A DNA stretch of 64,000 nt from Candidatus Nitrososphaera evergladensis SR1 (GTDB lineage: Archaea > Thermoproteota > Nitrososphaeria > Nitrososphaerales > Nitrososphaeraceae). The DNA lies in NCBI RefSeq assembly GCF_000730285.1, contig NZ_CP007174.1:248001-312000 (forward strand). Reading direction: 5' to 3'. The notes under the pieces were generated by a model that saw only the letters and a program-made list of their open reading frames with translations, was not told the origin of the DNA and did not search any database. Made by a program: the position numbers and the translations under genes. Each line of letters opens with the position of its first letter. Positions within the stretch are counted from its first letter, which is position 1. Shown here piece by piece: positions 1 through 64,000 of the stretch.

Positions 1-122
1 TGATGACGACTAGGAGGAGCCCCTCTTCCCCCCACCTCTCTGTCTCCCCACCTTTTTCTTGACTTCATCCTAACACAATAATTGCGACGAGAAAGAAAAG
101 AATAATCTCACACACGTGAGGC

Positions 123-1880
123 ATGTTGGACAACAATAACAACAACAATAACAATAATCATAAAGCGCAGAAACATTCGCCGGATCTAGAAATACTAAAG
201 CAGCAGTATCTTTTGGCCTTGCAACCACCTTCCATGTCTAAGATCCAAAAGGATCTACAGGCTAGCGCTGTTGAAATTGATGGTAGCCGCCGATACCTGG
301 CCGCGACAGGAGGTGGTGCCATGGCTTCGCAAATTCTACCCGAGCCTGCCCACTATATCCCAATTGACTCGACCGGAGTGGGCTGCTTTCCCTGGTACTG
401 GCAGCTTCCAGACGGATTCAACAAACTGACATATGATTATCTTGATAATGTAGTGCGCACGACAGAGCAGGGACTTTTGGCCCTGAGCCCCTCATTTTCG
501 ACAAGATATCTTGACCTTCTCAATACTATCGACTATGTGTGGTCCACGAAAGAAGTAAAAGAGCTTGAAGGTCTGATAGGAGAAATCCATTCTCTTGAAC
601 AAGAAATCGTTTCCAAGTACGAAGATGACGGTGACAATAATAGTAATAATAGCGGCGGCGGATTTGGAGAAATAATCTACGAGGCTGAACTTGAAGAGGC
701 CGCCAAGGAAATGCGCTTGCCCGTCATGACCAAAATCGCTTATGTTTTGAACTATAAACTGGGCTATGTCTGGAGTGGAAGAAGGTCTCAAAAGTTGGCG
801 CCAATGAACTCAAAGGATCTCTACGAAACGACCGATCTATCGCCTCTGTTCCTGCAGGCGCCTCCAAGGGCCTTGGACATTTTTTCTAAACCTCTTGCAA
901 ACCTCTTTCAATTGTACAGAAAATGGGCTTCTACCTTAGGTTGCCTGTGCGAGAAATCCTCTCTTGTTCAGCTTGCCCTGCAAAATAACTGCAGACCAAA
1001 GCTGGGGAATGGGGGCATCGTGATAGTTCATCCTGATGGAAACAAATCCATCTCGGTTGGATACAGGGTACTCCAGCCTGTGAACCAGGTCGCCAAATCT
1101 CTAAATGATCCGGCCAACACCTTGGAAATGCAGATTTCAGTCGAAGAGCTGAACGCGGAAGGAGGGGAAGTAAAGGTGAGCGTGAACAAAAAGCCGCCGC
1201 TAATAGTCCCTGGGCCTATAATGCAGCTGGAATTCCGTGAACACAATCGCATATATCACACGTTTTCATTTGACGGCACCTGCTCTCAGGCCATCATAAA
1301 AAAGACATTCTTTGGCCCGACTGTCATAGACGTTCAACCCTTCGTTTTCAAGCCAGAATCACAAAGCGGCTGGCTCTATCTTGAGCCTATTAGAAAGGCT
1401 GTGGAAAATCTGAAAGCCGGTGACGATGACGATAATGATAATGATAATGACAAAGAAGGATATAGGTTTGTTCTTCCACCCGCTTGCGATTTTAACCCGG
1501 GCGGTGATTTTGGACTCATTGGTTCGCTGTTCGTCTGTCGGGAAATCACAATCGAAATCATGTACCCCCAGGGAGATCTCAAATCACTTAGTTCCAGTTT
1601 CCCAACCGACGCCGCAGCTGCCCTAAACGTCAACCTGTTTGGGGATATCCGCATCGGATCAAGGGGAAGACGTCCTCTTGTCGCTAGGCTGTCAAAGGAC
1701 GAACAGACAGGCGCGCCAACCATAATCCTCGCCTTGGCGCCTGAAACCGTCCCTGTGCCTCTAGCCGAGCAGCTGGCCTACGTGATCGGTGGGCGGGTCT
1801 TTTATCCCGGGGCTTTTTCTGCAGCACGCTGCCGGAAAAGCATGCAGGATCAGATGTCACCATCGTCGTCATCACAATAG
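123..1880 (+). CDS. Unknown 585-aa soluble protein with low-complexity linkers
   Basis: I do not recognise this protein. It begins with an Asn-rich tail and has two acidic Asn/Asp linkers, near residues 168-182 and 437-450, that separate three globular blocks; the C-terminus is a Ser run. No signal peptide or membrane segment is visible, so it is probably cytoplasmic. Trp and aromatic residues cluster near residue 90 (CFPWYWQLP). The ATG follows a purine-rich stretch. Amino-acid composition and length make it a real gene, but no catalytic motif stands out. It stands alone: the next gene is on the other strand. Inference only: the linkers look like the flexible Asn/Asp spacers seen in other proteins of this window, so the blocks may be independent domains. 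Confidence 0.8.
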   Translation: MLDNNNNNNNNNHKAQKHSPDLEILKQQYLLALQPPSMSKIQKDLQASAVEIDGSRRYLAATGGGAMASQILPEPAHYIPIDSTGVGCFPWYWQLPDGFNKLTYDYLDNVVRTTEQGLLALSPSFSTRYLDLLNTIDYVWSTKEVKELEGLIGEIHSLEQEIVSKYEDDGDNNSNNSGGGFGEIIYEAELEEAAKEMRLPVMTKIAYVLNYKLGYVWSGRRSQKLAPMNSKDLYETTDLSPLFLQAPPRALDIFSKPLANLFQLYRKWASTLGCLCEKSSLVQLALQNNCRPKLGNGGIVIVHPDGNKSISVGYRVLQPVNQVAKSLNDPANTLEMQISVEELNAEGGEVKVSVNKKPPLIVPGPIMQLEFREHNRIYHTFSFDGTCSQAIIKKTFFGPTVIDVQPFVFKPESQSGWLYLEPIRKAVENLKAGDDDDNDNDNDKEGYRFVLPPACDFNPGGDFGLIGSLFVCREITIEIMYPQGDLKSLSSSFPTDAAAALNVNLFGDIRIGSRGRRPLVARLSKDEQTGAPTIILALAPETVPVPLAEQLAYVIGGRVFYPGAFSAARCRKSMQDQMSPSSSSQ

Positions 1881-2054
1881 AAAATAGAATCTCGTGTCTG
1901 CTATGTGTTACTGCAAAAGGAATGCTGGTGGCAGTACAGCATCACAATTCTTTTTTTGAGACTCTATCTCTGGTTGGAAAAATACTGTTATAAAAATGCC
2001 CAAGAAAAATGGAAAAATAGGGTTTTGCGGATAGCCGTGCAAGAGCGCCGCCTG

Positions 2055-2300
2055 CTATGCTACAGTATAGCTAAGGTACTTTTTTCCTGCCCCGACTTGA
2101 TCGTTGTAGGCATCAAGCGTGGACTCAACTGCATCCTGTACCTGTGTGGCAGTAAGACCCGTCACTGTGATCCTGTATGGGTTTGCACTCCAGTTTGGTT
2201 CGTTCCAGGTTCCGCCGGCGCTTTCTTCCCAATCTTCAAGCCAAGTCTTTACTTGAATCGGAGACGGCAGGTCGACGGCCGCAATGGTTAGGGTTGGCAC
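2055..2300 (-). CDS. Small hypothetical protein (81 aa)
   Basis: An acidic small protein with no family I recognise. I chose the GTG start at 2300 because a GGTGA ribosome-binding site lies about nine bases upstream and a TATA-like GATAAATAG lies further upstream near 2338-2346; the reading frame itself opens at a TTG at 2324. The central part is rich in Trp, Glu and Asn (TWLEDWEE-like) and the end is helical (VTGLTATQVQDAVESTLDAY). No membrane segment. The overlapping plus-strand frame has an implausible composition and is left out. Confidence 0.55.
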   Translation of the reverse strand: MPTLTIAAVDLPSPIQVKTWLEDWEESAGGTWNEPNWSANPYRITVTGLTATQVQDAVESTLDAYNDQVGAGKKYLSYTVA

Positions 2301-2631
2301 GATACATTTGTCACCTGCGAGCAAGTTTTTTCTGAACTATTTATCGCTATTCGAGCCTTTTTTGTGCGCATGTATATATATTATAAAACGCATAGTGAGG
2401 TTTCTGTAAAGACGACACGCCTGTCCATGTACATTGGAATAGTCGATGAGGTGAACAGAGGTGTACGCGAATAGTGCATTAGCGGATTATGGAAGTGAAT
2501 CTCGCAAACAACACATCACAGTCCGTTTCGCCAATTGACTATTGTTTTTGTCAAAATATTTTCGATGTCGAAATATTATATTGATGCTATAGCTCTTGAA
2601 CAACCCTGCGGACGTGAATTTTTTTCTATTT
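2301..2631. other. Intergenic, promoter of the small gene only
   Basis: AT-rich spacer between two minus-strand genes. Apart from the TATA-like element and ribosome-binding site of the 81-aa gene near its left edge, I see no coding frame, repeat or strong hairpin here. Confidence 0.5.
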
Positions 2632-3669
2632 TCATATATACCTGAAGAGTCTCGCCCTGCGCAAATTCCTTTTTTCTTTTTGCAGGAGGTCTATGATCGA
2701 GTGTATGGTTGTTCTTTGTTGGAGCAGGAGTTCATAGACGAGCCAGTTTTCTTCCACGTCTTTTAGCACGTCGTCCATGTTGTTCATGCAGATCTTGGAA
2801 GCTACTATTGCCCTATCAAAGGCCTTGTGATACTTGATTGTGAGATGGTCGTATCCCTTTGTAGTAATCTGGTTTAACTGTTGACTAATGTCGTCATATT
2901 CGCATTCTTGCTGCTGTGGAGAATAGGTGTTGCTGCCTGCCATGATCATGTCATTTACCAGAATGGTATCTACAATGCTACTACTGTTATTGCCTACAAG
3001 CGATTCCTTCTTTTTTAGCTGATCTACAAGCAACCGCGCCTTTTTGATAGTCAGCCGTCGTGCAGCTATCATGTTTGCAAGCTCGGATTGTTTTTCTTTA
3101 TCCTTTATAGTCAGAATTTCTTCTGCTGCTGAAGGGAAAATTTCGTTATTTGCTATTCTGTCCCTGACATCTGTTGGGAGATCAAGAAGGGCTATGCGTT
3201 TGGATATGTACGCGCTACTTTTTCCTATCCTTGAAGCAAGCTCTGCCACACTTCCCCATCCCTTTTCTTCGACGTATCTTCTGAAACTCTCTGCTTCTTC
3301 CAGAGGAGTCATGGTCTTTCGCTGGACGTTTTCTATGAGAGCCATCTCGAACATTGCCTTGTCGTCGAGATCCAGCACATAGCAGGGAATCTTTCTCCAT
3401 CCTAGAGCCTTGCATGCCGTGAATCTGCGGTTCCCTGCGACTATCTCGTAAAAGCCGTCCTTTAGCCTGACTATGATGGGCTGAAGTAATCCTACCTCTT
3501 TGATAGATTTAGAGAGTTGCATGATTTCTTTGTCGTCATGGGGCCGCAGCAAGAGCGCGGAGAACTTGATGCTTGAAGCCTTGATGTATTGGATTAAGCC
3601 TCTCTGTTCTTCCGTATCGCCAGTGGAAGCGACGCCTGCTCCAAGATCTGTTGCATTTCTCTCATTCAA
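2632..3669 (-). CDS. parB: ParB/Spo0J-family DNA-binding protein (orphan)
   Basis: ParB proteins bind centromere-like DNA sites and, in bacteria, load partition complexes with the help of a ParA ATPase. Residues about 26-115 form the ParB N-terminal nucleotide-binding fold: SIKEVGLLQPIIV, then the signature AGNRRFTACKALGW, then MALIENVQRKTMTPLEEA. Residues about 118-210 form the helix-turn-helix DNA-binding domain (VAELASRIGKSSAYISKRIALL). The last 130 residues are a charged helical region of unknown role. The frame opens at a TTG codon. No ParA lies next to it, so it may work in nucleoid organisation or as a solo regulator, not in a classic par operon. The family call is firm; the job is inference. 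Confidence 0.93.
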   Translation of the reverse strand: MNERNATDLGAGVASTGDTEEQRGLIQYIKASSIKFSALLLRPHDDKEIMQLSKSIKEVGLLQPIIVRLKDGFYEIVAGNRRFTACKALGWRKIPCYVLDLDDKAMFEMALIENVQRKTMTPLEEAESFRRYVEEKGWGSVAELASRIGKSSAYISKRIALLDLPTDVRDRIANNEIFPSAAEEILTIKDKEKQSELANMIAARRLTIKKARLLVDQLKKKESLVGNNSSSIVDTILVNDMIMAGSNTYSPQQQECEYDDISQQLNQITTKGYDHLTIKYHKAFDRAIVASKICMNNMDDVLKDVEENWLVYELLLQQRTTIHSIIDLLQKEKRNLRRARLFRYI

Positions 3670-4015
3670 CTATATCCCAACATGGTGAAATTAATTGGTT
3701 GTTGCACAAGCACGAGATATGATATTTAAGAATGCTCGTAAGCGATAATCCAGGATTTTTCAACTTTAATCTAGCAAATACATCAAGTGAGTGCCGAGAA
3801 AGGCTGAATATTCAGAATATCGCCGAATACAGGGACGATCATAAAGGAATATTCTTAGAGAAGAGTAATATCTAATACAATTATATTTTTGACAGTCTAA
3901 TTTTAAAAATTTTTGTGGAAAAGTACTAGCCTGTAGCCTCTAGTTTCGCACGTCGTTCTCGTAATCTTCTCTCTCTCACATTCTCTGCCTTGCTTTGCAA
4001 ATACAATGTATGACT
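3670..4015. other. Intergenic, AT-rich
   Basis: Promoter region of the ParB gene plus the 3' side of the glycan operon. AT-rich with no coding frame or repeat that I can support. Confidence 0.4.
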
Positions 4016-4180
4016 CTATGCCGACCTGCACATGCGAGCCGACACTGATGACTCCCACATCTCTTCAGCTTGTGCAATGGGTAACTCGTGACTATGAATC
4101 ATGTGCCCTACAAACTGCTCGCGGCCTTCAAGCAGTATATCGCAATAGCTGCATTTTGTCGGGAGCAGGACCTGCTGCAT
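4016..4180 (-). CDS. C2H2 zinc-finger microprotein (54 aa)
   Basis: Read directly from the minus strand: an ATG frame of 54 codons with one classical zinc-finger pattern, CSYC followed by twelve residues, then His, four residues, His (GHMIHSH). C-x2-C-x12-H-x4-H is the standard spacing for binding one zinc ion, and such short single-finger proteins are known in archaea. It starts four bases after the stop of the glycosyltransferase gene, so it should be the last gene of the same operon. Role unknown; it may bind DNA or a protein and could regulate the operon. The plus-strand frame over this stretch lacks any plausible feature. Confidence 0.72.
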   Translation of the reverse strand: MQQVLLPTKCSYCDILLEGREQFVGHMIHSHELPIAQAEEMWESSVSARMCRSA

Positions 4181-4184
4181 TGCG

Positions 4185-5675
4185 TCAGCGCGTCCCCCAC
4201 TTGTTCACCTTGAAGCGCAAGAGCGCCGGAAACAGCACCCATGACAACACAAAGTTGGTCATCACGATGGTGAGCGGGTAGTACTTCCAGTTCTTGCTCG
4301 ACGCGTCACGGTACTTGTAGTCAAGGCCGATGGCGATGCCCTTGAGGAACAGGCTTGAAAGGAATGAAAGCGAGTAGTAATATTGTCCGTGCACTATGGG
4401 CGCGTAAACGAACACGGCTATCATTATGAGTGGGGAGGAGAACGTCGCCATAAAGTCTGTGTAAAAGGAAAACGTCATGAGTGGGTTGCGTTGGTGCCAG
4501 AAGAATGAGCTTACAAAAAAGTTTGTCCGGATGTAGCCTTTCTTCCACCTTTCCTGCTGCTTCAAAAACCCTCTGAATTTCTCAGGCACGTCGGTATAGA
4601 CAATGGCTGAAGCCACGTAGACCGTCTTCCACTTTTCAAGCGCGGAAGCCGTCAGCACGCGGTCTTCTGCGTCGTCGTAGCTTGCCGCCGACTCGAACAG
4701 CTGCCTTGAGATCGGCTTGCCCATTATCTCTATTATCTTTTCCTTGCCCCACTTTGAGCCTAACACGTACGAGGTCAATTCCCTGTCGTCGCTGGAATGC
4801 ATCTTTGCGCCCGCCCAATAAGCGACAAAGTCCTTGATGACATCGCGTCTGTATCCTGCAAGGCATCCTGAGCAACAAGTGACGCTGCCAAAGACGCTTT
4901 CGCTTGACTTGCCCACGTTAAATGCAAAGTCGTACCAGGCGTCCTGCACGCGGGTCAGGAGGTTCTTGTTGGCGTTCCACACCTTGACGTGGCCCACAGC
5001 GCCGCCTATCTTTGAGTCAGATTTGAAGGCACGTACCATCTCTGCTACAGCGTTTGGATCCAGCACGCTGTCAGAATCCAGAAGCAGTACGTATTCGCCC
5101 TTTGAGGCAAATATGCCACTTGCTACTGCCTTTCTCTTGCCCTCATTCTTTTTGTGTATGACCTTTAGGTTACTGTACTTGCCGGCAAGCCTGTCAAGGA
5201 TTTCCTTCGAGCCGTCCCTGCTTCCGTCGTTTACAGCCACCACCTCTATGCTTCGGTAGGTGGACTGGAAGATGGCGTCGATGACTGTCTCTATCATTTC
5301 CTTCTGGTTGTATACGGGTATGATGACAGAGACAACGTCTTGATCCTCCAACTTGCCTGTTATCGGGCTCTTGTAATGGAACCAGGCAATGTACATGCTC
5401 AGTATGGAGTTAAGCGGCAAAATATTGGAGAACACTAGCAACGCGTCGCCTGACATTATTCCAGTATAGAGCGTGAACGCCATGATGATGGACATGCCGG
5501 ATAACGTAGCTACGCGCAAAGCCCACCCCTTTCTTGTGGTTCTTATCCTGCCATCCTGGGAAACCTGCTGGAGGCAGCCTGTCTGGAACCGGGACTTGTT
5601 TGGTGTTGTCGTCGTCGACGTTGTAATAATCTTTTTATCTTCTTCTCCTTCTTCTTTTTCTTCAGACAGCGTCAA
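4185..5675 (-). CDS. Membrane GT2 glycosyltransferase, NodC/hyaluronan-synthase-like
   Basis: A processive family 2 glycosyltransferase that should polymerise a sugar from a nucleotide-sugar donor and push the chain through the membrane. Residues about 50-95 hold two membrane segments. The catalytic domain (about 110-345) shows VSVIIPVYNQKE, VNDGSRDGS, the metal-binding DSD in LLLDSDSVLD, and the acceptor-site QQERW motif near residue 385 that marks hyaluronan, chitin and cellulose synthases. Three further membrane segments follow. The ATG overlaps the stop of the upstream deacetylase gene by four bases, so the two are translationally coupled. Together with the upstream dehydrogenase this suggests synthesis of an amino-sugar or uronic-acid polymer; the exact sugar cannot be read from sequence. 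Confidence 0.92.
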   Translation of the reverse strand: MTLSEEKEEGEEDKKIITTSTTTTPNKSRFQTGCLQQVSQDGRIRTTRKGWALRVATLSGMSIIMAFTLYTGIMSGDALLVFSNILPLNSILSMYIAWFHYKSPITGKLEDQDVVSVIIPVYNQKEMIETVIDAIFQSTYRSIEVVAVNDGSRDGSKEILDRLAGKYSNLKVIHKKNEGKRKAVASGIFASKGEYVLLLDSDSVLDPNAVAEMVRAFKSDSKIGGAVGHVKVWNANKNLLTRVQDAWYDFAFNVGKSSESVFGSVTCCSGCLAGYRRDVIKDFVAYWAGAKMHSSDDRELTSYVLGSKWGKEKIIEIMGKPISRQLFESAASYDDAEDRVLTASALEKWKTVYVASAIVYTDVPEKFRGFLKQQERWKKGYIRTNFFVSSFFWHQRNPLMTFSFYTDFMATFSSPLIMIAVFVYAPIVHGQYYYSLSFLSSLFLKGIAIGLDYKYRDASSKNWKYYPLTIVMTNFVLSWVLFPALLRFKVNKWGTR

Positions 5676-6493
5676 GGTTCTCTACCCTCCCCCTCCTCTG
5701 CTTTCTCTCTCAATGTGAGCTGCATCTGCGCTAGATCCGATGCGTTGACAAACTTGGGGTCGTACTGCGCGTGATGGCCGGTCATCACCCTGTCTATGAA
5801 TTTGTCAACCTCGCTGATGGGAACCGAGTTATTGTCAAAGATGACCATGACCGGCTGCCGTGAATCCAGATTCAGGAGAGGCTCTGGACCTGCCTTTGCG
5901 CCTTCAAAGCTTGTCACATTAAAGCGCACAAAGTTGCCATCACGGTACGTATTGTAGTGGTCGCTGTAGGAAAAGTCGGCGACTATGCCGGAGCGCGACA
6001 GCATCGAGTAGATGTTCTGGTCAGTCGAGCCGTACGGCGCCCTGAAAAGCCGCGAGTCGATGTCGCCTCCGGCGCGGTCCACTGCGTCTTTGCCCTTCCT
6101 TACTTCTTCAAGCGCCTGCGTGTAATCCTGCATCAATATCAGGTTCGCATAGCTGTAGGTTTTACTGCCAACATCTATCATCATCGTCTCCTTATCGGCA
6201 GAAGAAGACGAAGAAAAAATCGCGACACACTGTGGATACTGTTCGGCGAGCTTGCCTGAGATAAAGACAGTGGCCCGCACATTGTGGCCTTCTAGGGACG
6301 CGGACAGATCGGTACACCATGCCGGAAGGTTCTGCGCGTTATCGTCGTTTATATCAAAAACGAGCATGACTGGCACTTCAGGCTTGGCGTTTTGCTGGGT
6401 AAACGCCGGGATTATAGTCACCACACTCAGCACCACCACAATGGCGGTGGTTATCATGCCCACATGTGCGGCTTTCATCTTTCCTACCGTCAC
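5672..6493 (-). CDS. NodB-like polysaccharide deacetylase homologue, degenerate active site
   Basis: Carbohydrate esterase family 4 fold, anchored outside the cell by an N-terminal membrane segment (residues about 11-33). The first CE4 motif is present as VFDINDDN in place of the usual TFDDG, followed by the typical VRATVFISGKLAEQYPQ strand-helix. The third motif is clear as FRAPYGSTDQN. I cannot find the metal-binding HxxxH motif, so zinc binding may be lost and the protein may bind the polymer without cutting acetyl groups. Eight bases separate it from the upstream dehydrogenase gene and it overlaps the downstream glycosyltransferase by four bases, giving a dehydrogenase-deacetylase-synthase operon. 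The pairing of NodB-like and NodC-like genes is well known from chitin-oligosaccharide synthesis in rhizobia. Confidence 0.85.
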   Translation of the reverse strand: MTVGKMKAAHVGMITTAIVVVLSVVTIIPAFTQQNAKPEVPVMLVFDINDDNAQNLPAWCTDLSASLEGHNVRATVFISGKLAEQYPQCVAIFSSSSSADKETMMIDVGSKTYSYANLILMQDYTQALEEVRKGKDAVDRAGGDIDSRLFRAPYGSTDQNIYSMLSRSGIVADFSYSDHYNTYRDGNFVRFNVTSFEGAKAGPEPLLNLDSRQPVMVIFDNNSVPISEVDKFIDRVMTGHHAQYDPKFVNASDLAQMQLTLREKAEEGEGREP

Positions 6494-6500
6494 AGTTCCA

Positions 6501-7406
6501 CTAGGCGCTCTGAGGAGACTTGACCTTGGCTGAGACAGCGTACACGCTATGATGCCGCCTGTACTCCTCGTCCACCTTCTTTGCCGCGTCTATGATGCTC
6601 GTATCAAGCACGTTCTTTAGCAGCCCAAGGAACATCTGGCTGTCCTTTGGAAGGCAGTGGCCGCCGATGCCTTCACGGGGCTCCAGTACTTTGATGTTCC
6701 ACTTTGTATTGATGGCTTCTCTCAGCTCTTGAAAATCTATTGCTGACCTATCGCAGAACATTTTCAGCTCTTCTGCAAAGGCTATCTCCATGAACCTGTA
6801 CGAGTTTTCAACGATCTTGCACAGCTCGGCTACTTCTACTGACTCTACAGTATGAAGAGGGATGTCCAGCAGGTTTCCGTAAAAGTGCTTTGCAGCTTCT
6901 ATGCAGCATTCCCCGCATCCGCCAATTACGCGCGTCTGGTTCACGCCATGGTCGTGCTTTTCAGGGCCAAAGTACCTGTGGGGAACGTGCACCACGTGCA
7001 TCTTGTGGCGCAGCATTTCCAGAACCTTCTCAGAGGTTCCCCTGGTTATGGTGCTATCAATGCCTACCAGCGCGCCCTGCTTGCCTTCGTACAAAAGCTG
7101 CCTTGCAATGTCAAACAATCCGTCAAGGTAAGGCTGGAACATGTCTTCCGGCCTGTGGGTGGATATGCAGATAATGTAATAGTCATAGCCGGCAAAGCTT
7201 TGCGCTCTTTTCCTTATCACTTGATCATCAACAGCACGTTGAATTGCTTTTTCGCTGATGTCGTATCCATCGACAGTCAGCCCCTTCATTGTCATGTACT
7301 CTGCGTTGCTGTAGCCTATCTGGCCAAGGCCTATGACCAAAACTTGCTTTTTGCTTGTCGAATAGTGGGCGGAGGTAGTACGGGTGGTTTTACCGTTGTT
7401 GCTCAT
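6501..7406 (-). CDS. UDP-glucose/GDP-mannose dehydrogenase-like protein, short form
   Basis: A nucleotide-sugar dehydrogenase oxidises a UDP- or GDP-hexose twice with NAD to give a uronic acid donor. The N-terminal Rossmann fold has VLVIGLGQIGYSNAEY, and the catalytic cysteine lies in GIGGHCLPKD near residue 250. The central helical domain (VAELCKIVENSYRFMEIAFAEE) is intact. At 301 residues it ends where full-length enzymes of about 430 residues begin their third, nucleotide-sugar-binding domain. Either this subfamily works without that domain or the gene is a truncated form. It is the first gene of the glycan operon and would supply or sense the oxidised sugar. Family call firm; substrate unknown. 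Confidence 0.88.
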   Translation of the reverse strand: MSNNGKTTRTTSAHYSTSKKQVLVIGLGQIGYSNAEYMTMKGLTVDGYDISEKAIQRAVDDQVIRKRAQSFAGYDYYIICISTHRPEDMFQPYLDGLFDIARQLLYEGKQGALVGIDSTITRGTSEKVLEMLRHKMHVVHVPHRYFGPEKHDHGVNQTRVIGGCGECCIEAAKHFYGNLLDIPLHTVESVEVAELCKIVENSYRFMEIAFAEELKMFCDRSAIDFQELREAINTKWNIKVLEPREGIGGHCLPKDSQMFLGLLKNVLDTSIIDAAKKVDEEYRRHHSVYAVSAKVKSPQSA

Positions 7407-8414
7407 ATGTAGATGCGAGCTGGAGTAGGTATGAATATTAGTAAAAACACTTATGCAAGACCATTATGCAGAAATTATATGGAATCGAGCTCCTGATCAG
7501 GATACAAATTTTTTTCAATTATGATCCACCTCTCCCATATGGCAAACTTTCTGCCTGAATCCATGCTATTTGAGAGGCATTAGATCTGAGATTGGATGGC
7601 AGGCCAAAGTCATAGAAAGAGCTCTTGCAGCTACCAAGATGTCATAGGAGAACTATACGATCCTAGTCCTTATGGTGGGGTGGTAGATGACAATGATGCG
7701 CATATCTATTGCCGATTCTGATGCGAACCGTTGATGCAGGTAAGGACGTGGATGGTTCAAGATCCTAAACCATAGCCGCGGCAGGCGCGATTACACCGTC
7801 AAGATTTATGTCTGGAACAGTGTCAGCGGCTCTCCAACATCTCTGTCCGAAGTTACGGCCAAGTCGTTCAGCGCTACGGCATAGGGAGCACAAAAAGGAA
7901 GAACTCGAAAGAAGAAGTGGAGAGAGAGAAAAGTCTGTCGAGTATGAAATAAGAGGCTAGCTTGCGCTACTTATTTCCCCTCTTTCTCTCTTTCTTTATC
8001 TCTCTCTCTCTCTCTCTCATCTTTTTTTTGCAAAGAATCCAAAGATTGACCATTGCAAGGAGTATTTCATTAACGAATTTTTGTGAGATATGTAGAGACC
8101 CTCCTGAACGATCCCTTTGTATCCAAGAGTCAGCAGCTTCTCTTTTCACTTCTTGCTACTACTGTCTGGCTTCTTTCCCTTTCTATCTTTGCCTAGAGAA
8201 TTTTCAGAGAGATTCCACCTTGTGCGCGGCTATCTCGGTATGACGACTTGTTTACTTGGCTGCCTGCCTGCTTGCTTCTATTCTACAGGGTTCTGGTCCG
8301 GCAATCGAAACCTTTAAAGCAACAATGACCGTTGCAATCCCTGACGGACGTCTCTATTCTTCACTAACGAAAAAAGACTTGTGACGATTTAGGCGAACGG
8401 AGTGAAAAATCAAA
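7407..8414. other. Intergenic with surface-protein remnant and CT tract
   Basis: About 1 kb without an intact gene. It holds the fragment of a secreted surface protein at 7756-7884 (listed separately) and a long CT-rich tract around 7975-8020. The remaining short frames have skewed composition and I do not call them. Confidence 0.5.
7756..7884 (+). pseudogene. C-terminal fragment of a secreted surface protein
   Basis: In the plus frame ending with the stop at 7884 the sequence reads DYTVKIYVWNSVSGSPTS followed by LSEVTAKSF. This strand pattern closely resembles the last domain of secreted thaumarchaeal proteins (a Tyr-Thr-Val strand, Val-Trp, Ser-Pro-Thr, Leu-Ser). There is no start codon or intact frame upstream, and the sequence just before Asp at 7789 appears to continue in another frame, so this is a decayed 3' end. 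The surface-protein link rests on recalled family resemblance. Confidence 0.45.
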
Positions 8415-8687
8415 ATGAAAACGGAAACAAAAACAATTACAACTATTGTAAGAGATGAGGAAAAAAATGCAGGAACAAGGATATCGAGGCACGTGCAGTT
8501 TACGCTTTGCGGCTCTTGCTTTTGGTGCGCATCCTATCTGGACGGAAGAGGGGTGGAAAAATGCCCCTCCTGCGAAAGCGGCAAGGTTGAATCATTGCCG
8601 GTCGCAGGCAATGAAATGTACACGTTTGACTATGGCACCCTCCGTGGCGTGACTGTGCGTTTTGTTCCCTCAAAACCACTCGCCTAG
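8415..8687 (+). CDS. Small zinc-ribbon protein (90 aa)
   Basis: A two-knuckle zinc ribbon: CGSCFWC near residues 32-38 and CPSC near 50-53, spaced as in zinc ribbons that bind one metal ion. The rest is a short beta-rich tail. No membrane segment or signal peptide. Stand-alone gene in a wide non-coding region. Small zinc ribbons of this type are abundant in Nitrososphaerales and may bind nucleic acid or act as protein adaptors; the exact role is unknown. Confidence 0.72.
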   Translation: MKTETKTITTIVRDEEKNAGTRISRHVQFTLCGSCFWCASYLDGRGVEKCPSCESGKVESLPVAGNEMYTFDYGTLRGVTVRFVPSKPLA

Positions 8688-9212
8688 GCGTAGCATCTTA
8701 TTATCTATATCATCTAGAAGAGTCCTCTTGGCTGATTCTCGACTGCTCTTTTCATTAGCCAATCAGTCAACAGTCGCAACATCTCTGCTATTTCTATGAC
8801 AATCTCCTATCTCTAGGTAGAGACGGATTATACTGAAATTCGCCTTGTTCATTCTGGCCTGAAAGCCCGCAGAGAGGCGAGCAAGTAAGGCTGGTTTTAC
8901 TTCTTTATCTACCTATCTGTCTCTGTCTATCTGTCTATCTGTCTCTCTGTCTCTCTCTCTCAACAGTGCGATAAAGTAGCATCAACGTTTTTACTACTAC
9001 TATTGACAGGAGCAAGCTCTCTTTTGCTCCTCACTCTCTCGCTCTATGAATATATACACACACGCGCATGCACATACAAAGGAGTGAGATATTTTCCTCA
9101 TCAAATGCAGGGTGTTAGAAGAAGACGACGCGGCTACGCGCACCCTTTGTGCATAGCTGCCCATCATATCATTACGACCAGCATCATCATCACCGCCACC
9201 GCCATTAAATCT
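8688..9212. other. Intergenic with CTGT/CT microsatellite
   Basis: Carries an imperfect CTAT/CTGT and CT microsatellite at about 8905-8960. No coding frame with believable composition. Its right end abuts the convergent 3' end of the deacetylase gene. Confidence 0.5.
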
Positions 9213-11609
9213 TCATCCATGCGTCTGCACTAGTATCATGTACATATCATCTGGCGTAAGGCTGGTCCACGAGTTAGTACTGGTGCTGAACTGCTGCCTG
9301 TACGTGTTTGCGCCGTCAAATGGATCCGCCGCGTCCTTGTCAAGCATCACCGCTACAAAGTTGCTTGCATCTCCTCCCGCATACTTGATTCCAATTCTGT
9401 CTCCGGGTTGTATTGTGTACAGCTCGTTGTTTGTCAGCGAAAAGACATAGTCCGTGTATGTCGACGTAATTCCAGTGGCGGCGTCTCTGGTACCGAACAG
9501 CTTCTTGACAGAAAGGTCGGAATTAAAGACTCCCACCTGTACTGTTCCTGTTGGGCTGCCCGTCTTTCTCATCTTGAGTGTTATCTGGTCAATGCTCTTG
9601 CCTACTAGTTGCGAAGTTGAAGATGCAAATTCAACGTGCGACGGCATGGCGGCAGCGTTCGTTGCAAGGCCAAAGGTCTGTGTAGTGTCAGACATGTGGG
9701 TTACCGGGAAGGATGGTGAGCTATTGATAGTATAGGTTTCACTCTTTACAGGGCTTGCATTGCCGGCAGTGTCTCTTGCAAAGAATTTGAGAGTTGTGGT
9801 CGTTGAAATTTGAATCGATGTAGTATAGACGTTACTTGAAGTGGTTGGGGTAGAGCCGTCAAGTGTGTAGTATGTTGTTGCAGGCTCGTTGGCGGCAAGT
9901 GTGACTGATACAGTTGTTAGATACGTTCCACCTGCGGGCATGGCAGTTACTGTGGGAGGAGTGGTATCTGTTGCACCATGCGTCTGCTTTAGTATCATGT
10001 ACAGGTCATCTGCTGTAAAGTCAAGCCATGAGGTGCCATCATATTGTTGAAGATGTGAATTTGCGCCGTCAAATGGATCCGCCGCGTCCTTGTCAAGCAT
10101 CACCGCTACAAAGTTGGCAGAATTTCCGCCTGAATATTTGACGCCAATCCTGTCGCCTGACTGGATTGTATAGAGGTCATTACTGGCCAGCGAGAAGGTA
10201 TAGTCCATGTATGTCGAAGTCAGAGTTGATGCGTCCTTTGTACCAAACAGCTTTTTCACAGTTGAGTCGCTGTTAAAGACACCGACCTGAACTGTACCCG
10301 TAGGCGAGCCGGTCTTTCGCAGCTCTATTGTCATCTGGTCGATGCTCTTTCCTGCAAGCTGCGAACCGGGCGTTACAAACTCGGCGTACGCCTGCTGTGT
10401 ACCAGCATACATGGCAAGGCCAAAAGTCTTGGTTGTATCTGACATGTGAGTTATTGGAAATGACGAGCCCGAGATCGTGTAGGTTTCACTCTTTATAGGG
10501 CTTGCATTGCCGGCAGTGTCAACGGCAAAGAACTTCAAAGTAGTTGTAGAGGTGATGGATATCGGTGAAGAGTAGACGGGGCTTGACGTTGTAGGCGTAC
10601 TGTCATTTGTGGTGTAGTATATCGTTACAGGCTCATTTGCAGACAGCGTTACAGACTGTGCTGATGAGTAAGAGCCACCTGGAGGCGTAGCTGTCACTAC
10701 GGGCGGAGTGGTATCACCACCGCCACCCTGAGCAAGCCCTACAAGCTCGTTGAAGGATTTTATTGAATAACCCCGCGAGTTGATGCCGTTGAGCACTGTG
10801 TCAATGCGCGCTATGGAATTCTGGTTCACGGAATTCAACGCTTCCCCACTAGATGAAAAATTGGCAAAATCCTGGGGGTGCATGGTTACTACTACCCAGC
10901 CCCTTTGAGATATGCTTGAGTCAATGTCTGAGAGGATTTTAGAAGCTGATTGCTGGATGTTCTGGTCGTTGGTCCACACGCTAAAGGCGGTTATCTCGGG
11001 CGCATGGTAAATCCCATTGCTGTCCGGGCTTGTAACAAATGGAGTTGAGGGGTGACTGTCGTAATAACTTGCAAATGTGTCTGCGCTGATAATCTTCAAG
11101 TTTAGATTTTTCATAGCTGTCAATGTATTGGCGTTAAAGACATTGTAGGGAGTGATGAAGATGTTTGTCTTTTTGCCATACAAGGACTGCATCTTGTCAT
11201 TTGCCTTTTGGAGATCGGACTGCTGCTGGCTCTGCGATAAAGTAGTGTAGTCGTCGTGGTTCCAGCCGTGCAGGGCATACTCAAAGAGGCCCGCGTTTCC
11301 TCCCTGCTTTGTCTTGTCAAGGACTAGAGAATCGCTTCCAAAAAAGTTCATTATTTCTGCCAGGGTGGCTTTTTGGCTGTGAGCGATGAATTTGTCCATA
11401 ACAGCCACCTGGACGTTGTTTATCCAAGAGTCTTGGATGTCGTCTATTCTAAAGATGACGCAGTTGCAGGGCGCGGCATAAGCCTGTTTTGGATGATAAT
11501 AATAATCACTACTGCCAAGAAATAGAGTTGTCGATGAAGCCAAGAGCATAACTGCAAGTACAAATGCAGGGGCGCCGTGTCGGCTAGGCTTTGAACTCAA
11601 TCTCATCAT
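9213..11609 (-). CDS. Secreted polysaccharide deacetylase with duplicated chitobiase-type C-terminal domains
   Basis: A signal peptide (residues about 13-45) leads a CE4/DUF2334-type deacetylase domain: FRIDDIQDSW supplies the acidic motif, HGWNHDD the HxxxH-type zinc ligands, and VTMHPQDF the distal motif. From about residue 300 the protein has two tandem units. Each has a chitobiase/hexosaminidase C-terminal repeat (TPPVVTATPPGGSY; YYTTNDSTPTTSS) and a beta-sandwich of about 160 residues (HMSDTTKTFGLA; GVFNSDSTVKKLFG; DKDAADPFDGAN). The repeats probably bind glycan or the S-layer. Unlike the shorter operon-borne homologue, this one keeps its catalytic residues. Length is unusually large for the family because of the duplication. 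Confidence 0.88.
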   Translation of the reverse strand: MMRLSSKPSRHGAPAFVLAVMLLASSTTLFLGSSDYYYHPKQAYAAPCNCVIFRIDDIQDSWINNVQVAVMDKFIAHSQKATLAEIMNFFGSDSLVLDKTKQGGNAGLFEYALHGWNHDDYTTLSQSQQQSDLQKANDKMQSLYGKKTNIFITPYNVFNANTLTAMKNLNLKIISADTFASYYDSHPSTPFVTSPDSNGIYHAPEITAFSVWTNDQNIQQSASKILSDIDSSISQRGWVVVTMHPQDFANFSSSGEALNSVNQNSIARIDTVLNGINSRGYSIKSFNELVGLAQGGGGDTTPPVVTATPPGGSYSSAQSVTLSANEPVTIYYTTNDSTPTTSSPVYSSPISITSTTTLKFFAVDTAGNASPIKSETYTISGSSFPITHMSDTTKTFGLAMYAGTQQAYAEFVTPGSQLAGKSIDQMTIELRKTGSPTGTVQVGVFNSDSTVKKLFGTKDASTLTSTYMDYTFSLASNDLYTIQSGDRIGVKYSGGNSANFVAVMLDKDAADPFDGANSHLQQYDGTSWLDFTADDLYMILKQTHGATDTTPPTVTAMPAGGTYLTTVSVTLAANEPATTYYTLDGSTPTTSSNVYTTSIQISTTTTLKFFARDTAGNASPVKSETYTINSSPSFPVTHMSDTTQTFGLATNAAAMPSHVEFASSTSQLVGKSIDQITLKMRKTGSPTGTVQVGVFNSDLSVKKLFGTRDAATGITSTYTDYVFSLTNNELYTIQPGDRIGIKYAGGDASNFVAVMLDKDAADPFDGANTYRQQFSTSTNSWTSLTPDDMYMILVQTHG
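9307..9363. repeat. 57-bp exact intragenic repeat (second copy 10060-10116)
   Basis: Bases 9307-9363 and 10060-10116 are identical and in the same orientation, encoding the DKDAADPFDGAN stretch in the two beta-sandwich units of the large deacetylase. The flanking parts of the units have diverged, so this stretch points to strong constraint or recent gene conversion between the halves of the gene. Confidence 0.85.
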
Positions 11610-12407
11610 ATTACCGTCACAAGACGATCCTCATTGTTAGACAGGCAGCTGAAAAATTGACGTCTTTTGCGGCAGTAGTTTTCATCGTTAGTGGGGGAGG
11701 CGAAGGAAGAAGAGGGGAAGGCGCTTTGGCATGCATCAGCAAGAAGGACGAGAAGGAAGAGAAAGTTGGTCTGACCAAGGGTTTGATAGCGACGACGACT
11801 ACCGCAGGAAGCATATCACTGGATTTGCATGAAGGTTGCGTCAACTCAAAGGACAACTATTACAATTCCATGTTAAACTTGTATATACAAAAATATGCTA
11901 AACATAGTAAGGCCCCTATCAAAAACACTGCGAAAAAGTGTTGAATCTAATTGTGATCACCATATCTTTAATGCAGACTGAATCTCAGTTTATTATCGGT
12001 TTTTGTACTATAATGTGAACTAGGAAGGTTCTTACAATAAATACTACACAAATGAATTTAACTATACATCTGCAAGAAACTAAACTTTTTGGCAAGCAGA
12101 GCTAGATATATCGATGGCCATAGTCAGTGAACCAGTTAGGCCCCTAATTGGGAATATACTCAGATATATACAGAGGGAAAGAAAGACCCGCGCCTTGTTT
12201 TCGTTCTCTCTCTTCCACCTTCTCTCATTGTGTCAAGAGTTTGTTGGTGAGTCAGTCGTGGGTTTTCCATAGGAAATCGATCTGTTGAGATTAATAACAT
12301 TGAGCCAGATTCTGCTGCCAGTGCGAGAATAGCAGAACTAGAATGTGCTCGAAAAAAGAGGAGGGAGAGAAAGAAGAAGAGGGTGTTGTCTACTGCTACT
12401 ACTTCTG
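11610..12407. other. Intergenic, purine-rich then AT-rich
   Basis: Upstream side of the large deacetylase gene (left) and 3' side of the blue copper gene (right). The left half is purine-rich and the middle (about 11940-12180) is AT-rich. I see no believable gene. Confidence 0.4.
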
Positions 12408-13232
12408 CTACTTGACAACCACATCTCCCGCCATCCACGGATGCACCTGGCAGTAGTAGCTGTATGTGCCCGCTTTGCTAAAGGTGACTTGGAATGAATC
12501 TATTGGCGGCAGTCCAGGAGGCGACATTCCCTTTGGCCAGATCCAGCCAGAGTTGACATACTTTTCTGTGCCAGTAATGGTATAGTTGCCGTTAGGTGGA
12601 AGGTATGTTACCTTTCCTGATGAATCTATTACTGTCGGCATGAATGAGCGGTTGTTCAACGCGACAATCACTTTAGTGCCATTCTGTTGTCCGGGCATGA
12701 CCACTGGCTCTGCATTTGCATTGGGAACAGCCGACCTGATAGATGTGCTGTTGTCGATGACAAATGGTGCTGCAAAGTCTGCAAAAGTACTGTTGTCAAA
12801 CATGAACGTCACGGTGTGAGGCTCGCTCACTCTGGTCGGATTGATAAAGGCAACTTTCTCGCCTACCTTTACCTCGGCATGATTTGGAAAGAATATTGTC
12901 AGCGGTGCGACATGACCGCCTGCACCTGCCCGTACGGTGGACACGCCGTCTTTGTAGTCATGATACTTTTTGTTCAACTGATACTGAACTGATGGCCTCT
13001 CGTCATTTTGTTGATTTCCAGTGCCACTGCTGCCGCCTTGCATCATCGTCGTCTTTGTCATGTTACTACTACTATCGTTAGTACTGTTCCCTTGTCCTTG
13101 TCCTGTTCCTTGCCCTTTTTGCATCATGTTTCCTCCAGGCTGTGCTGCAATACTGGAAACAGCCAGACTCGCTGTTGCTACCAGGATGCCAACTGCGATT
13201 ATGGCTCCCATCATAACATTTCGGTTTACCAT
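12408..13232 (-). CDS. Secreted plastocyanin-like blue copper protein
   Basis: Small cupredoxins carry electrons between membrane complexes; ammonia-oxidising archaea use many of them in place of cytochrome c. A signal peptide or anchor covers residues 1-30, followed by a Met/Gln/Gly/Asn-rich linker to about residue 75. The cupredoxin domain shows the first His ligand in EPHTVTFMF and the Cys, His and Met ligands in YYCQVHPWMAGDVVV at the very end. The insertion between the two sites is long, about 100 residues. It sits near a multicopper oxidase gene, separated by a small zinc-protein gene on the other strand. Copper-site call firm; redox partner unknown. Confidence 0.9.
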   Translation of the reverse strand: MVNRNVMMGAIIAVGILVATASLAVSSIAAQPGGNMMQKGQGTGQGQGNSTNDSSSNMTKTTMMQGGSSGTGNQQNDERPSVQYQLNKKYHDYKDGVSTVRAGAGGHVAPLTIFFPNHAEVKVGEKVAFINPTRVSEPHTVTFMFDNSTFADFAAPFVIDNSTSIRSAVPNANAEPVVMPGQQNGTKVIVALNNRSFMPTVIDSSGKVTYLPPNGNYTITGTEKYVNSGWIWPKGMSPPGLPPIDSFQVTFSKAGTYSYYCQVHPWMAGDVVVK

Positions 13233-13536
13233 GTTCTGCCGCAGAGTTGTCTAACTAATAAGTTAGCCGGTAAAAAGCTTCTTAGAACACACACAGTGGT
13301 ATGTTTCGTATTAATAATATATTTTCAGCTCGAGAATAAGAAAATTACGATATTTATCGTCATGAACTATTTAGTAAGTAAGCAGCTCACGTCTAGCTCC
13401 GCCAGACCTAAATCTGACGAGAACTCCGCAGTTAACGTACTTGCGCACGACGACTGCGTTAAGACGTCTGCTGCAATAACTTATTTCCATCCTATGAATA
13501 TACGCATACCGTTCAGTTGTGCACATTATCGTAGAA

Positions 13537-13725
13537 CTATCTCAGAAGGATCACTCTGGTTATGACGAATAACACCATAACGACAACGAACGTTAACCAA
13601 TTTCCCAGAATTATTTTTCCAAGAAGCCAAAACACTGATGGTCCCGCAGGACGACGAATGGTAAACCAGAGCTCACTAGAGAACGTCAGATGGGACCGGA
13701 ACGTAACTTGATTGTAGGTAGACAT
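13537..13725 (-). CDS. Possible small membrane protein (62 aa)
   Basis: A short frame whose last 25 residues form a clear membrane helix (NWLTFVVVMVLFVITRVIL) after a basic N-terminal half. Possibly a real single-pass protein, possibly chance. No family recognised. The opposite frame is longer but has poor composition. Confidence 0.3.
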   Translation of the reverse strand: MSTYNQVTFRSHLTFSSELWFTIRRPAGPSVFWLLGKIILGNWLTFVVVMVLFVITRVILLR

Positions 13726-14239
13726 TGCCGTATATCATAAAGCCACAATGTACACGCAGAAAAAACAGATGCAAAACTCATTAAGATAATGGCTTCGAAA
13801 GCTAGCCAGAAAACTTGGGCTGTCGTAATATATGCGAAAGACATCCCTACGCTATACATAAGCTTGCCAATTATTCCAAGGGCTAGTGGTGCAGGCTATG
13901 CGAGAGATCTTTTACCATAGGGCCGCGCTGTCCTTGCTGTGGAATGTTAATGAGAGCAGCTACTCGACGTGCCAAGATGAAAAGGTTGAAAGTCCTTCAA
14001 TGCGATTCAGGTTCTGTTTCTTAAATACCGGACATTTACCACTTTGATGTGTTGCATTTATCGTGAAAATACAACCGCAGTCCCCACAAGCATAAATCTA
14101 GCTCTGGTAGGAATACGACTGATTGCCTAGCTTGGTTCATCATAGTCAGCTGACTTCCCACCAGAGCCTTTTTTCACATATACACACCCACCTACCGATG
14201 CTCGCAAAATGCTTTATAGATTAAAGTGTGTAAACTGCT
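13726..14239. other. Intergenic, nothing recognised
   Basis: Half-kilobase spacer. Contains the promoter of the following zinc protein; I see no further gene, tRNA or repeat. Confidence 0.4.
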
Positions 14240-14482
14240 TTGAGAATAGTATTGGTGGCCACTACCGTGATCAACAATTGTTTAGTCTGTGGATTAAAGA
14301 TTGCAGAATCAAGCAGCGGTATAACGGTCGGAGGCGACAAATGGTATCACTTGAAATGTGTGACGGTAATAAAGTGCGATAACTGTGGCACCCTCATAGG
14401 ATACTTGGCAAACGGCAAGACAGAGGGCAGATTTCGAAAAACATACTGCGCAAAATGCAGTAAGAAATTTGGAAACAAATAG
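14240..14482 (+). CDS. Small LIM-like/treble-clef zinc protein (80 aa)
   Basis: Zinc-binding residues are laid out as CLVC (residues about 15-18), WYHLKC (about 36-41), CDNC (about 46-49) and CAKC (about 72-75), the pattern of a compact LIM-like two-zinc module. Basic C-terminus. No membrane segment. It lies between two copper-protein genes on the other strand. LIM-type modules usually mediate protein contacts; the partner is unknown. Confidence 0.72.
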   Translation: MRIVLVATTVINNCLVCGLKIAESSSGITVGGDKWYHLKCVTVIKCDNCGTLIGYLANGKTEGRFRKTYCAKCSKKFGNK

Positions 14483-14632
14483 GGAGAGGGGCCGGAGGAA
14501 GGAAAAAAGAGTTGCTTGTGGCGAGGCGGTAATGGAATGGGGGATCAGAAGAGGTCCTCTGTTCTCTCTCTCTCTCTGTCTGTCCTCCACGCTTCCCTTC
14601 CAACATCATAGTTCACGTCCTCTGCTCCGCCT

Positions 14633-16393
14633 TTATTCTGTCACTGTCAATCGTCCTTTCATGTGAGGATGTAGCGTGCAGTAGTAATCATAGATTCCCG
14701 GCTTTGCATTGATTGCTGTTTCTGAGACTTCTCCAGAACCACCAATTATTCCAGTATCAAATACCCCAGACGGTCCTGCTTCTGGACTTCCAGACGTGGC
14801 GGTGTGCATGATCGAATCCTTGTTGGCCCAGATTATAGTGCTACCCGACTTGACCGTCACTTCAAGGGGCTCGTATGATAGCCCGCTGTTCGGATTTGAC
14901 GCGCCGCTCGCTATTGATACTGCTGTTGTCTGTTTGGCAGTGCTGTTATTAGTAGTAGCAGCAGTAGTACGAGTCTCCGTGGTGGCGACGGCGGTGCCTT
15001 CATCTGAATGTGTATTGTTGTGACTTGCTGCTCCTGCTGCTTCATCGTGAGTGACCGCGCCGTGGTTATTATTTTGCGCGACACTTTTTCCCATCAATTC
15101 GTCATCAGTATAATTGAATACTTTGGGCTTTTGCAGTTTGTTCTGAAGCTCGTACTGCCAATCAAACATTGAGACGCTCTTTCCGGCAGAGATCGTCGTT
15201 GTTGTCGCGTTAGTCAAGGCAGTGGAGGAGTTGTTGTTGGCTAGAGTCGAGCCATTATTACTATTATTAGCTTGGTTGCTATCGACTACATGGATTTGCC
15301 CCATATTTCCGCGCTCCTCCTGGATTCCGTGGCTATGAAACAAGTAATCTCCCGGATACTTCCATCTTGCCTCAACTATAGTCGCATCGCCCGGTCCCAC
15401 GGCAATCGTCTGGGCATCTATGGGCTCATTTGACAGCAGACCCGATGGATATGCTTTGAATATTGTGCTGTGAAGGTGGAACTGATACGGTATTGTGGTT
15501 CCGATGTTTATGACGTACATCCTTACCAGCTCGCCATTCCTTGCTTCAAGTGGATATTTCATGTACTGGTCGGCATAGCCATTTATCGGATAGTATTCCG
15601 CTTCAAACTTCATTACGTCCTTGCTGTCATATTCTCCCATCACCATGACAAATTCTCTTGCAGGCTGCAGTGGCTTGTCCTTTGGATCAATTATCATGGC
15701 GCCGTACATCCCCATCCTTATGTGAAGTGACGTGGGATGTGCATGGCAGTGATACATGAGGGCTCCTGCTGGACCTGCAGTGATGTTGTAGATGTACGAA
15801 TCGTTTGGCATTATCTGTGGAAGGACGCCGTCATTGGCATCGTCATGATTTCCGTGTAAATGAAGAGTATGAGGAATTGGAGTCTTGTTTATGAATTTGA
15901 TTCTCACGTGGTCTCCTTCGGCAAACATGAGGGCTGGACCAGGTACCGTGCCATTGAATGTCCATGTCTTTACCACCTTGCCAGGCGCTATTTCCAGCTC
16001 AGCTTCCTGGGCAACCAGGGTTAACTCTTTAACAGCAGCTTCATCTGCTGCGGAAGATGTATGACCGTACAGTTCAAAATCATCATCATCAGCGCTCTTT
16101 TCAGCATCTCTCTCGGCATTGGCTGCCGCTGTTGCTGCTACTGACGATCTTTCTGCCGCCACCATCGTTTCTCTTTCCTCACTTGGTGAGGAGGAGGGCG
16201 ATAATGATGACGAAAGTGGCAAAGTAATTCCGACAATTAATGTCGATACCAGCAGCATCCCAGCCAAGATTGCGACTGTGAGCTTGCCCCATCCTCCTTC
16301 CCCTCCGCCGGCGCTTCTGTTTTGGCTACTGCCGCTGTTGCTGCTGCTACTATGGTTGTAGCTATTGTTGTTGTCATTATTATCCACCGACAC
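14633..16393 (-). CDS. NirK-like multicopper oxidase fused to a plastocyanin domain
   Basis: A two-domain copper oxidase or nitrite reductase with an extra blue-copper domain at its C-terminus. After a membrane anchor the first cupredoxin domain shows HLHGNH and YHCHAHPTSLHIRMGM, whose Cys, His (+8) and Met (+13) match the type 1 site of NirK. The second domain has FHLHS and YLFHSHG, giving the inter-subunit His ligands but no type 1 Cys. A long Asn/Thr/His linker follows, then a plastocyanin domain ending in YYCTLHPHMKG. I prefer a GTG start at 16393 or 16387: a TATA-like CTTATTTT lies just upstream and the frame before it looks non-coding, although an ATG exists at 16525. The fusion suggests a built-in electron donor. 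Nitrite reductase versus laccase activity cannot be settled here. Confidence 0.87.
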   Translation of the reverse strand: MSVDNNDNNNSYNHSSSSNSGSSQNRSAGGGEGGWGKLTVAILAGMLLVSTLIVGITLPLSSSLSPSSSPSEERETMVAAERSSVAATAAANAERDAEKSADDDDFELYGHTSSAADEAAVKELTLVAQEAELEIAPGKVVKTWTFNGTVPGPALMFAEGDHVRIKFINKTPIPHTLHLHGNHDDANDGVLPQIMPNDSYIYNITAGPAGALMYHCHAHPTSLHIRMGMYGAMIIDPKDKPLQPAREFVMVMGEYDSKDVMKFEAEYYPINGYADQYMKYPLEARNGELVRMYVINIGTTIPYQFHLHSTIFKAYPSGLLSNEPIDAQTIAVGPGDATIVEARWKYPGDYLFHSHGIQEERGNMGQIHVVDSNQANNSNNGSTLANNNSSTALTNATTTTISAGKSVSMFDWQYELQNKLQKPKVFNYTDDELMGKSVAQNNNHGAVTHDEAAGAASHNNTHSDEGTAVATTETRTTAATTNNSTAKQTTAVSIASGASNPNSGLSYEPLEVTVKSGSTIIWANKDSIMHTATSGSPEAGPSGVFDTGIIGGSGEVSETAINAKPGIYDYYCTLHPHMKGRLTVTE

Positions 16394-16430
16394 GGTTAAA
16401 CTTGACAAAATAAGGATTAAGTAATTCCTT

Positions 16431-16445
16431 GTCACAAGTTGTGAC
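16431..16445. promoter_or_regulatory. 15-bp palindrome upstream of the copper oxidase promoter
   Basis: Perfect dyad GTCACAA-g-TTGTGAC about 20 bases upstream of the TATA-like element (about 16406-16413) of the copper oxidase gene. Position and symmetry fit an operator for a dimeric regulator; which one is unknown. Confidence 0.5.
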
Positions 16446-17136
16446 CAATAGCATCGGCTTATGAGTGGACAAAACCCGTGATGAGGTGTGTTCAATGATT
16501 TTATGCAAAAGACAGAATCTTGCAAAATACGGCGATATCATCCATATTAGTCATTGGCCAAAAAGAGAATATCGATTATCATCATGGTTACTTATTATTT
16601 CAAAAAGAGAACTTTCACAGTGCAACTTTCGTTTCTGCATTCCCTGTGAAAATATATATTCTCGTTCCTCAACGCAACAGCATATCACCTTTCGTTGTCC
16701 TTTGGCCTGATCAAGCAGCCGCAACGTCTGAGCAGTTATATTTTTTCATGTCGTAGTGGTTTTTCTTTCCCTTGAGCCCCATATCGGAGCTAGCCTACAA
16801 CAAGTTGCAGCTACAGAGCCATTCCCTTTACTACAGACCTGCAGTTTTTGAGCGGGGAGAAGGGAGGGTGAGACATGCTAATTTTTCTGCGGCTCTAAAA
16901 AAAGACTGTCCCCCTCTCCCCTTCCACGCACAAAAACACGCCAAAAGTATTGACCAGAATTGGGTCAACCTGAGGTGAAGCGGTATTAGAATTAACAACG
17001 ACTGGCCGGAAATCTGATATCTCCCTCTCTATATCCTAGCATACATCGAATTCTAACTCGTCTTCCATGTCTCTCGGCAAGGTCATGCGGCTGAATTATA
17101 AGCAGGTCCATTCTACCTTGATGTGAGTAATTTTTT
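16446..17136. other. Intergenic between divergent genes
   Basis: Spacer of about 0.7 kb between the copper oxidase and the small hypothetical gene. No believable coding frame, tRNA or repeat was found; it should contain both promoters. Confidence 0.4.
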
Positions 17137-17466
17137 ATGCAAAATAGTTTTCCAATGAAAGAATGGCATGTTGAACACATGCAAAAGACCGTTGTAAAGT
17201 ACGTAAAGGGCCTATCTGAAACTGCTTCTGCTTTTGAGAAAAGGAATCACAAGAAATACGGCGGACTGAACCACATCTGCAGACAAATAGAATACGATGT
17301 CAAGCACGGGGTGACAGAAAAAGAGGTCATTAGCATGTTACAGAAGGTCCGCAATCATCCATCCTATTCTGAATTAAGAAAAGGAAACGGTTCGATGGAG
17401 AGGTTGAAAGAGGTAGAGGTTCATTTCACTAGACCTAGAATTGAATTTCAACAAAAGCCTTGGTAA
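17137..17466 (+). CDS. Hypothetical basic helical protein (109 aa)
   Basis: A Lys/His/Glu-rich helical protein with no membrane segment and no family I recognise. Helices run about residues 15-45 and 55-75 (VTEKEVISMLQKV). Composition and a good ATG support a real gene. No operon partners. Confidence 0.6.
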   Translation: MQNSFPMKEWHVEHMQKTVVKYVKGLSETASAFEKRNHKKYGGLNHICRQIEYDVKHGVTEKEVISMLQKVRNHPSYSELRKGNGSMERLKEVEVHFTRPRIEFQQKPW

Positions 17467-17955
17467 TGTAATGTTACAGAGGCTTTAGCCTCGGCGATGA
17501 AAAAAATCTGAGGATGTGGATTATATATATCTCGATCCACAGTTCGATTCATTGACATCTCTCTTTCTTCACTTTTCTAAAACACTTCTTCGAGCATTTC
17601 AAAAGTTACCGCGGCCAAGAGAATAAAGAACAGCCTCTTCCCAGAATAGAAGAGTCTATTTTTATCCAATATGTGCGATAGGAAGGTCTGCAGCGCAGGG
17701 TAGCCAGATGCTCCTAGTGAGTTTACTATTGGCATGGCCAATGCCGAAAAAGAAGACTGCATAGTCCATATTCACAATGTAATAAATGTCGCACGCACAT
17801 ATAACTCACCGTAAAAATCAAGCTTCGTTTCGGTCGTGAGGATTATAGTCCTCTACTGCTCACTGTAAAACGACAGCCCGGATTCTTTGGCATCCATTCT
17901 ACCATCCGGATGGATACAACAAGAAGCTGTCATGAAAAAAAGGGCATGAAACTGT
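17467..17955. other. Intergenic; one doubtful 61-aa frame
   Basis: A minus-strand frame at 17577-17762 encodes 61 residues with a weak hydrophobic stretch and could be a gene fragment, but I cannot support it. Otherwise nothing is seen. Confidence 0.3.
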
Positions 17956-18333
17956 CTAGAGGTGCTCGCCACATGAGTAGCAGAATCTTGCGTTTTGTAT
18001 GTTGAGGACGTTACACTTTGAGCATTTCTTCATGCCGGCATTTGGTAAAAAGGAAAAGAAATCTATCCTTTGGGATTGTTGTGCTTTCTCCATCTTCACG
18101 AGGTTTATGGCCACGCCCAAGAGAAGGATCTGAGAAGAGGGGATCATTTCCTCCTCAGACATGAAAGACCTGTCGACGCTATTCATCACTTGTTTTAGGG
18201 CCTCCCCGTAAGGGTTTTTGTCAAAACTTGCTTTTAGTTCGGAGTACCTAGAGATTATATCAGGCAGCAGGTCTGAAGAAACAACGTTCTTTTTCAAGAG
18301 ATCATTTAACACCAACAGGACATCTTTGGACAT
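17956..18333 (-). CDS. Small helical protein with C-terminal zinc ribbon (125 aa)
   Basis: Residues 1-95 are helical (VLLVLNDLLKKNVVSSDLL; MSEEEMIPSSQILLLG) and residues about 102-121 form a zinc ribbon, CSKCNVLNIQNARFCYSCG. This C-x2-C-x11-C-x2-C ribbon resembles the double zinc ribbons found in archaeal regulatory proteins. No membrane segment. Stand-alone gene, function unknown. Confidence 0.75.
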   Translation of the reverse strand: MSKDVLLVLNDLLKKNVVSSDLLPDIISRYSELKASFDKNPYGEALKQVMNSVDRSFMSEEEMIPSSQILLLGVAINLVKMEKAQQSQRIDFFSFLPNAGMKKCSKCNVLNIQNARFCYSCGEHL

Positions 18334-18496
18334 GAGTTAAGTTGAGCATGGATGATGTTGCTTATCGTTTTTTCTATCCGTAAAGGTCGTGCATTACACG
18401 CATCAGCTTCTTCATACACACAGGGAGGAGACCCATTATCGTTCATTTTATGGCCTTTTGACAGGTCACAACTCGTCTGATTTTCGTGCTCATTCC

Positions 18497-19297
18497 TTAC
18501 CTCTCGACTAGAACATTACGTGTCATGTTGTACTCTTGCTCTCCGAGCAACTCTGCATGCGAATGCGAAGTCCTTCCAAGGCTCTGAAAGTATTTCTCAG
18601 ATTCCACGCTGCTAACCGCAACCAAACCGTCATCCGGACCGGGAATCAACGGGCTTCCTCCAAAGTCGTGTAACCAATCGCCAGCTATTATGTAGTACTT
18701 TACATTTGGATTCATTTGTGCTTTGGTTGCGTTTGCTCCTGACCGGATGTCCAGCGTAGCAGGCATACATATGTTTGCAGAGTCAGCAAGTGGGCTGCCT
18801 GCATTTGGCGTTCCAAGCATAACAAGATTTGATACATCTTTGGTTCCATCGGCAAGATATACTCGTGCGTCAATTCCTCCTTTGCTGTGTGCTACGATAT
18901 TTACTCTGTCTGAGCCAGTCTGCTTTTTGACTGTTTGAATTTGTTCAGCTAGTTCCGTAGCATGTCCAACTGCGGCTCCGCACTTGTCATCGAATTTTTG
19001 AAAAGTAACGGGATAAAAGGAGATGCCATCTTTTTTGAGCAGTTCCTCCCATTTACCCCATATTGATGCATCTTCATTCCATCCGTGAACCAGCAGGACT
19101 GGAAGAAGGTGTGTGCTATTAGTAGAGGTAGTGGATGAGGAGTCATCAGATGCAATTGCAGATATCTCGAAAATAATCGAATGAACAGCCACATGAAAAG
19201 AAGTATTATAAACAGCACTAATACTGAAAGCAAGTGCCAGCACAACCACTACTGCTACTGCTGTAGTAATAATAACATTATTTTTCTTAATGCTCAC
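18497..19297 (-). CDS. Extracellular alpha/beta-hydrolase, lipase-like
   Basis: An esterase or lipase of the alpha/beta-hydrolase fold, anchored or exported by an N-terminal hydrophobic segment (residues about 8-28). The oxyanion-hole strand reads LLPVLLVHGWNED, the nucleophile elbow is AHSKGG with the catalytic Ser, the acid is probably the Asp in GPDDGLVAV, and the His lies in SHSHAELLG. The elbow AHSKG resembles that of PGAP1-type and triacylglycerol lipases. The substrate is unknown; a lipid or ester outside the membrane is likely. Stand-alone gene. Confidence 0.85.
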   Translation of the reverse strand: MSIKKNNVIITTAVAVVVVLALAFSISAVYNTSFHVAVHSIIFEISAIASDDSSSTTSTNSTHLLPVLLVHGWNEDASIWGKWEELLKKDGISFYPVTFQKFDDKCGAAVGHATELAEQIQTVKKQTGSDRVNIVAHSKGGIDARVYLADGTKDVSNLVMLGTPNAGSPLADSANICMPATLDIRSGANATKAQMNPNVKYYIIAGDWLHDFGGSPLIPGPDDGLVAVSSVESEKYFQSLGRTSHSHAELLGEQEYNMTRNVLVER

Positions 19298-20614
19298 ACC
19301 ATATTAGGTTGCAAGCAATTAATGTCGCTTTCGCCACGTAATTATGTTATTTTGATCGGTTGAAAATTGTATGTAATCGATCACTCTTGCATCCCTTCGC
19401 TCAGCTTCAGAAAATAACTGACGATTAGTCTCTCTCTCTCTCTCTCTCTGAAAGAACATAAGGACCAATGATCCCATCCCCGGAATGATGCCGACGATTA
19501 AGGAGACAGGACCGCATGTGGAAGTCGCTTTTTTGTGTATGTGTGTACATATGTTCTTTTGAATCCGCGATATAAAAGACTCGATTGACCTAGTTCTGCC
19601 GAACACTGTATATCACGAGACTGGAGGGGTCGACGTCGGCTTTTGCATCAGCAAATGTTTTGGCTTGCAAGGATGGAACAAGACGAGCCAACCGCCAAGT
19701 GTCCGACATCCACCCCTTGACTATAGTAATTCTATTCAACTCTTAAATGATTTTCTATCGGTATTATCTTATGTAGGATGAAACTCTTTTAATCTTATAC
19801 GTTCAACAATTAGCGAGACCAGTCTAATAGATTCGCCTCTAAAGAGACCGGTCGGTAGAGACGGACAAGGGCCTGAAAGCTTGGAATTAGAAGGAAAGCC
19901 ATGGTGAGTAAGACCCTGCTTCTTCTTCATTTGATTGAAAAGCCACCCGCGCCCCCTCGAGGATTGAACGGGACTCTGTAAGTAGCGCCCAGGTGCACGT
20001 GGCAGGGACGCGGGGTGCCATGTCGAATGAGTGCACTGTTCAATACCTTTCAATGGTAAATAACGTCTGAGTAGGCAAACCTTAGAAGCTCTTCCTAGTA
20101 ATGACAATGCGCTGCTTGTGTGAGCGGAGACCCAAGAACCGAGACAGGGTCGGTATGAACACGATAAACCTGCCTTTCGCAGCTTTTTTTAGAGCCTACA
20201 GACTTTTACAACATTTTAGTTTAAACGAGTATCGAATGTTCTGTCCCGACCTAGAAGTCGGGAGCAGAGACATGCTAGCCATTCTGAAGGTACAGGTTGC
20301 AGTGACAGTGTACCTCCAGCAGTAATTCTTTAGATTTTGAAATAAAAAGACTTTGGTGATGAGTTGCAAAAAGCTGTAAAACCACTTGCAACAAGATTTG
20401 TTCTACGCATCCTTAACCTTTTATTTTATAATTTCGAGAATTATTATGCTGTAACGCGAGAAATCCATGTGGCGCCAGAAAACAAAAACATGGTTGTCGA
20501 GATCAGGCTTGGGCTGGCTCGCAGCAGGTAAAGGCTTACAGTTTGCGCCAGCCACCCCTGGCCTCTAATTGGCATCCTTCAGCTTGTAAATGCTGTATTG
20601 TACTGAAGTCCTTG
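19298..20614. other. Long intergenic region with one hairpin repeat
   Basis: About 1.3 kb. Holds a CT microsatellite near 19430-19450 and one copy of the CCCGCG-type hairpin repeat at 19943-20018. Several frames of 70-110 codons cross it but their compositions look non-coding and none is supported. Confidence 0.4.
19943..20018. repeat. CCCGCG/CGCGGG hairpin repeat, outlying copy
   Basis: Left arm CCACCCGCGCCCCCT, right arm AGGGACGCGGGGTG, imperfectly complementary with a loop of about 45 bases. The arms match the hairpin family clustered at 36.5-41.6 kb. Confidence 0.55.
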
Positions 20615-20935
20615 CTATTTGCTGCTGTTGCCACCTGCCGCTATTCTGTTGATGACAGTTGAAAATTCATTAAGTGGGACAATTTTCACCATGCTTGTGG
20701 CAGATATTCCAACATCAATGCACATGGCTTCAACGTCGTGTGCATTTTCTGCATCGAGAATTATTATCCATTGATGCTCCAGGACGGACATGTAGAAAGC
20801 GACGAGCCTTTCTACATTATACTTCTTCAAGCCGCCCTTTATCTTCTCGTCAATCCCTAGAAAGATCCTTTTACTTTGTTCATTATTTAACGGGCATGAC
20901 TCTGGACTATGGCTTGCAAATACTCCAAATAACAT
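20615..20935 (-). CDS. Small alpha/beta protein, ferredoxin-like fold (106 aa)
   Basis: Predicted strand-helix alternation (MLFGVFASHSPESCP; VERLVAFYMSVLEHQWIIIL; DAENAHDVEAMCIDVG) resembles the small dimeric alpha/beta-barrel proteins of the GYD/DUF3303 kind. No catalytic motif is seen and the exact family is uncertain. Its frame is well formed and starts with ATG. Stand-alone gene in a wide non-coding region. Confidence 0.65.
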   Translation of the reverse strand: MLFGVFASHSPESCPLNNEQSKRIFLGIDEKIKGGLKKYNVERLVAFYMSVLEHQWIIILDAENAHDVEAMCIDVGISATSMVKIVPLNEFSTVINRIAAGGNSSK

Positions 20936-21767
20936 AAATTAACTCTCTAAGCGCATCTCTATTAAACTTTCTTTCAACAATTTAGCTAGACAGACCATGC
21001 GCTTTTGGCTCTTTCTTTTGCGCACGCGCGAGATTCGGTCAGCGAAGAAAGTACAAACCACCGAGCAGTCAAACTTTAGAAAGGGTCTCCCTAGTGGTGA
21101 AACCGTCCTGCCGCAAAGCTGGGCTATCAGGGAACTTGAAGGATCTTATGAACACACGCTTGCCGTGGCGCTAATAATAATAACTTGGGTGATCAGGGGA
21201 GCAGAGATTGAGCTTGACGAGGGATATTCGATTATGACATGTCACACACAGGGGACTCTGCTCAGCCTGTCACCGTTGTTACCGATACTCATTAGAACTT
21301 GCTATATCTGAAGATAGAACAAAATTTCACAATTAAACGAGCCATCGCCTCATTAAACCCTTCAGCTGCCTCGCCTACCTCTGCCTTTCCTGAAAGCGCT
21401 AGCTTGCTTATCTTGAGCTGCTTCAAACTGCATTTTATCGTCGAGACAGTGGAGAAGCAAGAATATGGCACGCGGACATCTACGGATGGTGAATATGAGC
21501 GCTGCATTTCTGACAAGTGTATCTTCTCGGCATATCTGAGGTTTGCAGCGGAGGCAACAGAAAGGGCGTCAAGACTGCACCCTATGACGTCAACAAAAGC
21601 TGCTCATTGAAATTGATGCATTGAAACAAAAAAGAGTTTGATAGGTATATGAGGAAATTCGATTCTTAGGGCGCGTACAATCCATCGGGCAGAGCTATAC
21701 GCACGCTACAATGGAAGGTATATAGTAGATGTGATATGGAGTCCGATCTTTGTTTTAGTGAAGACAA

Positions 21768-21796
21768 CCCCGTCGCGGCGCAAGTACGCGACGGGG
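21768..21796. repeat. Perfect 10-bp hairpin
   Basis: CCCCGTCGCG and CGCGACGGGG separated by nine bases. Very stable if transcribed. It is not followed by a T-run, so it is unlike a simple terminator. No neighbouring gene claims it. Confidence 0.6.
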
Positions 21797-22227
21797 CGAT
21801 GTCAAGTACAGGAAACCACACGCATGAAGAATTGCAAGTGGTCCTGCACGGTTTTATACACTGGTCAGAGCGATAACAGGAGAGCTATCATTTTCTGCAA
21901 ATTTGGAGTGAACTAGCTGTCACGTCCCAGAATGGATCCATAGTTATTTGTCAGAATATCATATTATATTGATATAGAAGAATATTTGGATGTACTTAAT
22001 AGAATCTCATATCTGGTGTTTTTCTGCTGTGATACTTCACGGCGGTGAGAGGCTCAGACATGGTGCTGCCCGAAAGCCAATCGAAAGTGGGACATCTTGG
22101 CAAGTAAGGCATAGCACCAACAGCCTCCCTCCCCCCCCCGCCACAAGGAAAGATGCGAAACAAATGGGCAAAAATGAGGAGACGACAACATCAGAATGCT
22201 ACTGTGGCGTTTGCAATAGGCCATCAG

Positions 22228-22309
22228 ATGAGAGAGCATCGGCTTGCTAGGTGTCGTGTCTGTGGCAGACCTGCGACAGAGAGAAATGTGTAGTCGCTGT
22301 ATTCGCTAG
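22228..22309 (+). pseudogene. Possible frameshifted zinc-ribbon relic
   Basis: The frame from ATG 22228 reads RCRVCGRPATER and stops at 22293. One frame over, the next bases read CSRCIR and stop at 22309. Joined by a one-base deletion this gives C-x2-C and C-x2-C knuckles of a small zinc ribbon. It may equally be chance in a short stretch. Confidence 0.25.
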
Positions 22310-22526
22310 TTAAAGTGCTTGCTTGGACTTTGTATGGGCAGACCCTATAACCCAGTTTTCATTTTGTATTGCCACCTTGGAACAAAAAAGCAAACAGCCA
22401 ACTGTTCGACGGCCTTTGAAAATACGCACCGCGACAATGGAAGTATGTGTGTAGATTATCCTTCATAGGTTTCGCTCTAGTGACGAAATAGACCAGTCTT
22501 AAATGAAATACCCGTTCTAGATTAAT

Positions 22527-22709
22527 ATGATGATGATGCAAATGCCGATAGAGATTAGAAGATTTGAGAGAAAACCTAGCAGAGGCTTGGCCTACTGCCG
22601 TACTTGTGGAGATTACGCAGCCTATCAAGCACTATTCGAAGCGGGGAGTCATATTGTGTCCCAGAGGTACTGTGAAAAGTGTCTGCTAGCTGGAGAATTT
22701 GACATCTAG
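22527..22709 (+). CDS. Small zinc-knuckle protein (60 aa)
   Basis: Zinc ligands CRTCG near residue 24 and YCEKC near residue 49, a simple C-x2-C/C-x2-C pair. The frame opens with four Met codons; the true start may be the ATG at 22542. Basic N-terminus, acidic end. The next gene downstream on the same strand is another zinc protein. Function unknown. Confidence 0.6.
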   Translation: MMMMQMPIEIRRFERKPSRGLAYCRTCGDYAAYQALFEAGSHIVSQRYCEKCLLAGEFDI

Positions 22710-22800
22710 CGCAATAGTCACCTATCGCGCGTATCTGAAAGAGGTACAGAGCCATGCTCCGTGATGGTTATTATCAGTAACTCAGAGAGAATTGCTACAG

Positions 22801-23112
22801 ATGAAAGGAGTCTGCGCAGGATTAGATGAGCATCTTCTGGATGCTACCAAAATCATATGCGAGGAGGAAGGCATTGATTTTCATGCTTTGAGTGATAGTC
22901 AGCTAAGGGGATTGGTTTGCTATCGTTGCATATCCTGCAGGCAATTCCATCCGCTCACGCAACTTGGTATATCCAAACGAAAGCTGGTCTGCGGTCATTG
23001 CAAGGAAAAAGTGACTCTGTATGCAAACAACAAATACGGCAGGTTGCGACGCGGCATCTTTTACAGGCTTTTGAAAATGAGGGTTATCTCTACTGCGAAA
23101 AGAAATGCCTAA
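22801..23112 (+). CDS. Small zinc-ribbon protein (about 103 aa)
   Basis: Helical first half, then a zinc ribbon with ligands CYRCISC and CGHCKE (C-x2-C ... C-x2-C, residues about 42-65) and a basic C-terminus rich in Arg and Lys, suggesting nucleic-acid contact. I chose the ATG at 22801; the frame extends to a TTG three codons earlier. It lies about 90 bases after another small zinc protein and may share its transcript. Confidence 0.68.
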   Translation: MKGVCAGLDEHLLDATKIICEEEGIDFHALSDSQLRGLVCYRCISCRQFHPLTQLGISKRKLVCGHCKEKVTLYANNKYGRLRRGIFYRLLKMRVISTAKRNA

Positions 23113-23347
23113 CTTAATTTAGCCTGGCGGGATAAAACATGCTTTGCATCTTTTGCTTGCCGTCCCGACGTGAGGGGGGAGGGAGGCCGTACTGAAATAC
23201 TTGGCAGTCGCGGCGGCCACAGCCTGTATCCTTGTCATCTTCTTTGGACTAGACAACCGCGCTCCTTTCACTGGCATATACACAAAATCTGATTGTGTAG
23301 TACTTTTAAGAGATCGGATGTACTGATCCAATGCGGTTTACCAACAC

Positions 23348-23788
23348 ATGCCAGATGATGAAAATAGGAGGCGGCCTATCGACCTAGCGCAGCAATATTT
23401 GGCAAACGAGAGAACTTTTCTGTCTTGGCTAAGGACGTCTATTGCTCTTATTGGACTTGGTTTTGTTGTAGCAAGGTTTGGACTTTTCTTGCGCGAGTTT
23501 CAGTTGGTGGTCATTCAGCGAGAGGTAGAAGCAGCGGCGTCTTCTTCAAACAACGTCATCCAACAGCTGCCAGAACATTCCTTCTCTTCCATCCTCGGAG
23601 TCCTGATGATTGCCCTTGGAGTGGCCTTGATATTTTACTCGCTCAAAAGCTATAGGGATGGCAACAAAGAGATCGAAAGCGGAGTGTATGTTCCAAAGAA
23701 GAGCGTTGTATACACTGGCGCAATACTGCTAGCCATCTTTGGCGGCGCCACAATACTTTACCTATTGACGGTTTCACTGATGATGTAG
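23348..23788 (+). CDS. DUF202/YidH-family membrane protein
   Basis: Matches the DUF202 family: the N-terminal signature LAQQYLANERTFLSWLRTS precedes three membrane segments (residues about 31-50, 78-98, 118-140). Family members are small inner-membrane proteins of unknown function found in bacteria and archaea. The cytoplasmic N-terminus with the NERTFLSWLRT motif is intact. Stand-alone gene. Confidence 0.9.
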   Translation: MPDDENRRRPIDLAQQYLANERTFLSWLRTSIALIGLGFVVARFGLFLREFQLVVIQREVEAAASSSNNVIQQLPEHSFSSILGVLMIALGVALIFYSLKSYRDGNKEIESGVYVPKKSVVYTGAILLAIFGGATILYLLTVSLMM

Positions 23789-23911
23789 GGTCTTGTCTTT
23801 TCTTCTTCTTCTTCCCACCGATGCTAGTGGTGTACTTACCTTTTTCTTGTTACTCTTCGATCTCCAATAAGTTGCCAGCCCATGTAGCCAGTAATATTTT
23901 GGCTCTCAGGA

Positions 23912-24529
23912 CTAACTAGCCTCTTGTTGCTGTTTTTTCATACTTGATGATTTTACAGCAGCATGATGTAGCTTGTATCCTGCTACTCCTGCTTTTCCAT
24001 CAGGTTCCCCGATCTCTATAGTTAAGGATTTGTCTGTCGATTCTATCTTTACGGGATAGCCTACATTATTTATCAATCTCTCGATGTAGGTTTTTGAGAA
24101 GACACCCCAATGATGTCCCACATCATGCTGCAAGACCAGTTTTATTCCAGCACCGCCGTTCTCAGTATTCTTGCTAAATTCTCTTAATGTAAAGCCAGAT
24201 CTCTTTACTCTATTCTTTGTGATGGCAAGTACTGCATCCAAGTCTACTTTTCCACGCATCATAAGAAGCTCGTCTTCAAAGCTATCTGCTGCCCTTGTTG
24301 CAATTTCCTTTAACTTTTCTTCAGGCACATAGTCAAAAAGATCCTTCAGGACTGATTTCTGCATTGGAGCAAATCCTACTTTTGGCGCGATAAACTCCCA
24401 TTCGAGATAAGATTCCAGAATCCTATTTATCAATGTGTTCAACGACATGCCTTCTTCGTCCGCGAGTTTTCTTAATTTGTCAATATTATTGTCATCAACG
24501 CGAAATGTGATGCTGGAATTATTTGCCAT
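23912..24529 (-). CDS. RHH-type N-terminal domain protein, paralogue A
   Basis: Residues 5-45 look like a ribbon-helix-helix DNA-binding domain of the Arc/CopG type (SITFRVDDNNIDKLRKLADE; SLNTLINRILESYL). The rest (about 45-180) is a conserved domain I do not recognise, with VGFAPMQKSVLKDLFD, ATRAADSFEDELL and QHDVGHHWGVFSKTYIERL. A close paralogue is encoded at 54456-54980 and shares most residues, including PMQKSVLKDLFD and TYIERLINNVGY. Both sit beside the X/Y gene pairs, so they may be the transcriptional arm of that module. The His-Asp-x-Gly-x-x-Trp motif could be a ligand or metal site; this is inference. Confidence 0.78.
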   Translation of the reverse strand: MANNSSITFRVDDNNIDKLRKLADEEGMSLNTLINRILESYLEWEFIAPKVGFAPMQKSVLKDLFDYVPEEKLKEIATRAADSFEDELLMMRGKVDLDAVLAITKNRVKRSGFTLREFSKNTENGGAGIKLVLQHDVGHHWGVFSKTYIERLINNVGYPVKIESTDKSLTIEIGEPDGKAGVAGYKLHHAAVKSSSMKKQQQEAS

Positions 24530-24876
24530 GGTCTAAAAGCCTAGAATTACCTACCCGCATCGAACTTAAAGGGCTATGGTATGAAAAGTACAGAATATTC
24601 TTTTAAAGTGGTTTTTGTGGCTTGTAAAAACCTAAAAAAATGCAGTAAAGCACAAAATCCATTTCTTCTTCTGTATGGGTGTTCAGCGACGCATGATATG
24701 GTGTTCTAAATAAAAACATGCACTCAAGTTGTCACATCACTTTGTAAACCATGTTGATAAGCCTTCACCCTTCATGCCCTACTGGAAAGCACAAGTATGC
24801 CGGCGAATTGTCATGTGCAATAAAAGCGAATCGAGCCGTGGATGGAAACAGCTGTGATAGTTTACAATACCACCAC
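24530..24876. other. Intergenic, promoter region of paralogue A
   Basis: AT-rich spacer carrying the upstream region of the RHH-type gene and the 3' side of X1. No gene seen. Confidence 0.4.
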
Positions 24877-25245
24877 TTAAGGGGAAGACCTTCTATTTGC
24901 CCTTGCACGTATAGTCTGGATGCACTTGACAAGGTCTCCCGCCTTGTGATATGTCACGCTTGAATCGAGTTCAAACTGCTCCCGAAGCTTTGAACACCAA
25001 ATGTTTGCAAGGATTCTTTCACCTATATCTCCAAGCATCCCAATGAAAGCACGTTCAAAGAGGTCTGGCCTGTATATTATGGCGGCTCGAATGTCCATTT
25101 CACCGCCCAGGTACTCCTCGGAGATCTTTGCTGAAATGGATTCAAAAACTCGAGTGCCAAACGTAGCCTCCAAATTGATCAGTAGTGCGTCCGCAATATT
25201 CTCCGTATCTGCAATTAGTTTGTGGATCATAGGTCCTCCCTCCAT
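24877..25245 (-). CDS. Domain X protein, stand-alone (X1, 122 aa)
   Basis: An all-helical domain shared with the N-terminal half of the receiver-fusion protein at 57591-58325. Common residues include NLEATFGTRVF versus NLENTFGARVF, EYLGGEMD versus SYLGNEMD, RPDLFERAF versus RPDLFDRAF, and the closing KAGDLVK versus KVGDLVK. No known domain name comes to mind. Because the second copy is joined to a response-regulator receiver, this one is likely part of the same signalling network, perhaps as a partner or dimerisation module. It is divergent from a small gene Y, exactly as in the second locus. The frame opens at ATG 25245; an internal ATG at 25230 is also possible. Confidence 0.75.
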   Translation of the reverse strand: MEGGPMIHKLIADTENIADALLINLEATFGTRVFESISAKISEEYLGGEMDIRAAIIYRPDLFERAFIGMLGDIGERILANIWCSKLREQFELDSSVTYHKAGDLVKCIQTIRARANRRSSP

Positions 25246-25429
25246 TGATGCAGAGCACTTGATAGGTCAAGTGTAGGTGTGTGAAGTTCATTTCCGGGAC
25301 GGACGCCAGTCAATGGTTATAGATACCATGATCTCTATTTAAGCCATTTGACCAATGATGTCATGCTTTGTAAATTATCTAGCACAAATATCCGCAATCC
25401 ATTAATAATCTGGTGTGGTTCGTCACATG

Positions 25430-25639
25430 ATGAAAAGACGAAAAGCCAGATTATACGACGATCAACGAGAAGCAACAATGACAGCTGACAAGATCTATGA
25501 AAACCTCAAAGCTTTAGGTGTCAACATCGATGCGGTGAAGAATTGTTCACCAACCATTGACGAACTGAAGCAATTTCATAACGGCATACTGTCAATATTA
25601 GAAAGGCATCAAGGTAATGCCCAAGCTTATGCTTCATGA
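25430..25639 (+). CDS. Small protein Y1 (about 69 aa)
   Basis: Homologous to the small protein at 57260-57436: YENLKALGVNIDAV versus YERLRSLGVNVPAV, followed by TIDELKQF versus TDEELALL. Basic N-terminus, then two or three helices. I chose ATG 25430; in-frame ATG and GTG codons lie a few codons upstream, and MTADKIYENL is a later possible start. It is transcribed away from X1. Function unknown; the conserved pairing with X is the main clue. Confidence 0.65.
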   Translation: MKRRKARLYDDQREATMTADKIYENLKALGVNIDAVKNCSPTIDELKQFHNGILSILERHQGNAQAYAS

Positions 25640-26002
25640 TGAATTCGAGATCTGGCTCAACCTTCCAAATGTTGTTTGAAGAAGTATATATCTAAACAAT
25701 CCTTGTGTTGACTGTATATCACTCCGGTCGCAGTTTCAAGATTTCCCTGTATGATGACGCTTGAAGCAACACTACAAAAAGTCGTTCACAGCATCGTCGT
25801 TTGAAAAACGCATTTGCATGCATATACGCTCTTGACATGTTATAGCATTACAACAACAACGTCTTACTTATTCTTCTATTATTAGACATCGTAAGGTAGC
25901 GAAAGATGCTTTTTCGCCGCGATAATTGTTATTGAGCGTAAAAGTAGTGCCGGAAAGGGAATCGGGTCCAATCGAGAAGGTCGAGGGCTCTAAAAACTCC
26001 TT
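25640..26002. other. Intergenic, nothing recognised
   Basis: AT-rich spacer of about 360 bases downstream of Y1. A minus-strand frame crosses it but has non-coding composition. Confidence 0.4.
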
Positions 26003-26024
26003 AAGATTACATTTACGTAATCTT
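26003..26024. promoter_or_regulatory. Inverted repeat just upstream of the 47-aa gene
   Basis: Perfect arms AAGATTAC and GTAATCTT around six bases, ending eight bases before the ATG at 26033. It could be an operator over the transcription start or a hairpin in a short leader. Confidence 0.45.
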
Positions 26025-26032
26025 GGTTGCAT

Positions 26033-26176
26033 ATGACAGATCCTGTCAAAGATGCGAAAAAAGCAGTACAAGACGCTGAAGCCAAGATAAAGACTGACGT
26101 AGACCATGCAAAGGGCAAGCCAAGTTCGGAGACTCTGAATAAGGCAAAAGTGAAGGTAAAGGACGCACTAAAGTAG
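26033..26176 (+). CDS. Lys/Ala/Asp-rich helical microprotein (47 aa)
   Basis: A clean 48-codon frame from ATG 26033 to TAG 26176. The product begins MTDPVKDAKKAVQDAEAK and continues with regularly spaced Ala, Lys and Asp, as in amphipathic stress proteins of the LEA type. No hydrophobic segment. An inverted repeat lies directly upstream. The composition is too biased for chance and no overlapping frame competes. LEA-like function is inference. Confidence 0.68.
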   Translation: MTDPVKDAKKAVQDAEAKIKTDVDHAKGKPSSETLNKAKVKVKDALK

Positions 26177-26320
26177 TAGTGACATGCGTGTGTGTCTCCT
26201 TCCTCACCTCTTTTTAATTAGCTTTCATCGTCTCAAAGTCTATCTTTATTCTAATTGTATATTACTTTACAGAAGCACGTTACAAGACTCATTATATTTA
26301 GAATTGTACAAGTAACCTGT

Positions 26321-26716
26321 ATGCTAGACATTCTAAAAAAGAGCAAGCGAGGCTACATATGGATTACCCTTGGCTTTTTTGTTGTCAGCCTGACAGTTCA
26401 TTGGACGTTTGCATGGTTTGCATACGTCCAAGAGCAGCAAGAACACAACCAGCCCATAGAGGCTACAGGCTACTTCAATCAAACTATGCGCGATACCATG
26501 GAAAACTGGCAGTCTGAATTTCTACAGCTGATGTGGCAAGTTGGAGGCCTCTCCTTTCTGTTGTACGTTGGCTCTCCTCAGTCAAAAGAGTCAAGCGAAA
26601 GGATGGAAGCAAAGATTGACTTGCTGATAAATAATCTAAAGGTGCTTGCAGAGAATCCTGAGAGGGTAAAGGCGTCACTTGATGAGATAGACAAAAAGTA
26701 TTACAAAAGCGGCTGA
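26321..26716 (+). CDS. DUF6766-like small membrane protein (131 aa)
   Basis: Two membrane segments: RGYIWITLGFFVVSLTVHW (about residues 9-28) and the stretch around FLQLMWQVGGLSFLLYVG. The WQSEFLQLMWQVGG motif and the charged loop (YVQEQQEHNQP) match what I recall of the DUF6766 family, which occurs in actinobacteria and archaea with unknown function. I chose ATG 26321; an in-frame start at 26255 would add 22 residues without clear support. The helical C-terminal tail is cytoplasmic by charge. Confidence 0.78.
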   Translation: MLDILKKSKRGYIWITLGFFVVSLTVHWTFAWFAYVQEQQEHNQPIEATGYFNQTMRDTMENWQSEFLQLMWQVGGLSFLLYVGSPQSKESSERMEAKIDLLINNLKVLAENPERVKASLDEIDKKYYKSG

Positions 26717-26802
26717 GTCACGCGCACATACGCGTGTGTCTACATGCGTCCATCCTATTACCTACCGGTCCCTCTCTCTCCCTCCCCCTCCTCTATCTTT
26801 AT

Positions 26803-27954
26803 CTACCTTGTAACTGTCTTTGAGTATTCCTGCCTTTCACTTACTACATTAAGCAGGTCTGTCTTGGTAACCATACCAAGAAGCCTGCCCTCCAAGTCAC
26901 ATACAAAGATCTTGCCAATGCCGCTGCTGGTCATCTTTTTGACCGCTTCGTCACCTCTAGTATCCGGACTGACGACATTGAGCTCTTCAAGAGGCATCAT
27001 GACCTCTCTGACAGTGAGCACTTGTCTTTTGGACTCATCATCACCGCTAGAATCCATCACTCTCTTCAGAGTTACCATACCAAGAAGCCTACCTGCTGCA
27101 TCAGTCACTGGAAACGCGCTTTTCATATACACTGAAAAGTAGCGCTGCAGAGATTCTTGTAGGCTTGTCTCTGGCGGTATGGCGATAAACGAGATGTTCA
27201 TGATGTCTCTCATCCTTACTTTTGACAGAATCGCGGTCAGCTCGTGCTGGTACCTGTAGGATTGTGCTCCGCTCTGCAAGAACCATCCTATGAGAATAAG
27301 CCAAATGCCGCTGACAAAACCGTTGCCAGTCAGAATCGTGACAAATCCAAGACCCATCATGACATAGGATATTGCTATTCCCACCTTGACCGAAGTATCG
27401 GTAGCCTGATCAAAGTCTCTCTTTGTCCTCTTTACAAGAACGGCGCGTAAAACTCTCCCTCCATCCAGAGGAAAAGCCGGAAGCAAGTTAAATGCTCCCA
27501 AAAGCGCATTTATGATTGCGCCGTACAGCATTATTCCTTCAAAAACCGGCACATCATTTATAGCAGCAGATATCGCCCACAGCCCTGCAAAGATTGCAGA
27601 TAGCACAAAACTCGTGGCAGGTCCGGCAATGGCTATTTGGAACTCTTTTTGAGGGTTCTTAGGCTCCTCTTCGATGTCAGAAACGCCTCCAAAGATAAAG
27701 AGCATTATCTGCCTGACCTTTATGCCAAATCTCATTGCCAGTACAGAATGCGATAACTCGTGCAAAAGGACGGAGATAAACAGCAATATTGCACCTGCTA
27801 CTCCCATGATCCAGTATTCAGCCGAACTAAGGCCCGGAAAGAATTGTGGCATAAAGTTGGCCGCAAGCGACCATGTAACGAGGGAAAACACGATAAGCAG
27901 CGTAAAGTGCAGACGTATTGGAACGCCTTTGACCCTGCCGATCTGAACTGACAT
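26803..27954 (-). CDS. Site-2 protease family M50 metallopeptidase with two CBS domains
   Basis: An intramembrane zinc protease that cuts membrane-bound substrates, often anti-sigma factors or regulators. The zinc motif HELSH lies near residue 65 inside a membrane segment, and the third ligand is the Asp in NLLPAFPLDGGR near residue 165. Six membrane segments are visible up to about residue 235. Two CBS domains follow (about 248-310 and 320-378, with VTDAAGRLLGMVT and VCDLEGRLLGMVTKTDLL), which usually bind adenine nucleotides and would couple proteolysis to energy state. Stand-alone gene. Family and architecture firm; substrate unknown. Confidence 0.92.
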   Translation of the reverse strand: MSVQIGRVKGVPIRLHFTLLIVFSLVTWSLAANFMPQFFPGLSSAEYWIMGVAGAILLFISVLLHELSHSVLAMRFGIKVRQIMLFIFGGVSDIEEEPKNPQKEFQIAIAGPATSFVLSAIFAGLWAISAAINDVPVFEGIMLYGAIINALLGAFNLLPAFPLDGGRVLRAVLVKRTKRDFDQATDTSVKVGIAISYVMMGLGFVTILTGNGFVSGIWLILIGWFLQSGAQSYRYQHELTAILSKVRMRDIMNISFIAIPPETSLQESLQRYFSVYMKSAFPVTDAAGRLLGMVTLKRVMDSSGDDESKRQVLTVREVMMPLEELNVVSPDTRGDEAVKKMTSSGIGKIFVCDLEGRLLGMVTKTDLLNVVSERQEYSKTVTR

Positions 27955-28569
27955 GATTCTCTATCTCTCTCTCTTAATCCACTGTACTAGATATTGGCAG
28001 AAATGACTTAAATTGGTTAGTTAGTTAGTTATGTCTGGGTTCGCCCTGCTTCTTTTGCTTGGAACGTTACCTGTTCTCTATCTATCTCCCTCTACATTTC
28101 TCTATTCATCCCTTTAGCGTGCGCTTTTTAGAGAGAGAGCACAAGTTAGAGAGCAAGGCGGAAGATAGTAAATGCAAATGAGTAAAAACTAATCCAAGAA
28201 GAGCGCCTCTCTGCTCTTACGCTTTGCTTACCGTCTGATCAGCATGAAAACTTGAGAGCCTACCCGGTAAATAGTAAAGTAGCAGTAGCACATTTTGTTG
28301 GCTTGTCGGCCTCGTAAGGGCATCATTGTGAATTTTATTATCCCATTGTGAACAGCTGACGATAAAAAGAGTACACATTGCAGACGTAAGATAGTATCGC
28401 GTGAAAATACCATGTTGAACCATAGTGCCAAGACGCTGCTTGATGCTATCAGAGTATGAGATTATGCATTAGTTTTGATGATTCTTTTATACTAAGGCGT
28501 AGCCATGACAAAATCATGTGATGTAATTGCTTGGGTGTATAATAATTGGGAAAACGGTATGATGTCTCG
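27955..28569. other. Intergenic, CT- and GA-rich patches
   Basis: About 0.6 kb between divergent genes with a TTAG tandem near 28015-28030 and an AGAGAG tract near 28125. No supported gene. Confidence 0.4.
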
Positions 28570-29172
28570 ATGTCAAGCCTGGCACACAAAAGAGCAGCGA
28601 TGCTCTTTCTAACCGTTCTCGGTGCAGCAGCCATAGCCTCCGTGGCAGTGGCACCAACAGCAGCGCATGCCTCCAAAGGTGACGAGTACTCTTACAAGAA
28701 TTGCGGATACTGGAAAGAGACCGAAAAGAACTACGACTATGAATACAAGTTCAAGAAGTCGCAGGATTATAAAGAACACGAAAAGGAGAGTGGCGAGGGC
28801 AAGTCGTACGAGTATGACTATGGCAATGATGACAAGAACAATGGCAAGAATGGTGACGACAATGACGACAACCACAATGGCAGTTATGACAATCACAACG
28901 GAGACGATAACGGCAAGGACCACGACAAAGACAAGTCATCGTACGACTATGGAAGCGGCAGCGGCTCAAAGGACTCTAGTGACTATGACAAGTACAAGCG
29001 CGAGCACAAAGACTCGTACGAATTCGAAAAGAAGAATACTGAGGAAAGACACGATGGCGACAGCTGGTGTGACACTGACGAAGATAACGACGACGACCAC
29101 GACAACTATAGCAAAGACGACCACCATGATGATGATGACGACAACGGCGACGATGAAGAAGACGACTACTGA
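28570..29172 (+). CDS. Secreted Asp/Lys/Tyr/Asn-rich low-complexity protein
   Basis: A signal peptide (residues about 1-34, ending in an Ala-rich cleavage region) is followed by about 165 residues made almost entirely of Asp, Lys, Asn, Glu, Tyr, Ser, Gly and His, with no folded domain. Only three Cys remain. The N-terminal third has YxYKxK-type repeats and the end is polyacidic. I chose the ATG at 28570 over an in-frame TTG at 28546 because it gives a normal signal peptide. A gene of the same design lies at 38583-39329. Such polyampholytes may bind cations or form part of the extracellular matrix; this is inference. Confidence 0.8.
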   Translation: MSSLAHKRAAMLFLTVLGAAAIASVAVAPTAAHASKGDEYSYKNCGYWKETEKNYDYEYKFKKSQDYKEHEKESGEGKSYEYDYGNDDKNNGKNGDDNDDNHNGSYDNHNGDDNGKDHDKDKSSYDYGSGSGSKDSSDYDKYKREHKDSYEFEKKNTEERHDGDSWCDTDEDNDDDHDNYSKDDHHDDDDDNGDDEEDDY

Positions 29173-29340
29173 TAATTTTACAGTAGTTTCTCTTCTTCTC
29201 CCCTTTCTTTTTTTGCAAAGTAAAAGCTGATGTAGGCAGATGCAAGCATACATGCGGATGCGGTCAAGCTAACACTAGTAGCTGCATGTACAGATCTGAA
29301 TTACTAGGTTTACACAAGATCTCTTCTACTTTCTGCACCT

Positions 29341-29598
29341 TTAGGTGGCTGTGGCACGTACCCTTCCACTTTTACTGTTGTTTATTTCATCGCTCTGCAT
29401 CTTATCTTCAAGCTGTTTTAGCGAGGCAGACGTTGTGTTCATTTCTCCCCTGTGATAGTCGCAGAGAGACACAAAGAATGCGTTGCAGCGGTCACTTGAC
29501 TGTATAAAACAGCCGCATGCGTATTTTCTTACGCTTTTTTGTTTCGAAGAAGAGGATCGGCGTCTGCGCACCGTCCGCCCTTTTCTCGACGATGCCAT
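29341..29598 (-). CDS. Small Cys/His protein with basic N-terminus (85 aa)
   Basis: Basic, Ser/Arg-rich first 25 residues, then a cluster CGCFIQSSDRC ... LCDYHRG that could bind a zinc ion, then a helical end (SLKQLEDKMQSDE). The basic tail suggests nucleic acid or membrane contact. No family recognised. The frame stops a short way before the gene for the surface protein on the same strand. Confidence 0.5.
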   Translation of the reverse strand: MASSRKGRTVRRRRSSSSKQKSVRKYACGCFIQSSDRCNAFFVSLCDYHRGEMNTTSASLKQLEDKMQSDEINNSKSGRVRATAT

Positions 29599-29653
29599 TA
29601 GTTATCATCATCACCCCCTATATCATGGCCATCAACCTCTACATCTCGACCTT

Positions 29654-31207
29654 TCATTTTGTGCGGGCAATGTCACCTCTATTACTACCGCCCTCACGAT
29701 CAAGCCTCCTTTTGCCAAACCTTCTCTGTACAAACACTACTACTCCAATTGCAGTTCCTACAGCGAGAAATGCACTTGCAGAAGCAGGAAACTCTGGGAC
29801 GACGACCGCGCCCCTAGCTATCCCGTTTCTTGTAAGGTCAGGAGACTGCCCCTGCTTGACAAGGCCCTTGACCGTGATCTCGACGCGGTATGTATCGTCG
29901 GCGGGGAAGTTCAATCCGGCCTGCTCACCCTTGCCGCCCTGGGCTGTCTGGTCCGTCTTTGTAACCACTGCTTTTCCATTCTTGTCAAAGATCTTTAGGT
30001 CGTACTTGACGTCTTGGTCGGAGATGTTGGTGCCAGCAAACGCGTCTACAAACTGGATGTCGAGCTTTGTCTCTGCGCCGGCCTTGAGCTGGCCGGGAGT
30101 CCAGTTCAGGAGCGCGTGTATGCCTCCCGTGTCGGTGGATATCTCGCCGGATGTCTGCTGCCCTTCAGAGGCGCCGGCTGGAGAGAATGCAAATGTCATC
30201 TTTCCATCGGCAGGTGGGTCATTTCTTGCCATGTCCAGTATGTCGTTCTTGTTTATCAGAAAGTGCAGTATCAGATTATTTTCATCAGAGAACGGGTCGA
30301 CTGCCAGCATGCGGCCCGCTATTGGCTTGCCGTTGACCTTGGCGTCAAATGCCGACGCATCGCCCACGCCCGTAAACGACTTGGGCACCCTTACCTCTTC
30401 ATGCACAAAGACGTTTGGCGCATTCTGTATCCTTGATGTGTTCCAGTTAAACGGCATTGCCCAGGAGTACTGTTTAGCATTGGCGTCAAACTTGAAGTCC
30501 TCCACCTTGTCGTAGTACGAGATTATCGACATTGGGTATGTCTTGCCTTCCGACTGGACATTTTGGTTGAACACGTCACCTACAGAGAGGGCAGTTTCAA
30601 ACGACTTGACATCCTTGTCTGCAAATAGGTTCTGAGGATAGTCGATGCCAAGGACGCTGACATCTATGCGATAGAGGCCACCGTCCAATAGCACAGGCCC
30701 ACTAATGTTAACTGTTCCTCCATAGTCTGCCTGCCAAGCGTTGGTGAATGCATCTTTGTTTCCCTGAATCTGGATGTCGCCTGGCTGCGGCTTTACTTTT
30801 AGCGTCAGCAATCCGTTTTGGCTCACGAAAGCGTCCTGCAGCAGTGGTTTGGCTTTCGGGTCAAGGCCCTTGTATATAGCTATCAAAAGATTCGGGTACT
30901 TTATGGTCTCGTTGGTCTTGGCGTCAAACAACCTGAACTGCAAATAGGCGTCCTGCTTGGATTCTGTTGTCAAAATGGGCGGGTTGATCTTGACAAAAAG
31001 CGCGGCTTGCTTGTTTCCAAATGTTGCAGGCGGGAGATTTTCCTGCGTAAGGCCGTCTGCAAAGGCTTTCTGACTTAGAAATACTGTTTGCCCGAGGTTC
31101 CCTGCTGCAGCAAAAAGGAGAGTTGCAATAACCAAAAATATTACTGCATTGGCATTTTTTTCAAACCAAAGACAATGGGAGTAAAGCGTCAGGCCGCGCA
31201 AGGTCAT
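29654..31207 (-). CDS. Surface-exposed membrane-anchored protein with PEF-type C-terminal anchor
   Basis: A signal peptide (residues about 20-50) leads a large extracellular region with beta-sandwich-like segments (LLTLKVKPQPGDIQI; GLYRIDVSVLGIDYP; DDTYRVEITVKGL). The C-terminus reads VVVPEFPASA, a membrane helix and then RRFGKRR. This matches the PEFP-helix-basic tail found on many thaumarchaeal surface proteins and resembles archaeosortase PEF-CTERM signals. The middle region is conserved-looking but not a domain I can name. It is divergent from an ArsR-type regulator with a palindrome in the shared promoter region, so that regulator may control it. Confidence 0.82.
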   Translation of the reverse strand: MTLRGLTLYSHCLWFEKNANAVIFLVIATLLFAAAGNLGQTVFLSQKAFADGLTQENLPPATFGNKQAALFVKINPPILTTESKQDAYLQFRLFDAKTNETIKYPNLLIAIYKGLDPKAKPLLQDAFVSQNGLLTLKVKPQPGDIQIQGNKDAFTNAWQADYGGTVNISGPVLLDGGLYRIDVSVLGIDYPQNLFADKDVKSFETALSVGDVFNQNVQSEGKTYPMSIISYYDKVEDFKFDANAKQYSWAMPFNWNTSRIQNAPNVFVHEEVRVPKSFTGVGDASAFDAKVNGKPIAGRMLAVDPFSDENNLILHFLINKNDILDMARNDPPADGKMTFAFSPAGASEGQQTSGEISTDTGGIHALLNWTPGQLKAGAETKLDIQFVDAFAGTNISDQDVKYDLKIFDKNGKAVVTKTDQTAQGGKGEQAGLNFPADDTYRVEITVKGLVKQGQSPDLTRNGIARGAVVVPEFPASASAFLAVGTAIGVVVFVQRRFGKRRLDREGGSNRGDIARTK

Positions 31208-31237
31208 GATATTCTTTGTAAATCAACATTAGATAAA

Positions 31238-31250
31238 TCTAACGGTTAGA
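31238..31250. promoter_or_regulatory. Palindromic operator between divergent promoters
   Basis: The 13-bp dyad TCTAAC-g-GTTAGA lies between the surface-protein gene and the ArsR-type gene. A strong TATA box for the rightward gene (TTATATAATAAAG, about 31257-31269) begins only a few bases away, and a TATA-like stretch for the leftward gene borders the other side. The placement fits binding by the adjacent regulator. Confidence 0.6.
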
Positions 31251-31333
31251 CATATCTTATATAATAAAGGCTTGCAAATGTTCCAAAATCCCTTTTAACC
31301 GGTCGATATTAACGAATCAGCGTATACAAGCAG

Positions 31334-31864
31334 ATGAGAGTTGTATATGTGGTTGATAACCTAGCTGTTGCCAAGATACTCGTAGACCCGATGAGGCGGG
31401 CTATACTTGAATTGTTGCGAACGAAACCAATGACCCAGGCAAAGCTGGCAAGCGAGCTTGGATTGGCCACTCCGTCGCTTAACCACCACATGAAGGTCCT
31501 TAGATCAAAGAAATTGGTTATCATGGTAAAAAGGGAAACAGAAAAACACGGAGCAATACAAAAATTCTTTGCTCCGGCGGCTTACCTCTTTGTCTATGAT
31601 CTAGACGCCCTTCCCAAGAATATTGCACGCTACTTTTATCCCGTCAGTCTTGAACGAACTCGTGGAATAGTTTCCACTATTCTCTTTAAAGATTCACACG
31701 CGCCAGTACCTTCAACACAAGAGGCAATGAATGCCCTTTCAGAAAAGATCTCTCAGGCCCTTGTCCTTGCAGCAAAAGAGTATCCTAAGCAAGATCTCAA
31801 CTCGGGACTTGAAGAAGCAGTGTACAAGATATACGCTGATGCGATAAAAAGGGCGATGACCTGA
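31334..31864 (+). CDS. ArsR-type winged-helix transcriptional regulator
   Basis: Residues about 10-85 form a winged helix-turn-helix: DPMRRAILELLRTKPMTQAKL, then the recognition helix ATPSLNHHMKVLRSKKLVI. The C-terminal half is helical and may dimerise or bind a ligand; no metal-binding Cys pair is present, so it is not an arsenic sensor in the classic sense. The gene is divergent from a surface-protein gene with a palindrome between them, which suggests autoregulation and control of that neighbour. Confidence 0.88.
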   Translation: MRVVYVVDNLAVAKILVDPMRRAILELLRTKPMTQAKLASELGLATPSLNHHMKVLRSKKLVIMVKRETEKHGAIQKFFAPAAYLFVYDLDALPKNIARYFYPVSLERTRGIVSTILFKDSHAPVPSTQEAMNALSEKISQALVLAAKEYPKQDLNSGLEEAVYKIYADAIKRAMT

Positions 31865-31969
31865 CACTGCCGTTCTTTTACCTAATTGCGGCCATATTTC
31901 CATCGAGATTTTGTTAAATGAGAGTGTAAAATCACGGGTTCTTGAAGTATTTTTTGCGGCAGACGTCAA

Positions 31970-32338
31970 GGAGACATTGAAAAAGGAGTTGAGCAATCCG
32001 GGATTGAAGTTATCCGCAATCCGAGAGAAGGGCTAAACAGGGCATGGGAGATGATCCGCTCTGCCAAAGCCGAAGTGTCCTTGCTATTTTCCACGGCCAG
32101 CGCATTTCGCCGGCAGGCGCAGTCAGGCGGGGCCGATGTAATTCGGGCGGCTCTCCGAAACAATGTCAGGGTTCGGATTCTGATTCCTGTTGACGAGAGC
32201 ATTGAACAGATGCAAACTCAAACCAAAACATCGTCGAGGCTCACGGGGGGAAGAATATGGGCGGAGAACAACAAGGATAATAAAGATAGCGAAAGAGGTG
32301 CGACTTTTTCTTTTACTCTGCCCCTAGCGGGACAATAA
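31970..32338 (+). pseudogene. Histidine kinase remnant with large internal deletion
   Basis: The plus frame reads DIEKGVEQSGIEVIRNPREG, then SAKAEVSLLFSTASAFRRQ and VRVRILIPVDE. These match the PLD-like sensor half of the kinase at 33378-35012 (SAKSEVLIVFSTPNALRR; VKVMLLIPND). Then, without a frame break, it jumps to GGRIWAENN and GATFSFTLPL, the last residues of a histidine kinase ATPase domain. The histidine box, N box and G1 box are missing, so about 300 codons have been deleted in frame. Upstream of about 31970 the frame is interrupted by a stop. The frame from ATG 32051 is open (95 codons), so a small chimeric product is possible. Confidence 0.78.
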
Positions 32339-32559
32339 CTGACATGACTATACGCGTAAGAAAAAAAGCAACCGGGCAAAACAATGATGCTTGTCGGTCG
32401 CTCCCACAGTTCTAAAACAAACAGTACCTGATGATTTATAGCATATCCTTTGTGGGTCGAAAGGTTGTGAAATTGCATCCTGTATGTCCTTTTATTATTG
32501 TGCTAGATGAATGAAACAGAAGTGATGCAAGATTGCATCTCAGAGAGAATCACTAGTCT

Positions 32560-32799
32560 CTAAAGCTCATGAAGTATCTTATTTATCATCAAATTCGAAA
32601 CTGGGCCAAAGAGGTTCTCGAAAATGACGTTTATTTCGTCCAATTGATATTGCTTGTCAGAATTAAGGGCGATTCCGTGACCTTCTAGATCAGAAAGAAG
32701 TGCATCTACTCCAGAGTAACCCAAGATAGCAAAAGCCTTTTCGATCGCTCTTTTTAGTTCTCTACCAGTGATGGACTGTTTGAGGTCGATATCACCCAT
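32560..32799 (-). CDS. Small helical protein, distant domain X relative (79 aa)
   Basis: An acidic helical protein whose layout resembles domain X: an N-terminal helix, GYSGVDALLSDLEGHGI, then INVIFENLFGPVSNLMINKIL, echoing the F-x-x-x-LG-x-x-GE-x-x-L pattern of the X proteins. The resemblance is weak and by eye. It is followed (upstream on the DNA, same strand) by a roadblock-like gene and a histidine kinase, which supports a signalling role. Confidence 0.65.
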   Translation of the reverse strand: MGDIDLKQSITGRELKRAIEKAFAILGYSGVDALLSDLEGHGIALNSDKQYQLDEINVIFENLFGPVSNLMINKILHEL

Positions 32800-32832
32800 C
32801 TGAAACTCACCATGAAGGTTGTTGTTGTTTTT

Positions 32833-33237
32833 CTACTTGAGAGTCTTTGCTCTTTCAAGAATTAGTCTAACGAGGCTTTCTATGCCCTTAAACTGAGTAA
32901 ATGTAACGACTAGAGTTTTTCCAGTATTATTGTTATTGTTTGCTACTAGCGGCACTATTAACACTTTAACGTTAGAGTGAGAAATCAGTATGAACTGGGT
33001 CTCTCCAGCTACCTTCTCATTTGTCGAAATCATACTTGAAAACATCTCTACTTGAAGAAGCATTCTCTGCATATCATTTTCTGAGGGCATTGGCACGCCA
33101 GGCCTCAACTGCATTTGAAGTGGCTTTCCTTTGAGGACTAACCCGGCGAAGGTTACGTCAGCCCTCATTTCAAGAATGGAATTTAAATCTGAATTGCTGG
33201 CGCCAGTCATATTTTCTACTACTATTAGTTTCTTCAC
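32833..33237 (-). CDS. Roadblock/LC7-like protein (134 aa)
   Basis: Alternating strands and helices fit the roadblock/profilin-like fold: FAGLVLKGKPLQMQLRPG, then a helix (DMQRMLLQVEMFSSMI), then three strands (TQFILISHSNVKVLIVPL; KTLVVTFTQF) and a final helix. A protein of the same layout is encoded at 35869-36246. Roadblock proteins bind GTPases or act as adaptors in signalling and motility. It lies between the small X-like gene and the histidine kinase on the same strand, so the three probably form an operon. Family assignment is by eye. Confidence 0.65.
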   Translation of the reverse strand: MKKLIVVENMTGASNSDLNSILEMRADVTFAGLVLKGKPLQMQLRPGVPMPSENDMQRMLLQVEMFSSMISTNEKVAGETQFILISHSNVKVLIVPLVANNNNNTGKTLVVTFTQFKGIESLVRLILERAKTLK

Positions 33238-33377
33238 TAATAAAGTCTCTTTTATTGGATAATCAAGATTGAAAAACTATTGCGTTATTATTTTCTGCCG
33301 ACTCGCTCATCTCGTTTATGGAGTCTTGAATCTGGAAGAAGGGCTTTAACGCCCATTGTCAAAGCAATTCATCAATT

Positions 33378-35012
33378 CTAAGACGCCTCGTAAGGAAGAG
33401 TAAACGCAAAAGTCGCTCCCTTGACATCGATGTTATTCTTACCCCATATCTTGCCTGCGTGCTGCTCGACTATGGCCTTGCATAGAAACAGGCCAAGGCC
33501 TGTTCCTTTTGCCTTTTGTGAAGACGATACAAACTTGCCGAATAGCTTATCCACTATTAATGGATCTATTCCTTTACCACTATCGGTTACGCTTGTGCGT
33601 ATAAAACCTTGGTTCTCCGCATCCTTTTCTACCGATACTCGTATGCTGCCGTTGTCTGTAAAGTTGATAGCATTCGCAAGAAGATTTTCTAGCACCTGTC
33701 TAATCCTATTTTTATCTATGACCATTTCTTCCAAAGCGGGCGGCAGTAGGGATTCAAAAATAATGTCAACCTGCTGTCCTTCAGGTATCTTCAGTCGCGC
33801 ATCTTGAATTGCCTCTTCGATGAGTTGGACTATGTTGCTCTTTTGCTTTTGTAGCCTAAACGTCTTGCTTTCAATTTTGCTAACATCTAGGATGTCGCCG
33901 GCTAGTTTAGTCATGCGTTTTGCATTACGCAATATGACCTTGACGTTTTCATTTTCTGGCAAGCTGTCTTCAAGATTTTCTGCACATAAAACTATTGGAA
34001 GCACGGGCGTTCGCAGCTCATGGGCTGCTATATTGATAAATTCGTCTTTCATTGACTCCATCTCCTTGAGTTTTTCATAAAGCCCTGCTTGCCTCCAAAG
34101 GCTATCGAATATGGATGCAAAAGATAGACTGGTCGCTCCACTGTTATAGTGCGTTGACTCCCCTAACGCATCATCTAAAGTGACTGCATTATCGTCCTTT
34201 GTTTCGAAAATGAAAGACTCGGTTCTATCTATCACGATAATGGTAATTCTTGTTTTCAAACTTTCGTCAATACTTCTAATCTCGATCTGCGGGATGGCCA
34301 ATCTTAATTGTTTTATCTCATTTTCTAGCTGAACATCATTGGGAATAAGCAGCATGACTTTCACGTTGTGACTCACGGCAGTCTTTAGAAGTTCCAAGCC
34401 CTTTCCTGGAAGGTTCCGTCGAAGCGCATTGGGTGTAGAGAAAACAATGAGTACCTCACTCTTGGCTGACATTATTTTTGAATACGCAAGGTCAAGCGAC
34501 TCTCTGGTATTTTCTATGACCTCCAGCAAGGGAATGCTTATGCCCTCTTGCAATTCTCGAATTCTCAGGCGACCGGGTATGGCCGTCTTCCACATAGTAT
34601 CAAAAATCGACCTATGGTGTTCTACAATCGGTTTAAGAGTGCTCTGTATTCCATAAACGTGGTGGCCGTTAGATTCGATCGGACGAATGGAGGAGATATA
34701 CACATCATCACTTACACCAAAGCTTCCTTGAATGCCCGGCGAGTGACGAATCTCCGCGCCGCTGTTGGCCATTATTTGCTTACAGTATTCGACATTATCT
34801 TTTGTGATATCAATTATGTACCTTATGGCAACTTTTCTTTTCCTTGCTTCTTGATGGGCTTTGCCTATCATTTTGGCAGATATGCGAGGAGTTGCAGCGT
34901 CCAAGCAGGCATCCCATCTTTGTTCAGTTCTATTTAGAGCGTCCTCTACAGCCTGGACAATATTATCGAAACCTTGAACCATGGTCACTTTATCCTCTGA
35001 AGAGTCCCCCAT
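33378..35012 (-). CDS. Cytoplasmic histidine kinase with PLD-like sensor region
   Basis: No membrane segment. Residues about 40-270 carry two PLD-like half domains typical of thaumarchaeal kinases, with SAKSEVLIVFSTPNALRR in the second. A coiled stretch (YEKLKEMESMKDEF) leads to the H-box FINIAAHELRTPVLPI, then the N-box (QVLENLLANAINF), G1 (DSGKGI) and G2 (GTGLGLFLCK) of the ATPase domain. It autophosphorylates on His and passes phosphate to a receiver; candidates in this window are 50686-51084 and 57591-58325. It is the first gene of a likely operon with the roadblock-like and X-like proteins. Confidence 0.92.
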   Translation of the reverse strand: MGDSSEDKVTMVQGFDNIVQAVEDALNRTEQRWDACLDAATPRISAKMIGKAHQEARKRKVAIRYIIDITKDNVEYCKQIMANSGAEIRHSPGIQGSFGVSDDVYISSIRPIESNGHHVYGIQSTLKPIVEHHRSIFDTMWKTAIPGRLRIRELQEGISIPLLEVIENTRESLDLAYSKIMSAKSEVLIVFSTPNALRRNLPGKGLELLKTAVSHNVKVMLLIPNDVQLENEIKQLRLAIPQIEIRSIDESLKTRITIIVIDRTESFIFETKDDNAVTLDDALGESTHYNSGATSLSFASIFDSLWRQAGLYEKLKEMESMKDEFINIAAHELRTPVLPIVLCAENLEDSLPENENVKVILRNAKRMTKLAGDILDVSKIESKTFRLQKQKSNIVQLIEEAIQDARLKIPEGQQVDIIFESLLPPALEEMVIDKNRIRQVLENLLANAINFTDNGSIRVSVEKDAENQGFIRTSVTDSGKGIDPLIVDKLFGKFVSSSQKAKGTGLGLFLCKAIVEQHAGKIWGKNNIDVKGATFAFTLPYEAS

Positions 35013-35195
35013 GAGCCTATATAACGAAGAATCTTTTGCCTTTTAAGGTCATTGTTTAGGAATATGCCATTCTTGGGCTTTTCTGATGATTGATGACTAA
35101 TGTATTTGCCTGTCCCGAGGTTGATATAGTTTTGTATGAGCTAGACCGTGCTACTGAGGTTTTGTAGGATAATGCCCAAGGCGTAGAAAATGATT

Positions 35196-35507
35196 TCACT
35201 TGTCCGCCAGTGAATCCATGCTTGTATTATATTTTGAATATTCTTCGTCGCTGGGAGGATACTCTCGCCTAAATCGTCCCTTTTGGTCTTGCGTAATGTT
35301 GAACCATACCGTCCTTCCGTCGTACTTCTGGGCCAAAGCCTTGGGAAGATAATATGTGTCCTTCGTTGCCAAGCCTTTCTTTGTCACAATATAAGTATTT
35401 CCCATTTCATGAATTTCTCCAAAGTCGACATTTTCATTTACTCCGCGTGCTTCTTTTCCTTTAAGCACCTTCCAATCTATACGGTCAATCGCGTGATCCT
35501 TAGACAT
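35196..35507 (-). CDS. Small hypothetical protein (103 aa), beta-rich
   Basis: Charged, with a beta-strand pattern (GNTYIVTKKG; KDTYYLPKALAQKYDGRTVWF) resembling PRC-barrel or DUF2171-type small domains. I cannot assign it with certainty. No membrane segment. Stand-alone gene upstream of the kinase. Composition clearly coding. Confidence 0.7.
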   Translation of the reverse strand: MSKDHAIDRIDWKVLKGKEARGVNENVDFGEIHEMGNTYIVTKKGLATKDTYYLPKALAQKYDGRTVWFNITQDQKGRFRREYPPSDEEYSKYNTSMDSLADK

Positions 35508-35868
35508 AAGGTATGTACCTGCAGCACCAGAATTATAATGACATACGTCAAACGTCCAACTTTAGCCAAAGGTCCGCCAGCTGGTAATTCATTGCATGTG
35601 TATTAAAGTTAAATGTAGACCTTCGGTTTCTGCCGAAATTTTTTCGGAGACATTAATGAACCAAATCGCGATATCTGTCATGTGCCTTAATTTTGATATT
35701 TGTGAACAATTGTTATGTTATTTGGGGATATTGGATTTTTTATGTGAAAAACATATTTTTAGTATATCAAACTAGTTACATACTATATGGAGTTTGGCAT
35801 GAAGAGGGGTACTCTGTCTGATTTATTGGACATCGAGTCGCACATTGCGTAGGAGGATAATACTCTCC
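35508..35868. other. Intergenic between divergent genes
   Basis: AT-rich promoter region. An AGGAGG site at 35851-35856 lies ahead of the roadblock-like gene. No other feature seen. Confidence 0.4.
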
Positions 35869-36246
35869 TTGTCTGTAGATATTCTATTGAAGGAAATAAT
35901 GGACGCAAACCGAGATGTAGTTGCCGCTCTCTTCATGGAAGACGGAGAATTGACTGCCTGGCGAGGGAGGGATGATGTGGCTTTGCCTCCTGATGACAAA
36001 GTAAAAGACCTGCTTTTTCATAGATTCCTGATAAACGCATTACTTGGTACTAGGAAAGAATATGTGGGAAAAGTGCATTTCAACTTGACTCGATATGATC
36101 TTATCGACATTGTGCACTTTGGATGGTTCAGTGCAGAAAAAGAAGTCATCCTAGTTGTAATGATGTCAAAATCAGCAAATACCCTTGAAGAGATCGAGAA
36201 ACTTCAGACTTTGATAACTCGTTGGAAATCGATGTCGGAAACTTGA
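35869..36246 (+). CDS. Roadblock/LC7-like protein, second copy
   Basis: Same strand-helix order as the protein at 32833-33237: DVVAALFMEDGELTAWRGR, a helix with LLFHRFLINALL, strands around YVGKVHFNLTRYDLIDIVHFG and EVILVVMMSKS, and a final helix. The two share layout more than sequence. I chose the TTG at 35869 because an AGGAGG ribosome-binding site lies about twelve bases upstream; the frame is open from a TTG at 35845 that would overlap that site. Probably an adaptor in the nearby signalling cluster. Confidence 0.6.
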   Translation: MSVDILLKEIMDANRDVVAALFMEDGELTAWRGRDDVALPPDDKVKDLLFHRFLINALLGTRKEYVGKVHFNLTRYDLIDIVHFGWFSAEKEVILVVMMSKSANTLEEIEKLQTLITRWKSMSET

Positions 36247-36381
36247 GTCTAGCATCACAGACATTGCGTATGTTTCTTGCACAAGCCCTGAAACTAGCTA
36301 CTTCAATCATTCAGAGAAGAAGTTGTCATGTATACACATGAAGCGATAACTGATAGGATTAAAGATGAAGCGAAGAGGAAC

Positions 36382-36415
36382 ACCTTCTAAGGCTTGTCTA
36401 CTCAGAGGTTATTTA
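36382..36415. repeat. 34-bp box, copy 1
   Basis: Begins ACCTTCTAAGGCTTGTCTAC and ends GAGGTTATTTA. Similar boxes lie at 37009-37042 and 40400-40434. Each stands 47-79 bases before a CCCGCG hairpin, so box and hairpin look like one composite element. Confidence 0.6.
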
Positions 36416-36493
36416 CTGTCTCTATAAACCCAACATCGCATGCACGCGTGAACAAACCACCATGTGTACATGCACATATTTGCCGAACATCCG

Positions 36494-36571
36494 CACCCGC
36501 GCTCTCTGTGCAGGCAAAAAACCTCTCCACGTCTGACATGGTTCCACAAGTCTAATTGGAAGGCGCGGGTA
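36494..36571. repeat. CCCGCG/CGCGGG hairpin repeat
   Basis: Arms ACCCGCGC (36495-36502) and GCGCGGGT (36563-36570) are perfectly complementary. The loop contains GTCTGACATG and the right arm is preceded by GTCTAATTGGAAG, both shared with the copy at 40492-40582. Confidence 0.7.
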
Positions 36572-36908
36572 TTCGTCTCTATCTCTGATTCAATACAAGC
36601 AGAATTAAAAGTGCAAGGCCAAGAAAGCCGGCTAATGATTCACCACCACGCGAACCTTGGTCAGGTTTTCCTGGCCCTGTAACGGTCTTTGGGGTTAACG
36701 ACTGTTGCCTGAATATATGCTGGCAAGTAGATAAAGTGTCAGATTACATAGAAATAATATTCTGGAATTTCATAGAATTATTGCAGTGTACATGCTTTGC
36801 ATGCCTAATCTCGACCAAAGCATGAAGCAAGATCATAATATATTCCGGAATTAGACACCACTATTTTTATTATTTTCAAAAGTATAGTTCTTTCAGAGTC
36901 ATACCATT

Positions 36909-36973
36909 CCTGCGTCCCTTCAATAACACCCCTGTTGTACTACTGGTTATCTCGCTGGACAGAGGGACGCGGG
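36909..36973. repeat. CCCGCG/CGCGGG hairpin repeat, diverged copy
   Basis: Arms CCTGCGTCCCT and AGGGACGCGGG pair over 11 bases with one G-T pair. The loop is about 43 bases and not obviously similar to the others. Confidence 0.6.
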
Positions 36974-37008
36974 GAATAATTTCGATTATGGTTGTTCGAA
37001 CTCAAACG

Positions 37009-37042
37009 ACCTTCTAAATTTTGTCTACTGAGAGATTATTTA
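37009..37042. repeat. 34-bp box, copy 2
   Basis: ACCTTCTAAATTTTGTCTAC, then GAGAGATTATTTA. See copy 1 at 36382. Confidence 0.55.
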
Positions 37043-37088
37043 TCATCACATTGTAGCAATATCGCTCTGGGGTAGATCAGAGCAAGGG

Positions 37089-37153
37089 CACCCGCGTCCT
37101 TTTGCGTACGCTTTGTACCTGATCTGCAGACAGTCATAGCAGGGGCGCGGGTG
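37089..37153. repeat. CCCGCG/CGCGGG hairpin repeat
   Basis: Arms CACCCGCGTCC and GGGCGCGGGTG pair over 11 bases with one G-T pair. A T-run follows the right arm (GTGTGTTTTT), so this copy could work as a terminator. Confidence 0.65.
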
Positions 37154-37304
37154 TGTTTTTAATCCATATAACACAAAGAGGGAGAGACCCTATCATTTAC
37201 TTTCTAACCCCAAGCTTTCAGACCTAACGAGCAGGTAGGTGTGTATGTATGTGTATGTGTGCCTATCTTTCTTTCTTCTTGGAGGCGAGTCTTCGTGGAC
37301 TAGT

Positions 37305-38341
37305 TGTTGTACTACCGGACATGGTTGACATTTTAGCTACCCAACATGGCTGACACTCCAGTCTTGGAGTGTAGCAACAAATGGATAGAATAGAAACACG
37401 ACTCAGAATGATAACCATGCTGGAGTATTCTGGCAAAACAGTATCAGACGTTTGTGCAGAATTTGGAGTTTCCAGAGAAACATGGTACAAATGGAAGAAA
37501 CGCTATGACACGTACGGCCTGGACGGGCTGAAGGACCTGTCGAGAAGGCCGCACCACATCAAATATGTCAAGGTGACAGCTGATGTGGAAAAGCTCATCC
37601 TCGAACTGCGGCTGAATCACCGGTTTGGTCCAAGGAGGATAGGCTTCAGACTAAGGAAAAAGTACGGTGTGGTATTAGCTGCAAAGACCATTTACCACGT
37701 CCTGAAGAAGCACAAGCTGAATGTACTGTCAGTCAAGCTAAAGAGAAAGTACAAACGGTTTGAGAAGAAACACTCCAATGACATGGTCCAGATGGATACC
37801 AAGGGGCCATTCTACTTGAGAGGATCGAGAGAAAAGCAGTACCTGACCCATTGCATAGACGACTGCTCAAGAAAGGTGGTGAGCGAATGGGTAAACAGGC
37901 GTTCAACAGAAGAGTCGCTTATGGTGCTCAAAAAGTGGATTGCAGAGAATGGAAAGCCAAAGAAAGTGATGCATGACGGCGGAAAGCAGTTTGTATCCCG
38001 GGGATTCCAGAAATTCCTTCAGGACAACGACAGCATCAAAGACAAGCAAATTCCACCAGGTTACCCACAGGCGCAGGGGAAGGTTGAGGCGTACAACAAG
38101 ATAGTCATATCGGAATTTCTGGAAGTAGAGGAGCTAAAGGGCAAAGAAGATGGCAAGAAAAAGTATGAGGCATTTGTCTGGTTCTACAACAATGAAAGGG
38201 AACATGGCGGCATAGGCGGCATGACACCGGCCGAGAAATTCAGAAAACGGTTAAAGCAACCGGGGTTGCAGGCAAAAGCAAGACAAAAAGTGTCAGTGAT
38301 GTCGGTACATCAATTTGTCAACCATGTCCGGTAGTACAACA
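37305..38341 (+). mobile_element. Complete IS481-type insertion sequence
   Basis: A 1037-bp element bounded by perfect terminal inverted repeats that begin TGTTGTACTACCGG (37305-37330) and end with the exact complement (38316-38341). It is flanked by the direct repeat ACTAGT at 37299-37304 and 38342-38347. NCTAGN is the known target of IS481 elements, so both family and recent insertion are supported. Inside the left end, ACATGGTTGACA (37319-37330) is repeated with one change at 37344-37355, a likely second transposase-binding site. One intact transposase gene fills the element. No second copy lies in this window. Confidence 0.93.
37381..38334 (+). CDS. IS481-family DDE transposase
   Basis: Cuts and joins DNA at the terminal inverted repeats. 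An N-terminal helix-turn-helix (KTVSDVCAEFGVSRETWYKW) is followed by a second DNA-binding segment and the DDE core: first Asp in MVQMDTKGPF, second Asp in VMHDGGKQF, Glu in AQGKVEAYNK. At 317 residues it has the usual length, and no frameshift is present. The right inverted repeat overlaps the last codons. The gene should be functional. Confidence 0.95.
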   Translation: MDRIETRLRMITMLEYSGKTVSDVCAEFGVSRETWYKWKKRYDTYGLDGLKDLSRRPHHIKYVKVTADVEKLILELRLNHRFGPRRIGFRLRKKYGVVLAAKTIYHVLKKHKLNVLSVKLKRKYKRFEKKHSNDMVQMDTKGPFYLRGSREKQYLTHCIDDCSRKVVSEWVNRRSTEESLMVLKKWIAENGKPKKVMHDGGKQFVSRGFQKFLQDNDSIKDKQIPPGYPQAQGKVEAYNKIVISEFLEVEELKGKEDGKKKYEAFVWFYNNEREHGGIGGMTPAEKFRKRLKQPGLQAKARQKVSVMSVHQFVNHVR

Positions 38342-38582
38342 ACTAGTTATTAATTGTAGAACGCGAGAAACTAGAACAGTAATATCCTGTGCTATGCGGC
38401 AGTCGCTATCTTTTATCTTATTATTACAGATGAATATTATCCTTCATAAGATACAGAAATTTTTAGATACTACTAATATGGAAAAGAGAAACTCTAGGGT
38501 AATTCCATATTAAATTTACAACATGGTGGTGTTATAGGCGGATCTTGCTCAAGGCTTTAAAAACATCGTAGCATGTCAGCGC

Positions 38583-39329
38583 ATGAACAACAAGATGTCA
38601 AGTATCGCAGGAAACAAAAAGGTATTCGTCATCTTTTCCGTGCTAGCTTTGAGCATTGCACTTGCATCGTCGACCATAGTGTCGCCGACTGCTGCGTTTG
38701 CAAGCTCTAGCTACGGGGAAGAAGATGATCATCACCACCACAAAAAATACACCAAGGATGATGTACGCAAATGGCTAGAAGATCACGAGGATGAATGTTC
38801 CGACAACCACATCTATCGCTGGATCGCCAACCACTTTTACAAATGGGAAGACGACCACAAATCAAAGTGGATCGTCAAGCACTTCCAGTGGGTAGTTGAC
38901 AATGTAGACTGCTCGGATGACGAGGACCACGACTACAACTACTACGGCGAAGACGACCACAAATACTATGGAGACAAGGACTACAAGTACTATGGTGATG
39001 ACGATGACGAAGAAGGCCACAAGTACTACAGGGACAACAGTGAAGATCACAAATCCTACGATGATCACAAGGACTACAACAAGTACAACAGCAACGACGA
39101 CGATAATAATGGCAAAGATCACGAGTACAGTAAGGACGGCAACAATGAAGATCACAAATCATATGATGATGATCACAAAGACTACATCAAGTACAACAAT
39201 TACGAGGAAGGCAACGACAAGGATCACAAAGACTACAAAAAGTATGAAGATGACAACAACAAGAATGGCAAGGAACACAACATAGAAGTTGCACTCAACC
39301 TTCCGCTGGTTAGCGTCGCAGTGAACTGA
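38583..39329 (+). CDS. Secreted His/Asp/Lys/Tyr-rich low-complexity protein
   Basis: A signal peptide (residues about 10-42) leads a short helical region with conserved-looking Trp and Cys (VRKWLEDHEDECSD; YRWIANHFYKWEDDHKSKW), then about 130 residues of Asp, His, Lys, Tyr and Asn repeats such as HKYYGDKDYKYYGD and EDHKSYDDHKDYNKY. It ends in a hydrophobic segment (NLPLVSVAVN). Same design as the gene at 28570-29172. The His/Asp repeats could bind copper or other metals, which would suit a copper-dependent organism; this is inference. It lies just right of the insertion sequence. Confidence 0.8.
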   Translation: MNNKMSSIAGNKKVFVIFSVLALSIALASSTIVSPTAAFASSSYGEEDDHHHHKKYTKDDVRKWLEDHEDECSDNHIYRWIANHFYKWEDDHKSKWIVKHFQWVVDNVDCSDDEDHDYNYYGEDDHKYYGDKDYKYYGDDDDEEGHKYYRDNSEDHKSYDDHKDYNKYNSNDDDNNGKDHEYSKDGNNEDHKSYDDDHKDYIKYNNYEEGNDKDHKDYKKYEDDNNKNGKEHNIEVALNLPLVSVAVN

Positions 39330-39793
39330 TCCAACAACAGCAAAATAGCGATTTCATAATCCGTCCAAAAAATACCCAACACGTAAAAGGATAGGCTGCA
39401 GCAAAAAGCCTCTCTTTCTTTCTATCTTTTTCTTGAACATTTCCAAGAATAACAAAAATTGAGTGTCGCAGTATCGTGCACATTTGTATCTAGATATTTT
39501 TGTGTAACAGCGACGACAGTACCTTTCTTCCTCTGAGAATCTGTTGTGCTATTTCGTCTCGCGGAGGACACGAGTGTTTTTTCGTTCGTTGGTCTCAGCT
39601 CAGCAAATGGAAGTATCATCTTCTAGGATTTGGCTTCTCAGAAATTTTTGTCATCCTGTGTGTGTGATTCTGCAGATACATGACGTAACTACAAGCATAT
39701 GCATACACGCACACATCGCATCCGTGTCCTTCTCTCATAAACAAAGGTGCATGTACATAGCTCTAGACAGAGAGATGGGCACGTGTGAGCGTG
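39330..39793. other. Intergenic, nothing recognised
   Basis: Spacer of 0.46 kb. Frames of 65-106 codons cross it on both strands without coding character. Confidence 0.35.
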
Positions 39794-40090
39794 CTATCCA
39801 ACAGGAGATCCGGTCCATGACCACGAACTGGTCACTAGCCGCGTTACTATTTTCTGACGTATGACATCAATTCGAGTGACGTACATCTGTCGCTCTTTAT
39901 TCTCTTCAATATCGTCAGGATTGTTCTTGATGGTTTCCTCAATATTCGCGATTTCCTTGGCTAGGATAAACCTCAATAGTTCGAGATCTCCTGGAGTTAG
40001 CGAACTTTGCCTTTCTATGCGCATACGCTTTATGATCTCATCGAGTGTGCCGGCCTCTAAAAAAGTTGTTGAAAAAGGAACTTTCCACAT
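39794..40090 (-). CDS. Hypothetical helical protein (98 aa)
   Basis: Acidic and basic residues in helical register (LDEIIKRMRIERQ; ELLRFILAKEIANIEETIK). No membrane segment or motif. The last ten residues look non-coding, so the true end may be disturbed. A small gene lies nine bases upstream on the same strand, and the two could be halves of one broken gene. Confidence 0.45.
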   Translation of the reverse strand: MWKVPFSTTFLEAGTLDEIIKRMRIERQSSLTPGDLELLRFILAKEIANIEETIKNNPDDIEENKERQMYVTRIDVIRQKIVTRLVTSSWSWTGSPVG

Positions 40091-40099
40091 CTTTATCCC

Positions 40100-40306
40100 T
40101 TATCTGGAAGTCAGTATGTGACTAGATTTAGCAATGGTAGGATAATGGAGGCTGCTGACCTTTGCATAGTTATACCTCTCTTCTACCAATGGGACAGCAG
40201 AGTCCCGTAGTATGGTTTGCGTTGACATTGGGGTATGTCCTGCTAATTGCCGGAGTATAAGAGCTTGGTTAACAAGGTCCATGCTCTTATCTGGAGCTGT
40301 GTACAA
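40100..40306 (-). CDS. Hypothetical protein (68 aa)
   Basis: Short frame with plausible composition (MDLVNQALILRQLAGHTPM; PLVEERYNYAKV). Directly upstream of the 98-aa gene on the same strand. No family recognised; may be a fragment. Confidence 0.4.
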   Translation of the reverse strand: MYTAPDKSMDLVNQALILRQLAGHTPMSTQTILRDSAVPLVEERYNYAKVSSLHYPTIAKSSHILTSR

Positions 40307-40399
40307 TGTGGATGGCGTGGGAATATATTCTTCTTTTCTTTATCCTCTACTACAATCAAGTTATAACCAAGAGGTATTTGAGCTCAAATGAACAGGAAA

Positions 40400-40434
40400 A
40401 CCTTCTGAGGTTTGCTTCCTTGGAGACTTAATTA
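40400..40434. repeat. 34-bp box, copy 3
   Basis: ACCTTCTGAGGTTTGCTTCC, then GGAGACTTAATTA, 58 bases before the hairpin at 40492. See copy 1 at 36382. Confidence 0.6.
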
Positions 40435-40491
40435 CTATTATTATCCATAGACAATTGCATGCACATAGACGAGGATATATGCACACACATG

Positions 40492-40582
40492 CCCGCGCCC
40501 TCCCAAGCACGCGTGCACACGCACGTACACCTATCAGGGTCTGACATGATGGTGTTGTACTCGTCTAATTCAAGGACGCGGG
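40492..40582. repeat. CCCGCG/CGCGGG hairpin repeat, long-loop copy
   Basis: Arms CCCGCGCCCT and AGGACGCGGG pair except at one position. The loop contains GTCTGACATG and CGTCTAATTCAAGG, shared with the copy at 36494-36571. A run of T follows the right arm. Confidence 0.7.
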
Positions 40583-40623
40583 TTTTTGTGTGTATGATTT
40601 TTTCATTCACGTACAAGAAAGAT

Positions 40624-40840
40624 ATAGAACAATCGGAGGGAGCGCCCTTGCGTTGTCAATATTAATGCAATGTTTGAAAACATTATCAAGTTAGCCTCGT
40701 TCATTAAACCCGCGCTCCTCATGATCAACGTCTGGACTGGCATCTCACTCTGGGAGCGCGGGTATATATCCATTCTTCATTATTTTACAACAAACGAATA
40801 GAACAATCGGCAGGAGCGCCGATGCATTGGTAATATTAAG
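40624..40840. repeat. Duplicated leader unit, copies at 40624-40666 and 40798-40840
   Basis: Both copies begin ATAGAACAATCGG, continue with GGAGCGCC and end with AATATTAA. They are 174 bases apart, and the hairpins that follow them (40708 and 40885) are 177 bases apart. So unit and hairpin were duplicated together in tandem. Confidence 0.7.
40708..40763. repeat. CCCGCG/CGCGGG hairpin repeat
   Basis: Perfect 11-bp arms ACCCGCGCTCC and GGAGCGCGGGT around a 34-base loop. Confidence 0.78.
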
Positions 40841-40884
40841 AGATGCTGCCTCTAAATGTTATGACGACGTTACCTGGGACCACT

Positions 40885-40933
40885 ATACCCGCGCTACTCT
40901 ATTTGGCTTGGCATTGCAATGTAGCGCGGGTAT
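40885..40933. repeat. CCCGCG/CGCGGG hairpin repeat, best copy
   Basis: Perfect 13-bp arms ATACCCGCGCTAC and GTAGCGCGGGTAT around a 23-base loop. The most symmetrical member of the family. Confidence 0.8.
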
Positions 40934-41339
40934 CCTCACCTCTTTTTCATCAAACTTTGAAAATGAGAGAGGCCGGAGATAATTTAAACTTTAATAGCAT
41001 TCAATTAATGTGGACCTGTGGCTAGTCGGCATCAATTTTAATAATTATTATTTCAAAAGCAGAATCACGTACGCAGACAAATACACACACGCGTATACGC
41101 GTGTGTGTACATAACAATAACCACCCAAAATCCACTTGTGCCTCCCTCCTTCCCCCCCCCAACCTACAAACATATGTGCGCATCGAACAGTTGCTCTCCG
41201 TCTCTGCTCTCTAGAGGGGTGCAGGAATTCTTACTGTCGAAGCTGTCTTTTGCGGATGTCTCTACAGTATTACTCTTGCATTAATTTTAATAGTCTTTTC
41301 CAAAAAGAGGACTCGCGACCCAACTTTGGGTACATCCTG

Positions 41340-41392
41340 CCCGCGTTCCTTGCTGTTGTGCTTCGAATCGACATGATGTTTAAGGACGCGGG
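41340..41392. repeat. CCCGCG/CGCGGG hairpin repeat
   Basis: Arms CCCGCGTTCCTT and AAGGACGCGGG pair with a single bulged base. The loop contains CGACATGATG, like other copies. Confidence 0.7.
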
Positions 41393-41485
41393 TAGTTTCC
41401 TTATCCTTACTAAATATTATCCCTACAGTACTATGGATTTCTTCTAGAATTAAGGAATGAGTGGAAGATAAGCTCCTATACTCTG

Positions 41486-41507
41486 GCAGGCTCTAGGTTG
41501 AGCCTGC
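41486..41507. terminator. Stem-loop, possible terminator
   Basis: GCAGGCTC and GAGCCTGC around six bases, perfect 8-bp stem. No strong T-run follows, so a terminator role is only possible. Confidence 0.4.
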
Positions 41508-41558
41508 ATGACGGTTAATACATTTTCGATTCTTACTATAGAACACTTTGACATGTCA

Positions 41559-41614
41559 CCCGCGCCCTTGTTAGCGCTTGACATTGCAGCTAAGAACGCG
41601 AGGAAGGGCGCGGG
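41559..41614. repeat. CCCGCG/CGCGGG hairpin repeat
   Basis: Perfect 11-bp arms CCCGCGCCCTT and AAGGGCGCGGG around a 34-base loop. Confidence 0.78.
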
Positions 41615-41834
41615 CACTTATCAATTACTTGATCTTTTCAGGATAACAAACTAATTCACTTGCAGGGCTCCGCCATCAGCACATCAGGGCAATAGATAGA
41701 GTATGCAATGTAATTTGGAGCAAAACAGGGCGCTGGGTTTAGAGCGGGAAAGAACCTCTTCTTCCTGTTTTTTTTTTTGCGTGTGATTACACCTACTCAA
41801 TTGCTGCTTAGCTCCCTTTTGATCCTCTTGTTTT

Positions 41835-42220
41835 CTATAGCCAAGATAGCAAGCTGAATCCGATAAAGGCAAGCTGGAGCGCTTCTGTGACAATGTCTAT
41901 GGCATCCAGATCTCCTGCCCTATGCGTGATTGGATTGCCGGGCATGCGTGTTATGGTCCATATCGCAATAAAGACTGTCGTGCCTGCGATGCCTATAGAA
42001 TACCAAACCTTTCCCCATCTCCTTAGAATAGGGAGGATCCAAAAGATCTGGGCAATGCCACCGACCAAGAAGAGTATATGACGCTGTTCCCAAAACGGTG
42101 ATGCGATATGGAATTAGCAGCCAAGTACAGGTGGATTATTCCCGCCAAGGCAGTCGTCGTTGCGGCTGCTAAATAACAGAAGCGATTCATCAAATTACTG
42201 TCGTTGTTACTTCTGTTCAT
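41835..42220 (-). pseudogene. Four-helix membrane protein broken by one frameshift
   Basis: Two minus-strand frames join into one protein. The first part, from ATG 42220, reads YLAAATTTALAGIIHLYLAA. Near 42105 the frame must shift by one base, after which it reads SPFWEQRHILFLVGGIAQIF and continues through TRMPGNPITHRAGDLDAI to the stop at 41835. Together they give about 127 residues with four membrane segments, resembling a membrane-protein family of Nitrososphaerales with His-Leu-x-Leu in helix 1 and a TRMPxNPIT loop. The break is a recent mutation or a sequencing error. Confidence 0.7.
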
Positions 42221-42441
42221 TTTTTATGCTGTCACAAGAATGAACTTTAAGTATTACGTAGATTTGCTATATTGTGTACAGCTAGTAACTGAGCATTATT
42301 CTCGTCATGGGCCAACGAAGGTTTTTGCTCTCTCCCTCTCTCCTCCCACAATGTTCGATCAGATTTCTTCAGCTGCCGGAGCGCATCATCGAGTTTCCAA
42401 AAGATTGAACTCTACATGACCGCCGCAATAGCCATTCTGAA

Positions 42442-42804
42442 TCAGGGTTTACCTTGAGCGTATGTCTTGGCACCGGTGAAATCAATTGCCACACAGGGTT
42501 CGTTTCCGACTACCCATGCATCATGTCCTGGAGGAACTAATCCTGTATCGCCAGCGGAAAATTCCTGTTCGCTTCCATCGTCCATCCTAACTTTCATTCT
42601 ACCAGAAATCACATACATCGTGTGGGATTGCTTGCAAGAATCCGTCTTGACGATGGGCTTCACCGACGTAGACCACTTCCAACCTGGCTCAAATGTTGCT
42701 TTGCCGATTGTCGCTTCTCCAAGATTTGTTAGGTCGATTTTTCCATTATCGAATTTTCTTGTCTCGTCCGGACTTGACATACTCTTTCTTTGCATTTCCA
42801 CCAT
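42442..42804 (-). CDS. Cupin-domain protein (120 aa)
   Basis: A single cupin barrel. Motif 1 is degenerate around CKQSHTMYVISGRMKVRMDDG and motif 2 is PPGHDAWVVGNEP. At least two His (SHT and GHD) could bind a metal ion. Small cupins of this form often sense or bind small molecules, or act as isomerases or dioxygenases. Stand-alone gene; the start MVEMQRKS is supported by composition. Confidence 0.85.
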   Translation of the reverse strand: MVEMQRKSMSSPDETRKFDNGKIDLTNLGEATIGKATFEPGWKWSTSVKPIVKTDSCKQSHTMYVISGRMKVRMDDGSEQEFSAGDTGLVPPGHDAWVVGNEPCVAIDFTGAKTYAQGKP

Positions 42805-43600
42805 ATTGTAATTAAAAGAATGACGATGGTTTCTAAAATCGATTGTGAAAGTTACTACCTAGCTCTTCTTCTAGAATTTGCTCGTAAAACGATAGTGGCA
42901 AATATGGAAAATAACCGATAGCCATCGAATTTATAAAATCATTTTGCTTCTGATAAGTTTTGAATAAAAATTTAAAAACTCACAATGACAGAGTGCCATG
43001 GGGCAATCCTACAATGCCTTTGGTATCTTCCTAACCTTAGGAAAATTGTCTAATTATTAAGAATTGTGGAACGAGTGCTTGGTGCAAGGCGTGCAGTTTT
43101 GTCGCCCTATCATTCAGAAAGAGTCGTTTGCTTATGCGCATGTAGGCCGTGCATTGGCATTGCCAGAAGGTAGAAAGGCTATATCAATCTCGTGATAATA
43201 CGATGCTAGGAGGTCTAGTTTCAGGCGCTCCATAATATATGGAGGGAAGTCATAAAAATCACGTTCAGCTTGAAATCTTTTTCTGCAAGTCAGATTGAAT
43301 CGTCAACAGTTCGATGTAAGGACGTATGTCATGTATGTTGATGAAAGCTACGACGGACATGCAAATTCATTATCCTTGCCAGCTTCGAAAAATTAAAATA
43401 TTTTCTCTTAGCATCACAGCGTGCCCGTGAGCGGTTTCGTCCGTTCGTTCGTACGTTAGGTAAAGACTTCACGTCCGTTCAATGTCCGTTGTCGCTCACG
43501 GGTCCCCGCCATCGTCACTCTGCCCCGTATGCATTGTGGGGGCGGCGGGGTATTTTACAGTGGTAATTGAGTATTGCTTAGCTCAGATTGGTATAATAAG
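42805..43600. other. Intergenic with two adjacent strong hairpins
   Basis: No gene supported in 0.8 kb. AT-rich to about 43000. The right part holds two neighbouring inverted repeats (43424-43502 and 43504-43550), which could mark a structured RNA or the end of the protease transcript. Confidence 0.45.
43424..43502. repeat. Perfect 10-bp inverted repeat with structured loop
   Basis: CCCGTGAGCG and CGCTCACGGG around 59 bases containing repeated CGTCCGTTC-like words. A second hairpin with CCCCGCC and GGCGGGG arms follows at 43504-43550. Different in sequence from the CCCGCG family. Confidence 0.6.
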
Positions 43601-44563
43601 TCAAGATTGGAAATATGTTAATGCATCCTTGATATTCTTGACCTCTATTACTTTCATGCCATAGTTTTTCTCCGTGTAATCTGAAAGTGGCTTTTCCTGA
43701 GAACGACAGGTCTGATAAATGAAAATTCCTTCTTGCTTCTTTTCGCAAGTTTGCTCGTTATAAACTGCTTGCCCCGAAGGAACTAGAAAGATTTTGGCAC
43801 CGTATTGACCAGCCGCTATTGCCTTTTCAGGCACACCGCCAACAGGGCCTATTGTTCCGTCAGGTTCTATCGTTCCGGTCATCACAACATCCTGCTTTAG
43901 TTCTGCATTGTTGTTTCCAATGGCGCCAAGTTCTGCAGCAAGCAGGGCAGTCATCGCCGCCCCTGCGCTTGGACCGTCTACTGCTTGAAGGTCAGTTGAA
44001 GTGCTATTTCCTCCCTTTGACTTGATAGAAAAGATGACATCTTTGTTGCTCAAATCGGCCTTTGTCATTGATTGCGCTACCTTTACTGCAGTTCTTGCCG
44101 ATGTCTGAAAGTCCACGCCTGTTGGTATCTCTGTATTAACTAGAACAAGACCCTTACCATTATCCCGAATGTCGACGGTTATGTCTATAGCCACTCCTTG
44201 ATATTGAACGGTCTGAAAGAATCCATCTGTCACAGGAACTGCCTTGACAGCAACAGCTGTTATTGACTGGCTCGTCGTGTTCAGTAAGAATTTGCTGTTT
44301 TGTTGCTGCGATCTATTGGACGTAGGTGGTAATACTCCAGTAGCTGGAGGTGGTGGAGAAGAAGAACCTATTGTTGTTGAATTCTGGTTGTTGTTATTAT
44401 TGTTGCTATTTGCATTTCCAAGACTATCAGTCAATTTTCTATTTGTGTTTTGGAGCTGAGTAACGGTATTCTCAAGAGATGCAGTCTTTTGATACAAATA
44501 AACATTGGCAAATGCAGATGCAATAATTAGAATCCCCAACAGGATTGTAATTTTTGCAGTCAT
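43601..44563 (-). CDS. Membrane-anchored Lon-type (S16) protease domain protein
   Basis: An N-terminal membrane segment (residues about 5-24) and coiled, Asn-rich linker lead to a Lon proteolytic domain at about 100-320. The catalytic Ser lies in DGPSAGAAM and the Lys in GGVPEKAIAA, giving the Ser-Lys dyad of family S16. There is no AAA domain, so it must act alone or with a separate unfoldase. Cdc48 is encoded just upstream in the same orientation (a small zinc-protein gene lies between them, with gaps of 8 and 14 bases), but topology suggests the protease domain faces outside. Two Cys near residue 280 may form a disulfide, which supports an extracellular location. Confidence 0.88.
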   Translation of the reverse strand: MTAKITILLGILIIASAFANVYLYQKTASLENTVTQLQNTNRKLTDSLGNANSNNNNNNQNSTTIGSSSPPPPATGVLPPTSNRSQQQNSKFLLNTTSQSITAVAVKAVPVTDGFFQTVQYQGVAIDITVDIRDNGKGLVLVNTEIPTGVDFQTSARTAVKVAQSMTKADLSNKDVIFSIKSKGGNSTSTDLQAVDGPSAGAAMTALLAAELGAIGNNNAELKQDVVMTGTIEPDGTIGPVGGVPEKAIAAGQYGAKIFLVPSGQAVYNEQTCEKKQEGIFIYQTCRSQEKPLSDYTEKNYGMKVIEVKNIKDALTYFQS

Positions 44564-44577
44564 ATGATTGCCTTTTT

Positions 44578-44853
44578 TTACTTCTCTTCAATTATTATTG
44601 TCTTTACTGTACCGGTCTTGTGGCCTGCCCCGATTGTTCTTGGTCGCGATCTCGCCAGCAATATTCTCTTTTTAGATTTAGGGTTGTGGGGCTTGACTCT
44701 TAGTCTGTAGTGGCAGCAAGGGCACCGCAGACCTTCATAAAGGATAAAAAGACTGCAGATCTGACATCTCTTTTGACCAATGCCATATCGTCCGCCGGCA
44801 TGTGATGGAGGTCTTGGTGCCTTGTATCTAATGCACAACCCTTTGCAGCTCAT
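44578..44853 (-). CDS. Conserved thaumarchaeal zinc-ribbon protein (91 aa)
   Basis: Ligands CKGLC near the N-terminus, then RYGIGQKRCQICSLFI and CPCCHYRLR, giving a four-Cys ribbon with two further Cys, followed by a very basic tail. This pattern recurs in Nitrososphaeria as small stand-alone proteins near transcription or stress genes (recalled, not checked). It sits between cdc48 and the Lon-like protease with gaps of 8 and 14 bases, so all three are co-transcribed. Confidence 0.8.
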   Translation of the reverse strand: MSCKGLCIRYKAPRPPSHAGGRYGIGQKRCQICSLFILYEGLRCPCCHYRLRVKPHNPKSKKRILLARSRPRTIGAGHKTGTVKTIIIEEK

Positions 44854-44861
44854 ATTATATG

Positions 44862-47084
44862 TTAACTACCTGCTCCCCGGAAAGTTCTATGAGCGCCAGT
44901 CTTGGTTATTGACCTTCCTACCTTCATTTTGTCTAATGCAGACTCGAAGTGTTTCATCGAAATCTTTAGTTTTCCCGCCTTTTTGCCCTCATTCTTGTTG
45001 CTGCTGCTGACAACGTGCTCTTTTATTGCAGACATGGCTGCCGCATTTACTATTGCGGCAATGTCAGCCCCTGTCATGCCGTCTGTCATTTCCACTAGTT
45101 TGTCCAGGTTAACATCAGAATCGATAGGCTTTCTCTCGGTATGAACTTGGAATATCTGTCTTCTCGCCTCCTTGTCAGGTATTGGAATCTCAAGTATCCT
45201 GTCAAACCTACCCGGCCTGAGCAGTGCTTCGTCAATAATGTCCGGCCTGTTGGTTGCTCCGATAACTACGACACCCTTCAGGTCTTCTAAGCCGTCCATT
45301 TCTGTCAGCATCTGGCTTATCACCCGCTCTGTCACACGAGCATCTCCTTCCGACTCTCCTCCTCTTCTTGGTGCAATAGAATCTAGCTCGTCAAAGAATA
45401 CTACACATGGCGCTGCTTGCCGAGCCTTTCTAAAGACTTCTCTGACGCCTTTTTCGGATTCTCCAACCCACTTGCTTATCAATTCGGGTCCCTTAATGCT
45501 TATGAAATTAGCCTCCGATGTTGTCGCAACAGCTTTGGCCATCATCGTCTTGCCCGTTCCAGGCGGGCCATAAAGCAAGATGCCCTTTGGAGGCCGGACA
45601 TCGGCCTCAGTAAAGAGGTCGCCATGTTTGAGGGGCCATTCTATTGCTTCTGCCAATTCATCCTTTACTTGCTGCAGTCCGCCAATGTCCTCCCACCTCA
45701 CGTTTGGCTTTTGTATCAAGACCTCTCTCATTGCAGAGGGCTGAATATCTCTTAGCGCCCCTTCGAAGTCCTGCTTTGTGACTTTGATCTTGTTCAATAT
45801 TTCAGCAGGAATGTTTGGCTGCTCTAGATTAATCTCTGGCAGTATTCTTCTAAGAGAGCGCATGGCGGCTTCTTTGCTTAATGCTTCCAAGTCAGCACCA
45901 ACAAAGCCGTGTGTGACTCTCGCAATCGATGCAAGGTCAACGTCTTCCGTCAACGGCATCCCCCGGGTGTGAATCATGAGTATGTCCAGACGACCTTGTT
46001 CATCCGGTATTCCTATCTCTATCTCCCTGTCGAACCTGCCGGGGCGTCTAAGTGCAGGGTCGATCGCATTTGGTCTGTTGGTAGCGCCAATTACTACAAG
46101 CTTGCCCCTAGACTTTATGCCATCCATCAAAGTCAGGAGTTGCGATACGACTCTTTTTTCAACGTCGCCACTGACCTCCTCTCTCTTTGGCGCAATCGAG
46201 TCTATTTCGTCAATGAATATGATTGACGGCGCATTTTCTTCGGCCTCTTTGAATACTTCCCTTAACCTTTCCTCGCTTTCGCCGTAGAACTTGCTCATTA
46301 TCTCCGGCCCGCCAATAGAGTAAAAATTGGCGTTGGTCTCGTTGGCCACCGCCTTGGCAAGCAGCGTTTTTCCTGTCCCCGGAGGGCCATGGAGTAGTAC
46401 CCCTTTAGGGGCTTCAATCCCTATTCGCTCAAATATTTCAGGATGTCTCAGAGGTAGCTCTATCATCTCCCTGACCTTTTGCACTTCGTTCTTAAGGCCG
46501 CCAATGTCTTCGTACGATACCCGTGGTACTCCTTTGGCAGCGGATTTTGGCACGGATCCGATTACGAATTCAGTATTGCTGTCAATTAGTGATGCCACGT
46601 CTGATGGGGAAGTACCTGTGACAGCAAAGCCGATTCTTCTACCCATTATGTTAAGCGGGATTATGTCACCTTTTCCAACTACACGACCTTCCAGCAGTTC
46701 TGGTAGGTGCTCTTCAAGGCCGACGATATTGAGCTCTTCTGTTGGAGCAAGAATAACTTGATGTGCTTTTTTCACGCTGACTTTTTGTACAGTTACAGTA
46801 TCGTCAATTCCAACTCCAATGTTATTGCGGGTATACCCATCTATCCGGATAAGCTTCTTGTCATAGTCGTCTCTCTGACTTGACCAGAGTAACACGTAGC
46901 TTTTCTTGCCCTTGGCGCTGACTTCCAATACATCCCCTGCAGATAAATTCAGCTCTTCTACGACTTTCGGATCAACTAGTGCCATCCCTCTGCCGACAAA
47001 TTTTGCGTTAGTTTCGGCTACTCTCAATGTTATTCTATCCACACCAGTCTTACCATCACTATTTTTTGCCAATCCGATTTTCAC
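44862..47084 (-). CDS. cdc48: Cdc48/VCP-type AAA ATPase
   Basis: A hexameric unfoldase that extracts and unfolds proteins for proteolysis. The N-domain covers about residues 1-190. D1 has [12 protein letters not shown] and [15 protein letters not shown]2 has [12 protein letters not shown] and [14 protein letters not shown]. Second region of homology is intact in both ([38 protein letters not shown]). Length of 740 is normal. The frame opens with GTG at 47084; a TTG at 47072 has a better-placed AGGTG site. It follows hsp20 by 44 bases and is followed by a zinc protein and a protease, forming a quality-control operon. Confidence 0.96.
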
Positions 47085-47128
47085 CTCTTTTTTCAGTACA
47101 ACAAATTAAGGGAGGTTTTGACCCGTTT

Positions 47129-47665
47129 TCACTCCACTTTCACGTCTGTTGCCTTTGGTTTCGGAGCCTCTTTCAGCTTTATCTTCAACTCCAGTATGCC
47201 GTTTGCATATGTCGCCTTTGCAGACTTGTCGTCCAGTGCCATGTTGACAGGAATTTCGGTGTGGTACTTTTTGTTGTCTTTTTCTGCGTGTATGCTGACT
47301 TGCTCTTCAGACACGCTAACCTTGATGTCCTGCTTTGTTACACCAGGCATCTCTGCTGTGATGGTCAGGACGTTCTCTTTTTCATCAAGCGCCGTGTCTA
47401 CAAGTGGCTCTCTCGTTTCACTAGGTGCCACCAAGCCTTTTGTGCTGGGCTTGATGTTGCCGAATTCCCTCACATGTGGCCTGCCGTCAGGACCCACAGT
47501 CACCTGATAGCCATAATAATATGGGAAGTTCGTGGCTATTTCTTCAGGTCTCAGATCTCTGACTGTCCTGAACATTCTGTTCAGCATTTCCTCTGCTTCT
47601 GCGAACTCTCTGTCAATGTCTTCAAACAGCCGTCTTCCAAAACTAAAGTCTCGATCTCTCCACAT
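47129..47665 (-). CDS. hsp20: Hsp20/alpha-crystallin small heat-shock protein
   Basis: An ATP-independent holdase that keeps unfolding proteins soluble. The alpha-crystallin domain (residues about 75-170) shows NVLTITAEMPGVTKQDIKV and ATYANGILELKIKL. The C-terminus carries VKV, equivalent to the I-x-I anchor. First gene of the hsp20-cdc48-zinc protein-protease operon. It has its own TATA box and a 21-bp palindrome at 47716-47736, plus a GGTGA ribosome-binding site about 15 bases before ATG. Confidence 0.93.
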   Translation of the reverse strand: MWRDRDFSFGRRLFEDIDREFAEAEEMLNRMFRTVRDLRPEEIATNFPYYYGYQVTVGPDGRPHVREFGNIKPSTKGLVAPSETREPLVDTALDEKENVLTITAEMPGVTKQDIKVSVSEEQVSIHAEKDNKKYHTEIPVNMALDDKSAKATYANGILELKIKLKEAPKPKATDVKVE

Positions 47666-47703
47666 ATGTCTGTAAGTTCACCTGCGTTATAGAATGTGTA
47701 AGA

Positions 47704-47736
47704 GATATTTATTCATTACTCACATCATGTGAGTAA
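47704..47736 (-). promoter_or_regulatory. hsp20 promoter with 21-bp palindromic operator
   Basis: On the minus strand a TATA box (AATAAATATC, 47704-47712) stands about 40 bases before the hsp20 ATG. Directly upstream is a perfect dyad with arms TTACTCACAT and ATGTGAGTAA around one base (47716-47736). It overlaps the TFB-recognition region, so bound protein would block initiation or, if an activator, contact TFB. The winged-helix regulator encoded at 47841-48524 is the obvious candidate. Confidence 0.72.
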
Positions 47737-47840
47737 CACATAGAGGCGGAAGCAAACTGACTGCATTGAAGGTGGCGCTGGAATTCGCTGCTGCCATTGT
47801 CTTCCCTTATCAGCGTAAAGAGTTAGTCTATCTTTTGCTG

Positions 47841-48524
47841 CTATTGTAGGTCGAGCAAGGTCTTTGCATTGTCCTTGTTCATCTTGTTTCTCATTGCACT
47901 TATGGTGGTTTTCAGTCTAGATTCTTTTTCGTCCATCATCTCTGACAGCTCTGCAATAGAGCTTGGCGATTCTGTCACTATCTTGTAGAGGATCTTCCTC
48001 TCATCTTCTTCAAAGCTGTTTATTCCAATTTTATGGAGTTTACTTAGGATAAGCTGCTTTAGCGCACGTAGGTCACTGAGGCGCGATTCTAAAGCAGACA
48101 TTTCTGCTTCTATGTCAGATAGGCTTTCTTGTAGCGAAGCTAGTGCTTCTCCAGCATCTTCAGGCATTAAATCAAGCACCTTGTAATATTTCTTCGACTC
48201 CTTATGCCGTGACTCTACAATCTCTTGCTTTGTTACCGTGAAGTCATCTTCAGATAGCGAGATAGTCAAAATGAACGAATTATTGAGACGGTAGTATTTT
48301 CTATCCGGAGCACCAAGCTTGCTTTTTTCTGTATAAGTTTCAACTAGGCCACTCTCTTCAAGCGCCTGTAAATGCCGGAGCACCGCCTGCTGGCCAATGT
48401 CTAACTCCTTTGCCAGTTGGTTGAAGTACATCGGCTCTTGAGACAGAGTGGCCAGTATCTTTCGCCTAGTTTCATTTCCCAAGATGTCTAAAATAATGTC
48501 AGAGTCCATTTGTGCATGCTCCAC
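47841..48524 (-). CDS. Winged-helix (ArsR-type) regulator, likely heat-shock repressor
   Basis: N-terminal winged helix (residues about 8-75): LGNETRRKILATLSQEP, then LDIGQQAVLRHLQALEESGLV. A coiled coil at about 120-175 (LQESLSDIEAEMSALESRL) would make a dimer, and a second helical domain follows. I keep the GTG start at 48524, which has a GGTGA site nine bases upstream. It lies between the thermosome gene and hsp20. In Archaeoglobus the regulator HSR1 heads an operon with hsp20 and cdc48, so conserved order supports a heat-shock role here. Confidence 0.88.
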   Translation of the reverse strand: MEHAQMDSDIILDILGNETRRKILATLSQEPMYFNQLAKELDIGQQAVLRHLQALEESGLVETYTEKSKLGAPDRKYYRLNNSFILTISLSEDDFTVTKQEIVESRHKESKKYYKVLDLMPEDAGEALASLQESLSDIEAEMSALESRLSDLRALKQLILSKLHKIGINSFEEDERKILYKIVTESPSSIAELSEMMDEKESRLKTTISAMRNKMNKDNAKTLLDLQ

Positions 48525-48577
48525 TAAACCAGGTCACCGTGCCAAAATAAAAAGGAAGGGCTATTGGACATTTTTTG

Positions 48578-50239
48578 CTACATGTCCATGTCGCCCATTC
48601 CGCCCATGCCACCACCCATACCGCCTCCGGGACCTCCAGGCTTTGGCATGTCTTTTGACTTTGACGAGGCGGCTATCACATCGTCTATGCGCAGTATCAT
48701 GCATGCAGCCTCTGTTGCCGCATTGATGACTTGTTCTTTGACTGCTAGGGGCTCGTAGATATCCTTAGCTGCCAGGTCAGCCACCTTTCCATTCGTTACA
48801 TCAATTCCATAGCGCGCCTTTCCAGTACTGCTCTTTGACCGAAGCTGCACCTGGGTATCGAGCGGATCCATACCTGCATTTTCCGCCAAGACGATGGGTA
48901 TGGTCTCTATGCCATCTGCAAATTTCTCTGCCGCTAGTTGTGCTCTTCCAGATAACGTAGCCGCCCAATCTCTTAGCTTCAGTGAGGCCAGCGCTTCAGG
49001 GGCTCCGCCTCCAACCAGCACGTACGGGTACTCGACCACATCTTTGACAGCCATTATTGCGTCATGTACCGACCTTTCTGCTTCGTCCACTACCCTCTGT
49101 GAACCACCGCGGACAAGTATGCTTACAGACTTGGGGTTCTTGCATCCCTCGACAAAGACCCACTTGTCCGTCTCCACCTTGCGCTCCTCAACTACCTTGG
49201 CAAATCCCAAGTCTCCTGCAGCAAGCTCATCGAGGTTGTTTACGATTCGCGCGCCTGTAGCTCTTGAAAGCTTGTACATGTCGCTTTCCTTTATCCTCCG
49301 CACGGCAAGAATTCCGGCCTTCGCAAGATAGTGCTGCGCAATGTCGTCTATTCCTTTTTGGCACAGTAGGATATTTGCACCAGCCGCTACCACCTTGTCT
49401 ACCATCGCCTTGAGCATGCGATTCTCTTCGTCGATGAACCTCTGCATCTGATCTGGTGAATTGATGTTTATCTTGGCGTCAAATTCGGTCTTTTCAATTT
49501 CTAGAGCCGAATTGACGACAGCTATCTTGGCATTTTCAATGCGCTTGGGCATCCCTGCATGAACGACCTCCTTGTCCAGCACAATTCCATGGATGAACTT
49601 CGTGTCCCGGACGCTTCCACCTGCTTTCTTTTCTACCTTAATATTGTCGATGTCCACCTTGTGTTGTTCGCCTGACCTTTCGGCGACGGCAAGCACTGCA
49701 TCAACTACCATGTCGGAGAGCTCTTCCGAGTCAGCCGATACCATCTTAGAAGCCATCGAAGTGCGTGCTATCTTGTTCAGAAAAGCCTTGTCATTTGGGT
49801 CTACCTTGGTGGCGATTTCGCGCAATGTCTCGATGGCCTTTTGTGATGCCTTCTTGAAGCCTTCGACAACCACCGTGGGATGCACATTCTTTGTGATCAG
49901 CTCTTCCGCTTTCTCTAGCAAAGAACCTGCCAAGACTACGGTAGAGGTTGTGCCGTCGCCCACCTCATTGTCAGTGGCCTTGCTTATCTCCACCATCATC
50001 TTTGCAGCAGGATGCTGGATGTCGATTTCTTTTAAAATAGTTGCACCGTCGTTGGTGATAGTAACATCACCAAGAGTGTCCACCAGCATCTTGTCCATTC
50101 CGCGTGGTCCCAGGCTTGTGCGTACTATTTCCGCGACTGTCTTTGCTGCAGTGATATTGTTTCTCTGTGCTTGGTTGCCTTTTGTTTCTGAAGTACCTTC
50201 TTTCAAAACGACTATGGGAACTTGAGTTGTTGCTGACAT
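48578..50239 (-). CDS. thsA: Thermosome subunit (group II chaperonin)
   Basis: Forms double-ring ATP-driven folding chambers. The ATP site shows GPRGMDKMLVD, TITNDGATILKEI and GDGTTSTVVLAG; the C-terminus is the usual Gly-Met-rich tail. Length 553 is standard and no frameshift is seen. A TATA box is visible at 50283-50292 and a GGTGA site lies about 12 bases before ATG. A nine-base dyad GTTA-c-TAAC covers the expected transcription start. Downstream by 53 bases is the regulator gene. Confidence 0.97.
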   Translation of the reverse strand: MSATTQVPIVVLKEGTSETKGNQAQRNNITAAKTVAEIVRTSLGPRGMDKMLVDTLGDVTITNDGATILKEIDIQHPAAKMMVEISKATDNEVGDGTTSTVVLAGSLLEKAEELITKNVHPTVVVEGFKKASQKAIETLREIATKVDPNDKAFLNKIARTSMASKMVSADSEELSDMVVDAVLAVAERSGEQHKVDIDNIKVEKKAGGSVRDTKFIHGIVLDKEVVHAGMPKRIENAKIAVVNSALEIEKTEFDAKININSPDQMQRFIDEENRMLKAMVDKVVAAGANILLCQKGIDDIAQHYLAKAGILAVRRIKESDMYKLSRATGARIVNNLDELAAGDLGFAKVVEERKVETDKWVFVEGCKNPKSVSILVRGGSQRVVDEAERSVHDAIMAVKDVVEYPYVLVGGGAPEALASLKLRDWAATLSGRAQLAAEKFADGIETIPIVLAENAGMDPLDTQVQLRSKSSTGKARYGIDVTNGKVADLAAKDIYEPLAVKEQVINAATEAACMILRIDDVIAASSKSKDMPKPGGPGGGMGGGMGGMGDMDM

Positions 50240-50257
50240 AGATTTTGTTTCACCTAT

Positions 50258-50292
50258 GTTAGTAACAATATGTGTGTAATTGGATATTTAAG
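50258..50292 (-). promoter_or_regulatory. Thermosome promoter with short dyad at the start site
   Basis: TATA box CTTAAATATC at 50283-50292 and, about 25 bases downstream, GTTACTAAC (50258-50266), a 4-bp inverted repeat around one base. Half-site TAAC recurs in the dyad at 31238-31250. A repressor site is possible. Confidence 0.5.
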
Positions 50293-50442
50293 TTTTATTT
50301 TGTGATCTTTGCTTGCGGTCGCCGCCTAATCATTAACGTCTAGATTTGGTAAATTTGTAGAGAAGGAGAGAGATGGAAGGAGCATCATCATATTCATAGT
50401 CTATATCCTGGTGGTAAAAAAAATCCAGGTTACTGCCGATTC

Positions 50443-50565
50443 CTATTGCTTTTGGACAAGGAGATCTCGGTGAGCTGTCCTTATGTGGTTTTTCAGCTGT
50501 CCTTGGCTTCCGCCCACATCCTTGTTGCAGTAAACGCATCTCCAAACTTCTTTAATTATGCCCAT
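50443..50565 (-). CDS. C2H2 zinc-finger microprotein (40 aa)
   Basis: Read directly on the minus strand: ATG at 50565, stop at 50443. The product contains CVYCNKDVGG, then LKNHIRTAH: C-x2-C-x13-H-x4-H, one base step from the classical finger spacing. Short basic tail. Similar in size and motif to the 54-aa protein at 4016-4180. An antisense frame and a longer minus frame cross here but lack such a motif. Function unknown; probably nucleic-acid binding. Confidence 0.65.
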   Translation of the reverse strand: MGIIKEVWRCVYCNKDVGGSQGQLKNHIRTAHRDLLVQKQ

Positions 50566-50685
50566 TTCGTCATTTTGACGAAAGACATGATTTTAAAAAA
50601 TTTACAATGCTGCAAAAATTGCCATATTCCTTCCGTGCTAAAACCTTTCACAACATTTTTTTAAGGCGGCCGGTCGGCGCCACAT

Positions 50686-51084
50686 TCATGTTAGCGACGA
50701 TGTGGGTTGGCTTCTCTTTCTTTCGTAAACCGATTTTAATAGCTCCAAAAGACTATCAAGTTCAAAGGGTTTCTGCAGGACTTGGATCTCCTCTATGCCA
50801 GAAAACAAACCCTCCAATTCCTTGCTATATGCAGTTATCATTACTATTGTCTGGCCAGGATGAATTGCAAGAATTCTTTTGGCAGCGTCGCGACCGTCCA
50901 TCTTTGGCATTCGATAATCCATCATGACGACATCAAAAGGCAGATTCTTTTGATTCCAAAGTTCATACTGTTCAACACATTCTATTCCATCCCGAGAAGT
51001 GATAACATCATGTCCTTCGCCTTCAAGAAATATTTTGTACATCAAGAGGATATTGGACTCGTCTTCAGCAACAAGAATTCTCAA
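50686..51084 (-). CDS. Single-domain response regulator (CheY-like receiver)
   Basis: A stand-alone receiver of 132 residues. The acidic pocket is ED near residue 7, the phosphoacceptor Asp lies in VVMMDYRMPKMDG, the Thr/Ser switch in IVMITAYS and the Lys in VLQKPFELD. No output domain. It is encoded nine bases after the Lrp-type regulator gene on the same strand, so both may act in one pathway, with a histidine kinase elsewhere. Confidence 0.93.
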   Translation of the reverse strand: MRILVAEDESNILLMYKIFLEGEGHDVITSRDGIECVEQYELWNQKNLPFDVVMMDYRMPKMDGRDAAKRILAIHPGQTIVMITAYSKELEGLFSGIEEIQVLQKPFELDSLLELLKSVYERKRSQPTSSLT

Positions 51085-51093
51085 GCTATATCA

Positions 51094-51822
51094 TTACACT
51101 GCTCCTTCCACTATCGAGAGGTCTAATTCTTTTTTCCTCCCCAAGAGCTCAAGTGATTCAAACCAGCATACTTTTTGAATACCCGGGATAGCCTTTATCT
51201 TCTCAGACGTCTCCATAAATTCCTGATTACTTTCTAGTATAGCTTCAACTTTCAGGTCTGCACCATCTCCAAATGTACGTGCAACGGCAATCACTTTTTC
51301 AAGACCAAGGATTTCATTTGCAATCGCATTCTTATCTACAGCTCCAAGCGAAACAATGAACGTAACCTGTCTCTTGCCAAACTTTTCATATTGAAGGGAG
51401 TAGAATTCATTTACAAACTCGTCTTCTAACCTTTTGCGTCTTCTCTGAACCGTACTTAATGGAATGTCAAGCTCTCTGGATAGCTGAAGAGAAGAAGGGT
51501 TTCCCCTTAATTCAAGCAATGCCTTCAATATTTTTTTGTCAATTGAAGATAGGGTGCTCCCGGCTAATTTTTTCGTAATTCTTCTGCCTGCTGCTGAACC
51601 GGCATTTGCATTTATTGCTCTGTTAAGGCCAAATAGCAAATCGGCGAGTTGGTCTACTGTGAGCGTTTTGAAAAATTCCGGATTCACATCTATTTTTGCC
51701 AATTCTTGCTCTAGGGCTAGTCTCGAGGTATTATTGTTGTTATTTTTATTGGATGATGATGATGATGGTGGTGCATATATAGTTGCTTCAACGATTGAAG
51801 CTTTCTGTCCGTCGCTAGGCAT
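51094..51822 (-). CDS. Lrp/AsnC-like transcriptional regulator
   Basis: Poly-Ser/Asn N-terminus, then an unknown helical segment (FFKTLTVDQLADLLFGLN), a winged helix at about 92-140 (IDKKILKALLELRGNPSSLQ; DIPLSTVQRRRKRLEDEF) and a ferredoxin-like ligand/oligomerisation domain (TFIVSLGAVDK; VIAVARTFGDGADLKVEAIL). The added N-terminal segment is longer than in standard Lrp. It overlaps no gene but is followed by the receiver protein nine bases later. Confidence 0.85.
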   Translation of the reverse strand: MPSDGQKASIVEATIYAPPSSSSSNKNNNNNTSRLALEQELAKIDVNPEFFKTLTVDQLADLLFGLNRAINANAGSAAGRRITKKLAGSTLSSIDKKILKALLELRGNPSSLQLSRELDIPLSTVQRRRKRLEDEFVNEFYSLQYEKFGKRQVTFIVSLGAVDKNAIANEILGLEKVIAVARTFGDGADLKVEAILESNQEFMETSEKIKAIPGIQKVCWFESLELLGRKKELDLSIVEGAV

Positions 51823-51983
51823 AGCCCTACCTTATATCGGCAGGATTTAAATCTATCTTTAAATCATTAACTGCATCATTAGAATAGAGAAGCTAAAAAA
51901 AGTAGAATAGGGAAAGAATCGGAACAAAAGAAATAGGATGAACAGAAATAAAATATGTGATAGTTAGCGTCCGTGAACGCTAA

Positions 51984-52550
51984 CTATCTCTTTTTCTTGT
52001 TTTTCGCTTTATTAGCCTGGTTTAACTTGACTCTTATTTTCTTTGACGCAGATTTTGCATTTTTGGTGATTTTTCGAATGTTTCTTTTTGCCTTCTCCTT
52101 GTCTTTTCTTAATGTGCTTCTGGCCTGTTTTTCCATCTTTCTGCCTGTCTTTGCAGCAGTCTTTGCGCCCTTCTTTGCCGCCCTAGTTGTTTTTGGCGCA
52201 GATTTTTGAAATTGCTTTGGTGTCTTTTGCACAGCCGCTGCAGTCTTGGTGGCATCGCTGATGGTCTCGTCCATAGCCCTTGCGGTCTCTTCAATGACCC
52301 CGCTCTTTTGAATCTCCTCTGTTGTCTCCCTGGCGCTTCGGGTGGAGTCCCGAGCAGCTACCGCTGCGTCCCTTGTTGCTTCAACGACTTCAGTTACAGC
52401 ACCGCTTTCATTGAATGTTTTTACCGTGTCTCTAACAGCTTTGGAAGCCTCTTTGATCTTTTGGGCGACTTCCTTTACACTTTCAGCCGTCTTTTCTGCA
52501 TCGTATACTCCTTCTTTAGACGAATTAGTATCTACTTTTGTTTCAGTCAA
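51984..52550 (-). CDS. Lys/Ala-rich coiled-coil protein with histone H1-like tail
   Basis: Residues 20-115 form long amphipathic helices (EVAQKIKEASKAVRDTVKTF; VIEETARAMDETISDATKTA) and residues 115-188 are Lys/Ala/Arg-rich like histone H1 or bacterial Hc1 tails. It may coat DNA or link it to another structure. No membrane segment. Stand-alone gene. Function is inference from composition. Confidence 0.75.
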   Translation of the reverse strand: MTETKVDTNSSKEGVYDAEKTAESVKEVAQKIKEASKAVRDTVKTFNESGAVTEVVEATRDAAVAARDSTRSARETTEEIQKSGVIEETARAMDETISDATKTAAAVQKTPKQFQKSAPKTTRAAKKGAKTAAKTGRKMEKQARSTLRKDKEKAKRNIRKITKNAKSASKKIRVKLNQANKAKNKKKR

Positions 52551-52741
52551 TGATTATAGTGCGAAGTCAGAATATAAAAGAGGGAGGTTTTTTAACAGAT
52601 ATCTTTTCTGCCTGCCATGAAGAAACAGTGCCAAGTCTTTTTGGTGGAAACGGCAGAAAAAGAAGGAAAGCCTGATGTATGTGCATATGTTTGGCCAGTC
52701 GCGACAAACCCGTTAATATTTTGCATAAGTAACATTTTCTT

Positions 52742-53059
52742 GTGTATACACCAAAAAAGATAGAGGATAACGATGATGATAATGACGGGAAGATGATTAT
52801 TCCTCTGGCAGAACTTGAAAGAATGGAGAAACTGATACACACCCTAGAAATAGTAATCACCATACTCAGGTACTTGCCCATCATAATAGGTGTCCTTGCA
52901 GCAATATCGCTTGTTTTAGCCGCGTTCAACTTTGTGGATAAAAGCTATGGGTGGGCCGTGGTTAACCTTCTGCTTGGCTTGGCAGGCGTATCGTTCGTGC
53001 TGGGAGTGACAAGGCGTCGTCCAAGGCACTTTGCGAAGCCATCTGACGTAGCCCACTAG
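52742..53059 (+). CDS. Small two-helix membrane protein (105 aa)
   Basis: Acidic N-terminus, a short coiled helix (LAELERMEKLIHTLEI), then two membrane segments (IIIGVLAAISLVLAAFNFV; VVNLLLGLAGVSFVLGV) and a basic end. Starts with GTG. Function unknown. Confidence 0.72.
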   Translation: MYTPKKIEDNDDDNDGKMIIPLAELERMEKLIHTLEIVITILRYLPIIIGVLAAISLVLAAFNFVDKSYGWAVVNLLLGLAGVSFVLGVTRRRPRHFAKPSDVAH

Positions 53060-53721
53060 TATGCACAGAGTTGAAAAGAGATTTTTCAAGTCCATGTTGT
53101 TGTAAGGGTCCAACAATGGCGATGATGCGCCAAAATGGATTTTGGAGAATACACTTTGTGTGTGTATCTTTAAAGTTTGAGGAGGGAAAGAACTAAAATC
53201 GTAGGACTCTAAAGCATTAAAAAATAGTGGGAAGGGATAATAATATTCAACCTCCGTCATCCTTGGCAAGACCGGCCGCTTGGAAGTAGCTTGTCAAGGC
53301 ATGGACGTCGTTTATCCCGTAAGTAGTTTTGCATTGCACTGATCAGTGCGTTGTCGTAGAAAAGATGTGACATATCTCTTTCTGCAGCATTACTTGCGCA
53401 CTCATCATTGTTAAGTATTATCACAAAAAAAGCAGAGCACTTGATGTCGTTGCATGCTAGGTCTCTGAAAACTCGATGATTGCCCCGCCGGATGCCATGA
53501 GCCCGTGAAGCGCGAAGAGGATGCCCCGGCGGGGCTGGGAAGTGACTTGACTGGTAGGCAGACATTATATCTACCAAGCATAAAACTATCAAGTATACAC
53601 AGCAAACGGATGCAAATTTGCAATACCCAAAAATATCCTTTCAAGGTTGTCAATGGTTTAACCCTTTATGAAATTCGTGTGTTAGTTACAATAGTAGTAG
53701 TGGTGGTGGTGCAACTGCCAT
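53060..53721. other. Intergenic; one doubtful Cys-containing frame
   Basis: A minus frame at 53257-53592 (111 codons) has a plausible middle (FRDLACNDIKCSAFFVIIL) but a Pro/Arg-rich start that looks non-coding. I leave it as uncertain. A GTGGTGGTGG run ends the spacer before the next gene. Confidence 0.3.
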
Positions 53722-53940
53722 ATGGGTCTGTTAACCTTGGTGCTCATTGTAGCAATAGTCCTGGTGATAATTGGGATAGGTGCCGACGCGTTCTTTTCAG
53801 GTCTATGGACGGGCGCACAAAAAGTCGGCAGCAATCCCATTGTCCAGAATATCACCGAGCAAGGTAAACAGTTTGCCAAAGAAGCAGCCCAGAACGCTAC
53901 GGGCAAGCTTCAGAATGCTACAATTGGAATGCCAAAGTGA
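53722..53940 (+). CDS. Small membrane-anchored protein (72 aa)
   Basis: One N-terminal membrane segment (LLTLVLIVAIVLVIIGIG) and an amphipathic helical tail (QGKQFAKEAAQNATGKL). The product probably faces outward with its tail. Small proteins of this form recur in Nitrososphaeria. Function unknown. Confidence 0.72.
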   Translation: MGLLTLVLIVAIVLVIIGIGADAFFSGLWTGAQKVGSNPIVQNITEQGKQFAKEAAQNATGKLQNATIGMPK

Positions 53941-54455
53941 TGGGCAGGAGAGAGAGGGAGGGGGGAAGAAGAGCAACCGGGTGCTGCAGCAGTCAGGTAT
54001 TGTCGATGCAGCAACTATTTCTTCTTCTGGCGACGACTAGTTCTGTCAGCGGGTAAATCTTGCTTCATCGTGAGCACCAGTAATTGATAAGCCTCTTCCC
54101 TGCCGCGCATCCAAAGAGTTGAGATCAATGTCCTCCTTTGCACATACGCTGGCAGCCTGCTCCTCTCCTATCTACTCGTCATTTGTGCCTCACGCTAGGA
54201 ACAATCATGGAAGCGAAAAGGCCCTACTTGCCCCCGTCCCAGAGAAGGGGCTTTCGGGACCTAGTCTGAACTTTTGATGTTGCTGTGTGATGTATCGCTT
54301 CCGCAGATGGATGATATCTCCCAGCGGATTGTGGCAACAGTATTCTAGTCCAAGCTTCTATTAAGCAGAATCGAATAGCATTCTATGGTTTTCTTATAGG
54401 ATAGTTTTTGAATAATATCCATGCACTATACCCACTAAATGTAATAACCGTCGTC
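53941..54455. other. Intergenic with possible structured element
   Basis: Contains GTCCC/GGGAC and CCCC/GGGG pairings around 54228-54262 that could fold into a branched hairpin. No gene supported. Confidence 0.35.
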
Positions 54456-54980
54456 CTATGATGCAGGATCTAAAATTTCAATTGTCAACGTATTGTCGGT
54501 TGCTTGAATTTTTGTCTTGTACCCAACATTATTGATCAATCTCTCGATATAGGTCATTGAAAAAACAGACCAATTGTGCCCGACATCGTGGTGCATCACC
54601 AACTTCCTTGCACCCTTCTCTCCACTATCAAATTCCCTCAAGGTAAAACCCGATTTTTTGACCCTGTTCTTTGTAAAAGATATGACCGATTCTAGGTCGA
54701 CTTTTCCGTACAGCATAATAAGCTCGTTCTCAAAATTATCTGCCGCTCTTGTTGCTATCTCTTTTATTTCTTCTTCAGATACTCTGTCAAACAAGTCTTT
54801 CAAGACAGATTTCTGCATGGGAACAAATCCTACTTTTGGAGCAAGGAACTCCCATTCTAGGTACGAGTCTATGATATTGTTTACAAGAGTATTAAGAGAC
54901 ATTTTGCTATCCTCTGCCAGCGTTCTCAGGCTTTCTAACTTCTTGTTAAGGACGCGAAATGTAACACTTGTAGACTCCAT
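54456..54980 (-). CDS. RHH-type N-terminal domain protein, paralogue B
   Basis: Close paralogue of the protein at 23912-24529: the N-terminal ribbon-helix-helix region (SVTFRVLNKKLESLR; SLNTLVNNIIDSYLEWEF), the stretch VGFVPMQKSVLKDLFD, ATRAADNFENELI, and HHDVGHNWSVFSMTYIERL all align. It lacks the last 30 residues of paralogue A. It stands about 2.3 kb from the second Y/X pair. Likely a DNA-binding regulator whose C-terminal domain senses an unknown signal. Confidence 0.78.
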   Translation of the reverse strand: MESTSVTFRVLNKKLESLRTLAEDSKMSLNTLVNNIIDSYLEWEFLAPKVGFVPMQKSVLKDLFDRVSEEEIKEIATRAADNFENELIMLYGKVDLESVISFTKNRVKKSGFTLREFDSGEKGARKLVMHHDVGHNWSVFSMTYIERLINNVGYKTKIQATDNTLTIEILDPAS

Positions 54981-55143
54981 TTTTCTCTCTCTCTTCGCCC
55001 TGTTGCTATGGGCAATATCACGTATTAATATGGCTTGTCCGTTTGCTGGTGTACAGCTGATGCAATTTTATTGCAATGTACTACTGCAAGCGAAAATTAG
55101 AATCTCGTTATTGTGCACCACCTCCGCTGCTAACTTGTTGTTA

Positions 55144-55944
55144 TTATTGGTGCCCAAAAACGCCTTCAATTCCTAGATCGCCAATGGGCATTCCTTTAGA
55201 TATAGAGGCCGCGTTTCCGGTAGCTGCATCAATATCTACCTTGTAGATTAGCCCCTTGTCCAGGTCTGCCACCATAACGCTATATACAAGGGCGTTTCCC
55301 TGCGTGACTGCAAAGCTACCTGCAATTGCCGTACTGTTCTCAATTTGATTCTCCGCTACGTCTGCGGCATCGATCATCGTTGCATTCAGGTCCTCAAAGG
55401 ACGGTGGAATGCCAAGAGCGCTCACGGGCCTTCCCACAGACGTCGACACTATCTTTCCATCGCTGGGATCAACATACACGCGGTAAGTCACGTTATTGTC
55501 TGTGTCTGCAACTGTAATGTTGTATGCTAGATAGCCTTCCACCGCGTCAAGCCTGCCTGCAATTACGGTGCTGTTCTGGACCTGTCTTTCTGCCGCCTCG
55601 GCGGCATCGAATAATGTCGCATTCAGGTTGCCGTTGATAAAGTCCACCGCCGCCTGTTTGAGGTTTATTCTGCCGGCCGCTATCGGGCCCCCTTCTGCAT
55701 GCGTGTTATTGCTGCTACTATTACTCTGCGTAATGGCGCCGTCGCCTCCAGAGTTGGTCGAGGTTTGTGCAAACGCAAGCGATGGCATTATTATTGTTGT
55801 CCACGTCATCGTCAATAATGATGCGGCCAAAGACAGTGCAGCAGGGATCAAGAATGATCTGTTATTGTTTCCTCTTGTCCGCGTCGACATGCATATTATC
55901 GTTGCAAAAAACGCTGCAATGATTCTTAAAACTTGGGTTAGCAA
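55144..55944 (-). CDS. Secreted protein with two PepSY-type repeats
   Basis: An N-terminal hydrophobic region and signal peptide (residues about 25-60) lead two repeats at about 90-175 and 180-262. Each has LNATxxDAAxxAExQxxNSTxIAG, then YNITVADTDNNVTYRVYVD or YSVMVADLDKGLIYKVDID, the helix-plus-sheet layout of PepSY domains. PepSY domains are thought to inhibit or regulate peptidases. A related single-repeat gene lies at 58675-59262. The start may be the internal ATG at about codon 19. Confidence 0.85.
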   Translation of the reverse strand: MLTQVLRIIAAFFATIICMSTRTRGNNNRSFLIPAALSLAASLLTMTWTTIIMPSLAFAQTSTNSGGDGAITQSNSSSNNTHAEGGPIAAGRINLKQAAVDFINGNLNATLFDAAEAAERQVQNSTVIAGRLDAVEGYLAYNITVADTDNNVTYRVYVDPSDGKIVSTSVGRPVSALGIPPSFEDLNATMIDAADVAENQIENSTAIAGSFAVTQGNALVYSVMVADLDKGLIYKVDIDAATGNAASISKGMPIGDLGIEGVFGHQ

Positions 55945-56092
55945 AGCCGGCTGTCAAGATAACCTAAAATGCTCATAGAAAAATCGCTGCAGATCTGCTA
56001 CCAGCTACAAAATTCTTTTTTTGTACAATGCCGATTTTCTTCTATGAAAATCAAATTGCAGTTTATATTGTTTTCAGACAAATTTCGCTTTC

Positions 56093-56548
56093 ATGAGTAT
56101 TAAAAGAAATAGTAGTAGACTCATCCTGGGTCTAGCGTTTGCCGCGGTTTTGATATTTTCCGCGGCATCTATGGGCAAATCAGTGTCTGCGCAAGGCAAC
56201 AACAATAATAATGCAACAGCAAGCGGCGGCGAGACAGCAGCAACAATTACTCCGCTCCAATACATAGCCAATATCAAACAGCTCTTGGGCGAGATCCAGA
56301 CTGAATACAACAATGGAAATGCCACGCGGGCCGAGGAACTTGCAGTGCAAGCATATCTGGATAACTTTGAGAATGTAGAAGGTCCACTGGCTCAGGCAGG
56401 TCAACGAGATCTCATGGAACAGCTGGAGCATATGTTAAGAGAAGAATTGAGGCAAAAGATCCGTGACAAGGTCTCTTCTGACGAACTGGCAGCGTTCATT
56501 TCAACCATAAACACCAAGCTTGGAGAAGCCGAAAAAGCGTTTAGCTGA
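56093..56548 (+). CDS. Secreted helical protein related to the FTR1 periplasmic region
   Basis: A signal peptide (residues about 10-34) is followed by a helical domain with EYNNGNATRAEELAVQAYLD and NFENVEGPL. This signature is like the N-terminal region of FTR1-type iron permeases and related extracellular proteins (recalled). No permease follows here. It may bind metal or interact with a partner outside the membrane. Confidence 0.75.
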   Translation: MSIKRNSSRLILGLAFAAVLIFSAASMGKSVSAQGNNNNNATASGGETAATITPLQYIANIKQLLGEIQTEYNNGNATRAEELAVQAYLDNFENVEGPLAQAGQRDLMEQLEHMLREELRQKIRDKVSSDELAAFISTINTKLGEAEKAFS

Positions 56549-56663
56549 GAACCGGCTATTGTGTGACTCTGCGTACGTTCCGGCGGAAGAAAAATTCCGC
56601 CAAATCGTTTTTCCAAGCACGCTTTGGGATTATTTTGTCATCTGCTCTCTGTGTCCCTCTTGT

Positions 56664-56873
56664 CTATGACATGATTTTCTTCAAGGCGTCATTGAGCTGA
56701 TTGCGGGTCCTGTCAATTTCTTTATCAAACCATGCTTCAACCTCATCTGGATTTGCCCTCACTTTGGCCTTCATAGAAGCAAGCTCATCCGCTCGACTAG
56801 CAGACATCTCTTTTAATTTGGGGATGTAGGTCGATAACGCGTTTTGTACTAATTTTTCAGTGAACTTATCCAT
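56664..56873 (-). CDS. Small helical protein (69 aa)
   Basis: Amphipathic helices (FTEKLVQNALSTYIPKLKEM; EVEAWFDKEIDRTRNQLNDA) without membrane segment or motif. A 26-aa membrane peptide is encoded 33 bases upstream on the same strand and is probably co-transcribed. Function unknown. Confidence 0.65.
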   Translation of the reverse strand: MDKFTEKLVQNALSTYIPKLKEMSASRADELASMKAKVRANPDEVEAWFDKEIDRTRNQLNDALKKIMS

Positions 56874-56906
56874 TATGATTTTGTTGATCTCCTTTTGATT
56901 CTGATC

Positions 56907-56987
56907 TTAGAGTATGCCAAACAAGAATTTCAGCAGAAGCACAATAAGGATGATTGCTACAAGTGCGGATACAATCTGCCATAACAT
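56907..56987 (-). CDS. Single-pass membrane micropeptide (26 aa)
   Basis: ATG at 56987, stop TAA at 56907. The product begins MLWQIVSALVAIILIVLLLK and is one uninterrupted membrane helix with a single Lys. Such tiny helices often modulate larger membrane proteins. Its position 33 bases before the 69-aa gene, in the same direction, supports a real operon member. Too short for routine detection, so confidence is moderate. Confidence 0.55.
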   Translation of the reverse strand: MLWQIVSALVAIILIVLLLKFLFGIL

Positions 56988-57259
56988 ATACTAATTGCTG
57001 TACCCAATGAAAATACTAATGAGTTGCGTACATATTTCCAATTTTTGTATAGATTCTCTCTCTAAAGATGAAATACCTGATAACATATCACTAATATCTT
57101 ACTCTTTCTGCTACTAGGCATAAATAACATAAAATGCTGAAGACAAAAAGATTTTCAAGCTCCGATATTTTTTACATCCTCTGCAAAGTCTGGCTCAAGT
57201 GCCAAAAGAAAACTACTATGAGGCGCATATTCTATACATTATTGCAAGTGAGCAATTCA

Positions 57260-57436
57260 TCATTTGCCATCTTTTTCCATAAGTTCCATTATTTTGTGTG
57301 TCAGCAAGGCAAGCTCTTCGTCCGTTAGGTTGGCTTCTATGACGGCAGGCACATTCACCCCAAGTGACCTGAGACGTTCATAGGCCATGTCGCATGTCAA
57401 GTCGCTTTTCACCACTACTTCAACATCTATCTTCAT
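57260..57436 (-). CDS. Small protein Y2 (about 58 aa)
   Basis: Homologue of Y1 at 25430-25639: YERLRSLGVNVPAV and LTDEELALLTHKIMELMEK. I chose ATG 57436, preceded by AGGT seven bases upstream; the frame extends to 57463. It is divergent from the X-receiver gene at 57591, the same arrangement as Y1 and X1. Function unknown. Confidence 0.65.
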   Translation of the reverse strand: MKIDVEVVVKSDLTCDMAYERLRSLGVNVPAVIEANLTDEELALLTHKIMELMEKDGK

Positions 57437-57590
57437 TTTAAACCTAGATGATAAATGGGCCAAACAGGCGCTATGGTTATAGAATAGATATAAAACGAAG
57501 TTGTCGCAATGTAAAATATTGCAGTAATAAGCTTTCTTTTGTTAAATCAGAAAGGTTAAATCTTCCAAAAGTATCCAAACCCCGAGCAAA

Positions 57591-58325
57591 TTGAAGTGCG
57601 AAATCGTCGAGAATGACACCGACAAGGTGGCGCAATCAATACTGCATAATCTTGAAAACACTTTTGGTGCTCGTGTATTTGATGCACTAATGGCAGAAGT
57701 GCTGGATAGTTATCTGGGCAACGAGATGGACGCGCTTGCGGTAATAAAGAAAAGACCCGACCTTTTTGACAGGGCTTTTGTGGAATTCCTTGGTGAGCCT
57801 GGAGAGAAGCTGCTTTCAACTGCATGTAAAGATGTCTCTGCAATGTTACACTTGGGCAGAAGCGTCGCCTATTCAAAAGTTGGAGATCTTGTCAAATGGA
57901 TGAAGGCAGTAGTAGTAGCGTCCCACAATCCGCGAATCATGGTTATTGATGACGAGCAAGACATCTTGACAGTCGTTGAAACGTTTCTTCAGGACGGGGG
58001 ATGGGAGGTTGATACGTTTGATAACCCTTTGAAGGCATTGGAATATTTTAAGGAAAATAATTGCAGCGACTGCAACGATGATGATAATTATTATTCGATT
58101 GTCCTGATTGACGTCAGGATGCCGGCCATGAGCGGACTGGATCTCGCTACCGAATTGCTCAAAATCAGATCCGACACAAAGATATTGCTCATGACTGCAT
58201 TTGAACTTGAGAAGGAAATGCAAGACAGACTTCCTGTGACAAAGCACGAAGATATACTGAAAAAGCCCTTTCAACTTGAGCAGGTTTGTACTGCCATAAA
58301 AAAGACGATGACTCTGACACACTGA
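57591..58325 (+). CDS. Domain X fused to a response-regulator receiver (X2-REC)
   Basis: Residues 1-105 are domain X, clearly related to the stand-alone X1 at 24877-25245 (NLENTFGARVF, SYLGNEMD, RPDLFDRAF, VGDLVK). Residues about 112-244 are a receiver: MVIDDEQD, the phosphoacceptor Asp in VLIDVRMPAMSG, LLMTAFE and the Lys in ILKKPFQLE. The receiver follows X, the reverse of common receiver-output order. Starts with TTG. Phosphorylation by a kinase, possibly the one at 60237-62162 or 33378-35012, should switch X. Domain X is not recognised as a known output domain. Confidence 0.85.
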   Translation: MKCEIVENDTDKVAQSILHNLENTFGARVFDALMAEVLDSYLGNEMDALAVIKKRPDLFDRAFVEFLGEPGEKLLSTACKDVSAMLHLGRSVAYSKVGDLVKWMKAVVVASHNPRIMVIDDEQDILTVVETFLQDGGWEVDTFDNPLKALEYFKENNCSDCNDDDNYYSIVLIDVRMPAMSGLDLATELLKIRSDTKILLMTAFELEKEMQDRLPVTKHEDILKKPFQLEQVCTAIKKTMTLTH

Positions 58326-58674
58326 TGTGTGTGTATATATGTGGCTGTCAAAAACTGAAAGAACACAACGATCTCAGTGACTGACTAAATGATTTGTCCG
58401 GGCATTCGCCCCCGACAAGATATGATATAACATTATTATCATAATAATAATTGAAAAATAGGGAAAAGCTCTCTCCCTAGAGAGAGCCTTGGCGTCTATC
58501 CGTGCATGTGTGTACATATGACTTCTCTGCAGAGCCTCTTTGCCTTCATTTACTGACTGTCCATTGTCCCGTGTGACTGTTGTTTCTCAAAAGAAGGCAA
58601 TTGTATTGGAGCCACTGCTGACGCCATCATCATCATCATTTTCCTACTTCCAGTGTTGTGATGATGGCTGGGTC
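58326..58674. other. Intergenic with terminator-like stem-loops
   Basis: Convergent 3' ends. Two hairpins: TTGTC/GACAA with inner GGGC/GCCC at about 58393-58417, and the perfect one at 58468-58487. No gene. Confidence 0.45.
58468..58487. terminator. Perfect 8-bp stem-loop between convergent genes
   Basis: GCTCTCTC, loop CCTA, GAGAGAGC, preceded by A-run and followed by CTT. Placed between convergent genes, so a bidirectional terminator is likely. Confidence 0.5.
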
Positions 58675-59262
58675 TTATCCTTCCTCTTCTTCACCACTAC
58701 TCTCTTCTATTGCATTTTGTATTACTGACTTTTCCACCGGTATGGGAGGCGATGTAAAAAGCACGTTTCCGTCGCCGGCGTCAACAATTACCGTGTATGT
58801 GGTGCTGTTTGGCACATCGGCTAGAACCACGTTGTACACAAGGTAGCCTTGTATTACAGCTAGGTGGGCATCAACCACTGTGCCGTTGAAAGCCTGGGTT
58901 TTTGCAATGTTTGTGGCATTGGCAACCGTTACGTTCAGGTTCTCTTCTGGGAATTCGTCTGCCGTTGCGTTTTCGTTAACGCGTATCGTTCCTACAATCA
59001 TTTCAGGTCCCTGTTCCGATGCCTGTGCGGTGTTGTTCTCTTCAGGAGCTGTTATGGTACTGTTGTTTTCTTGGTCCGTAGTTGTATTGTTCTCTTCAGG
59101 AGCTGTTATGGTACTGTTGTCTCCCTGCTGGTCGGTCATTGTCTGTGCGGAAGCAACTGATGGCAACAACAACAATATTGCCGACGATCCAACAGCGGCC
59201 ACGACAGCAACCAACAAGACAGGAATAAACAACTTTTTGTTTCCTGTTGGGCTTGACATCAA
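58675..59262 (-). CDS. Secreted PepSY-like protein
   Basis: Signal peptide (residues about 10-40), then an Asn/Thr/Glu-rich linker with a duplicated STITAPEENNTT unit, then one PepSY-like domain (VANATNIAKTQAFNGTVVDA; YNVVLADVPNSTTYTVIVDA) and an acidic end. Related in layout to the repeats of the gene at 55144-55944. Function unknown; may regulate an extracellular protease. Confidence 0.8.
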   Translation of the reverse strand: MMSSPTGNKKLFIPVLLVAVVAAVGSSAILLLLPSVASAQTMTDQQGDNSTITAPEENNTTTDQENNSTITAPEENNTAQASEQGPEMIVGTIRVNENATADEFPEENLNVTVANATNIAKTQAFNGTVVDAHLAVIQGYLVYNVVLADVPNSTTYTVIVDAGDGNVLFTSPPIPVEKSVIQNAIEESSGEEEEG

Positions 59263-59442
59263 CTCGAGATACCGCGTCCATGATTCTTAAAATTTGAGGA
59301 AAAAGCAATAGCTACAAAGATTACCCGGAATAACGCTAGTAGCAAAACTTCTGCGAAGCTTCCAATATCTCCTATTTTTTTTGCTTCAAAGAACATAAAG
59401 TAAATGTGATATTGTGCGGTTGCAATAGCTGTAATCATCTAC

Positions 59443-60039
59443 ATGCCTCAACATTTTTTTGTGGAAAAGGAAAGCAGCATGGTGGCTCCTTTACCTGCCT
59501 CTTGCTCCTCCCTCTCCTCTTCATCATCTTTATCAATGTCGGAGACAGAGAGAATCGACGTACGCGCAAGCAAGATCACCATAAGTCTCTCAAGAATGTT
59601 TGAAACCGTTATCGGGTATCATCTTTACATTGTCTACGCAGACAATGAAGGGCAAGAGTTTATCTTCGAGGGCCTCCCATTTGATCCAAAAACTGGGAAA
59701 GTGCCCCTCTTTTCTCCCTCGACACTTTTTCTTAACCCTTCTGGCCTGCTAACGCGAGGCCAATGCATCGCTTCTCAATGGAAAAGAGAAAGCTCCTTCT
59801 ATGTCCCAAGTGCACTCTCCGTGACCGTCATCGCAGGCGCCAAGGCTTCGGAGAAGTATAGGTGCCTTCAAGAACAGACCTGCGCGTTCAATTCCGCAAA
59901 TATTCCATACTACATGACTACGGGACCTAACAGTAACTCGTATGTACGAACCATGCTTGAAAGATGTCGCATCCCTGCAATAAAGCCGATATCTGCAATC
60001 CCTGCACCCGGATGGGATCTTTCTATTGAACTGCATTAA
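59443..60039 (+). CDS. Unknown 198-aa protein
   Basis: I do not recognise it. A Ser-rich start, then a beta-rich region (YHLYIVYADNEGQEFIFEG) and a C-terminal region with Cys, and NSNSYVRTMLERCRIP followed by PGWDLSIELH. The latter motif recalls papain-like or lysozyme-like folds but I cannot place it. The true start may be the later MSETERIDVR. Its stop overlaps the ATG of a 42-aa ORF as TAATG, which couples their translation. Confidence 0.72.
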   Translation: MPQHFFVEKESSMVAPLPASCSSLSSSSSLSMSETERIDVRASKITISLSRMFETVIGYHLYIVYADNEGQEFIFEGLPFDPKTGKVPLFSPSTLFLNPSGLLTRGQCIASQWKRESSFYVPSALSVTVIAGAKASEKYRCLQEQTCAFNSANIPYYMTTGPNSNSYVRTMLERCRIPAIKPISAIPAPGWDLSIELH

Positions 60040-60167
60040 TGAAAATCGCTCCTCGGGGTATATGGCGTGCCAGCTTGACATCTATTGCCGAGCTTGTCTC
60101 CCAGATGGAAGAAGGAGTGAAAGACCTGCTTGTAAATCGAGTGCTTTTTCGTTTACAATCAAAATAG
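60039..60167 (+). CDS. Small protein coupled to the 198-aa gene (42 aa)
   Basis: ATG at 60039 overlaps the TAA of the previous gene. The product reads MKIAPRGIWRASLTSIAELV, then QMEEGVKDLLVNRVLF, an amphipathic helix with basic ends. The stop-start overlap is a typical operon signature and makes chance less likely. A toxin-antitoxin or chaperone-type partnership is possible but not shown. Confidence 0.62.
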   Translation: MKIAPRGIWRASLTSIAELVSQMEEGVKDLLVNRVLFRLQSK

Positions 60168-60236
60168 AGTTGCGTTGTAGTACACGTACCATTAACTTGC
60201 TTGTCGTGCAAAGCCTTTGTGTGGTTGCCCGGCAAC

Positions 60237-62162
60237 CTATGGCTTTACAAGCGGCAGCGTGAAAGCAAAAGTTGCACCTTTGCCGTCTTTGTTGTTGTTC
60301 TCCGCCCATATCCTTCCCCCGTGAGCTTCGACGATGTTTTTTGCAATGAAAAGGCCAAGGCCCGTGCCTCCCCTTTCCCTGTCGGCCGAAAACCTTGTGA
60401 ACAGCCTTGGAAAAATGTCGGCACTTATCCCTGCTCCCTGGTCTTTGACCGACACCACGACCATTTCGCCGTCCTTTCTGTCTGTTGTAATTGTAATGAC
60501 GGTTCCTCCTCCTCCACTACCACCATTACTACCATGACTGCTGCCACTACTACCGCCATTATCATCATCTCTGGCTGAAAACTTGATTGCGTTTCTGAGA
60601 AGATTGGAGACGACTTCGAATATTCGCAGTTTGTCCGCCTTGACAAGCAACGGGATTGGTCTGCCTGATTCATCTGCTAATGGCTTGAAATGTATTTTTA
60701 TGCTTTGGCCGTGAGGGATCAGGCTTTTAGCGTCTGCAATCACGCTTCTCATCCTTTCGTTCATTTCAAGCACTTCAAGGTCTAGCCGGAACGTGCCGCT
60801 TTCAATCCTCGTCGTATCCAAGATCTCGGCAGACAGTTTCTGGAGCCTCTTGGCGTTTCTGTCTATTAGCTCCAGCTGTTTTGCCGTAACTTCGACTTTG
60901 CCCTTGCCGCCGCTGTCATGAACAAGCCTGTTCTTTAGAATCTCTGTCATGCCGACAATAGGTTGAATGGGCGTCCTCAGTTCGTGCGCGGCAATGTTGA
61001 TAAATTCAGATTGCATCTTGTCGTGCGACTTGATTTCTTCGTTCGCCTCCCTGAGTCTCTGGTTTGTGTCTGTTAGCTGCTCGTTTGCCTCTGCAAGCGC
61101 CCTTGTTCTTTCAGACACTTCTCTGGCAAGCCGCCCGTTCAGTCTGATGAGAAAAAAGATGAGTATGGCAGCAGCGGAAACCAGGCCTGCCATATGGTAA
61201 AGGCTCTGCGTGTTCTGTTGAGCCAAGACGGACTCTATGTCCGAATAGATCAAAGAAGTGGGAATGCCTAGCGTTACAAAGTACGCGGCCTTTCCGTTAA
61301 CGATGACTGGCTGCCCCGTGGCGAGCCTTTCTCCAAACCCTACGTCAAATGTGGCATCCGCAAATTGACCCGACAGAAATTTCCTGTAAAAGTTGTTTAT
61401 TATTGGATCGTTACGGACAAATTCATCTTGAACGTCTTTGTCAAAAAAACTCTTGCCTACAATGGCAGAATTTGGGCTTGCGACATAGACCGCATTTCTA
61501 TCCAGAACGTTAAGATAAGTTGATGAGTTGAAATCGTCAACGTTGCCGTATTCCTTAAAGAACGGCTCTGATTGTGCTCCAACTCCGACGAGTCCAAGGT
61601 ACTGCCCGCTATCTCTGTTGATTATTGGATATGTGATGGTAATTCTCGGCCTGCCGTCGGCTCCGACAAATACGTTAGAAAAAACCGGCCCCAAAGAGGA
61701 TCTGGTTTCTTTTACGTAATCCCTGCTTGAGGCGTCAAATCCCAAAAATTGCCGAGAATCTGTGTCTTCTTTTGTATTTGCTACCTTGACCACCATGTTG
61801 TCCTTGTCCAAGATATAGAATGCGTCAATAGCTCTATGGGCGGCTGTTATTTGCGAAAAGACGCTGCGGGCCAATCTGTCTGCATCTTGTCCCGTCAGAT
61901 CGCCTCCCTGCAAACCTTGCGAGACTGCCAAGACCTGAAGGCGTGCCGCGATCGAATCTAGATCAGAGCCGATGCGGCTTGCGATGGTTCTTGTGACCCT
62001 GCTCTGGTCCTGTTTGGCTTTCTCAAAGAGTTTATCGCGTATGTTTTCATTGGCGATTTGTTGGCTATAGAATAGCACTGATATTGAAATGGCTGACGCA
62101 ACTATTACAATTGTCAGGGACATGGCCAGCCATTTGGAGTTACCTATCGCATTCACCACCAA
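60237..62162 (-). CDS. Membrane histidine kinase with extracellular Cache-type sensor
   Basis: First membrane segment at about residues 12-30, second at about 318-336. Between them is a dCache-like sensor (AFYILDKDNMVVKVANTKED; VFSNVFVGADGRPRITITYP). A coiled coil follows (ALAEANEQLTDTNQRLREAN), then the H-box FINIAAHELRTPIQPIV, N-box, G1 (DQGAGI) and G2 (GTGLGLFIAK). A Gly/Ser-rich insertion sits in the ATPase domain. It senses an outside ligand and phosphorylates receivers such as X2-REC 1.9 kb away. Confidence 0.93.
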   Translation of the reverse strand: MVVNAIGNSKWLAMSLTIVIVASAISISVLFYSQQIANENIRDKLFEKAKQDQSRVTRTIASRIGSDLDSIAARLQVLAVSQGLQGGDLTGQDADRLARSVFSQITAAHRAIDAFYILDKDNMVVKVANTKEDTDSRQFLGFDASSRDYVKETRSSLGPVFSNVFVGADGRPRITITYPIINRDSGQYLGLVGVGAQSEPFFKEYGNVDDFNSSTYLNVLDRNAVYVASPNSAIVGKSFFDKDVQDEFVRNDPIINNFYRKFLSGQFADATFDVGFGERLATGQPVIVNGKAAYFVTLGIPTSLIYSDIESVLAQQNTQSLYHMAGLVSAAAILIFFLIRLNGRLAREVSERTRALAEANEQLTDTNQRLREANEEIKSHDKMQSEFINIAAHELRTPIQPIVGMTEILKNRLVHDSGGKGKVEVTAKQLELIDRNAKRLQKLSAEILDTTRIESGTFRLDLEVLEMNERMRSVIADAKSLIPHGQSIKIHFKPLADESGRPIPLLVKADKLRIFEVVSNLLRNAIKFSARDDDNGGSSGSSHGSNGGSGGGGTVITITTDRKDGEMVVVSVKDQGAGISADIFPRLFTRFSADRERGGTGLGLFIAKNIVEAHGGRIWAENNNKDGKGATFAFTLPLVKP

Positions 62163-62389
62163 GCGTCATACACGCATATGCTCATATCCTTTTTTCTAAC
62201 TGCTGCAAATTCAAAAAACCTGTACAAGCATCGCGATGACGATGATAACCCGCCTTGACGCGCATTTTATTCCCCAAGGATTGGCGATGATGCAAACCGG
62301 GATCTACCTGTACTTCCTCCTACTACTACGAATGGCCTGCAGAGTCAGAGCTATCATCGTCCCGGCCTGCTTTTTTGGCAAGCACTTTC

Positions 62390-62743
62390 TCACGCAATGA
62401 TGGTGGCAGTAGCAGCGTGCCGTGGAGCTGAAGGCAAAGCTATGGCTTGCAACTGTTCCTTCTTCTTTTTCTCCCTGTCCCACATGGCTATAATTGCAGC
62501 CTTGTATTCGGGGTCCCTGTACAGCCTTCTAAGGGCCTTGTCCTCTATGCAAGAGGGGCATATCAGCTTGTGCATCTTTGCATTAGTGGGATGTGCCACG
62601 GCACGGCGGTTCCCAAACCTGTGCCTGCATACAAGGCATACGATCGCAAAATCCTGTACTAGTCTTATAGAAGAGCCGGATGTAGCGGCAATATCTTCAT
62701 CTTCTTCTCTGGCATAATAGTACATCATAACGACTCTGTGCAT
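62390..62743 (-). CDS. Small zinc-binding protein (117 aa)
   Basis: Ligands CLVCRHRF (residues about 36-39) and CPSC (about 62-65) form a zinc ribbon, followed by a helical basic region (YKAAIIAMWDREKKKKEQ). The start may be the second Met pair (MMYYYAREE). Function unknown. Confidence 0.68.
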   Translation of the reverse strand: MHRVVMMYYYAREEDEDIAATSGSSIRLVQDFAIVCLVCRHRFGNRRAVAHPTNAKMHKLICPSCIEDKALRRLYRDPEYKAAIIAMWDREKKKKEQLQAIALPSAPRHAATATIIA

Positions 62744-63040
62744 AACCAGCGTCGGGCTGACTAATTAGTACCCTGTCCAGCTGCAAGCGCAAAAACCTTG
62801 TTTATGGTGAAATAGCCGGCTTTTTCATATTACGCTTGCAAGCCTTCGTAAACTATTATGGTCATTTTTTTGATGTCGATCCTCGCAGCTATGGCGCCGT
62901 CGCTAACGGTTTGCGGTTTACCAGCACTGATCGCCGGTCTGTCCAAATATAGCAAATGAAATTACCTTACTTGTACATCTAAGGTCGTTACAGGTTCCCG
63001 ACGTAACCCATAAAGGCTTTTTATGTGGATCATAGTCTGG

Positions 63041-64000
63041 ATGCAAAAAAGCACAAGCTCGAATTATAATAACGAAAAACTAAACCCTTTTCCCTTCTAT
63101 TCTGTCATGCGAAAGAACAACCCCGTTGAATACAATGAAAAAGCCGACGTGTGGAACGTCTACAGGTACGACGACATAAAAAAGATACTTACCAACTACG
63201 TGGACTTTTCCTCCGACTTTACAAAGGCAGCGACCCGATTTCAAGACGAGCCTTTTAGGCGCTCTCTCTTGTCATCCGATCCTCCGGTGCACAGACACCT
63301 GCGCAGCACGATTTCATCGGCGTTTAGCACTACCACCATTGAGAGGCTGGAGCCCAGAATCCGGGAAATTGCAAATGACATGATAGACAAGGTGATTGAA
63401 AAGGGCTCGACGGACCTTGTGCGGGACTTTTCGTACCCGCTGCCAGTGACTGTGATAGCTGAATTGCTTGGCATACCGGCCAAGGATCGGGACCTCTTCA
63501 AGAGATGGGCTGATGAGCTGCTAAAATCAATAGACGAAGCTGTAGAAACAGGCAATCCCCGGAGAAATAATGACAAGCTACAAAAGCTGCAGAAGGAAAT
63601 GGACGATTATTTTCTTAAGGTGATTGCTGAAAAGAGGAAAAAGCCGGGGCAGGACCTTGTAACGCAACTTATTAACGCGGAAACCGACAATAAGAAACTC
63701 TCCCAGGACGACATACTGAGTTTCTGCGCCTTGCTCTTGCAGGCAGGGCACTTGACGACTGTAAACCTCATAAACAACTGCGTATGGTCGCTCTTGGAAC
63801 ATCCCAAACAACTGGCGCGGCTAAAGAGCAACCCTTCATCGTCATCACCATCATCATCCTCGTCTTCTCTGCTGACGTCTGCAATCGAGGAAACACTGCG
63901 CTACCGCTCTCCGGTTCAAGCTCTGGTTCGGTTTACCACAAAAGATGTACAAGTTGGTGGCAAGGCCATAAAATCTGGCCAAAGGGTTATCACATGGATA
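63041..64000 (+). CDS. Cytochrome P450 (3' end cut by window)
   Basis: A heme monooxygenase. Visible elements: NPFPFYSVMRKNNPVEY at the N-terminus, FSSDF, HRHLRSTISSAFS (helix C), GIPAKDRDLFKRW, the I-helix LLLQAGHLTTVNLI where Gly-His takes the usual Gly-x-Asp/Glu place, and the K-helix E-x-x-R in EETLRYRSPV. The heme Cys lies beyond the window. A Ser-rich insertion lies before the K-helix. I chose ATG 63041; an in-frame ATG at 63023 adds six residues. No redox partner is visible here. Confidence 0.93.
   Translation, partial: MQKSTSSNYNNEKLNPFPFYSVMRKNNPVEYNEKADVWNVYRYDDIKKILTNYVDFSSDFTKAATRFQDEPFRRSLLSSDPPVHRHLRSTISSAFSTTTIERLEPRIREIANDMIDKVIEKGSTDLVRDFSYPLPVTVIAELLGIPAKDRDLFKRWADELLKSIDEAVETGNPRRNNDKLQKLQKEMDDYFLKVIAEKRKKPGQDLVTQLINAETDNKKLSQDDILSFCALLLQAGHLTTVNLINNCVWSLLEHPKQLARLKSNPSSSSPSSSSSSLLTSAIEETLRYRSPVQALVRFTTKDVQVGGKAIKSGQRVITWI

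Follow-up and report, generated by a model that had tools for sequence, protein, structure and literature searches.

Intergenic hairpins with covarying stems in Nitrososphaera as candidate genes for antisense RNAs to the 5' ends of leaderless mRNAs

Introduction

In Methanosarcina mazei, the small RNAs sRNA154 and sRNA41 are encoded in intergenic regions and act in trans on several targets, and an anti-ribosome-binding-site sequence in loop 2 of sRNA154 blocks translation initiation (PMC5867862). The same review names the way in which small RNAs affect leaderless mRNAs of archaea as an open point of the field (PMC5867862). A different layout is found in the alphaproteobacterial alpha-r14 or 'cuckoo' RNAs (NfeR1), whose stems are highly different from one another while an unpaired anti-Shine-Dalgarno word, CCUCCUCCC, is ultraconserved, and which have many targets, including transport proteins (PMC10746234). 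Our literature search turned up no trans-acting small-RNA regulon for Nitrososphaera or other Thaumarchaeota, and the transcriptome paper on N. viennensis makes no mention of ncRNA.

Here, we describe a family of intergenic hairpins in a Nitrososphaera chromosome of 2,954,373 bases, starting from a stretch of 64,000 nucleotides (bases 248001-312000; hereafter the window, within which positions are counted from its first letter, all others being genome positions). Like sRNA154 and sRNA41, the hairpins would give rise to intergenic archaeal RNAs, whose expression is predicted here, with a hairpin loop as the antisense to multiple targets. In contrast to the M. mazei RNAs, the Nitrososphaera loop would cover the start and the first codons of leaderless mRNAs instead of a ribosome binding site, one antisense is shared by paralogous and non-paralogous RNA genes, and the host belongs to a different phylum. 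The likeness to the cuckoo RNAs is one of layout only, namely variable stems around a constant antisense loop: those RNAs are bacterial and anti-Shine-Dalgarno, whereas the Nitrososphaera loops are anti-start-codon, no sequence relation is to be expected, and the word CCUCCUCCC, the mark of the cuckoo/alpha-r14 RNAs, is absent from the hairpin loops that we read. The hairpins belong to neither of these two families. With REP/BIME and MITE-like repeats they have in common that they are multi-copy intergenic palindromes, yet they lack target duplications and long shared sequence, and they have large variable loops, boxes of their own and antisense sequence. The hosts are soil ammonia oxidisers of global importance, and our reading makes a concrete prediction that is easily tested in a cultured relative, i.e. 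that a set of leaderless mRNAs for exported proteins is covered precisely at the 5' end by a hairpin RNA.

Results and discussion

Hairpins with covarying arms within and beyond the window

All nine hairpins listed in a first-pass annotation of the window are present, with starts 1-3 bases away from the positions given there (Table 1), and their arms covary as it described, with both-sided changes at 11 of 14 pairs among 19 members of the family. Exact matches to CCCGCGN{30,60}CGCGGG number six in the window, whereas shuffles of the window contain 0.01 on average and never more than 1. Over the 14-bp arms of the 19 members, 89% of the cells are paired, a value that drops to 36-58% when the partner is slid by 1-3 columns. 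Doubly changed arm cells number 32 in these members, against 11.4 in shuffles (0/500 reach 32); since the alignment of the arms is manual and the CCCGCG core served to retrieve most members, the weight of this covariation should rest on the flanking eight pairs, that is, the outer and inner pairs outside the search pattern. The hairpin arms show the compensatory changes that characterize the conserved stem of a structured RNA.

Compared with shuffles, most hairpins fold with z-scores of -3 to -7, while the values are weaker for 36496 and 40492, and 19946 cannot be told from shuffles; loop lengths range from 30 to 80 nt. A covariance-model scan against Rfam left every hairpin unmatched up to E=1, which assigns them to no known Rfam family. 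The family counts about 20 members in the genome, the majority of them at 98-290 kb, so that the expectation of further genomic copies was borne out: the hairpins are real and not confined to the window. Two points of the first-pass annotation need correction. The hairpin at 19946, which it had set apart as an outlier, does exist but is an ordinary minus-strand member, whose upstream box is the one found at its siblings, and the supposedly gene-free region holds an IS481-type element as well as a gene for an exported, Asp/His-rich protein (at 38595). The IS481-type insertion sequence (37299-38347) lies inside the hairpin cluster, encodes a 317-aa rve/HTH transposase and has 59-bp inverted ends. 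Besides, the loop of hairpin 36909 contains TGTTGTACTACTGG, which is nearly identical to the end of this element.

Table 1. Hairpins, upstream boxes and related genes in the window. R1, covariance model from 12 hairpin copies; R2, model of box 1 alone; z, folding compared with shuffles.
Feature	Position	Strand	Evidence
Hairpin, box-1 class, listed as outlier in the first-pass annotation	19946..20014	-	R1 E=0.036 (not a training member); z only -0.8
Box 1 upstream of hairpin 19946	20053..20097	-	R2 E=1.4e-10
Box 1, promoter-like, ends TTATTTA, upstream of hairpin 36496	36382..36415	+	direct repeat D3; R2 E=1.6e-10
Hairpin, box-1 class, long loop	36496..36569	+	R1 E=3.7e-9 (training member); z -2.4
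Hairpin CCTGCGTCCCT/AGGGACGCGGG, no box found	36909..36973	.	sequence; arms in alignment A6
Box 1 upstream of hairpin 37091	37009..37042	+	repeat and R2, E=8.3e-9
Hairpin, box-1 class	37091..37151	+	core pattern; R1; z -3.9
Gene for exported protein MSSIAGNKK..., of target type; 3 mismatches to target box at start	38595..39329	+	
Box 1 copy before diverged hairpin	39610..39654	+	R2 E=8.9e-8
Tenth, diverged hairpin, arms CGTGTCC/GGGCACG, absent from the first-pass list	about 39721..39785	+	sequence; unscored by R1
Box 1 upstream of hairpin 40492	40393..40438	+	R2 E=3.8e-8
Hairpin, box-1 class, longest loop of the window, TTTTT after	40492..40582	+	R1, folding, T-run count
Box 2 (ATAGAACAATCGG...AATATTAA) upstream of hairpin 40709	40624..40665	+	repeat D2; alignment A4
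Hairpin of box-2 class with loop GTCTGGACTGGCATC, a candidate antisense to MSSPD starts	40709..40762	+	R1; z -4.7
Box 2 upstream of hairpin 40888	40798..40839	+	repeat; alignment A4
Hairpin, box-2 class, 13-bp perfect stem, z -5.4	40888..40930	+	
Hairpin, anti-ATG in loop, resembles genome 131128	41340..41392	+	R1; z -5.1
Hairpin, loop GCGCTTGACATTG, diverged anti-start form	41559..41614	+	R1; z -3.4
Cupin gene, start ATGTCAAGTCCGGACG, candidate and top-ranked predicted partner for loop of 40709	42442..42780	-	
Gene for exported protein MSSPTGNKK..., of target type; 1 mismatch to target box at start	58675..59259	-	

Upstream boxes and downstream T-runs

In a genome scan, most R1 matches fell between 119 and 131 kb or between 284 and 290 kb, and single ones at 268 and 788 kb. 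Box 1 (ACCTTCTAAGGTTTGCCTACTCAGAGATTATTTA) yielded nine strong R2 matches in the genome, each of which has a hairpin about 50-110 nt downstream, and R2 thereby recovered three hairpins missed by the first pattern, at 170.2 kb, 189.1 kb and 244.8 kb, the core of the first of these carrying a compensated change to TCCGCG/CGCGGA. Box 2 (ATAGAACAATCGGCAGGAGCGCCGATGCATTGTCAATATTAA) precedes 40709 and 40888 as well as the hairpins at genome 130745, 787940 and 188975. TATA-like words terminate both boxes, and a box-1 unit is directly followed by a box-2 unit three times (window 40.4-40.9 kb, 131 kb and 189 kb). Within 30 nt of the hairpin, a T-run is found on the 3' side in 11/22 cases and on the 5' side in 1/22. 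The hairpins are intergenic and, as predicted from the conserved boxes, would have their own promoters, in keeping with trans-acting antisense sRNAs; boxes upstream and a frequent T-run after the hairpin fit independent small-RNA genes, not mobile repeats.

The latter had been among the first-pass guesses, in the form of non-autonomous mobile elements or REP-like sites, and would be palindromes that spread in intergenic DNA. While the several intergenic copies, mostly clustered and with GC-rich palindromic ends, would suit such elements, a check of the stem edges found no target duplications, similarity is confined to box and arms, and a 201-bp search for long identity among copies returned only the query itself. 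The loops are also large, and two copies are syntenic with a second species (see below), leaving only a very slim chance for an origin of this kind. Exact CCCGCG/CGCGGG matches in relatives were mostly chance coding matches, often at or below the control, and nothing was found in a database-wide scan with the pattern, the database omitting the Nitrososphaera genome studied here and its near relatives.

A GC stem followed by a T-run, as seen in about half of the copies, is also what an ordinary transcription terminator looks like, and palindromes may serve as DNA-structure sites (replication, recombination, attC-like). However, five hairpins follow one another at 40.4-41.6 kb with no genes between them, each with its own loop and several with their own upstream box, the loops measure 30-80 nt, and loop sequence is conserved in the best copies, which makes these roles very improbable.

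Loops antisense to the starts of exported-protein genes

The two genomes with the word TTAGACTTGACATC in hairpin loops also have its reverse complement (ATG TCA AGT CTA ACA GGA AAC) at start codons, where it opens exported proteins of the type MSSLTGNKK... The second genome (G015; 2,527,938 bases), which we take to be that of Nitrososphaera viennensis EN76, represents another species with relatives of the family. Anti-start loops, with perfect reverse complements of 17-23 nt, occur in the family members 119196 and 130745 (17-18 nt in the latter) and on the unrelated, non-CCCGCG stems of 98704 (GGTCTAGCGTCTG/CAGACGCAAGACC, a type also present in G015) and 784227 (GCGGGGTAGGC/GCCTACTCCGC); thus, the same antisense recurs in four hairpins, whose stems are of three unrelated types. 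Over 23 nt, the loop of 119196 is perfectly complementary to gene 789763 and to G015 gene 2267187 (E about 2e-4), and it matches many further starts over 20-23 nt. Besides, loop variants track target variants, with GGCTTGACATC in 98704 corresponding to AGCC starts and CTGTAAGG in 784227 matching the variant start CCTTACAG at 175490.

Allowing up to three mismatches, a scan for the start box gave 22 matches against 0 in the control in the window's genome (about 16 genes and four hairpins) and 12 against 1 in G015 (8-9 genes and two hairpins), while in 16 other Nitrososphaera genomes matches stayed at background level and were not exported-protein gene starts. Several of the target genes encode a PepSY domain. 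Complementarity to the translation starts of several mRNAs, as expected of a trans-acting antisense RNA, is accordingly seen by sequence for the anti-start hairpins and not for the window copies.

Over 26 targets, conservation is high from -2 to +23 and low from -23 to -3, with a TATA box at -30 to -24. As the spacing from TATA box to transcription start is about 25 nt in archaea, the mRNA should begin at the ATG or within a few bases of it, so that the conserved, complementary block would form its 5' end. Within the block, third codon positions hardly vary (TCA 26/26, ACA 25/26, GGA 23/26), and after it they do, although part of the conservation of the starts could lie at the protein level, given that other signal peptides, lacking the full box, also begin with the amino acids MSS... 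The targets also share a promoter word, TTTTGCTCAAGCCTTTAAA (BRE/TATA-like), which may denote a separate transcriptional regulon of exported proteins. A third species (G012) has a TATA-bearing start, ATGTCCAGCTTGAAAGGAAACAAATAG (MSSLKGNK, then stop), possibly a broken relative of the target genes.

Near-fixation of synonymous positions would likewise follow if the start box were a DNA operator, e.g. for a repressor binding just past the transcription start, and the position of the block at -2 to +23 of promoters agrees with this; the hairpin copies would then be decoys or regulated promoters. A decoy, however, needs neither orientation nor stem, whereas the box in the hairpins is always antisense relative to the upstream box and the T-run, and always lies in the loop of a covarying stem. 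We regard an operator as highly improbable.

Conservation in a second species and proposed function

Two of the hairpins have syntenic counterparts in G015. Hairpin 98704 and G015 1698854 are surrounded by the same genes, and the gene next to 119196 is orthologous to the one next to G015 1650371. In both pairs, the upstream promoter-like block, which is other than box 1 or box 2, and the loop are conserved, the loops showing identity or near-identity over 17-20 nt, whereas the flanks differ and the arms differ with compensation, as illustrated by a G015 member with changed but compensated arms (ATACCTGCGTCC/GGGCGCAGGTAT) and an identical loop (CTGTTAGACTTGACATC). The 98704-type promoter (genome 98650-98900) contains an inverted repeat around the TATA box (ATTCTTCTATAAAAGAGAAT) that is identical in the two species, and CTAATCTTATTAG is found upstream of 119196; both are possible regulator sites. 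Elsewhere in G015 (2081211-2081440), box 1 is followed by a long hairpin, GCCTCCTTT/AAAGGAGGC, with a loop of about 100 nt, the opposite strand of which resembles a protein C-terminus (...FEDIIQFLIEEYKKK*) for which no source gene was found.

The identity between loops and starts could in principle reflect homology without function, if inverted gene-start fragments had been caught between inverted repeats and survived as relics. This would explain why the loops in the window are diverged and have no clear targets, and why certain hairpins have target genes nearby (genome 783-791 kb). Yet relics would hardly place one antisense in three unrelated stem types or keep syntenic loops across 17-20 nt as flanks and arms change, the latter with compensation, and no TATA box like that of the targets is present on the hairpins' other strand. 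We consider such an origin unlikely.

Instead, we favor, with a probability of roughly 0.7, the reading that the hairpins are genes for trans-acting antisense RNAs that would cover the 5' ends of leaderless mRNAs. A small RNA had been one of the first-pass guesses, and it gains support from the TATA-like upstream boxes, the 3' T-runs, the covarying stems, the syntenic orthologues and the anti-start loops. Each hairpin would be transcribed from its own upstream box, be it box 1, box 2 or another conserved block, and the RNA would fold into a GC-rich clamp of 10-14 bp, frequently with a T-run at its end, that exposes the loop as a single strand. In the best-understood cases, this strand would pair exactly with the initial 17-23 nt of leaderless mRNAs, a stretch that runs from -2 past the start codon and ends near codon 7. 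Such a duplex in the cell would hide the start codon and prevent ribosome loading, since leaderless mRNAs offer no other ribosome entry site, and in this manner a single RNA might repress a regulon of about 16 exported-protein genes. From the stems and boxes that they share with the other members, we infer that the window copies act likewise.

Loops of the window copies

Hairpins 40709, 40888 and genome 130745 have box 2 and stem in common, but the loops of the first two have drifted, that of 40888 being a diverged form of the anti-start loop in 130745. The loops of 41559 and 41340 retain the anti-ATG word. No window hairpin has a perfect complement of at least 15 nt at any gene start. Duplex prediction over 1.04 Mb of sampled genome ranked the cupin start at 42780 best for the 40709 loop, closely followed by another MSSPD gene at 2899989, and still preferred MSSLTGN starts for 41559; as the scores of window loops at starts fall inside the tail of shuffled loops, these partners are leads only. 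Hairpin 40709 may target the neighboring cupin gene and an MSSPD gene. Box-1 loops did no better than shuffles when matched to the TATA-bearing starts, about 670 in number, of a 1.04-Mb sample of the genome. The words GTCTGACATG and GTCTAATT, picked out in the first-pass annotation as shared between loops, led to no target for either.

Taken further, the family might constitute a diversifying repertoire of guide-like hairpin RNA genes, in which clamp and promoter stay constant and the anti-start-codon loop is swappable. Copies including those of the window would then drift after the diverging starts of paralogous exported-protein genes, and the outcome would be a variant-specific translational silencing of leaderless mRNAs. 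We put this forward tentatively and think it rather doubtful.

Some further matches were set aside. The 40492 loop contains AGACGAGTACAACACCA, with a 17-nt antisense match inside two paralogous coding regions (genome 103485 and 1686559) that is expected about 0.2 times by chance, and the antisense matches of 41559 and 40888 are gene-internal and do not fall at starts. A small-protein reading of the hairpins' opposite strand was rejected as well, its frames breaking after 5-40 codons at random points. Two other hairpin-like or palindromic stretches occur in the window. One, at 7903-8031, is long and hairpin-like with a sub-threshold Rfam match to MIR529 (E=0.006), and is probably unrelated to microRNA; the other, a 28-bp perfect palindrome at 41082-41109 (TACACACACGCGTA/TACGCGTGTGTGTA), lies in the same intergenic region as the hairpins.
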